Shown here piece after piece: positions 1 to 31,750 of a stretch of DNA of 31,750 nt. Source of the DNA: a virus; the IMG/VR virus record IMGVR_UViG_3300037198_000150, positions 1 to 31,750 of that record, one strand, 5' to 3'. The first letter of the stretch is position 1. Each line of letters starts with the position of its first letter. The translations under genes and the position numbers were made by a program. Below the pieces are notes generated by a model, which was not told the origin of the DNA, searched no databases, and saw only the letters and a list, made by a program, of their open reading frames with translations.

Positions 1-246
1 TACAGACCCATGGGGGGAGGGGGGAACATCGGCCCGAGGGAGGGGGGAAGAGGGCTCAATTCCCCCATTGACTCCCCCCTCCTCCTCTGCGTGCGCCAGC
101 GCAGCCTCTACCCGACAGAGCATGCAATCCGCATCATGCTCGCCAGTCTCCTCGTCTCCATCGTGACCGTACGGCTTGAGGTCGTCGAGCACTTCGACGC
201 AGTGGCCGAGGGCCGACAATAGCCGCAAACGAGTATCTTCTATCAT
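1..246 (-). CDS. Hypothetical protein, 3' end beyond window
   Basis: An open frame of 82 codons runs from an ATG at 246 to the first base of the window without a stop, so the C-terminus is missing. The ATG overlaps the TGA of the upstream frame in an ATGA junction, the coupling seen throughout this phage. The N-terminal half is acidic and helical and contains a CMLC motif preceded by His and Asp residues, which may bind a metal. The last 30 residues are Pro/Gly/Ser-rich and are encoded by runs of C and G. I recognise no family. Confidence 0.6.
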   Translation of the reverse strand, partial: MIEDTRLRLLSALGHCVEVLDDLKPYGHDGDEETGEHDADCMLCRVEAALAHAEEEGGVNGGIEPSSPLPRADVPPSPHGSV

Positions 247-482
247 GGTTCAACCTCTTGATTTTGTTCATGTGCTACGCCCTTTGTAGCATCTGCTACA
301 TTTGGTGTAGCGGCAGGAAGAACGAACAGCCCGCGCCATGTTTGCCAGGCCCTCGTCACGGCCCCGGTTCCGGGGAACAGGTCGATTAGGTCGTCATCTG
401 GTCGAGCGCCGAGCATCTCAAACGCCCAGTGGCAAACCTTCTCTGGTTTCGCCCCGGTGAGCCCTCGCCTGAGCGTGATCGA
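243..482 (-). pseudogene. C-terminal remnant of a phage DNA methyltransferase-like protein
   Basis: This 79-codon frame directly follows the TGA that ends the replication gene at 483, in the same frame, and has no start codon near its beginning. It reads GLTGAKPEKVCHWAFEMLG and then DLIDLFPGTGAVTRAW. That resembles the C-terminal end of phage and actinobacterial site-specific DNA methyltransferase-like proteins (KPxxFxxWxxxLLGxxPxD...DLFPGxGxVxxAW). The preceding methyltransferase-like residues (WVKGF..., YAWEPVIV) lie upstream of the TGA inside the 483-1325 gene. I read it as a fragment cut off by a nonsense codon. The family assignment is from memory of conserved motifs, not from an alignment. 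Confidence 0.55.
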
Positions 483-486
483 TCAC
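475..486. repeat. 12-bp perfect palindrome over the stop codon of the replication gene
   Basis: GTGATCGATCAC is a perfect palindrome spanning the TGA (483-485) that separates the replication-gene frame from the methyltransferase remnant. It could be a protein-binding site or chance. Confidence 0.4.
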
Positions 487-1325
487 TCCACCCAATCCCG
501 CATCACGAGGCGCTTGGACACCACCGGCTTTCTGGCCGGTTTGACGATCACCGGCTCCCAGGCGTAGGCGACGCTGACGTTGCGTTTGAAGGCCGCAAAA
601 CCCTTCACCCATGCCATGACCCTGGCCCCGTCTGGAACGAGCGGCGGATCGGCCTTCCACTCGCTCGCCTTGCGCTCGACGACGGCGAGGAGGTCGGCCA
701 CCGTCGCGCCCTCGGCCAACCTTGCTTTGATCAGCTCGACGTGCGGGGCGGAAGCCGTGTAGCGCCGGCCGGCTAGATCGTTCAGGAGGGCAAGGACCGT
801 GTCGGTTGCCGCCCGGGCCGCCGCGCCAGGACTCTTGGTCTGGATCTCTGCGGTAGGAGCACTACCCGGTGAGGCTTCTGCCTCACAAGAAAGGTCGTGG
901 TCGGAGGTCGGAGGTCGGAGGTCAGGCGCGAGACTGTCGCGAGGTTCTCGCGAATCGCTCGCGAGCTTCTCGCGAGGTTCTCGCGAATCGGCCTCGTCTG
1001 GCCCTGGCACCCGTCGCTGGCCAGGGTGATCGACTTTCTGGTGCTTCGTCCAGTTGGTGACGTGGAGGTACTCTTGACCGCGAACCGTATACAAAGTGAT
1101 GAGCGACACACTCGCGAGCCCTTCGAGAAGCTTCGCGAGGCCCTCGCGAGACTCTCGCGCCCAGAAGACGGCCGCGGCGAGCTGCACCGGGTGAGCCCTC
1201 ATGCACCCGTGGTCGTCCGCGAGCAAGAGCAAGGACACGAACAGGCGCCACTCCTCGTGCGTCAGCGCGGCGGTCTTGTCGTCTTCGAGTAGCTCGGGCT
1301 TGATGGTGCGGATTCGGCCGGGCAT
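483..1325 (-). CDS. Replication initiator-like protein fused to a methyltransferase segment
   Basis: 280 aa. Residues 1-100 (RIRTIKPELLEDDK..., LFVSLLLLADDHG, LHVTNWTKHQ) match the N-terminal winged-helix region of phage replication or helper proteins that begin RIRTIKPEFW. Residues about 165-215 (RYTASAPHVELIKARLAEG, EWKADP) resemble the conserved phage C-terminal domain found in such proteins. From about residue 216 the sequence switches to methyltransferase-like text (PDGARVMAWVKGF, YAWEPVIV) and stops at TGA after DWVE. The linker at 100-140 is low complexity (SREP repeats) and its DNA carries phased TCGCGA boxes. The start is the ATG at 1325, preceded by a GAGGAAG-type ribosome binding site and 1 bp after the upstream stop. 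The likely role is initiation at a phage origin. The fusion boundary is inferred. Confidence 0.7.
   Translation of the reverse strand: MPGRIRTIKPELLEDDKTAALTHEEWRLFVSLLLLADDHGCMRAHPVQLAAAVFWARESREGLAKLLEGLASVSLITLYTVRGQEYLHVTNWTKHQKVDHPGQRRVPGPDEADSREPREKLASDSREPRDSLAPDLRPPTSDHDLSCEAEASPGSAPTAEIQTKSPGAAARAATDTVLALLNDLAGRRYTASAPHVELIKARLAEGATVADLLAVVERKASEWKADPPLVPDGARVMAWVKGFAAFKRNVSVAYAWEPVIVKPARKPVVSKRLVMRDWVE
903..923. repeat. Three tandem GGAGGTC heptamers
   Basis: GGAGGTC occurs at 903-909, 910-916 and 917-923 without spacers, inside the linker-coding region of the replication gene and directly beside the TCGCGA box cluster. It may belong to the same origin-like region. Confidence 0.6.
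937..986. repeat. Five TCGCGA boxes at exact 11-bp spacing (candidate origin iterons)
   Basis: The palindromic hexamer TCGCGA starts at 937, 948, 959, 970 and 981, one every 11 bp, so all boxes face roughly the same side of the helix. A near match (GCGCGA) lies in phase at 926. Within this there is a perfect 21-bp direct repeat (937-957 and 970-990) offset by 33 bp. The spacing is not a multiple of three, so it is not simply a codon repeat. Its position inside a replication gene resembles the lambda arrangement, where the origin lies within O. Confidence 0.6.
1112..1160. repeat. Second phased TCGCGA-type box cluster
   Basis: TCGCGA or one-mismatch variants start at 1112, 1123 (TCGAGA), 1133, 1144 and 1155 (TCGCGC), with 10-11 bp spacing. 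The cluster lies in the same gene about 125 bp from the first one. Two clusters of five phased sites suggest cooperative binding of an initiator. Confidence 0.5.
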
Positions 1326-1541
1326 CTAGTCTTCCTCGACGGTGAGCGGCTCGCTTCCCGTGCCGACGGGAAGCGACGTGGCGCCGCGATCGTCCTCGGC
1401 GCGGCACAATTTCTCGTCGCTGGCCCGACGGAGAAGCTTGCCAGCGTAGGCCCGGGCATGCTCGCCGACGAGGCCAAGGCGCAGCGCGGCTCCCTCGCCC
1501 TCGAGCTGGAGTCGGCGCACCTCGACGTCGGCAGGGTTCAT
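1326..1541 (-). CDS. Hypothetical small protein (71 aa)
   Basis: The ATG at 1541 overlaps the TGA of the upstream HTH gene (ATGA), and the stop lies immediately before the ATG of the replication gene. It sits in a translationally coupled chain between a DNA-binding protein and the replication initiator. The sequence is charged and helical (VRRLQLEGEGAALRLGL), with no recognisable family. Confidence 0.6.
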   Translation of the reverse strand: MNPADVEVRRLQLEGEGAALRLGLVGEHARAYAGKLLRRASDEKLCRAEDDRGATSLPVGTGSEPLTVEED

Positions 1542-1852
1542 TTACCGCCTCCCGCCGCGCGCCGGTCCGCCCGTGCCCGGAGCCGGGCGGCCAGGCTGCG
1601 CCGTCCGTCGGCGAGGGTCGGCGTGGCGGGCGTCAGCCACTCCTCGAGTGCCGCCGGTGACACGCGCCACCGGCGGCCACACCGTGACGCGACAAGCTTG
1701 CCGTCGGCGATGGCCCGGCGCAACGTGCTTACCCCGACGTGGTAGCGCGTGGCGGCGGTGCCCAGGTCGAGCAAACCATCGTTCTTGTGCTGGGCGAGGA
1801 CGGCGGCCACACGGGCGGCGATGACCGCGATCTCGGACTCGTCGAGGGTCAC
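1538..1852 (-). CDS. Excisionase-type HTH DNA-binding protein
   Basis: 104 aa from a GTG at 1852 that overlaps the previous gene's TGA by 4 bp (GTGA). Residues about 27-68 (LLDLGTAATRYHVGVSTLRR, then AIADGKLVASRCGRRWRVS and LEEWL) fit the helix-turn-helix_17/excisionase pattern, in which a short winged helix is followed by a W-R-V strand. A helical N-terminus precedes it, and the Arg/Ala-rich tail is probably disordered. The place between a second HTH protein and the replication gene suggests control of early transcription or an architectural role at the origin. No integrase is visible to pair with it. Confidence 0.7.
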   Translation of the reverse strand: MTLDESEIAVIAARVAAVLAQHKNDGLLDLGTAATRYHVGVSTLRRAIADGKLVASRCGRRWRVSPAALEEWLTPATPTLADGRRSLAARLRARADRRAAGGGK

Positions 1853-2085
1853 GCGGCTTCCCCCTTTTGGCGAAGGAAGGCGGCCCTTGCCTTGCGGGCG
1901 TCGCGCTTCTCTGCCCAGGCGCGGACGTCGCCCGCGCGGTAGACGCGGCGGCCACCAGCGGTGCGCTGGCACTTGAGATCGCCGCGGTCGGCGGCAAGAG
2001 CGATGGTGTTCGACGAGACGAAAGCCAAGCAAGCCGCGTCGCAGGATCCAACTAGTTGATCGTCGCAAATGTCGCGCTGCGCCAT
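1849..2085 (-). CDS. Putative MerR/excisionase-like HTH protein
   Basis: 78 aa with ATG at 2085. The central stretch (NTIALAADRGDLKCQRTAGG, then RRVYRAGDVRAWAEKR) has the turn, Arg-rich wing and trailing helix of small MerR-like or excisionase-type DNA-binding domains. The C-terminal part is basic (KARAAFLRQKG). A 55-bp gap separates it from the upstream gene, so it may have its own promoter, but I cannot name one. It is coupled to the following HTH gene by a GTGA overlap, and the pair may act together. Confidence 0.6.
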   Translation of the reverse strand: MAQRDICDDQLVGSCDAACLAFVSSNTIALAADRGDLKCQRTAGGRRVYRAGDVRAWAEKRDARKARAAFLRQKGEAA

Positions 2086-2140
2086 GCAGGCAGGATCAGC
2101 GCGAAGGGCAAGTGGTGGTTAAGGACGGATCAGGTACGCG

Positions 2141-2863
2141 CTATGCGTTGGTCCGTCCGCTCCGACGAGAAACGGCGTGCCTGATCATGTCAGCGACCTT
2201 GGACAAGGCGGCCGTGACGTACGTGTCGTGATTGGCTGCGACATCCTTGTCGACAGCGGACGCGAGCGCCAGGCGCGGGTTGATGTCCCGGGCTTCGGCG
2301 GCGAGGTAATGGCGTGCGAGCTCCGCGCACGGAGGGTTGAGCCAGAGGCGCCCGCAGTCGAGGATCAGCCTGGCGATTGAAGTCCGCAGGAAGGTCGCTC
2401 CGAGCTGCTCGACGAGCAACCGGACGGCATCGGCTGCCGCCGGCGCACCGGCCTTCGGTCGGAAGCGGACGGGCGATCCGACCCCAGTGACGCGCCCCGG
2501 TGCGCGCGCCTCGAAGGTGCCGCGTCGGGTGGCGAGTTCGGCGGCGGCGATCATGGCGCGCACTGGGTCGACCATCGTCCGCGCGCGCACTGGGTCGATC
2601 ACGGCCGCCGCGCCGGGGCGCTCGAGGGCCGCGTCGAGTTCTTCGAGATCCCTCCGCAGGCGGGCGGCCGAGGAGGTCATGTCGGCGGCGAACCGATCCC
2701 ACGTGTGCCAACACGGCGACAGTCCCGGGCACGCGCGCATGCCCTCGGCGACGGCGGCCCCGCAGACCTCGCAGCGCGGCGTGGCTCGTGACAGCGTCTC
2801 CTGGAAGTGCTCGGAGACGATCTCGCGCACCTCATCCGACAGGATGTGGTCGAAGTTCGGCAT
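2141..2863 (-). CDS. Unknown protein with N-terminal Cys cluster (240 aa)
   Basis: Residues 31-53 contain CEVC, then C45, C51 and H53, a zinc-ribbon-like cluster. A charged helical region follows, with an internal nine-codon tandem duplication (VDPVRA motif twice; 16-bp DNA repeat at 2556-2571 and 2583-2598). The C-terminal half is helical without known motifs. The ATG overlaps the upstream TGA (TGATG) within a 17-bp sequence that is repeated at the previous junction. The N-terminus (MPNFDHIL..EVREI) resembles that of the upstream protein (MPEFTHDP..VEEI), suggesting a shared N-terminal element. Function unknown. Confidence 0.65.
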   Translation of the reverse strand: MPNFDHILSDEVREIVSEHFQETLSRATPRCEVCGAAVAEGMRACPGLSPCWHTWDRFAADMTSSAARLRRDLEELDAALERPGAAAVIDPVRARTMVDPVRAMIAAAELATRRGTFEARAPGRVTGVGSPVRFRPKAGAPAAADAVRLLVEQLGATFLRTSIARLILDCGRLWLNPPCAELARHYLAAEARDINPRLALASAVDKDVAANHDTYVTAALSKVADMIRHAVSRRSGRTNA

Positions 2864-2875
2864 CAGCTCACCTCC
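2859..2875 (-). repeat. 17-bp stop/SD/start junction repeat, copy 1
   Basis: On the minus strand GGAGGTGAGCTGATGCC holds a strong Shine-Dalgarno sequence (GGAGGTGA), the TGA of one gene and the ATG of the next. An identical 17-mer lies at 3620-3636 at the previous gene junction. Confidence 0.75.
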
Positions 2876-3624
2876 GCCTTAATCGCCCGCACCCCTACCT
2901 GGTAGCCCTGTTCCGCCATCTCCTCGATGGAGAGGCTCGCATCCAGTTGCGCTGTCGCGATGGCGTTGGCTCCGTCGTAGTAGCGATCCAGGGCCTTCTT
3001 CCACTCCTCCTGAGTCGCCTCATCGTGTCGCTTCCTACACCCTGGGTCGTCGTACGGGCTGTACTCACGCGAGAACTTCTCGCCAGCAAGCATCCGCGCC
3101 GCATCCGTCGTGGTCGCCCAGAGGTACTCGTGCAACGCTCCATACCCTTGGGCCACGGACAAGTGGGTACGCTCGCCGCGCATGCGGGTCTTGTAGGGAA
3201 AGCGATAGGCTCCGTCGTCGTCGAGGCCGGCACGCTTGGCGGCGACGAAGAGGGCCCAGTCGGGATCGTAGTCGACCTCGATGGTGAAGCGCCCGCAGGC
3301 CCTGAAGCCCACGAGCCTGCCCGTCATCTTCCGCTCGCGCCACTCCGGGTCGTTGCCGTCGAGCCCGTCGAGGATGATCTTGGCCAGCGCGTCCTCGAAG
3401 ACCTGGCATGCCTCCATCGTCATCTTCTTCTGGGTCGAGCGGATCATCGCCACGAGTCCGTCACCCATCATGCCGCGTAGGTGACTTTCCGGCCCGTCTG
3501 TGGCGTAGCCCGCATCCTTCACGAGACTGGGCATGACATCGACGCGCAGCAGGTCGGCCCACCACTTCGCCGCTATGCGGGCAATCTCCTCGACGGGCTT
3601 GGGATCGTGCGTGAACTCGGGCAT
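2863..3624 (-). CDS. Unknown early-region protein (253 aa)
   Basis: The start is the ATG at 3624, within the TGATG overlap and downstream of GGAGGTGA. An upstream in-frame extension to 3810 overlaps the small 3624-3770 gene and is unlikely to be translated. The protein is mixed helix and strand, with conserved-looking stretches such as GRFTIEVDYDPDWALF, and a helical C-terminus (ALDRYYDGANAIATAQLDA). No catalytic motif or membrane segment is evident and I recognise no family. It belongs to the minus-strand operon that starts at 3770. Confidence 0.7.
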   Translation of the reverse strand: MPEFTHDPKPVEEIARIAAKWWADLLRVDVMPSLVKDAGYATDGPESHLRGMMGDGLVAMIRSTQKKMTMEACQVFEDALAKIILDGLDGNDPEWRERKMTGRLVGFRACGRFTIEVDYDPDWALFVAAKRAGLDDDGAYRFPYKTRMRGERTHLSVAQGYGALHEYLWATTTDAARMLAGEKFSREYSPYDDPGCRKRHDEATQEEWKKALDRYYDGANAIATAQLDASLSIEEMAEQGYQVGVRAIKAEVS

Positions 3625-3636
3625 CAGCTCACCTCC
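3620..3636 (-). repeat. 17-bp stop/SD/start junction repeat, copy 2
   Basis: Identical to 2859-2875. It couples the 48-aa gene to the 253-aa gene by a TGATG overlap with an internal GGAGGTGA ribosome binding site. Confidence 0.75.
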
Positions 3637-3770
3637 ACGCGGTAGACGGCGCCGCAGGGACGCTGCCATTCGATGCGAGCGGCCACGCGCTTCCGAAGGC
3701 ACCATCTGCCAAGCGGGTCGGTCCAGATGAAGCTGGCGTTGTAGCGGCTGACCGTCTGCATTGTCTTCAT
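3624..3770 (-). CDS. Small basic protein, first gene of the leftward operon (48 aa)
   Basis: ATG at 3770 preceded by GAGGTC; the product begins MKTMQTVSRYNASFIW and ends YRVEVS. It is basic, with several aromatic residues and two Cys. The stop overlaps the next gene's ATG, and the start lies 35 bp from a CCGAGCTTGGC element that is also found before the divergent gene at 4000. That matching context supports translation. Function unknown. Confidence 0.6.
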   Translation of the reverse strand: MKTMQTVSRYNASFIWTDPLGRWCLRKRVAARIEWQRPCGAVYRVEVS

Positions 3771-3999
3771 GACCTCTATCAGTGCATGGTACGCGCCAAG
3801 CTCGGGACACGGTAACTATGCAGAAACGCGTATGTCCAGCCCTCGGCGGCGAGGCCCAAAAACGTCACCTCACGCAACCTTTTCCTCAATAGTTATGCGG
3901 CATGCTCTGCAATCTTTGCATACGGACTTTCTCGGCCTAGCAATACCGCGTACTTGCGATGCGCCGAGCTTGGCACGCGTCATGCTTGTAAGACAGGTC
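3771..3999. promoter_or_regulatory. Divergent control region with paired CCGAGCTTGGC elements
   Basis: This 229-bp gap separates divergent genes starting at 3770 (minus) and 4000 (plus). CCGAGCTTGGC is present on the plus strand at 3964-3974 and inverted at 3795-3805. Each copy is followed by a variable 6-mer, then CATGC, then AGGTC or GGTC and the ATG, so distances to the start codons are 36 and 35 bp. The core CCGAGCTTGG is nearly palindromic. A separate inverted repeat, TGCAATCTTTGCA, lies at 3908-3920. The region is probably the switch between the two small operons. I could not assign convincing sigma-70 -35/-10 boxes. Confidence 0.6.
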
Positions 4000-4128
4000 A
4001 TGACCGAAAACGCCGAGAGCCGCTGCCGCGAGGTGCTCCAGGCCATCGCCGACCTGCCGACCTGGGACGGCGCGCCGGCGACCATCGAAGACGTGATCGA
4101 GTGGGCGAAGAACGCCCTGGAGGAGTAG
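4000..4128 (+). CDS. Small acidic protein (42 aa), first gene of the rightward operon
   Basis: The ATG at 4000 follows AGGTC and the CCGAGCTTGGC element. The product begins MTENAESRCREVLQAIADLP and ends DVIEWAKNALEE; it is acidic and predicted to be helical. Longer in-frame upstream starts exist but would run through the control region. The 3' end carries GGAGGAG, which serves the next short gene. Function unknown. Confidence 0.55.
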   Translation: MTENAESRCREVLQAIADLPTWDGAPATIEDVIEWAKNALEE

Positions 4129-4132
4129 ACAG

Positions 4133-4186
4133 ATGAGCGAGCAGACGGCCAACATCAGCTATGATATCAGCCCCGTGCTCGCGTGA
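4133..4186 (+). CDS. Possible 17-aa peptide
   Basis: ATG at 4133 with a strong GGAGGAG site 7 bp upstream; product MSEQTANISYDISPVLA. It is too short to judge by sequence, but the ribosome binding site is better than those of its neighbours. It may be a leader or coupling peptide for the HTH gene that follows after 28 bp. Confidence 0.3.
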   Translation: MSEQTANISYDISPVLA

Positions 4187-4214
4187 TTGCTCGCGGCATC
4201 TACTGGGTGCAGTG

Positions 4215-4484
4215 ATGGCCTACCGCCTGACCCGCTGGCCGATCCTGATCCGCGACAACCCCGCCAAGGCGAAGCGCGAGATCCTCGACGCCGTGACGAT
4301 CGCCGAGGGCACTGTCCGCTACGCCGCCAAGGCGCTCGAGACCCCAGAGAACACCCTGTGGCGCTACATCAAGGTGCTCGGGATACAGCCGGAGATCGAG
4401 GTCATTCGCGCCAGTTCCAAGCCGACCACCACGGGGGTTCCGGCGGGCCCCGCGCTGCAGCCAGACGAAGAGGAGGCCCGCTGA
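4215..4484 (+). CDS. Fis-like helix-turn-helix regulator (89 aa)
   Basis: The start is taken at ATG 4215 (MAYRLTRWPILIRDNP). Residues about 20-60 form a helical region ending in AAKALETPENTLWRYIKVLG, the pattern of the Fis-type HTH (A-x-x-L-x-x-x-x-x-T-L-x-x-x-L-x-x-L-G-I). The Pro/Glu-rich tail is probably disordered. The TGA overlaps the ATG of the sigma-like gene by one base. As a small DNA-binding protein beside the divergent control region, it is a candidate regulator of early or late transcription; the target is unknown. Confidence 0.65.
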   Translation: MAYRLTRWPILIRDNPAKAKREILDAVTIAEGTVRYAAKALETPENTLWRYIKVLGIQPEIEVIRASSKPTTTGVPAGPALQPDEEEAR

Positions 4485-4684
4485 TGCCCGCGACCATCAC
4501 CGACAAGATTCGCCAGGTCGCCGAGAGCGTGGCACGCGGGTACGCTCGGCGCTGCGGTCCCTACGCCGACGTGGCCGACCTCACCCAGGAAGCGTGGGCG
4601 GTATGCCTCTCGGCCACCAAGAACTTCGACGCGATCTACTGGTCCTGGTGGAGAGCCAGGGACATGCACGGGGAGGCACCATGA
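4484..4684 (+). CDS. Mini sigma-70 region 2-like protein (66 aa)
   Basis: ATG at 4484 shares a base with the upstream TGA. The sequence (VARGYARRCGPYADVADLTQ, then EAW...ATKNFDAIYWSWWRARD) follows the order of sigma-70 region 2.1-2.3: an amphipathic helix, a D-L-x-Q-E core-binding motif, an F-D, and an aromatic W-x-W-W-R segment like that used in -10 melting. The protein then stops, so regions 3 and 4 are absent. Possibilities include a minimal sigma-like subunit, a partner of another protein, an anti-host factor, or a decayed sigma gene. The resemblance is seen in the sequence; activity is inference. Confidence 0.55.
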   Translation: MPATITDKIRQVAESVARGYARRCGPYADVADLTQEAWAVCLSATKNFDAIYWSWWRARDMHGEAP

Positions 4685-4992
4685 GCAGCGATATGAACGA
4701 ACGTCTAGAGGGCTTCCGCGACACGCTGTGCCCCGTAGATTCGCATCCCTGCGAAGGCCAAGGGACGGACGCCGATTGCCGCGCTTGTCTCACTAGGGCT
4801 CGACGCGAAGCCGATCTGCGAGGAGCACAACTTCTCATGGTTTCGTCGGAGTTAGCGGGCGATCCCAAGATGGACCATGCCGACCGATCCGATCCGCGAT
4901 GGACACCGACGCTGCACGAGGCTTGGTGCGCGAGACAGAAGTGCAAGATGGCTGTGGAGATCGAGCGGATCAGGGAGATCAGGCGGGAGTAG
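4681..4992 (+). CDS. Cys-rich small protein (103 aa)
   Basis: Start ATG 4681 in an ATGA overlap with the sigma-like gene and 4-5 bp after GGGGAGG. Cysteines at about 17, 24, 33 and 36 (including CRAC), plus two more near the C-terminus, suggest metal binding. The last 20 residues form a charged helix (MAVEIERIREIRRE). It ends the rightward operon and overlaps the end of the convergent late gene by 14 bp. Function unknown. Confidence 0.6.
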   Translation: MSSDMNERLEGFRDTLCPVDSHPCEGQGTDADCRACLTRARREADLRGAQLLMVSSELAGDPKMDHADRSDPRWTPTLHEAWCARQKCKMAVEIERIREIRRE

Positions 4993-6118
4993 AGCCATCG
5001 TCCATGCTGGTGGGCACGGGGGCGACGATCTCCAGCTTGCCCCGCAGCCGGGTGGTCACGACGCCAGCGGCCGTCTCAAGGCGCAGGCCGAAGGGCCGCA
5101 GGCCGGCCGCGGCGAGCACGTCGTTGACCTCCTCATGCCCGAAGTGGATGGTCAGGCAGCCGCGCCCGGTCGGCGCCGTCAGCGTGCCGCCCACTGTCGT
5201 CTGGTCAGTGTCCGGCTCGATCTGCAACTGCACCGGGTCCTCGAGGAAGACGTCAGAGCGCCGCGTGAGCAGGACCGTCGCATCGGTCGCCGAGGTCTGC
5301 ACCTCCAGCACCAACAGGGCGTCGGTCAGGTCGAGCGCGTCGCCCGCCTCGTCGAAGAGCTGCACGCGCGCCGCCCAGTTGTCGCCGGCCACGAGGGGCT
5401 GGTAGCCGAGCCGGCGCAGGCCAGCGGAACTCCAGTCCACCTGCCAGCCGTCGGAGGCCGGTACCACGGCCATGCTGGCGGGCGGCAGAAGCACGGCGGA
5501 GACGAGGAGCGGCGCCCGGGCGCCGAGGGCGGCGGCCAGCTCGGCGAGGTCGGCGGCAGTGGCGATGATGGTCGCCGGCGCGACCGCTTGGACGGCAGCC
5601 GCGCTCGCCGCCGCAGCGGTTGCCTTCGTCGCCGCCGTGCCCGCCAGGACCGCCGTGGCGGCCAGATCGGCGGACACCGAGACCACCGGGGAGCCGAGCT
5701 TGCCATCGGCGCTGGAGGCGGAGGCAGCCGCCGCGGACGCGTTGCCGGCCACCGCGGCCAGGTCGGCCGACACGCTGGTGACGGGGGTGCCGATCAGCGC
5801 GCTCACCTCTGTCGGCGTCGGCCCCACCAGGAGCGTGTCCGTGAACGGGTCGCAGCCGGTGCACGTGACGCAGACGGTGAGCACGCCGAGAGCCGACGTG
5901 TCCGCCGCCAGGATGGCGAGTGAGTAGCACCCCGGCATGTGGGAGCCGAGCTCGATCCAGTCGGGTGAAGTGACAGCCTTGACGCCCTCGGGCGCGCCCG
6001 CCTTGCTGATGTAGCAGGTGATGTCGCCGAAGACCTTGCCGACCACCGGATCGCCGGCGGCGTCGAGAAGGCGCACGGCCATCCTGACGGCGCCGCCGAG
6101 CGTGACGGGGAGCATCAT
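4979..6118 (-). CDS. Virion/fibre-associated protein with Ala/Ser-rich repeats (379 aa)
   Basis: Start ATG 6118 overlaps the previous stop (ATGA). Residues 1-100 look like a beta-sandwich (VRLLDAAGDPVVGKVFGDIT). The middle (about 105-200) is Ala/Ser/Val-rich and contains two copies of a PV-SVSADLA motif separated by about 35 residues, suggesting a coiled or helical stalk. The C-terminal third is again beta-rich (VQLFDEAGDALDLTDALLVL), similar in style to upper-baseplate or fibre linker domains. As the last late gene it probably encodes a fibre or host-recognition component. No family is firmly recognised. Confidence 0.6.
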   Translation of the reverse strand: MMLPVTLGGAVRMAVRLLDAAGDPVVGKVFGDITCYISKAGAPEGVKAVTSPDWIELGSHMPGCYSLAILAADTSALGVLTVCVTCTGCDPFTDTLLVGPTPTEVSALIGTPVTSVSADLAAVAGNASAAAASASSADGKLGSPVVSVSADLAATAVLAGTAATKATAAAASAAAVQAVAPATIIATAADLAELAAALGARAPLLVSAVLLPPASMAVVPASDGWQVDWSSAGLRRLGYQPLVAGDNWAARVQLFDEAGDALDLTDALLVLEVQTSATDATVLLTRRSDVFLEDPVQLQIEPDTDQTTVGGTLTAPTGRGCLTIHFGHEEVNDVLAAAGLRPFGLRLETAAGVVTTRLRGKLEIVAPVPTSMDDGSTPA

Positions 6119-7413
6119 CCGAATCCTCCTCCGAAGCCCTGCCGGTGCGCATACCCCGGAGGGATCAACCGCGGGCCTTCGCCGGCATCGCCGCCGATGT
6201 ACGGGGCCGGCCCAGGGGGCACGCCGAGCATGGTGAATTCGCCGTCGAGAGTCAACACCTGGCCGGTCAAGAAGATGATCGGCGTGAGCGGCGCGCCGGG
6301 CACGATCTCCGTGCGCGTCACACCGCCGTCGAGGCTGTAGTAGTAGCGCGAGGCTCGGTAGTCGACCGCGTCCTTCGCCCGTGCATCATGTCCCGGGACG
6401 TCGATGCCGCTGCATGGGAAGTCCGCCGTAAACGCCCACGTCCAGCGCGCCCGCTGCACGCCGACACACAGGGCGCGGAGCGCATTGAAACGAATCGTGC
6501 CGCCTGTCGTGGCCGCCAACCAGGCCATCCACTGATCGTCTGATGAGAACCTGATGAACGCGTTTGGCGAGGCACCGGCATCCCATGTGATCCAGGGCAC
6601 CTGCCGCGCGGCGTCGCACCATAGAATGCGACAATCCGGGGCTCCGGCGGCAGTCCATCGATCCACGGCCTGTGCGCTGCTCTGCCAGGCATAGAGGCGT
6701 CCTTGCAGGTCGACGCACGGTCCGTACATGCTCCGGTTGTCGCAGGGCAGGCCGTAGGCCGCCGCCGTCGGGGCATAGGTCACCATCACAGCCAGATCGG
6801 ACTCGCGGATCTTGTAGGTCGAGCCGCCATAGGTCGTGATCCAGAAGTAGCCCGGGAATGACGTATGCACATTCGGCGAATTCCAATATGATCCGGCGAT
6901 CGTGCGTCCCGTCGGTGTCCCGTCGGTGTTGTACTCGATGAACGTGCCACCGGTTCCGTAGTTCGGGATCGACCAGTATTTGCCAGTGACGCCGGGCACG
7001 CGAATGGCGTAGCAGCTGTTCACGCCGATCGGCACCGTCACCACCACGGCAGACGTGGTGATATCAATTTCACGGATGGTGTGATCGGTGTAGCTGGGAA
7101 CGATCAGCCGGCCCTCGGCACCGCCGTCGGTGCGTGACAGGCCCATGGTGCAAGAACCACCGCACGCGATGGTCTTGACGATCGCCCCATCGGACACGCG
7201 ATATTTGTTGAGCACACCGGTGCGGGAATGCCATAGGTGCAGCCCGTCGACGTCCCAAACGATACCGCAGTAGTTGGTGTTGCCACCAAGGGCGATCGTC
7301 TGAAGGGCAGCGGTCGTGATCCTCAACGGCAATCCACCGCCGGCAGCAACCAGCCGCGCGCCGCCACTTAAAGTAGCGTCGGCTAGGTTCAGCTGGATCG
7401 GGTTCGCGGTCAC
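6115..7413 (-). CDS. Putative beta-propeller virion protein (432 aa)
   Basis: ATG 7413 overlaps the preceding stop by 4 bp. From about residue 30 to 330 the sequence shows repeated strand-turn units with G-x-x-W/Y and D-G patterns (VWDVDGLHLWHSRTGVLNKY, GTFIEYNTDGTPTGRTI, FWITTYGGSTYKI), like NHL- or YVTN-type beta-propellers. A small beta domain and a Gly/Pro-rich C-terminus follow. It lies between a small unknown gene and the repeat-rich fibre-like gene, so receptor or glycan binding is plausible. The fold is inferred from pattern only. Confidence 0.55.
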   Translation of the reverse strand: MTANPIQLNLADATLSGGARLVAAGGGLPLRITTAALQTIALGGNTNYCGIVWDVDGLHLWHSRTGVLNKYRVSDGAIVKTIACGGSCTMGLSRTDGGAEGRLIVPSYTDHTIREIDITTSAVVVTVPIGVNSCYAIRVPGVTGKYWSIPNYGTGGTFIEYNTDGTPTGRTIAGSYWNSPNVHTSFPGYFWITTYGGSTYKIRESDLAVMVTYAPTAAAYGLPCDNRSMYGPCVDLQGRLYAWQSSAQAVDRWTAAGAPDCRILWCDAARQVPWITWDAGASPNAFIRFSSDDQWMAWLAATTGGTIRFNALRALCVGVQRARWTWAFTADFPCSGIDVPGHDARAKDAVDYRASRYYYSLDGGVTRTEIVPGAPLTPIIFLTGQVLTLDGEFTMLGVPPGPAPYIGGDAGEGPRLIPPGYAHRQGFGGGFG

Positions 7414-7679
7414 ATCTTGGCCAGGATGTTCAAGGTCCCCGCCGGCAGACCGCCGGCTGTCTGCCCCACCTTGATCAGCGCCACCACCAACGCCTTCAGA
7501 TCGTCGGCCGGGAGCACGACGTGGAGCGTACGGCTCTCAGTGGGATCATCGTCGTCGCCGTACCGGCCCCAAAAGGCCAGCACCTCGCCGGTGGTGAAGT
7601 CGATGGAGCCCTTGGACTCGATGCGCGCCTTGGTCAGGTCGCCGCGCTTCTCCGGGGTGGCGAGGGTGATCTCGATCAT
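7410..7679 (-). CDS. Hypothetical small protein (89 aa)
   Basis: Start ATG 7679, three bases after the amidase stop; ATGA overlap with the beta-propeller gene. Residues 1-50 are beta-rich with an acidic turn (GDDDDP), followed by a helix (ADDLKALVVALIKVG). No signal peptide or membrane segment. It may be a chaperone or small virion protein for its downstream neighbours; no family recognised. Confidence 0.6.
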   Translation of the reverse strand: MIEITLATPEKRGDLTKARIESKGSIDFTTGEVLAFWGRYGDDDDPTESRTLHVVLPADDLKALVVALIKVGQTAGGLPAGTLNILAKM

Positions 7680-7682
7680 GGT

Positions 7683-8573
7683 CTACTCCGGTTGCTCCGC
7701 AGGGAGCGGGCGGCCAAGCAGCCGCGCGAGAGGGATATCGATCGGCCGCGGCACCCACTGCCCCATGGGCCGGCCGGCGGCCTCCAGGGCGCGCATGGTG
7801 GCCTGGCCGGGGATGCCGTCCACGGTGAGGCCGGCGCCGTGGTCGGCGTTGAGCTTGGACTGGCGCCGGCCCCAGTGGATGCGGTCCTCGCTGAGGTGGT
7901 ACTGCCAGCCCTCGTAGCCGGCGGCGCGGAGGGCGTCGAAGAAGAAGTCCCCCGGGTCGCCGGCGCCGCGCGTGTCGGTGACGTCGCGATGCCCGACGAC
8001 GCCGAAGAGGTCGCGCCCACCTTCCTCCAGCCGCTTGAGCGGGTGGCCGAGGTAGTACCGGCCCGAGGACGTCGGGAAGCCGCGCTGGACGCCGAAGAGG
8101 GCGGTGAGAACATCGACGAGGAGCACGGCGGCGTCGACCGTGGCCTGCCAGATCGTGCCGTCGGACTCCTGCCAGCACTCGATCCCGATCGAGCGGCCGT
8201 TGACGACGCCAGCGTGGTAGCCGATCGTCCGCTGCAGGTCGGCGAGGCAGGACACTCCGCCATCTCCGTCGATCACAAGCGGCGCGCCGGACTGCAGCGG
8301 GGAACCGGCCCAGAAGGCGGCGGCGGCGGGACCGGCGCCGGCGTGCCGCCCGCCCGGCGCGAGCTTCTGCGCGGCGCTCGGATGCTGCGGGTCGGGGTAG
8401 CCCTTGGTGGTGTGGATGACGATCAGGGTGATCGGCGCGTCGTCGGCGCGTGGCCGGCCGTCGTCGTTGGAGGTGAGGCCGACGCGCAGGGCGAGGGCCG
8501 GGTCGTCGAAGTAGTTGACGATGCGCAGGCCAGGAATCTGGACCTCCGCGCCGCGGATTACGAGGCCGGGCAT
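7683..8573 (-). CDS. N-acetylmuramoyl-L-alanine amidase (endolysin)
   Basis: 296 aa. An Amidase_2/PGRP-type catalytic domain spans about 45-215: IVIHTTKG gives His54, GYHAGVVNGRSIGIE follows the usual core strand, and GVVGHRDV...GAGDPG supplies His195 and Asp207 as the expected zinc ligands. It hydrolyses the bond between N-acetylmuramic acid and L-alanine. Residues about 228-265 (RRQSKLNADHGAGLTVDGIP, then GQATMRALEA) match a C-terminal peptidoglycan-binding_1 repeat. There is no signal peptide, so release would depend on the adjacent holin candidates. It follows the spanin genes in the lysis cassette. Confidence 0.88.
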   Translation of the reverse strand: MPGLVIRGAEVQIPGLRIVNYFDDPALALRVGLTSNDDGRPRADDAPITLIVIHTTKGYPDPQHPSAAQKLAPGGRHAGAGPAAAAFWAGSPLQSGAPLVIDGDGGVSCLADLQRTIGYHAGVVNGRSIGIECWQESDGTIWQATVDAAVLLVDVLTALFGVQRGFPTSSGRYYLGHPLKRLEEGGRDLFGVVGHRDVTDTRGAGDPGDFFFDALRAAGYEGWQYHLSEDRIHWGRRQSKLNADHGAGLTVDGIPGQATMRALEAAGRPMGQWVPRPIDIPLARLLGRPLPAEQPE

Positions 8574-8595
8574 CAGACGTCTCCTCGCGCTCGGT

Positions 8596-8943
8596 TCACG
8601 GCGTCACCGCCCCGCAGGCCGTCCAGGCATCCCGCACCCAGGACCGCAGCGTCACCACGTCGACGGCGAGCACGATCGCCTCATGCTGGACATAGGCCGC
8701 TTCGACCCCAACCAGCAACAGCGCCTGCCGCGCCCAGCCCGTGACCTGATGCGCACCCACCTCAGCGGGGCGCGCCGGCAGGTGACAGGAGATCGTCGGT
8801 CGGTAGATCACAGGCGCTGGTGTTCGACAACACCCATTCGAGCATGTCACCAGCAGCGCCACGAGGAGCGCCAGCGGTCCACTCCAGGATCTTCGCGTCA
8901 CGGTTCTGCACCGCCTTCTGGCAATCGGTCCGTTCTGTCTCAT
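8596..8943 (-). CDS. Rz1-like outer-membrane spanin lipoprotein
   Basis: 115 aa from ATG 8943 (AGGAGA upstream; a GTG at 8964 is an alternative). A basic N-terminus and hydrophobic core (GPLALLVALLVTCSNGCC) end in a possible lipobox LVTC with Cys34, followed by Pro-rich text (RTPAPVIYRP). The first 60% of the gene lies inside the Rz-like gene in another frame, the classic nested Rz/Rz1 arrangement. Unlike lambda Rz1, the reading frame continues well past the Rz stop. It probably bridges the outer membrane to the Rz-like partner at lysis. The lipobox -1 Thr is unusual. Confidence 0.65.
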   Translation of the reverse strand: MRQNGPIARRRCRTVTRRSWSGPLALLVALLVTCSNGCCRTPAPVIYRPTISCHLPARPAEVGAHQVTGWARQALLLVGVEAAYVQHEAIVLAVDVVTLRSWVRDAWTACGAVTP

Positions 8944-9148
8944 GCCGTCGGCTCTCCTCGGCACGCACCGCCTTCTCGCCGCCGAGGTCGGTCACGCACC
9001 GCGCCAGGTCGGCACGGGCAGCGTCACGTTGTACGTCAGCTAGGTCGCGCCGCGCTACCTCGACGCGCCAGAGGAGGGCGAAGACCAGGGCGGCAACCGC
9101 GCTGATCCCGGTCACCCAGGGCAGGATCTTGGCGAGCAGCGCGCTCAC
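8762..9148 (-). CDS. Rz-like inner-membrane spanin
   Basis: 128 aa from GTG 9148, which overlaps the upstream TGA (GTGA); longer in-frame upstream starts would run through the holin-like gene. One N-terminal membrane segment (about residues 9-27, LPWVTGISAVAALVFALLW) is followed by a charged helical periplasmic region (VARRDLADVQRDAARADLAR), as in i-spanins. The second half encodes the start of the Rz1-like gene in another frame. Expected role: with the lipoprotein, fusion of inner and outer membranes after peptidoglycan degradation. Confidence 0.72.
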   Translation of the reverse strand: MSALLAKILPWVTGISAVAALVFALLWRVEVARRDLADVQRDAARADLARCVTDLGGEKAVRAEESRRHETERTDCQKAVQNRDAKILEWTAGAPRGAAGDMLEWVLSNTSACDLPTDDLLSPAGAPR

Positions 9149-9675
9149 GCCTTGGTCGCCGCCTTGTCGCTCGGGAAGAAGAGCTTTTTGATCATCGCGT
9201 AGCCGCCGGCGGCCGTCGCCCCTGAGACGACGCCGCCGATGATCACCCCCGCCGACCACTTGACGTGGCTGACCTCCAGGACCACGAAGGTACCGCAGAT
9301 GCCCGAGAGTAGTGCGAGCAGAGCGCCGCCTCTGTCGGTCTTCAGGAAGGCGATGGGAAGCAGTCGGGCGAGCCACACGGCGAGGCACATGGCGACGAGG
9401 AACGCCAGCAGGTAGGCGCCGCTCGACAGAGCCTTGGCCAGCTTGTCCACCGCACCCGTCGGGTCGGCCGAGGGGTCATAAGGGGTGACCGCCTGGGCGG
9501 GAGCGACGGCCGGCGCGGTGGCCGGCTGGGTCGCGGGCGCTGCGGCGGGGAGCGCGTCCGGGTTGATGGTGTCCGCGGTGGCCGGCGGCGCCGCGCCTCC
9601 CTGCGCGTAGAGCGGGGTGGTCAGGCAGCACAGGGTGAGCGCGACGGTCGCGAGAAGGCAGAATCGTCTGATCAT
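9145..9675 (-). CDS. Holin-like membrane protein with signal peptide (176 aa)
   Basis: Residues 1-25 (IRRFCLLATVALTLCCLTT, then PLYAQ) form a signal peptide with an AxA-like cleavage site. A Pro/Ala-rich segment to about 80 follows, then hydrophobic segments around 88-108, 117-138 and 143-163, and a basic tail (KKLFFPSDKAATK). It sits between another small membrane protein and the spanins, so holin or antiholin function is likely, although a cleaved signal peptide plus Pro-rich linker is atypical for a holin. ATGA overlap with the upstream gene. Confidence 0.6.
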   Translation of the reverse strand: MIRRFCLLATVALTLCCLTTPLYAQGGAAPPATADTINPDALPAAAPATQPATAPAVAPAQAVTPYDPSADPTGAVDKLAKALSSGAYLLAFLVAMCLAVWLARLLPIAFLKTDRGGALLALLSGICGTFVVLEVSHVKWSAGVIIGGVVSGATAAGGYAMIKKLFFPSDKAATKA

Positions 9676-10079
9676 GGGGTATCTCCTCCGGCGTCAGCCG
9701 GGTCGGGTGGAACGGGAAGCCGCGGCACCCGCAGGTGGTCGGCGGTCTTGGCGAGCGTGTCCACGATCCACCATGATCGCTCCTCGAGGACGCTGAGGCG
9801 CTTCTCGTGGTCGGCGACGGTGGCCATGTGAGGGGCGAGTTCGGTGCGGGTCGGGCGGGAGAGGACGGCGGCCACCGCGCCGGTGCCGGCCACGGCGCCC
9901 GAGATGATGATCCCGACGACGGTGCAGGCTACCTTGAGCCGCGACCAGGGTTTGACGTACCTGGTCACCGGCACGCCGGCGCGCGGCGTTTGGAAGCGCC
10001 CGCGGCCCGCCTGCGGGGCGCCCTTGTAGCTCAGCTCGACTGCGATGTGCGGAGGGGTCGGATCGTCCGCGGGGGTCAT
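9672..10079 (-). CDS. Single-TM lysis-cassette protein (135 aa)
   Basis: ATG at 10079, placed exactly as in the two other genes that carry the 43-bp upstream element; this decides the start over an in-frame alternative at 10151. Soluble, Pro-rich residues 1-45 lead to one membrane helix at about 49-73 (VACTVVGIIISGAVAGTGAV). A heptad-like helix (VADHEKRLSVLEERSWWIVD) and a Pro-rich end follow. Topology and neighbours suggest a holin, antiholin or membrane anchor for lysis. No family is recognised with confidence. Confidence 0.6.
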   Translation of the reverse strand: MTPADDPTPPHIAVELSYKGAPQAGRGRFQTPRAGVPVTRYVKPWSRLKVACTVVGIIISGAVAGTGAVAAVLSRPTRTELAPHMATVADHEKRLSVLEERSWWIVDTLAKTADHLRVPRLPVPPDPADAGGDTP

Positions 10080-10122
10080 GCCCACAGAATGCGGCAGGTA
10101 GCGGGGGGCGTGGTAAATCGGG
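10080..10122 (-). promoter_or_regulatory. 43-bp start-associated intergenic element, copy C
   Basis: Fills the whole gap between the TAG at 10123 and the ATG at 10079. On the plus strand it contains ATGCGGCA (10089-10096) and GGTAAA (10112-10117), at the same offsets from the start codon (12 and 35) as in the copies at 23758 and 27023. There is no clear Shine-Dalgarno sequence. Confidence 0.65.
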
Positions 10123-10581
10123 CTAGGCCGGCGGCCAGTCGACGGCGACATAGCCGCCGTAGCAGGCGCCGCCGTTTGACGGGCCGCTCACGCTGAGCAG
10201 ATAGCGGGATGTGGCCACCTGTGTCTCCGCCAGCCCCGTTACCTCGGCGTACTTTGCGCCAGCAGTCCCCGCCGAGGTTGCCGTGCCGACGGTGGTGGTG
10301 GCGCCGGTGGCGAGGTTGATCTTGATCAGCGTGCAGGTGAAGCGGTTGGTGCCGTTGTCTGTGCCGTACACTCGGAAGGCGGTGATCCGGTCGCCGGCCT
10401 TCAGCGGTAGGTCAATGTTCACTGAGGAGTTGGCGATCTGCCCCGTGGCGTTTCCGACGCCGAACGACAGGTTGCGCGAGCCGAACAGGGCGATGATCTC
10501 ATCCTGGATCGCGTTCATGTCGACGCTTTTGACTTGGGCGCCGGCAGCGTAGGTCGTGTTGCGGGAGACGGGCAGGGTCAT
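10123..10581 (-). CDS. Small beta-rich virion protein (152 aa)
   Basis: ATG 10581, 9 bp after AGGAG. Residues 1-35 include a helix typical of phage fibre-associated proteins (VKSVDMNAIQDEIIALFG). The rest is beta-rich with alternating polar and hydrophobic residues (DRITAFRVYG, RFTCTLIKINLATG, RYLLSVSG), like a jelly-roll or receptor-binding tip. It lies directly after the baseplate genes, where tail-fibre proteins are expected. No specific family recognised. Confidence 0.6.
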   Translation of the reverse strand: MTLPVSRNTTYAAGAQVKSVDMNAIQDEIIALFGSRNLSFGVGNATGQIANSSVNIDLPLKAGDRITAFRVYGTDNGTNRFTCTLIKINLATGATTTVGTATSAGTAGAKYAEVTGLAETQVATSRYLLSVSGPSNGGACYGGYVAVDWPPA

Positions 10582-10585
10582 GGTG

Positions 10586-12487
10586 TCACACTCCTAGAGG
10601 GGTCAGGTCGATGAGACTCTCGGCGTCGTCGCAGAGAAGGCCGGTTGAAGCCGTGGACACGCCGCCAAGCGTGTGCGCCGGCTTCAGGCGCGCCACCACG
10701 CCGCGCGCGCCGGGCACGTCGGGCGAACCACCGAGCGCCGGCGCCCGGTAGACGTACCAGCGGAAGACGTCGCGCGAGGAGGGTTGCCACAGGCGCGCCT
10801 CGCCGAAGGTGTAGCTATTTGAGTCGGCGGTCGCACTCCCCGAACAGGCGAAGAGGCCTGCCCACATCGCCGCCGGCACGCCGGTCAGGCCCGAGGCGAA
10901 CGTGGTCCACGGCCCGTCGACAGTGGCACTCCACGCCAGCGTTACCTTGCCGACGCCAGCGAGGCCAGGAAGCCATCCCTCGTCGAGCAGGCGTAGCCAG
11001 CATGGCAATGACGGGCAGGCACAGAGGTTCGTCTCGGTCAGCACCCCGCCGGCGATCAGCGTGTAATAGAGACGCAGCGCGCCGCCGGCGAAGCGCACCT
11101 CGAGGCGCACGGCGTCGCCGGTCGCCGCGTCGAGGAAGAAGACGCCTTGAGCGTCGCCGGCCTCAGACGCGTCGCACCCGACAACCTGGGCGCGCAGCTC
11201 GGCGCCAGCCAGCGCAGCCAGGGAGACGAGTGCTCGGGGCGGTCTGCAGACGGCTGCCGTCCACCGCGCGTCGGTGGTGTCCGTCTCGACGAGGAGCAGG
11301 CCGCCGCTCACCGTGATCGATCCGCCGCGGGCATCCTTGATCCACTTCCCGTCAAGAGCGGCGCCTGGGTAGGTGTCCGCCCAGCGGTTGCTGTACTCGA
11401 GGATCGTCAAGTCGGCGGCGGTGCAGTCGAGGATGTCGGCGAGCGCCGCCCTGACCTGTGCTCGGCTGAAGCCGACGACGGTGCGCAGGTGCGCCACGCA
11501 CCGAAGCCGGCGCAGTGCGAGGTCATCGCTCGGGCGCGGCGGCAGCGCGAGCACCCGCTCCCACCGGCTCAGGCTCGCCCACGCGCGATCGGCGAGGAAG
11601 TCGTCGCCGAGGATCGCCGCCTTCGACCACGCCGTCGCGAGCAGGTCGGCCTCCACCATGATCTCGCGCTGGACGATCGAGGACGGGTCCGTCGAGTATG
11701 CGTCGCCGGGCGCCTCGAGCGCCTGCAACGCGGCGTAGGCCTTGCCGGGATAGATGAACATGGCCCGATAGGTCTGCCGGATCTCCTCGGCGCTGCGCGC
11801 CGACTTCGAGATCCGCAGCTCGTCGATCGTGTCCTTGAAGTAGCCACCGGGGCCGTACTCGATGCTGCTGTAACCAATGGCCAGCGTCCCGCCGACGCCA
11901 CCTTCGGGCAGTGCGTCCTCCTCGGCCTGCGGGATGGCTTCGATCAGCTCGCCATTGACATAGAACTCCATCAGGAATGAACCGTCGGCCAAGCAGCGAC
12001 GGACGAAGGCGAGGTAGAAGAAGCCGGCGGGCGGCGTGAAGGTGACGCCCTCGCAAGCCTCGCGGCTCACGTAGATGATCCCCCACGAGGAAGCGGTGAT
12101 TGTCGTCAAGATGAGCGCATACAACAGGTGCTCGGCATCCGCGCCCGTCTCCAGACCGCGCGCCACGATCGAGTAGCTCCCCACGCTCAGCCGGCCGGTC
12201 GTGAAGTCGAGGATCGCCTCGATCGTCAGGTCGCGGGTCAGACGGGTGCTGCCTGCGACCAGCTCGGCGGCCATGTAGGCGTGGCTGGCCGAGAACACGC
12301 GCCCGGAGCCGAAGCGCGCCTCACCGCGCGTCGGCAGATTGCTCCCCGAGTAGGGGCCGAGGTCGGCCACGTTGCCCATGACGTCGCTCGGCGGCACACC
12401 GGTCGGCTCGTCGAAGTGCCACAGGACGACGGTGTCCGCGTCGGCGACGAAGGGAACGCCGCCCGAGCCCACGCCGATGGCCGTCAC
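10586..12487 (-). CDS. Mu gp48-like baseplate protein fused to LamG domain
   Basis: 633 aa from GTG 12487, which overlaps the gp47 TGA (GTGA) and lies 5 bp after AGGAGG; the ATG at 12658 is inside gp47 and out of context. Residues about 20-215 form a LamG/concanavalin-like domain (TVVLWHFDEPTGV..., TRDLTIEAILDF, TIDELRISKSARSAEEI). Residues about 230-350 resemble the gp48/DUF2313 wedge domain (FLADRAWASLSRWERVLALP, then RRLRCVAHLRTVVGFSRAQV). A second beta-rich domain (about 360-600) and a short tail follow. The wedge part should join the baseplate to fibres; the LamG part is an accessory, possibly glycan-binding. Confidence 0.68.
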   Translation of the reverse strand: MTAIGVGSGGVPFVADADTVVLWHFDEPTGVPPSDVMGNVADLGPYSGSNLPTRGEARFGSGRVFSASHAYMAAELVAGSTRLTRDLTIEAILDFTTGRLSVGSYSIVARGLETGADAEHLLYALILTTITASSWGIIYVSREACEGVTFTPPAGFFYLAFVRRCLADGSFLMEFYVNGELIEAIPQAEEDALPEGGVGGTLAIGYSSIEYGPGGYFKDTIDELRISKSARSAEEIRQTYRAMFIYPGKAYAALQALEAPGDAYSTDPSSIVQREIMVEADLLATAWSKAAILGDDFLADRAWASLSRWERVLALPPRPSDDLALRRLRCVAHLRTVVGFSRAQVRAALADILDCTAADLTILEYSNRWADTYPGAALDGKWIKDARGGSITVSGGLLLVETDTTDARWTAAVCRPPRALVSLAALAGAELRAQVVGCDASEAGDAQGVFFLDAATGDAVRLEVRFAGGALRLYYTLIAGGVLTETNLCACPSLPCWLRLLDEGWLPGLAGVGKVTLAWSATVDGPWTTFASGLTGVPAAMWAGLFACSGSATADSNSYTFGEARLWQPSSRDVFRWYVYRAPALGGSPDVPGARGVVARLKPAHTLGGVSTASTGLLCDDAESLIDLTPLGV

Positions 12488-13890
12488 ACCATCCTCCTCA
12501 CCGTGCAGGTCGTGAGGGTCAGCAGACCGATCGAGGCGGAGGGCGCCGCGTTGGCGCCGTCGACGTTGGCGGCGGGCAGGACGATCGCTGAATCGAGTAC
12601 GCCCGGCACCAACTGCGCCACCTTGAACAGCCCGGACGGACGCAGCGAGCCCTCCCATGAGCCGGCAGCGTAGTCGCCGCGGCCGGGGCCGAAGGCGTCG
12701 GCGTAGGCGAGGATGGCCTGCCTGACCGTCTCCACCAGCGGGCCGCCGGCATAGATCAGGTCGCCCGCCGTCGGCGAGAAGATCAGTTCAGCGTCATCGG
12801 CCAGGGTGATCGTGCTTGTCCCGACGGCCTCCACGACATACTCGCGCCCATCGTGGCCGCCGAGCGCGCGCTTGTGGACGATCCGACAGCCGGTGGTCAG
12901 ATCGGCCGGCCGCGTCGTCGTGAAGGTGAGCACCCGCGTCGCTCCGTTCCACGTCAAGACCACCAGCGGCCCGGCCGAGTCATCCCAGTCGAACTGGTAC
13001 TCGGCGCCGTCCTCGGGCAGGACCGTGACTTCCACGCTCGTCGGCTGGTCCACCACGGTCAGCACTCGGAAGTCGGGAATCGACACCGGCCTCACCTCGT
13101 CGAGAACGACCTGCATGGCCGCGACATCTCCCGCGGTCGGGATTCGGTCCGCGCCGGAGCCGCCCTTCAGGAAGGCAACGTCGACCGAGCCAAGCCCCTG
13201 GCGCAGCGGGAAGACGTAGGCGCTCTGGCAGTAGGTCTGCTCGAGCTCCCACGCGCGGTAGTCGTTGGCGTTGCCGCCCATACCCGCATAGCGCAGCCGG
13301 TCGAGGATGCGAATGCGGAGTTGCTCGTAGCTCTCCTGATCGTCCCCGCCCTCGTCGATGTCTAGGTGCAGCTCACACGCCGCGTTGCAGCCCGCCGGCG
13401 GCGTGGTGAAGGTCAGGATCTCTCCGCCCGCGTTGTTGATCAACTCGCCGTGCTTCCGGCCGACCGATCCCAGCGTCCTCGCCACGACGTCGCAATCAAT
13501 GTAGCCGAGTGCCGGGACGGTTGCCGCCGTCGCGATCTCGAAGGCGGTGCCGTCGGCGTGGGTCAGGGCGGCGTGGAGCGGGATTGTTGAGCCCGCGGTC
13601 CCGACGACTCGCAACGCCGCTGCCTTGTAGGCGGCGGTCGCCGGCTTGCAGACCACGCCCACCAGCACGCCCCAGCGCACCAGGTGCTCGGCGACCGCCG
13701 TGTCCGGCAGCAAGTTATTGAAGACGCCGTCGAGGTGGTAATGCAGGCTGAGCACGGCGAGGCACAGCGCGCGGAACCGCTTGTACTCGTCGGAGGTCCG
13801 CGCCACGTTGATCCCCGGGGCGCGGTTGGCCAGGTCGGCGAGGGCCAGCGCGTGCAGTTCGTCGAGCGAGAATGCTGAGAAGTCGGCCAT
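12484..13890 (-). CDS. Baseplate J-like protein (Mu gp47 type)
   Basis: 468 aa starting MADFSAFSLDELHALALADL, the typical N-terminus of baseplate J/gp47 proteins. Conserved core segments include PDTAVAEHLVRWGVLVGV, GSTIPLHAALTHADGTAFEI, QESYEQLRIRILDRLR, GGNANDYRAWELE and SVDVAFLKGG. It contributes wedge arms of the contractile-tail baseplate. Compared with phage Mu gp47 (about 360 aa) it carries an insertion around residues 285-395 that is beta-rich. Start two bases after the gp46-like stop. Confidence 0.88.
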   Translation of the reverse strand: MADFSAFSLDELHALALADLANRAPGINVARTSDEYKRFRALCLAVLSLHYHLDGVFNNLLPDTAVAEHLVRWGVLVGVVCKPATAAYKAAALRVVGTAGSTIPLHAALTHADGTAFEIATAATVPALGYIDCDVVARTLGSVGRKHGELINNAGGEILTFTTPPAGCNAACELHLDIDEGGDDQESYEQLRIRILDRLRYAGMGGNANDYRAWELEQTYCQSAYVFPLRQGLGSVDVAFLKGGSGADRIPTAGDVAAMQVVLDEVRPVSIPDFRVLTVVDQPTSVEVTVLPEDGAEYQFDWDDSAGPLVVLTWNGATRVLTFTTTRPADLTTGCRIVHKRALGGHDGREYVVEAVGTSTITLADDAELIFSPTAGDLIYAGGPLVETVRQAILAYADAFGPGRGDYAAGSWEGSLRPSGLFKVAQLVPGVLDSAIVLPAANVDGANAAPSASIGLLTLTTCTVRRMV

Positions 13891-13891
13891 A

Positions 13892-14278
13892 TCACGCTCC
13901 GAATGGAATGATCGCCCCGAGGTCGATCGCGCCGTGTTGGATATCGCGGATGCTCGACGTCACGACGAGGCGCCCACTCTGGTCGCGCTCCGTGGCAACC
14001 TGGAAGTCGGCCGCGCGCCCTGCATCGAGGAAAGGCTGCACGGCGTTGCGGGTGTACTCCGCCGCCTGCTTCGCCGTCGTGTCGGTGTCGGCGGCGCCGG
14101 CGGCGCGCAGCTGGTGGAAGTCCGAGCCGGCGTCGGGATCGCCGACCCAGCGGCCGCGCTCCGACAGCAGCTGGTGATGGAGCTCCGTCGCGATGCTCGT
14201 GGTGGTCTGGAAGCCGCCGAGGCCGTCCTCGACGTAGTCGTGAGTGAGCGAGTCGATCTTGCGGTCGTAGGCCATCAC
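13892..14278 (-). CDS. Mu gp46-like baseplate protein (gp25-like)
   Basis: 128 aa. The pattern YDRKIDSLTHDYVEDGLGGF, HHQLLSERGRWVGDPDAG and IDLGAIIPFGA is characteristic of Mu gp46, a gp25-like/lysozyme-fold wedge protein without the catalytic site. The start at 14278 overlaps the gp45-like stop; a second ATG follows directly and is an equally good start. Position between gp45 and gp47 homologues matches the Mu order. Confidence 0.85.
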   Translation of the reverse strand: MMAYDRKIDSLTHDYVEDGLGGFQTTTSIATELHHQLLSERGRWVGDPDAGSDFHQLRAAGAADTDTTAKQAAEYTRNAVQPFLDAGRAADFQVATERDQSGRLVVTSSIRDIQHGAIDLGAIIPFGA

Positions 14279-14841
14279 TTCCCCTTCAAGACGGTCGTGC
14301 CGGCCGGCGTCCAGCTCGCCAGCGCGGTCTTGAGAGCGGCGCCGCCGTCATACAGCACCGGGGTCCAGCCGTCGAAGACTGACTTGAGCGACGTGATCTC
14401 TGCCTGGGGCGCGAGTGCCGCGGCGCCGGAGCCGTCGTCGATGCTCACGGTCCGGCCCGCCGCCGCGGTCACCACAATGTCGCCGTCCTTGGTGATGCGC
14501 ACCAGGGCGCCGGTGCTGTTGAGGATGGCCGTCTCATCTTCGTCGATGGCCAGCGTCAGGCGGCGGTCGCGGGTCGCCACAGCCACCGGGTGCCCCGTCC
14601 CGCCGCCGAGCTGGAGGACGATCGCCTCCGGCCGGCCGCCAGCCGCCGGCCGCGAGATGAAGCCGATCCCCTGGAAGACCTCGACGCCGGCGAAGGACTC
14701 CTCGAGGGCGCCGTCCTTGTAGCCGCGGAAGTTCCACCGGCCGGCCGCCGCGCTCAGGCTGACGACGAGGCGCCGCGCCAGTCCGCGGACGATCGCCGTC
14801 GCCGCCGCGCCAGCCCGCAAGGTGCGCGCGCTCGCCCTCAT
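14275..14841 (-). CDS. Mu gp45-like baseplate spike protein
   Basis: 188 aa. After a helical, Arg-rich N-terminus comes the gp45 pattern: ESFAGVEVFQGIGFISRP, EAIVLQLGGGTGHPVAVATR, then strand repeats (ALVRITKDGDIVVTAAAGRT) ending in a short helix. Gp45 forms the membrane-piercing trimeric spike of the Mu tail. Overlaps both neighbours by 4 bp. The His-x-His iron-binding tip of Mu gp45 is not evident. Confidence 0.82.
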   Translation of the reverse strand: MRASARTLRAGAAATAIVRGLARRLVVSLSAAAGRWNFRGYKDGALEESFAGVEVFQGIGFISRPAAGGRPEAIVLQLGGGTGHPVAVATRDRRLTLAIDEDETAILNSTGALVRITKDGDIVVTAAAGRTVSIDDGSGAAALAPQAEITSLKSVFDGWTPVLYDGGAALKTALASWTPAGTTVLKGK

Positions 14842-16031
14842 AGTCTGAGTACCGTTCCCTTCGGCGCCAGCTGCAGCGTGGTCTCCTCGCCGCTGCTGCG
14901 CGAGCGGCTGAAGGTGACCGCGGTGACCAGGTAAGCCGCCTTCGTGCCCATCTCCTCGTCCTCGACCTGGGCCATCGTGTCGGGGGCGTAGAGCACACGC
15001 TGGCCGGGCCGGTACTCCTGATCGTGCCCCTGCACCTTGAGCTTGATCCGCCGGCCGGCGCCGTCTCTCACCGCCATCTCGCGCGCGGCTTTCATCTGCG
15101 CGTCGCGGGCATCGTGCACGTCGTCGTCAGCGATGGTCAGCTCCTTCTGCCGGGCGAAGTCCTTGCCCTCGCCGTGCGCACCCGGGCCGTTCTTCGCTTC
15201 ACCGCGCGCGACGACGTAGTGCTCGTGGTCCTCGTCATCTTCGTCGGTAGCCATTCCCAACACGACGATCCGCGAGTACCTCTCGGCGACGCTGTTGGTG
15301 TAGCCGAAGTCGAGCACATTCCCCTCGGCCTCCCGCGCAGAGCCTTCCTTCGGCAGGAAGAAGCGATATTGAGGCTCCTGGTCGTAGTTGGGCAGGCCGA
15401 TTACCAGATGCCGACCGTCGCCGGTGGACCACGCCAGCACCTCGGCCATGGTCAGGAAGTGCTCGAGCACCTTCCACCGGGTGTCGCCGGGGCTGACCTT
15501 GCGCTTCGCCTTCGGCGCCGTGTCGATGGCCGGCTCCCGCGACGCGCGCGCGAGCGGCGCGCCGTCCTCGTCGTAGCCTCGGAGCAGGTCGCGATTCTTG
15601 GTATTGCTCAGCACAACGTCGTCGAACCACGGCGCCGCCATCTGCTTCGCGAGCTCCTGGATGCTGGTCGAGCCGAAGGACACCAGCGGCGCGCTCTCAT
15701 CCACCAGCCGCCCGCTCTTGTCGCGCCCGCGGATCGCGATCTTGCTCCCGCCGCGCCCGACCGTGCGCTCTGGCTCGTCGATGTAGCCCGTCAGGATCGT
15801 CGTTCCGTCGAGGATTACCCTGACTTCGGCGTCGGGGCAGCAGAGGTCGACAACCGCCTTGCGGGCCGGCCCGATGGACAGGCTGAAGGCATCCGCGGGC
15901 TGCAGCATGTCGAGCTCGACCTGATACTCTGACCAGCCTTCGATCACCTTCCCGCCGACGCGCACAGCGACCGTGTGCTGGACCTGCGCGGCCGCGCGCG
16001 CGACGTCCTCCTGTGTGAACGCGGGGAACAT
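14838..16031 (-). CDS. P: Mu gpP-like baseplate hub protein
   Basis: 397 aa. N-terminal HTVAVRVGGKVIEGWSEYQV, SIGPARKAVVDLCCPDAEVR, TGYIDEPERTVG and IAIRGRDKSGRLVDESAP define the Mu gp44/P (gp27-like hub) family. The C-terminal half has the hub pattern GHDQEYRPGQRVLYAPDTMA. It forms the central hub that holds the gp45 spike. An acidic insertion (ATDEDDEDHEHY) lies near residue 265. One-base stop/start overlap with the N-like gene. Confidence 0.88.
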   Translation of the reverse strand: MFPAFTQEDVARAAAQVQHTVAVRVGGKVIEGWSEYQVELDMLQPADAFSLSIGPARKAVVDLCCPDAEVRVILDGTTILTGYIDEPERTVGRGGSKIAIRGRDKSGRLVDESAPLVSFGSTSIQELAKQMAAPWFDDVVLSNTKNRDLLRGYDEDGAPLARASREPAIDTAPKAKRKVSPGDTRWKVLEHFLTMAEVLAWSTGDGRHLVIGLPNYDQEPQYRFFLPKEGSAREAEGNVLDFGYTNSVAERYSRIVVLGMATDEDDEDHEHYVVARGEAKNGPGAHGEGKDFARQKELTIADDDVHDARDAQMKAAREMAVRDGAGRRIKLKVQGHDQEYRPGQRVLYAPDTMAQVEDEEMGTKAAYLVTAVTFSRSRSSGEETTLQLAPKGTVLRL

Positions 16032-16942
16032 CAGCGCGGCGACCTCGGCGCCCGCGGCGCCGGAAGCTTGATTGGAATGCCCACGTCCAGCGCCAGCGGG
16101 TTCGCGATGGAGTTGAGTGCGAGCACCTCGTCATAGCGGCTCGCTGCCTCGCGGGCGCCGCCGTAGGCCTGCAAGAGCGCCGCATGCAGCGGCAGCGGCG
16201 CCGTCGGCGTCATCTCCATTAGGCGAGGGGTAAGCGCCAAGGCGGCCTGCGCCGCCCGGCGCAGACTGGCGACAAGGCCCACGGTCGCGGCGATCAGCGG
16301 GTAGGCGCTCGGGGTGGTCGCCAACTCGGCCTCGTCGGTGAACCGCGCGACCTTGGCGCTAACGGTGCCCAGCCCGGCCGTCACCTCTTGCGCTGTCACG
16401 CCGCCGTTCTGCCATGCCTGCGCCGTGGCCACCGCGTCCGCGCCGACCGAGGTGTCGAGCGGCGCGCCGCCGGCGCCAGCCGCAGCCGCGTCGAGGGTGG
16501 CGGCGCTTGCGGCCACGTCGTCTACGCCCGAGACGGAAGGCGTTCCCGGGCCAGCCTCGAAGACGGCCGGCGCGGCGCGATCCTCGTGGAAAGCGCAGTC
16601 GACGTGCACCGTGTCCCTCGGCTCGGCGGCCGCGCGCACGCGGCAATCGCCCAGGTAGGCGGGAAAGTTGCCGTAGAGCGGATGCCAGAACGACCACGCG
16701 CCACCGGAGTCGCGCAGATCCAGGAACGCGCGCAGCCGCTGCAGGTGATCGGGGCCGGTGAAGACGCACCGCAGGTTGTAGACCCGGGGGTTGCCGCCGG
16801 TGTCCTCGACCGTGCCGCCGTTCTGGTAGGGGCCGACGTGGGTGACCACCGAGCGGCCGGCGTCGTCGTCGAGGTCGACCACGTCGAGCCGGACGTCGCC
16901 CCAGTACGCCTCGAGCATGACGCTCGACCAGGTATCGCTCAC
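16031..16942 (-). CDS. N: Mu gpN-like DNA circularisation/tail protein
   Basis: 303 aa. Residues 1-130 carry the 'DNA circulation' N-terminal domain: ATG..SVMLEAYWGDVRLDVVDLD, RSVVTHVGPYQNGG, VYNLRCVFTGPD and GAWSFWHPLYGNF. The remaining Ala-rich helical region is typical of the family. In Mu-like phages this protein is a tail/baseplate component, despite its name. Placed between the tape measure and the hub, as in Mu. Confidence 0.86.
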   Translation of the reverse strand: MSDTWSSVMLEAYWGDVRLDVVDLDDDAGRSVVTHVGPYQNGGTVEDTGGNPRVYNLRCVFTGPDHLQRLRAFLDLRDSGGAWSFWHPLYGNFPAYLGDCRVRAAAEPRDTVHVDCAFHEDRAAPAVFEAGPGTPSVSGVDDVAASAATLDAAAAGAGGAPLDTSVGADAVATAQAWQNGGVTAQEVTAGLGTVSAKVARFTDEAELATTPSAYPLIAATVGLVASLRRAAQAALALTPRLMEMTPTAPLPLHAALLQAYGGAREAASRYDEVLALNSIANPLALDVGIPIKLPAPRAPRSPR

Positions 16943-18885
16943 GGTCCCCTCCGGTGACTCGGATCGTTGTCGGAGACGGCCGCGATTCCCTCGCCGGCGC
17001 GGACGGCGATCCCGTTCCTCTGCAGCTGGTCGAGCACGCGGGTCAGCGCGGCCACGGCCCCAGTGAAGGCGCCGCCCCCGCCGCCGGCGCCAGCCGATGG
17101 CGCCCCGCCGGCCATCGCCATGGTGCGCGCCAGGCCGGCGGTCACATAGGCATTCAGGCCGGTTTCCAGCTGTCCTTTCAGATTGACGTTAGCGTGGCCC
17201 ATGCTCTTGAACTCGGGGTCTTGCTCCAATGCCGCCTTCAGCTTCTCGACGTGGTAGCTGCGAGTGCCGCTCTTGTCGGCGGTGATTGCCCCGACGTCCT
17301 GCATCTTGCGCACCGCATAGCGGTCGGCGGCGGCCTGCTGCGCTGGCGTCCCGACCTCCTGCATGCGCTCCTTACCGAACTTCCCAAACACGGCGTCCTC
17401 GCGCGCCTTGTTCTCCTTGGTGATGCGCGCGTCGGCGATCTCGAACAGGCCGGCGATCGCAGCGCCGGCGAGGCCGGCGGCATTCCCCAACGGCCCGAGC
17501 GCGCCGGCCGTGGTCAGGGCAGCCGTCGACAGCGTGGCCATCGGGCCACTCCAATCGCGATTCAGATAGCTGCCCACGCCATAGCCCACCGTCGCGCCGA
17601 CCAGTGACCTCCTCACCGAAGAGCCGAAGCCGCCGCCGGCGCCGTGCTTACCGCCCTCGGCACCGCCGAGGAGGCCTTCTGCGCCGCCACCGCCGCCGAA
17701 CTTCATCAAAGCCACGCCGGCAATCGCCAGGCCGGGATTGCTCGCGAGGAACTGGATCGCCCTCGACAGCTTGTCGACGGCGGCGGCGATCATGTCGATC
17801 CGCTCGGGGGTAAACAACTTCGCGATGGACGTCTCCATCCGCTGCTTCGCCTGGTTGATCTTGCCCGTCGCCGTGTCCGCCCATGCCTTCGCATCCGCGC
17901 CGAGCTGATCCGTCCCCATCGCCGACGCGAGCATGCTATCGAATGACGCCTTTCCGGCCTTCGCGAGCTGGATCATCGCGAACACCGGCTCGGGGCGGCC
18001 GAACATCTTGGCGAGCTTGCCCGGGTCGCCCTTTGTCTTCGCCTCGATCTCGAAGAGGACCGTGGACAGGTCACGCAGGTGCCGCACGCCCTTGGCATCG
18101 ACGTCGAAGAGCTTGATCCCGGCGTGCTTCAGCTGCTTCTGCACCGCCGGCTTGAGCAGCGCCGACATCAGGCTCGACACGGCGCCGGCGGCCTCCTCGG
18201 TACTCCCCGTGCCCTTGCGCATCACCTCGAACAGGGCGCCCAGCTCGGCCACGCCCTTCGCCCCCGTGGTGCCGAACATCGAGAACCGGGGCGCCAGGTA
18301 GCCGAGGTGGTCGGCCATCTCGGCGAAGGTCACTCCGCCGCCCCTGCTCTCAGAGTAGAGGCTCGACAGCGCCTGCTTCATGTCGACGACCTCGGTGATC
18401 CCGAACTTCCCACGCAAGGTCGCTGCGGTCGATCCAAGTTGCTCGACGGAGGCCCCACTGACATTCGCGGCATCCCCGAACATCTCCATCATCTCTCGGG
18501 CCTGCCCGACGTCGTGGGTCAGCGACGCGTACTTCTCCGTGCCAGCGAGGAGCAGCTCGGGGTTGACGCCCTTGGCCGTCGCCACCTCTTCGAGCTGGTC
18601 GCGGAACTGGTTGATTCCCGCAGCCGTCATCCCGAACTTGAAGCGCACCTGGTCGAGGTGCGCCTGCAGCTTCAGCGTCTCGTGGCCGATTAGCGCGATC
18701 GCCGCCACCCCGCCGAGACCGGCGATCTCGCTCAAGCCCTCGAAGGCACCGTGGAGGGCATGGCCGACAGAGTGCTTGATATCGCTCGCCCAGGTCTTCA
18801 GCCCCGACTTCGACCGGCCCAGGGCTCGATCGAGCGCCGAGGTATCGGCGCCGATCCGCGCGACCGCTTCTCGGCTTCCGCTCAC
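16939..18885 (-). CDS. Tape measure protein
   Basis: 648 aa from GTG 18885, which overlaps the TGA of the frameshifted chaperone product (GTGA). Residues 1-60 begin like tail tape measures (DTSALDRALGRSKSGLKTW). Conserved text such as AAGINQFRDQLEEVATAKG and the many Ala/Gly-rich helices follow, with hydrophobic segments near 380-400 and 470-495 that may insert into the host membrane. A Gly-rich tract (GGGGGAEGLLGGAEGG) divides the protein. The length suggests a tail near 100 nm if the usual scaling holds. Confidence 0.85.
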   Translation of the reverse strand: MSGSREAVARIGADTSALDRALGRSKSGLKTWASDIKHSVGHALHGAFEGLSEIAGLGGVAAIALIGHETLKLQAHLDQVRFKFGMTAAGINQFRDQLEEVATAKGVNPELLLAGTEKYASLTHDVGQAREMMEMFGDAANVSGASVEQLGSTAATLRGKFGITEVVDMKQALSSLYSESRGGGVTFAEMADHLGYLAPRFSMFGTTGAKGVAELGALFEVMRKGTGSTEEAAGAVSSLMSALLKPAVQKQLKHAGIKLFDVDAKGVRHLRDLSTVLFEIEAKTKGDPGKLAKMFGRPEPVFAMIQLAKAGKASFDSMLASAMGTDQLGADAKAWADTATGKINQAKQRMETSIAKLFTPERIDMIAAAVDKLSRAIQFLASNPGLAIAGVALMKFGGGGGAEGLLGGAEGGKHGAGGGFGSSVRRSLVGATVGYGVGSYLNRDWSGPMATLSTAALTTAGALGPLGNAAGLAGAAIAGLFEIADARITKENKAREDAVFGKFGKERMQEVGTPAQQAAADRYAVRKMQDVGAITADKSGTRSYHVEKLKAALEQDPEFKSMGHANVNLKGQLETGLNAYVTAGLARTMAMAGGAPSAGAGGGGGAFTGAVAALTRVLDQLQRNGIAVRAGEGIAAVSDNDPSHRRGP

Positions 18886-19594
18886 GGCGTCCTCGCGAAC
18901 GGGCTGCGCCGCTGGCCGCCCTTCACGCGGGCGCGCCGCTCTTCAGGAGACCCGGCGAAGCGCGTGGTAGATACCTGCCCCGAGTTGTCGGTGGCTTCGT
19001 CGCTCTGGATGCTGGCAGCCTCGGTCATCAGGAACTCCCAGACCTGCCAGTCAGTTAGCTCGACGGCTGGCTGTCCCCAGTAAGCAGATAGGTCGCCAGC
19101 GCGGCGACACCGTGCCCCAGCAAGCCGGCCCTGTCCTTTTTTTTTACTGCGTCGACGATGGCGGCGAACTCCTCGGGCGAGAGGCTGTCGGGAGACGGGT
19201 TGGCGACGGCGGCGATTGCCTCGTACTCACGCACCATGAGCACGCGCTCGTCGACAGTGGTGTTGTCGCGCAGGTCGGCGTCGCTGATGGCGAACGTCGC
19301 CGCCGCGTTCTCGGGGTCGCGGCAGGCGCGGTGCAGCAGCTGCAACGCGACTTCGTCCTCGAACGGCTGCACCGTCTGCAGGCTGTCGGGCGGCACCTTA
19401 AGGACGTCGCGAAAGTGCAGATAGGCCGCCGCCAGGGCCGCCTGCACTTCATCGCCCAGCAGTACTCGCAGTTGCAGGGCCAGGTTTGTCCCTGGCCAGG
19501 TGCGCCTATGCAGGACGATCCGACCCTTGCGGCAGGCCTCAAGCCGCGTCTCTGCGCGGGCGGCCTCCGGCGAACCTGGCATCTGTCCCGCCAC
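18882..19594 (-). CDS. Tail assembly chaperone, -1 frameshift fusion product
   Basis: Predicted 237-aa product: 153 residues in the first frame, then a -1 slip on A AAA AAG at 19136-19145, then 84 residues in the second frame ending at TGA 18882-18884. The second-frame text (DLSAYWGQPAVELTDWQVWE, EERRARVKGGQRRSPFARTP) has no start codon of its own in good context, and its stop overlaps the tape-measure start by 4 bp. This is the lambda G/GT-type arrangement, also known for Mu-like phages. The slip itself is inferred from sequence. Confidence 0.75.
19055..19594 (-). CDS. Tail assembly chaperone, unshifted product (Mu gp41-like)
   Basis: 179 aa, ATG 19594, 3 bp after the tube stop. Mostly helical and acidic (QLRVLLGDEVQAALAAAYLH, SLSPEEFAAIVDAVKKKDRA). 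The region after the KKK codons is the part replaced in the frameshifted form. It is expected to coat the tape measure during tail assembly and to be absent from the virion. Assignment rests on position between tube and tape measure and on the slippery site. Confidence 0.75.
   Translation of the reverse strand: MAGQMPGSPEAARAETRLEACRKGRIVLHRRTWPGTNLALQLRVLLGDEVQAALAAAYLHFRDVLKVPPDSLQTVQPFEDEVALQLLHRACRDPENAAATFAISDADLRDNTTVDERVLMVREYEAIAAVANPSPDSLSPEEFAAIVDAVKKKDRAGLLGHGVAALATYLLTGDSQPSS
19136..19145 (-). promoter_or_regulatory. Slippery sequence for -1 frameshifting
   Basis: On the minus strand the codons are GTA AAA AAA AAG, with nine consecutive A residues and the heptamer A AAA AAG in the correct phase for a -1 slip. 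The -1 frame then stays open to the tape-measure start. Confidence 0.75.
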
Positions 19595-19597
19595 CGA

Positions 19598-19978
19598 TTA
19601 CCCCTCGCGCTCGTCGAGTGCCTTGATGGTCACCGCGATCTTCGTCTCCCCATTGGAGTCGAACGGCTCGGAGACCTCCTCGACCTCGCAGTCGACAAGG
19701 CTGGTGCGCTTGCCGCCCTGCGGGCAGGTCAGGAGGAAGGAGGTGTGCTCGCGTTGCAGCTTCTTCCAGTCCACCTCGGGGTTCGCCGCCTCGTAGACGA
19801 CTTCGAGGTCGGCGCTGAACTCGGGGATGGCGCGGAAGAAGCCGATCGCGCGTCCCTTCGGGTTCATGGTGTTCACGGGCGTCTTCTTGAACGTCCGCTT
19901 GAGAGTGACCTTATCGACGGTCCACAGCTGGCGGCCATCGAGCTCCGGGAGAGTCTGACTGACGACTTCGCGTGCCAT
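19598..19978 (-). CDS. M: Tail tube protein (Mu gpM-like)
   Basis: 126 aa. GRQLWTVDKVTLKRTFKKTP, DWKKLQREHTSFLLTCPQGG and KIAVTIKALDEREG fit the small Mu-type tube protein, which polymerises inside the sheath. Position directly after the sheath gene is conserved in Mu-like phages. The 9-bp gap to the sheath stop contains an AGGAG ribosome binding site. Confidence 0.83.
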   Translation of the reverse strand: MAREVVSQTLPELDGRQLWTVDKVTLKRTFKKTPVNTMNPKGRAIGFFRAIPEFSADLEVVYEAANPEVDWKKLQREHTSFLLTCPQGGKRTSLVDCEVEEVSEPFDSNGETKIAVTIKALDEREG

Positions 19979-19987
19979 GATCTCCTC

Positions 19988-21418
19988 CTACTCGAGGATC
20001 AGCTTGTTGATGCCGACGAGCTGGTGCAGCGCCGGCGGGACGCTGGCCGGGATCGCGACGTTGAACCGGCCGAGGTTGACGAGGTCGTGCTCGACGATCA
20101 GCTCGCCCTCGTGCGCCTTCACGTTCTGCAGGCCGCCGTCGTCCTGCATCTTGTAGAGGACGTCGAGGGTGATCGACCGGACGGTTGCTGCAGTCGCCTC
20201 GTTCGCCGGCAGCGGGTTGTCCGGGTTGCGCACGGTCCTCGACCAGCGCGCGTCGACCTGCCAGCACACCTCGTACATCGTGCGCACGACGTGGATGTCG
20301 GCGACCCGGTTGAACGGGTTGCTGGAGGCGTCGGTGGTCTTCGTGGTGACCAGGCGGACGATCTTGACGGCGTCGCCGGCAGCGTTGTTGGTCAGCGGCG
20401 TGACGCCGTAGTCGATCGCGCTCTGCTTCTCGGTCGCCGTCGGCACCGACGCCGCCGGGATCGGGAAGAGGGGCAGCTCGACATCGTCGAAGTGGCGCTT
20501 GTACTCGCTCCCCTCGACGAAGCAGAGCATGGCCGCGGCGTACTCGCCGGGGAGGTTGAGGCCGCCCTCGACCGAGGTCACGACCACGTCCATCTCGTTC
20601 GCCGGCGTTGCGAGACCCTGCGCGGTCGCGAGCGTCCCTGTCTCGGCGAAGTAGGCGACCGACCACTGCTTCGTGCCGGGAAGGGCCTGGGTCGCCAGCC
20701 AGGTCTTCGCGTCGGTGATGGTGTTCGCGTCGTGGTTGGCGAAGGCCACCCCGTGATAGGTCTTGTCGCTCAGGACGTCGAGCGCCGCCGTGCAGTCGTA
20801 GGCGGTGGCGCCCGACACGCCGGCGGCGGCCGTGCAGGTGATCCCCGCCACGTTGGCGTCGATGAGCGGGACCTTGATGTCGTTGCCATTCACGCCGCCC
20901 GAGCGCGCCGTCAGCGTCAGGACGGCGGCGGGCGCCGCCGCGGACACCGGCAGGATCGGGTAGAGCGGCTTGATCGCGGCCAGCGCGTTTGCGGCCACCG
21001 CCGCGGCGAGGTCGCCGACCGCGATGGGGACGCGGATGGTGCGCCCGGCGATGCGGAAGACGAAGTCGCCGGCGGCGGTCGCCGTCCCAGCGAAGGTCAT
21101 CGTGTAGGTGGCCGCGGTCCCGCTGTTGGCGATCGGCTGCGCCCACAGTTGCGGCTGGCGGCCGTACTTCTTCGCCACCGCCATAGAGGCGCGGCACATC
21201 AGCGCGAGCTCGCTGCCGGCGCCGAAGAGGGTGTCCGCACTCGTCTCGTCGAAGACCTGCACCGGCAGAAGCGCGGTCGCGGTCCCCACCGCCGACATCA
21301 TGCCGACGAGCATTCCCCGGCGCACCAGGGCGACGAGGCCGCTGCCGCCGGAGGTGACGTCGATCACCTGGAAGGTGCCCGGCAGGCCGTTGTTTTCGGG
21401 AACTGGGGTCGTGATCAT
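19988..21418 (-). CDS. L: Tail sheath protein (Mu gpL-like)
   Basis: 476 aa. Features of contractile sheath proteins: an N-terminal PGTFQVIDVTSG strand region, KKYGRQPQLWAQPI, a beta-rich insertion domain (about 105-215), and a C-terminal domain with IHVVRTMYEVCWQVDARWSR and VEHDLVNLGRFNVAIPASVP. It drives tail contraction. ATG 21418 overlaps the gp38-like stop (ATGA). Confidence 0.9.
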   Translation of the reverse strand: MITTPVPENNGLPGTFQVIDVTSGGSGLVALVRRGMLVGMMSAVGTATALLPVQVFDETSADTLFGAGSELALMCRASMAVAKKYGRQPQLWAQPIANSGTAATYTMTFAGTATAAGDFVFRIAGRTIRVPIAVGDLAAAVAANALAAIKPLYPILPVSAAAPAAVLTLTARSGGVNGNDIKVPLIDANVAGITCTAAAGVSGATAYDCTAALDVLSDKTYHGVAFANHDANTITDAKTWLATQALPGTKQWSVAYFAETGTLATAQGLATPANEMDVVVTSVEGGLNLPGEYAAAMLCFVEGSEYKRHFDDVELPLFPIPAASVPTATEKQSAIDYGVTPLTNNAAGDAVKIVRLVTTKTTDASSNPFNRVADIHVVRTMYEVCWQVDARWSRTVRNPDNPLPANEATAATVRSITLDVLYKMQDDGGLQNVKAHEGELIVEHDLVNLGRFNVAIPASVPPALHQLVGINKLILE

Positions 21419-21621
21419 GGCTGCTTCGCCTCCTCGATGACGAGCACGAGATCACCGGCGGCGATGCGCCGGCGGTAGAAGGGTTCGTTGGGCACGCGCA
21501 CCGGCGCGTCGGAGTAGATGGCCGTGGCTTCGCGCCCGTCCTCGCCCAGCCGGCGGGGGCCGGGGCGGTAGACGGGGCAGCCGGCGCGCGCGGCGCGCAC
21601 GTAGAGAGTGGTCGACGTCAT
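21415..21621 (-). CDS. Mu gp38-like small tail protein (DUF2635)
   Basis: 68 aa. The order YVRAARAGCPVYRPG, then PFYRRRIAAGDLVLV, matches the short DUF2635 proteins found between gp37 and the sheath in Mu-like phages. Their exact role is unknown. ATGA overlaps on both sides. Confidence 0.78.
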   Translation of the reverse strand: MTSTTLYVRAARAGCPVYRPGPRRLGEDGREATAIYSDAPVRVPNEPFYRRRIAAGDLVLVIEEAKQP

Positions 21622-22220
21622 GTTGGCACTTCCTCGTCGAATGAGACGAGCGGCGTGGGATCATCCCGCGTCTCCTCGTCTTCGGGCAGGTTCGCGTTGC
21701 CGCGCAGATCGGTGAGCAGCACTTCGATCGCCTTCGGCCGCACCACGTCCATCTGCGCCTGGTAGGTGGCGATCCACACACAGAGGTCGGGAGCGTTGAT
21801 CAACGCCTCTTCGGTGAGCGGTTGCAGCGGACCGCACCCGGCCAAGCCGAGGTCGGAGCCGAGCAGGACGTTCTGGATCATCTCCAGCACGTCGTAGATG
21901 CCTGGCTTACCGCCGCTCTCCTCGGTTCCCTGCGTCCTCGCAACGCGGGTGCGCAGATCGCCAGAGGCGATGACGATCTCGATCTCCGCGTTGAGCGTTG
22001 CCCGCTTGCGCTGCAGGTTGAAGTCGGTAAATCGGCCTTGGCCGGTGGCCACCAAGATCGACGGGAACGACCCGCCGAACGCGACACGGAGATCCTCTTC
22101 GCTCTGCAGAGCTTTCGCGATTTCCCCGTTGTACGGCGCGACGCGGCCGCCGTGCATCTTCGCGAGCGGCCCCAGAGCGGCGACGATCGCTTGCTCGAGG
22201 AGAGTGCGTCGGCTCGCCAT
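21618..22220 (-). CDS. Mu gp37-like protein (DUF1834)
   Basis: 200 aa. The N-terminal helix (LLEQAIVAALGPLAKM), the central PSILVATGQGRF and LNAEIEIVIASGDLR strands, and GIYDVLEMIQNVLLGSDLGL agree with the gp37/DUF1834 family of tail terminator-like or connector proteins. Conserved order before gp38 and sheath supports the call. Confidence 0.8.
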   Translation of the reverse strand: MASRRTLLEQAIVAALGPLAKMHGGRVAPYNGEIAKALQSEEDLRVAFGGSFPSILVATGQGRFTDFNLQRKRATLNAEIEIVIASGDLRTRVARTQGTEESGGKPGIYDVLEMIQNVLLGSDLGLAGCGPLQPLTEEALINAPDLCVWIATYQAQMDVVRPKAIEVLLTDLRGNANLPEDEETRDDPTPLVSFDEEVPT

Positions 22221-22780
22221 CAGCCTAGCTCCTCGGCTGCCCAGGACTTGAGCAGGTAGGTGATGGCCAATTCGCCGAAGCGATCAAGCACGGCGTCGGA
22301 GAACCAAGCGAAAGTGCGAGCCGGCAGCCGAGCCCCATGGCCGACGATGCCACCGCCCTGCTGCATCCCCGCCCATGCGAGTCGGGACCGCGCCTCGAAC
22401 ATCGAGCCGGTGACGCGGAACAGCCACGCGCTCTTCAACGCGCCGAGCTGGTTGGTGAGCCGACGCGCGAAGGACGTGCGCACCTGGCCGTTCTTCTTGT
22501 AGGCCGACCGGCCCTTCAAGTAGCGCGAGACCGCGCCGCCGGCGAGCGTCTTGCGATGCCAGCCCTCGCGACGACGGGCGAGGATCTTCTTGATGCTCGA
22601 CGACGCGCGCGGCGCCCACGCGCCTTCTGGCGCTTCTGCCGAAGAGAAGTGCTCGCGCAGGTCGGCGGCGATCGCCGGGCGCAACTTCTTGAAGACGGGC
22701 CGCAGATCCTTGCCTGCTTTCTGCAGCGCATCGAGCCCGCTGACCAGGCTCGCGATCTCGACCTCGACGACGCCGCCCAT
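22220..22780 (-). CDS. G: Virion morphogenesis/tail completion protein (Mu gpG-like)
   Basis: 186 aa. MGGVVEVEIASLVSGLDAL, LREHFSSAEAPEGAWAP and LKSAWLFRVTGSMFEARSRL are typical of the phage virion-morphogenesis (Mu G/P2 S) family, tail-completion proteins at the head-tail joint. In Mu the G gene lies before the protease; here it sits between gp36 and gp37, as in many other Mu-like phages. One-base overlap with the gp37-like gene. Confidence 0.8.
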   Translation of the reverse strand: MGGVVEVEIASLVSGLDALQKAGKDLRPVFKKLRPAIAADLREHFSSAEAPEGAWAPRASSSIKKILARRREGWHRKTLAGGAVSRYLKGRSAYKKNGQVRTSFARRLTNQLGALKSAWLFRVTGSMFEARSRLAWAGMQQGGGIVGHGARLPARTFAWFSDAVLDRFGELAITYLLKSWAAEELG

Positions 22781-23218
22781 TTACCAGAACCCCTTGAGCG
22801 ACTCGCGCGAGATCCCAACATTCTCGTCGAGCTCGACGATAGCCGGGACCACAGCCGTGCTCTTCGCCGGCACCGGATCGGTGCCGGGTGACACGAGGCC
22901 CTTGGCCAGATCGCGGAGCCAGGTCTCACGCTCGTCGTGGGCGATCTTGTCGGTCTCGGCAATCATCCGGCGCCGCCGCTTGAGCAAGTAAACCGTCTCT
23001 TCCGCGGCGAGGAGTCGGATGCGAGCCGGGACTGGCGCGGCGAACGGTGTGGCGTGGCGACGCTGCGCGTAGCTGTCCACCCAGCCGTCGGCGGCCGACT
23101 GCGCCACGGCAAGGACCGCGGTACCGAGAGTGCCTGTGCCAGCATCGTCGGTCAGCTGGACGAGGGACTCTAGGCCACCCGCGGCCATCTCCAGCTCGGC
23201 TTGGGTTGCGTAGGCCAT
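22781..23218 (-). CDS. Mu gp36-like head-tail connector (DUF1320)
   Basis: 145 aa. MAYATQAELEMAAGG, AVAQSAADGWVDSYAQRR, FAAPVPARIRLLAAEETVYL and AHDERETWLRDLAKG are the hallmark blocks of gp36/DUF1320, a connector subunit below the portal. Stop is adjacent to the gpG-like ATG; start overlaps the gp35-like stop by one base. Confidence 0.87.
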   Translation of the reverse strand: MAYATQAELEMAAGGLESLVQLTDDAGTGTLGTAVLAVAQSAADGWVDSYAQRRHATPFAAPVPARIRLLAAEETVYLLKRRRRMIAETDKIAHDERETWLRDLAKGLVSPGTDPVPAKSTAVVPAIVELDENVGISRESLKGFW

Positions 23219-23757
23219 CAGACCTTCCTGCGGCGCCGACCATGCGAGGGCGCATCGGAAGGTGGCGAGGGCGAAGCCGGCGGGAGAGCTGGCAGTGGCG
23301 GCGTGGACTTGATCCGCGGGCGCGGCGCGCCGCCGAGGAACTCCTCGACGGTCGGGCCGTCGTCGCGCGGGACATAGCCGGCGGCGTACTGCTCAAGCGT
23401 CGCATCATCGACGGGTTGCCGTGGCGGAAGCGCCAGCTCTTCGCCGAAGTCGGTGTCAACCTCGGCAGCCGGCGTCGGCACCGCGGCGACGCTGGGCTCT
23501 GGCACCGGCGCGGAGGGAGCGAGTAGGTCTGCGTCGGCGCGAGCCGGGAATGGGAGAGTTGACGGTGGCTCCTCCATGGAGAAGACGGCCTCGACCAGCA
23601 ATTCGCTCGGCTTGCTCGCGAGGAGCAACGCGATCTGCGCCGCCGTGAACCGCTCGGCGCGGACCTCGCGCACTTCGCGGGTCCAGGTGATGCCGCAGCG
23701 GACGAACCGCCGGCGGCGTGAGCTTATGCGCAGGGCGATCAGCTGGGTCTCGGTCAC
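23218..23757 (-). CDS. Mu gp35/HI1506-like protein with disordered tail
   Basis: 179 aa from GTG 23757, directly after copy B of the 43-bp element. Residues 15-55 (RRRRFVRCGITWTREVREVR, FTAAQIALLLASKPSELLVE) match the short conserved domain of Mu gp35/HI1506-type proteins. The remaining 120 residues are Pro/Ala-rich with an acidic middle and a basic end, probably disordered. The role in the virion is not known. Confidence 0.72.
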   Translation of the reverse strand: MTETQLIALRISSRRRRFVRCGITWTREVREVRAERFTAAQIALLLASKPSELLVEAVFSMEEPPSTLPFPARADADLLAPSAPVPEPSVAAVPTPAAEVDTDFGEELALPPRQPVDDATLEQYAAGYVPRDDGPTVEEFLGGAPRPRIKSTPPLPALPPASPSPPSDAPSHGRRRRKV

Positions 23758-23800
23758 GAGCCCAGCATGCGGCAGCTATCTGAGGGGGTGGTAAAAGCGG
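23758..23800 (-). promoter_or_regulatory. 43-bp start-associated intergenic element, copy B
   Basis: Plus-strand blocks ATGCGGCA (23767-23774) and GGTAAA (23790-23795) lie 12 and 35 bases from the start codon of the gp35-like gene. About 40 of 46 bases, counted from the start codon, match the copy at 27023. It lies within the 74-bp gap after the capsid gene. No Shine-Dalgarno sequence is visible. Confidence 0.7.
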
Positions 23801-23831
23801 CGGCGGGTGGACTCAGGAGAGGAGGCGGCGA

Positions 23832-24767
23832 CTAGGTCGTGGCGTCGCTGCCGGTGATGAGCTGGTAGAAGGCGTAGGCCACGTTGTAGCTGGCGGCCGC
23901 GCCGAACTTCAGCTCTCCGGTCGAGAACGCGTCGTCGCCGGTCACCACGGAGTCGCTCCACACCGGCTCGCGGGTGCCCTTGTAGAGCGGGCGCACCGGC
24001 TTCGACAGGTCGGCCACGAACCACTCGTTACCGGTCGCCGAACGGCCGGTCGGACCGGGGATCGTCTTCGCGTAGATCCACGGGCTGACGTGGAGCTGCA
24101 GACGGTGGTAGTCGCGGTTGGAGCCGCTGTCCACGTACTGCCGCTCGAGCAGGTTGAGACCGTTCGCCTCGTTCGTCGGACCGACGATGAGGTGGGTCGG
24201 GTTGATGCCCAGCGGCACGCCGTCGTCGCGCTTCATCTGCCGCAGGAGCAGGATCGCGGCGTCGAGGGCGCCGGAGTCGTCGAGGGTGTGGTTGAGCAGG
24301 TTGCTGTTGGTGCTCCCGTTGTCGAGCGGGTGGTTGGTCGCGAAGAAGTGCCCGGCGTCGTAGCACTCGCCGAAGTCCGTGGCGCCGAGGAAGCCGCCGA
24401 GCAACGCGTTGACGAGCAGCTCCTCCTGATGCTGGACAAACGCCAGCGCCAGCATGTCCACGCGAGACATGTAGAGGGCGAGCTTGTCGTCGCGGATGTC
24501 GGTCCGGCTGCACCGGATCGAGTCCTCCCACTCCGCGGTCTTCATGGTGAAGTTGTGGCCGCCCAGCTTCTCCAGCTTGCGGGCACCGGTCCACTTCTTC
24601 ACCGCGCCTACGAAGCCCATCCAGTCGAACTCGATGGTCGGCGTCGACATGTCGAACGCCTCGGCGAGCATGGCGACGAACGGGTCGGTCTGGGCGAGGG
24701 CGAGCGCCTTCTGGAAGCGCGCGTCGAAGGTCACCTTGGCAGCTTCGAGCTTCTCTCGATTCAGCAC
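23832..24767 (-). CDS. T: Major capsid protein (Mu gpT-like)
   Basis: 311 aa. WTGARKLEKLGGHNFTMKTA, DIRDDKLALYMSRV, QHQEELLVNALLGGFLG and CYDAGHFFATNHP are characteristic of the Mu-like major head subunit gpT (HK97 fold). The C-terminal PLYKGTREPVWSDSVVTGDD and AAASYNVAYAFYQLITG also fit. It follows the protease/scaffold and decoration genes as in other Mu-like head modules. Confidence 0.92.
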   Translation of the reverse strand: MLNREKLEAAKVTFDARFQKALALAQTDPFVAMLAEAFDMSTPTIEFDWMGFVGAVKKWTGARKLEKLGGHNFTMKTAEWEDSIRCSRTDIRDDKLALYMSRVDMLALAFVQHQEELLVNALLGGFLGATDFGECYDAGHFFATNHPLDNGSTNSNLLNHTLDDSGALDAAILLLRQMKRDDGVPLGINPTHLIVGPTNEANGLNLLERQYVDSGSNRDYHRLQLHVSPWIYAKTIPGPTGRSATGNEWFVADLSKPVRPLYKGTREPVWSDSVVTGDDAFSTGELKFGAAASYNVAYAFYQLITGSDATT

Positions 24768-24778
24768 GGTCGTTCTCC

Positions 24779-25822
24779 TTAGCCCCAGATCCCGAGGGTC
24801 TGGCCGTCGTCGATGGCCGACGTGATGTTGTTCTTCGCCGCGACCAGGTCGGCCTTGACGAGGGTCAGCTCGTCCTTCAGCGTCGAGATGTTGTTCTTCA
24901 ACACGCCGATCGCCGTGTTGGCGAGGTTGGCCTTGGTGGACAGCTCCTTGATCGCGTCGGTGAGGGCGACGATCGCCGTGTTGGTGGAGATCTCCTTGGT
25001 GGCCAGCTCCTTGATCGCGTTCGCGGTCGCGGTGATCGCTCCCTTGATCGCGGTCGCCTGCGCGTCGCTCGGGTGAACGCTGGTGCCGTTCCAGTCCGAG
25101 ATCGTCGGCGTGGTGATGACGGCGATCGTGCCGTCAACCGTCTCGCCGCCGCTGTTGTCGATCAGCGCGCCCGGCGCGGTCACGGCGCCGATCGTGCCAT
25201 CGGCGGTCGTGCCGCCGCTGTTGTCGGTCAGCGCGTCGGGCGCGGTGACCGCGGCCAGCACGGAAGTGCTCGGCGTGCCCCCGCTGTTGTCCGTGATCGT
25301 GTGGCTGGTGATCGCCGCGCAGGTCTTGCTCGCCGTCGAGTAGGTCTGCGTCCACGCCGACTGGATCGGGAAGTCGCTCGCGGAGATCACGATCCGGGTC
25401 GGCGAGATCCAGACCCAGATCTGGCCGTCGTCGTCGATGGCCATGGCCACGCCGGCGACAACGCCGTTGCTGGAGGTGGTCCCGACGGTCTGATCGTCCT
25501 CCACGTAGCAGTTCTTGTGGAGGTCGTCGGCGGTGAGCGGGTGGCTCACCGAGTTGGCCAGCTTCACCATGACGTTGAAGCGGACCTTGACCTTTTTCGC
25601 GCCGTCGCTGTCGGTGTTCGGGCTCACCGACTGCTGCTCGCAAATGCCGTCGACGCTGAGACGCGACGCGGCATCGGCGGCCGGGCGGGCGTAGCCGGAG
25701 GTGTCGCGGAACACCATCCCGCCCTCGTAGATCGTGGTGTTGGCCTTCTGGGCGATCTCGATCACGCCGCCGAGGTCGCCTACCTGCTGCTGCACGGTGT
25801 TCCGGTCCTTCGAGAGAGCCAT
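24779..25822 (-). CDS. Head decoration-like protein with tandem C-terminal repeats
   Basis: 347 aa. Residues 1-160 resemble Mu-like capsid-associated proteins preceding the major head gene (YEGGMVFRDTSGYARPA, LTADDLHKNCYVEDD, DGQIWVWISPTRIV). Then come three tandem units of about 25 residues with the signature DNSGGT...AV-TAP (about 177-245). Next is a helical array with repeats of the type IKEL-TK--- NTAI-ALT (about 255-330), probably a coiled coil. Such appended repeats could project from the capsid. The DNA repeats are diverged, not identical. Confidence 0.7.
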   Translation of the reverse strand: MALSKDRNTVQQQVGDLGGVIEIAQKANTTIYEGGMVFRDTSGYARPAADAASRLSVDGICEQQSVSPNTDSDGAKKVKVRFNVMVKLANSVSHPLTADDLHKNCYVEDDQTVGTTSSNGVVAGVAMAIDDDGQIWVWISPTRIVISASDFPIQSAWTQTYSTASKTCAAITSHTITDNSGGTPSTSVLAAVTAPDALTDNSGGTTADGTIGAVTAPGALIDNSGGETVDGTIAVITTPTISDWNGTSVHPSDAQATAIKGAITATANAIKELATKEISTNTAIVALTDAIKELSTKANLANTAIGVLKNNISTLKDELTLVKADLVAAKNNITSAIDDGQTLGIWG

Positions 25823-25825
25823 GAT

Positions 25826-27022
25826 CTACCTCCCCCCGCGGCGCTTCTTGGCAGCGAGGAACTCGAGGGCGGTCAACCCACCCTGCTTGGCGGCCGAGCG
25901 CTCGGCGTCGGAGAGACTCTCCAGCGCCTGCGTCTCGGTCATCTTCCCGTCGACCGGCGCGCGCGGCGTCGGATCGACGCCAGCGGCCTGCGACGGCGCG
26001 CCCGCCGGCGTCACGCGCGGCAGGGTGGTCACGTACTCCTTCGCGTTCGCGAGTCCCGAGTTGGCCGCCGTCATGCGGATGGCCTTCTCGACCGGGCCAT
26101 CGACGAGCTTGCCGTCGGAGTCGTGGAAGAGCACCGTCTTGCCCTCGCGGCGGGTCTCGTCGATCAGCTGATCGACGGCGGCGGCCTCGGCGGCGCGCGC
26201 GGCGGCGGCGAGCTCACCCTCGGCCTTCTCGGCGCGAGCGAGCGTGCTGGCGTGCGCGGCGCGAAGACTGGCGATCTCGCCCTGCGCCTTCGCGACCTCG
26301 GCGAGGATCGCGTCCTTGGTGGTGTCCTCGGCGAGGCCGAGCGACTTGGCGATGTCCTTCATGTCGGGCTTCTCCTTGGTGAACTCGGCGCGCGCGGCGG
26401 CGAGTGCGGTGCGGATCTCCTCCACCGCGGTCCCCGGCACGGCCGGGATCACCACGGCGGAAGTCTCAACTCCCTCGGCGCTCTGGAAGACGGCTTCGAC
26501 CGTCCGATCCGCGCCATCAACCTTCACGCGATCGCCGGGATAGTGGCTGCACTGCGCCGAGAACATGTCCTTGCCGCATACCGAGCACAGCACCGGGTCC
26601 TGCGAACTCCACGCGATCGAGAAGCGATCGAGCGTGCCATCCAGCGCTGCCTCCACCGCCCACGGCTTCACCAGGTGCAGCGTCTGCCGGAAGACCGGCG
26701 ACCCGCGTACCGAGGACAACTCGCTGCTCACCACCGTTCCACCGCGCGCGAGGAGATCGCGCTCGTGGTCGCGCATGAACGGCGCACCGGTATAGCTGGC
26801 GGCGAGAGTAGGTAGCACTTTGTCGGCGAAGCGGGTGAAGTTGCGGTTGGGCTTGGTCGGATGCTGGCGGAAGACAAGGGCGTCAACCTCGAGCTCCATC
26901 GGCTCGCCGGCGCGTACGCGGGCGAGCAGTGCCTTGCGATTGTCCTCGGCAAGCGCTTGGCCTCCGGTGCGGAGTTCGAAGATCTCGCCATCGGAGCAGA
27001 GCGTGCTGGGGATCGGCTTCAC
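25826..27022 (-). CDS. I: Prohead protease-scaffold fusion (Mu gpI/Z-like)
   Basis: 398 aa from GTG 27022; an upstream TTG at 27040 is in frame but the GTG sits at the same place as in the two other genes with the 43-bp element. Residues about 40-160 are protease-like (FTRFADKVLPTLAASYTGAP, FMRDHERD, SVRGSPVFRQTLHL, LDRFSIAW). CSVCGKD...CSHYPG then looks like a zinc-binding insert often seen in phage maturation proteases. From about 200 a long coiled coil forms the scaffold. The C-terminus (ESLSDAERSAAKQGGLTALE) resembles capsid-binding ends of gpI. Confidence 0.85.
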   Translation of the reverse strand: MKPIPSTLCSDGEIFELRTGGQALAEDNRKALLARVRAGEPMELEVDALVFRQHPTKPNRNFTRFADKVLPTLAASYTGAPFMRDHERDLLARGGTVVSSELSSVRGSPVFRQTLHLVKPWAVEAALDGTLDRFSIAWSSQDPVLCSVCGKDMFSAQCSHYPGDRVKVDGADRTVEAVFQSAEGVETSAVVIPAVPGTAVEEIRTALAAARAEFTKEKPDMKDIAKSLGLAEDTTKDAILAEVAKAQGEIASLRAAHASTLARAEKAEGELAAAARAAEAAAVDQLIDETRREGKTVLFHDSDGKLVDGPVEKAIRMTAANSGLANAKEYVTTLPRVTPAGAPSQAAGVDPTPRAPVDGKMTETQALESLSDAERSAAKQGGLTALEFLAAKKRRGGR

Positions 27023-27065
27023 GAGCCCAGCATGCGGCAAGTATTTCGGAGGGTGGTAAAAGCGC
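27023..27065 (-). promoter_or_regulatory. 43-bp start-associated intergenic element, copy A
   Basis: Fills the complete gap between the portal TAG (27066) and the protease GTG (27022). Plus-strand blocks ATGCGGCA (27032-27039) and GGTAAA (27055-27060) lie at offsets 12 and 35 from the start codon. A mini-frame ATG CTG GGC TCG TGA overlaps the GTG start in the minus strand. Confidence 0.7.
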
Positions 27066-28424
27066 CTATGGGACAGATGCCGGGGGCGGCGGCGTGGTCG
27101 GCGCCGAGGGTATGCGCGGTGGGCCGGGTAGCGGGTCGCCCGTCGGCGGCTGGAAGTTGAACTCAGCGCGGAACTGCGCCGGATCGATCGGGCAGCCGAT
27201 CCCGGCCGCCTTGACGTAGAGATCCATGCGCTCCGCCGGGCTCATGGTCTGCGAGATATGGACCTTGAGGCGCGGCGGCCGCGCCGCCAATCTGTTGTAG
27301 GCGACGAACGGCGTGCCAACGTCGGCCTCGAAGCGGCTGGCGAGGCGCGCTTCGTCGGCGACCACCAGCGAGAACCGCGAGGTCTGGTGGATCTCGGCCT
27401 GCGCATAGCTGCCATTGGCCGAGCCCTCGCTGCTCGCAAGCGTCCCGCCGGAGACCAGCTTGGATATCTGCCCGTCGACGAGATCCACGAGTGCGCCCTG
27501 CACGTTGCTGGCGCCGCCGCCAGTCTGCACCGTGTGGATGACCATCTTGCACGCGTCGGAGAAGACCGCGGCGTTGTCTTTGCCGAGGCTACGCACCGCT
27601 TCCTGCAGCACGGCTTTGTCGTTGTCGCTCGCCCCAGCCTGGTACTCGCCGGTGACGTAGGGCAACGCGAACTTCTCGCAGAAGACCACCCAGTCGCGGA
27701 CGGCGAGGCGCTTGAAGAGCGACCACCAAACGAAGGTGCGGCCGAGCCCCGACGTGGCCACTCGCCGGCCAGGCAGGCGGCTGAAGATCCACCGGCCGGG
27801 GACCAACGGCTCGCCGTCGTACATGTTGGCGGCGGTCAGAAGCATCGGCTCGTCGTGGGCCGAGAAGCGGAAGCGCCGCGGTAGAACGTTGCGGAACCAG
27901 ATCGGCACGAGCAATCCGCCGCGCATAGCCCAGTCGACTTCGGTGCCGGCGTAGCCGTACCGAACCACGCCGAGCTGGTGAGCGATCGTCTCCTGGACGT
28001 TCGGCACCGCGCGCAGCGCATCCTCGAGCAAGCGTGCCGCTCGAACATCCGCGGCCGAGTCGCCGCCGGCGAGCACCACCCACTGTTTGCCGGCCACGTC
28101 GTCGCGGCGCTGATCGAGCTGGCTGCGCAGGTGAGCGTCCGTCTCGACCACGTCGTCATAGAGATCGCACTGCCTGGCCGGATAGCCCTGTTCTGCCTCG
28201 ACGTGGATCGCTCCGATGAGCCGCGGTGTCAGGCCTTGAGCCGGGTGTTCGATCCAACGGTCAAAGAGGTCGAAGTCGGTGGCCTGGAAGCTGGCCGCCG
28301 GCGCCGCTGGAAGGCTCTGCGGTCGGTCGATGGAGAGCCGGCGGGGAGGCTCTCCGACGAAGCGGCGGAGACGGTCACGGGCAGCGGAGAGGATGCGGGC
28401 GCGCAGTCGGTCGAACGGGGACAT
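27066..28424 (-). CDS. Portal protein (Mu gp29-like, DUF935)
   Basis: 452 aa. ATG 28424 shares a base with the terminase TGA and lies 5 bp from AAGGAG; a GTG at 28430 is possible. CDLYDDVVETDAHLRSQLDQ, RRDDVAGKQWVVLAGG, FVWWSLFKRLAVRDWVVFCE and KFALPYVTGEY are hallmark blocks of the DUF935 portal family. The C-terminal helical region ends in a Pro-rich tail. It forms the dodecameric DNA channel on which terminase docks. No MuF-type gene follows it, unlike in phage Mu. Confidence 0.9.
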   Translation of the reverse strand: MSPFDRLRARILSAARDRLRRFVGEPPRRLSIDRPQSLPAAPAASFQATDFDLFDRWIEHPAQGLTPRLIGAIHVEAEQGYPARQCDLYDDVVETDAHLRSQLDQRRDDVAGKQWVVLAGGDSAADVRAARLLEDALRAVPNVQETIAHQLGVVRYGYAGTEVDWAMRGGLLVPIWFRNVLPRRFRFSAHDEPMLLTAANMYDGEPLVPGRWIFSRLPGRRVATSGLGRTFVWWSLFKRLAVRDWVVFCEKFALPYVTGEYQAGASDNDKAVLQEAVRSLGKDNAAVFSDACKMVIHTVQTGGGASNVQGALVDLVDGQISKLVSGGTLASSEGSANGSYAQAEIHQTSRFSLVVADEARLASRFEADVGTPFVAYNRLAARPPRLKVHISQTMSPAERMDLYVKAAGIGCPIDPAQFRAEFNFQPPTGDPLPGPPRIPSAPTTPPPPASVP

Positions 28425-30028
28425 CACCACTCCTTCCAGTCGTCGGCGCGGGTCGAACTCCGCAGCCCTTGGTATTCCACCTTACCGGGCGGCGCCCGTC
28501 GTGGGTAAAAGCGGCACATCGGGTAGCTGGCGCCGTCGCAGAGATGCGCGAAGTCGCTCCGCCGATTGGGGAAGCCCTTTCGGTTCTCCCAGTTGGCGAG
28601 CGCGCGGCAGGTCATCGGGCACCGCGTCGGATCGGCGAAGAAGTGCCGCCGGCCGTCGGCGGTCCGCATGCGGCTGTTGGTGATCGCGCAGCGCTCGACG
28701 ATCAGCGGATTGCGCTTCGCGTTGGCGGCCGGCGTGAAGATGTGCCTCCACCCGCGGCGGCGGAAGACGTCGTAGGAGCCGCGCCCTTTCGTGCGCTCGG
28801 CGTCCTGCCATTCACCCGAGGCGTCGGCGACGACAGCGACCTCGTCACCGCGAAGACCTAGGGCCTCGAGGGCGTCAATCAGATCGTCCTCGTCGCCCTG
28901 TTCCACCACGACCTCGTCAACGCACCACACCCCCTCGCGCGGCTCCCACAGGAGCGCTCCATCCTCGCCGACGTGCGGACAGGCATCGAAGGCGTGTTGG
29001 ACCGAGCCAGCCATGTGCGGCGCGAGCTGGAAGTCCGCGCCGACCCACGCCGCGAATGGCCTGCCGAGGTGCCGCCGGGTGAAGACATCCGTGATGTCCC
29101 GCGCCGTCTCGGGCACGGCGACCTCGTTGAACCTCGACGACCAGCAATAGAAGACGGCGTCGCCAACCGGCCGGAACTCGCCGAGCACCTCGCGCGCATA
29201 GGTCTTCTCGTCGACCTCCTCCTCCATGGAGGTCAACGCCTCGGCGACGATATGCGGATTCTTCCGCGGATCGAACTCGAAGACGCGGGTCTGCCGCTGT
29301 CCGGCGCGCCCTTCCTCGTACCACTCCATGACCCATTGGCCAATCGGACGATCGGGCGGGTTCGCCATGCCGATGACGAGGCCGCCAGTATCGACGACAG
29401 CTCCGCGTGCTTGGATGTACGTCTTCTTGTCGAGAAGCTGACACTCATTGAGCAGCACCAGGTGCGCCTCACCCTGCTTCAGCGTGTCCGGCACGAAGCC
29501 GCTAACGAGGTAGATCGCGGTCCCATTGACTGCCCGGAAGCTGAAATCGTCTTCGTACCAGCGCCCCCACTTAGCCGGGAAGAGCCGCTCGAAGTTGCGG
29601 CGGAGCTCCGCACTGCGCCGCTCGGTCGGACTCACCGCCCAGATCACCGCGTCCTGCACCGCTGCGAGAAAGCTGGCACCAAGGAACTGCCCCGTCGTCG
29701 TCTTCCCGCCGCGCCGACCTCCCACGAAGAGGGCGGAGAACTGATCCAGTCCCGCCGGTCGCGGCCAGCCCTTCAGGTAGGCGGGCAACCACTGCGACCA
29801 CCAGCGCGTCGCTTCCGCCTCTCCCGCATGCACCCGCAGAACACGCGCCTTGGACGCCGGCGCCACGTAGGCGTGTTCGCGCATGTCCCAGCGGCCACCA
29901 GTCGAGAGCAGAAGTTCATCGCTGCCTTCCACTCGCAGGTCGACGCGGAGGTCGGTGAAGCGCTCAGAACTTCCCTGCGCCTCCTGGAGGCGGTCCAGCG
30001 ACATCCGCTGTAGATTCGCTCGCGGCAT
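28424..30028 (-). CDS. Terminase large subunit
   Basis: 534 aa. Walker A FVGGRRGGKTTTG at about 101-113; Walker B AHLVLLNE at 188-195 with Asn in place of the usual Asp; nuclease domain with GADFQL (Asp332), VAVVADASGEW (Asp401 or neighbour) and RSDFAHLCDGASYP (Asp498) supplying the metal-binding acidic residues of the RNase H-like fold. It cuts and pumps DNA into the prohead. The start at 30028 overlaps the small-terminase-like gene by 65 bp; an ATG at 30004 is an alternative. Upstream of the portal as in Mu gp28. Confidence 0.92.
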   Translation of the reverse strand: MPRANLQRMSLDRLQEAQGSSERFTDLRVDLRVEGSDELLLSTGGRWDMREHAYVAPASKARVLRVHAGEAEATRWWSQWLPAYLKGWPRPAGLDQFSALFVGGRRGGKTTTGQFLGASFLAAVQDAVIWAVSPTERRSAELRRNFERLFPAKWGRWYEDDFSFRAVNGTAIYLVSGFVPDTLKQGEAHLVLLNECQLLDKKTYIQARGAVVDTGGLVIGMANPPDRPIGQWVMEWYEEGRAGQRQTRVFEFDPRKNPHIVAEALTSMEEEVDEKTYAREVLGEFRPVGDAVFYCWSSRFNEVAVPETARDITDVFTRRHLGRPFAAWVGADFQLAPHMAGSVQHAFDACPHVGEDGALLWEPREGVWCVDEVVVEQGDEDDLIDALEALGLRGDEVAVVADASGEWQDAERTKGRGSYDVFRRRGWRHIFTPAANAKRNPLIVERCAITNSRMRTADGRRHFFADPTRCPMTCRALANWENRKGFPNRRSDFAHLCDGASYPMCRFYPRRAPPGKVEYQGLRSSTRADDWKEW

Positions 30029-30392
30029 TCTCCAGCTCAGGCGCCCGCCGCCCGGACTTGTTCACCCGCAGCTTGTCCTCGGCCACTGCCTTCTCCGCGG
30101 CACGCAGGCGCTCGTATGGAATGGCGGCGAGCATGGCGCGAAGGTTCGCGCGCAGCTCCCCGGACATGCCTGGCTCGGCCACGCGCAAGATCACGTGCCA
30201 CGTATCCACGGCCAGGAGCTTGTTCATCCACCCGACGCGATCGAGGAGGTCTTCGGGGGGTGGGCCGCAAGCCGTGTACTCCTCCAACTTCCGGTCCTTC
30301 TTGGGCCGACCGCCGAGCTTCCCATTCTCGCGAGAGGCGTGCTTGCGCGCAGAGCAGGTCTTCTTTCTGGTCAGGAGTGGGCTCATAGACAC
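29964..30392 (-). CDS. Terminase small subunit-like protein, downstream part of a split gene
   Basis: 142 aa from GTG 30392 or, better, 140 aa from ATG 30386. It contains ARKHASRENGKLGGRPKKDR, a basic helix with GGRPKK like small terminases or other phage DNA-binding proteins, then EDLLDRVGWMNKLLAVDTWH and a helical C-terminus. Its first 60 or so bases overlap the coding-like part of another frame that starts at 30558, so the real protein may be a fusion of about 197 aa. The place just before the large terminase supports a packaging role. Confidence 0.6.
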   Translation of the reverse strand: MSMSPLLTRKKTCSARKHASRENGKLGGRPKKDRKLEEYTACGPPPEDLLDRVGWMNKLLAVDTWHVILRVAEPGMSGELRANLRAMLAAIPYERLRAAEKAVAEDKLRVNKSGRRAPELENAASESTADVAGPPPGGAGKF

Positions 30393-30558
30393 CTAGGTTT
30401 GCTGCCCATTTCGGGCGTTCAGTCAGGTACGCCCCTACACCTCGTGGCTGTCGCAGGGGACTCGTTATAATTTTGGACAGGGCATTCATATCATAGTCAC
30501 CATACTCCCCTGAATCCTTCTGCACGATTGCCACCTCGTCCAATGCCATCCGGGTCAT
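30037..30558 (-). CDS. Upstream frame of the split small-terminase-like gene
   Basis: ATG 30558 follows GGAGG. The first 60 or so residues (MTRMALDEVAIVQKDSGEYG, RGVGAYLTERPKWAANLGVY, EPTPDQKED) look like a real protein, whereas everything after about 30370 is Arg/Gly/Pro-rich and reads as the shadow of the adjacent frame. A +1 shift near 30370-30385 would join it to the GGRPKK frame. This may be a sequencing indel, a programmed shift, or two overlapping genes with the first one ending in a nonfunctional tail. Confidence 0.45.
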   Translation of the reverse strand: MTRMALDEVAIVQKDSGEYGDYDMNALSKIITSPLRQPRGVGAYLTERPKWAANLGVYEPTPDQKEDLLCAQARLSREWEARRSAQEGPEVGGVHGLRPTPRRPPRSRRVDEQAPGRGYVARDLARGRARHVRGAAREPSRHARRHSIRAPACRGEGSGRGQAAGEQVRAAGA

Positions 30559-30955
30559 GCCCCTCCGCTGGCGGGCGCACGAAGAGCACGGGCACATGCT
30601 CGACGACATGTTGTTCACGCTCAGACTCGAAGACCATCGACGGGCAGACTTGGCATCGCCAGAGTGAATCCTTCAGGTCACGCATCCGCCCGTAGGCCCG
30701 CTTGTTCGCCGGCGCCGTGGGCGTCTTGCATACAATGCCGATCGCGCGAAGGGCAGCGCGTGCTTCCTCGTCTGCTACTGCAGCTCGTTGCAGGCACGAG
30801 ATGGCGGCTACCACCGCCTTCTTGGTAGCATCCGTCGCCGCCAGAGTGGACGCCCTCTCGAGGTCATTGATTGCCTGTCCGCGCCACGAGCCAAAGCGCG
30901 ACAGTGGATCGGCGGCATGGCGCAAGGCGTCGACCACCTCGTTGTTGGCTGTCAT
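30497..30955 (-). CDS. C2H2 zinc-finger-like protein (152 aa)
   Basis: ATG 30955 overlaps the resolvase TGA (ATGA). The N-terminal 75 residues are helical (NDLERASTLAATDATKKAVV). Near residue 100 CQVCPSMVFESEREQHVVEH gives C-x2-C-x11-H-x3-H, a classical zinc-finger spacing. The tail is Gly/Arg-rich and overlaps the start of the next gene by about 60 bp. It could bind DNA near the packaging genes; no family is recognised. Confidence 0.6.
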   Translation of the reverse strand: MTANNEVVDALRHAADPLSRFGSWRGQAINDLERASTLAATDATKKAVVAAISCLQRAAVADEEARAALRAIGIVCKTPTAPANKRAYGRMRDLKDSLWRCQVCPSMVFESEREQHVVEHVPVLFVRPPAEGHDPDGIGRGGNRAEGFRGVW

Positions 30956-31533
30956 CCTGGCATCTTCCTAGCCATGCGGATCACCTCGCTGTCGAGCGCC
31001 GCGACTACTACCGCCAATGCATCGAGGGCATGCTCCTGGAGGCCCTTCGGCAGGCCGGCTAGGCGTTGCGGTAGCTCGGCGAAGCGCCTAGCCAAGGCGG
31101 CGTGCACGGCGGCCTTGGAGGCGTTCTGCCCAGCGTAGTCGGCGCGTCGACCGCCGGTCACCAGGCCGGCGGCGCCGAGGCGCTTCTTGACCTGCTGGGG
31201 TGAGACCTGCACCACTGGCACACAGCCGAGGCTGGCGAGGCAATCGAGCACGCCCCAGGAGCGACCGACCTTGTAGGCGGCCGACGAGTGGGGTGGATGC
31301 GAGACCGCCTCGGCGCAGATGGCCGTGACTCCGCGCACGAGCGGCGCCAGGGCCTGCGTGAGCTCACCACCGCGGCGGTGATCGTCGCTGGACGCGAGAA
31401 CGTGTAGCTTGCGCGTGCTCTTGGCGGTGCGGATCACGCCGAGCTGCAGGATCTCCTCACCGCTGGCCTCCAGCCGCACCAACGCCCAGCCCAGCGCTGC
31501 GAACCCAGGGTCAACGCCTAAGACGATGGCCAT
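30952..31533 (-). CDS. RuvC-like Holliday junction resolvase
   Basis: 193 aa, ATG 31533 preceded by AGGAG at a 7-8 bp spacing. GVDPGFAALGWALV (Asp8), AICAEAV (Glu75) and HALDALAVVVAAL (His168, Asp171) are the RuvC active-site blocks in order; SPQQVKKRLG is also typical of RuvC folds. Length is close to bacterial RuvC (about 170 aa). In phages these enzymes resolve branched DNA before or during packaging, in line with its position upstream of the terminase. Confidence 0.85.
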   Translation of the reverse strand: MAIVLGVDPGFAALGWALVRLEASGEEILQLGVIRTAKSTRKLHVLASSDDHRRGGELTQALAPLVRGVTAICAEAVSHPPHSSAAYKVGRSWGVLDCLASLGCVPVVQVSPQQVKKRLGAAGLVTGGRRADYAGQNASKAAVHAALARRFAELPQRLAGLPKGLQEHALDALAVVVAALDSEVIRMARKMPG

Positions 31534-31548
31534 GCTGATCTCCTAGTC

Positions 31549-31750
31549 CTAGACCTGCGCGCGTGGTAACCGGTATTGGTTCCATGCGCGCTTCCCCCCC
31601 GTAGGGGGGGCGCATGGGAACCGATCCGTTACCGTCGGTGAGCGAGATGATCGGTTCCCGAGGTCGGGAATCGATTCCCAAACTCCGGGAATCGATTCCG
31701 CACGATCGCCAACTACGCGCCGATGTTGGCCTTGATCGGTTCCCAACCTT
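31549..31750 (-). CDS. Possible C-terminal end of a gene entering from the right
   Basis: A frame open from the window edge ends at TAG 31549-31551, 15 bp before the resolvase start. It reads AESIPGVWESIPDLGNRSS and contains a seven-codon direct repeat (ESIPGVW/ESIPDLG), because the DNA carries palindromic GGGAATCGATTCC sites. Codon content is low complexity, so it may instead be non-coding. No family recognised. Confidence 0.3.
   Translation of the reverse strand, partial: RLGTDQGQHRRVVGDRAESIPGVWESIPDLGNRSSRSPTVTDRFPCAPPTGGKRAWNQYRLPRAQV
31575..31744. repeat. Array of GGGAAYCGAT-type sites plus large hairpin
   Basis: Sites: ATTGGTTCC 31575-31583, GGGAACCGATC 31616-31626, GATCGGTTCCC 31649-31659, perfect palindrome GGGAATCGATTCCC 31666-31679, near-palindrome 31687-31700, GATCGGTTCCC 31734-31744. 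Between the first two lies a strong inverted repeat: CCATGCG (31582-31588) and seven C (31594-31600), a GTA loop, seven G (31604-31610) and CGCATGG (31611-31617). It could be an operator cluster, a terminal recognition site or a coding repeat. Confidence 0.6.

Follow-up and report, generated by a model that had tools for sequence, protein, structure and literature searches.

Start-codon-flush 43-nt repeats before late genes of a phage with Mu-type head and tail genes: probable late promoters for leaderless mRNAs

This analysis focused on a 43-nt element that occurs three times in the window, whose 31,750 bases make up an entire virus record. All three copies lie on the minus strand, the strand of the late genes, and each abuts a start codon. 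The element is real and conserved, and chance is excluded as the source of the repeat. The copies are probably phage-specific late promoters that give rise to leaderless mRNAs, a reading that leads because of their placement at module boundaries, the position of one of them at the site of the Mu promoter PI, their promoter-like spacing, and the same geometry in a related phage. A phage-specific late promoter with a short leader or none was among the ideas of the original prediction, and is the best supported of them on these grounds; its activity, its start point and the factor that it would need are what we infer. Late promoters that recur along a phage genome are a familiar arrangement, and the new part is an element that is flush with start codons and shared by structural operons.

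The three copies (A, B and C; Table 1) are present as predicted, ending at ATG, GTG and GTG, and the fixed spacing of their blocks was borne out: TTTACCAC at -38 to -31 and TGCCGCAT at -17 to -10, with 13 nt between them, are exact and stand at the same positions in all three. From the preceding TAG to the start codon there are exactly 43 nt at copies A and C, an interval that the element fills, as had been claimed, and 74 nt at copy B. Copies B and C are identical at 36 of 43 positions, and copy A matches copies C and B at 28 and 31 of 43, respectively. In a repeat search that ignored start codons the element was the first direct-repeat family, and in a pairwise comparison of the 43-nt stretches that precede start codons (all 620 that open an ORF of at least 60 aa), its pairs took ranks 1 to 3 among about 192,000. 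A profile scan of the genome gave no fourth copy (next score 6.3 vs 57-66 for the three), exact-pattern scans with 16 bases in viral contigs and 23 bases in bacterial genomes returned chance matches or none, and no direct DNA similarity of the window to known phages was found. Past the start codon, copies B and C go on matching, a feature absent from the original prediction, with a 2-nt indel (GTGA[AG]CCGAnnCCCAGC), which indicates conservation of the nucleic acid and not of the peptide in this stretch. A conserved N-terminal peptide was rejected because the indel after GTGA shifts the frame between the two copies, and also because protein homology in the relative begins at the codon flush with the element.

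Table 1. Positions of the element, its parts and the surrounding genes (window coordinates unless marked L062, the relative G001)
Feature	Position	Strand	Remark
67-aa ORF	4481..4684	+	opposite to late genes; sigma-70 region-2 match, PF04542, 4.8e-4, 20.3 bits (cut-off 24)
Amidase endolysin	7683-8573		farther downstream of copy A
135-aa uncharacterised gene	9672..10079	-	follows copy A
Hairpin TCTGTGGG/CCCGCGGA, copy A	10066..10088	-	round start codon
Copy A	10080..10122	-	between TAG 10123-10125 and ATG 10077-10079; beyond gp48 region, amidase side
Proposed -10 hexamer CATTCT, copy A	10086..10091	-	inferred
TTTACCAC block, copy A	10110..10117	-	
Tape measure	16939-18885	-	
Sheath	19988-21418	-	
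gp37	21618-22220	-	
gp36	22781-23218	-	
179-aa gene	23218..23757	-	follows copy B; not at corresponding place in G001
Inverted repeat GCTGGGCTCG...CGAGACCCAGC, copy B	23742..23766	-	round start codon
Copy B	23758..23800	-	after major capsid gene, flush with GTG 23755-23757; homologue behind G001 capsid gene
Proposed -10 hexamer CATGCT, copy B	23764..23769	-	inferred
TTTACCAC block, copy B	23788..23795	-	
Major capsid protein, Mu gpT-like	23832..24767	-	precedes copy B; PF10124, 1.4e-45
Head maturation protease, Mu gpI-like	25826..27022	-	follows copy C; phrog_328, 4.9e-8; PF10123 below cut-off
Inverted repeat GCTGGG...CCCAGC, copy C	27005..27031	-	round start codon; accessory
Copy C	27023..27065	-	between portal stop TAG 27066-27068 and protease GTG 27020-27022; homologue at orthologous G001 junction
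Proposed -10 hexamer CATGCT, copy C	27029..27034	-	-12 to -7; assignment inferred
TTTACCAC block, copy C	27053..27060	-	-38 to -31; proposed -35-side recognition site
Portal, Mu gp29-like	27066..28430	-	precedes copy C; phrog_113, 7e-70
Large terminase	28424-30028	-	
G001 protease copy	L062:2667-2709		CCGAATTTAACGCCCCTTGTGTCTCCGGGTGTTTCCTTGTCTC then GTG; portal/protease junction
G001 post-capsid copy	L062:5830-5872		CCGAATTTCACGCCCTGTGCCCTTCCAGGTGCAGGGTGGTTTC then GTG; directly behind capsid gene

Judged by its protein-family matches, the virus is a phage with a contractile tail, and its head and tail genes form a Mu-type module on the minus strand. Besides the genes of Table 1 the module comprises gpN, gpP, gp45, gp46, gp47 and gp48, after which come uncharacterised genes and the amidase. 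The copies are placed at the portal/protease junction, right behind the capsid gene and, past the baseplate genes, toward the lysis amidase. A scan of bacterial genomes with the terminase, carried out in search of the host, gave no relatives. Tandem repeats of 66 bp (25106-25237) and 63 bp (24904-25029) lie within the gene at 24779-25822, which separates the protease and capsid genes and whose product matches a virion structural protein family (phrog_1731) over its N-terminal 139 residues.

The closest relative found was IMGVR_UViG_3300032516_000188 (G001), a partial contig of 25 kb, and conservation of the element thus spans two phages with portals only 51% identical (terminase 48% over the part present, sheath 52%, gp36 53%). 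The original prediction had staked itself on further copies at the start codons of relatives, and it survived, since G001 has two. Both are 43 nt long and flush with GTG start codons, at two of the three junctions occupied in the window, and no other pair of start sites in that contig matches as well. In a blind test on the protease and post-capsid regions of 80 capsid relatives, the G001 pair was recovered at exactly both starts, and the element was found at no locus besides those of G001. With the start codon left out, a profile made from the G001 pair alone ranked the window copies 1st, 2nd and 13th of 63,416 positions, and the window profile ranked the G001 copies 1st and 3rd of 50,076. 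Agreement across the two phages amounted to 132 matches, against 71.7 +/- 10.4 for shuffled sequences, and none of 20,000 shuffles reached as high. Copies are more alike within a phage (28-36 of 43) than between phages (20-24 of 43), as one would predict if each set tracked a trans-acting factor of its own or underwent homogenisation inside its genome. A third copy was looked for in the partial G001 contig and not found, and copy A has no counterpart detected there. Three further phages (L148-L150), with portals 33-42% identical to that of the window over the best segment, lack the element and have portal and protease genes overlapping by 4 nt, indicating that the whole element can be acquired or lost at once. 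Among the phages examined it is present in two only.

What follows the post-capsid copy differs between the two phages. In G001, gp36 comes directly after the element and starts at the element-flush GTG (VAYCTQ..., the GTG being read as M in the alignment), whereas in the window an extra gene of 179 aa stands between copy B and gp36, and gp36 starts at the same residue (MAYATQ...) but from an ATG led by a Shine-Dalgarno (SD) sequence. The 179-aa gene would be either an insertion in the window or a loss in G001, the element staying behind the capsid gene in both cases. Since different genes follow it, the element marks the capsid boundary and not one coding sequence, and this tie to a boundary favours a transcription signal. 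The start codon at copy C is supported by homology, as the protease aligns with that of G001 from residue 1.

Over the five copies of both phages, C-42, TTT at -38 to -36, C-33, C-31, C-29, G-16, G-13, T-7 and C-1 are invariant, and A-35, C-12, A-11, T-10 and C-8 are kept in four, so that conserved positions cluster at -38 to -29 and -16 to -7. The second exact block of the window copies, TGCCGCAT, is not kept in G001. In sigma-70 promoters, counting the transcription start as +1, the -10 hexamer depends most on its bases at -11 and -7. With A-11 in four and T-7 in all five copies, the layout resembles that of a promoter whose +1 would be the first base of the start codon. The upstream block stands where a -35 element or an activator site would, but 3 nt farther upstream than in the classical spacing, the -10-like hexamers are GC-rich and AT-poor, and the spacer from TTTACC to the hexamer is 20 nt vs the usual 16-18. 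A standard sigma-70 promoter scan found none, and a terminator scan gave nothing useful.

The genes behind the element also differ in how their starts are preceded. An SD match of at least 4 nt is present at 33 of the 38 other genes of the two phages, and a GGAG, GAGG, AGGA or AAGG core at none of the five element genes. The claim that these genes have no SD sequence therefore holds for a strong core, but not in full, as both G001 element genes do carry GGTG.

Taken as late promoters, the copies would be used at three transcription-unit boundaries. A phage trans-acting factor, either an activator or an alternative sigma, would together with RNA polymerase read the TTTAMC.CCC block around -38 to -29, the -10-like hexamer CAtnCT at -12 to -7 would also be recognised, and transcription would begin at, or a few bases from, the start codon. 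The protease/capsid, connector/tail and lysis-side genes would then be made from leaderless or near-leaderless mRNAs, with no need of an SD sequence. One possible factor, as a lead only, is the 67-aa ORF at 4481-4684, in which the original prediction had seen a sigma-like protein: a region-2 match is indeed there, but it is weak and sub-threshold, covers 35 residues, and has no counterpart found in the partial relative. It is a tentative and rather doubtful extension that the copies represent a new class of late promoter, in which a factor peculiar to the phage, conceivably a small protein reduced to sigma region 2, acts through the 43-nt element to pin the first transcribed base to the start codon; mRNAs of the head, tail and lysis operons would then be leaderless and those of the other genes SD-led. 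If this were true, late genes could be selected at both transcription and translation. On sequence evidence alone, a Mu-like lineage may run its late programme via leaderless mRNAs. The element also provides a concrete sequence to map, and a route to operon boundaries in uncultured phages.

Control of translation at the RNA level is the first alternative to be weighed; we judge it, and with it the translational enhancer of the original prediction, unlikely. The element would be transcribed within a longer late mRNA, together with a hairpin at the start, and would either offer a binding site to a factor from phage or host or serve SD-independent initiation. The flush position of all five copies, the lack of a strong SD at their genes, and the extension of the repeat into the coding sequence at copies B and C would suit this alternative. 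The strongest point for it would be the hairpins round the start codons of the window copies, a second feature that the original prediction did not include, which are more stable than those at nearly all other gene starts (-11.3, -17.6 and -13.8 kcal/mol over -12 to +25, among the four most stable of 35 starts). Such a hairpin, if part of the mRNA, would hinder leaderless initiation and could point to translational control. However, only copies B and C fold better than shuffled sequences, and modestly so (z -1.7 and -1.3), copy A being no more stable (z +0.69), and G001 has no hairpin at the protease start (-0.3 kcal/mol) and a weak one at the start of gp36 (-5.7 kcal/mol). As it is not kept in the relative, the hairpin is treated as accessory, and was rejected as the main function of the element although it is strong in the window. 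The conserved blocks are, moreover, spaced as in a promoter, and the element keeps its place behind the capsid gene though the genes that follow differ, both of which speak against an action on the mRNA.

A late promoter with the same blocks, but with a start point farther upstream that would yield a short leader of 5-20 nt and not a leaderless mRNA, seems improbable. The GC-rich -10-like sequence would allow more than one start point, and TANYTG at -21 to -16 in the window copies could be another -10, but its A at -20 is not conserved in G001, the supposed leader holds no strong SD, and nothing in this explanation gives a reason for the identical start spacing of five out of five copies. The module-boundary linker, also among the ideas of the original prediction, would be maintained through recombination and do nothing for expression. 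It is not favoured, indeed is very improbable: the copies do stand at functional module boundaries, and phages are mosaic, but exchange-promoting linkers ought to differ very little from phage to phage, and here the identity across phages is about 50%, with a few fixed positions and exact start spacing, and no exact copies occur elsewhere in the viral or bacterial collections.

Several known systems resemble the late promoters proposed here in part. In Mu, the late promoters Plys, PI, PP and Pmom are activated by C (PMC4461284). The Mu annotation places PI at 17977-18043, just before the protease gene I at 18056, and Plys just before lys. As in Mu (PMC4461284), several copies of one type, here putative late promoters, stand at module boundaries, and copy C, in the same putative role, lies directly before the head protease gene, the place of PI. 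Unlike the element, PI and Plys stand clear of the start codons, with annotated ribosome-binding sites after them, and behind the capsid gene Mu has a terminator and no annotated promoter. The likeness of this phage to Mu that was established concerns the head and tail module. No match to a Mor/C homologue (PF08765) was found in the window or in G001, both of which may be incomplete. Classical C-dependent Mu promoters were rejected as an identity for the copies: no Mor/C homologue was found in these two, possibly incomplete, sequences, and the element is not followed by a ribosome-binding site.

Leaderless phage mRNAs are known from Thermus phage phiYS40 (PMC3594737), and the middle and late promoters of P23-45 have an extended -10 and depend less on a standard -35 (PMC7403470). 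The likeness of these to the element is one of proposed outcome, with no known sequence relation, and here there is a long conserved block of 43 nt and an AT-poor -10. Leaderless genes of Deinococcus-Thermus have a -10 motif, TANNNT, next to the ORF and no ribosome-binding site (PMC12340547), and in the window a hexamer, proposed as a -10, likewise stands directly before the start codon with no ribosome-binding site. However, TANNNT marks host promoters, whereas here CAtnCT comes with an upstream block, and that block is common to only a few late genes. The start-associated sequence (SAS) of cluster K mycobacteriophages is 13 nt long (GGGATAGGAGCCC), lies typically 3-7 nt from the start codon, and occurs at many sites (PMC3203893). 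Like SAS and ESAS, the element is a repeat adjoining start codons within one phage group, but it is 43 nt long, flush, found at three sites before structural and late genes, and unrelated in sequence. The original prediction was thus correct in setting it apart by length and sequence, and identity with SAS was rejected on direct reading of the sequences, which differ from GGGATAGGAGCCC (PMC3203893).

Two minor observations concern other parts of these genomes. In three Mu-like phages (L058, L059 and L060) a gap of 129-234 nt stands just before the head protease gene, as at Mu PI, and in L058 this gap comes after an accessory gene cassette; such gaps are a general place to seek late promoters. 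In the window, the replication-initiator gene (483-1325) holds short TCGCGA-rich repeats (CTCGCGAGnnTCTCGCGA) at 927-990 and 1134-1164, which are possibly origin iterons.
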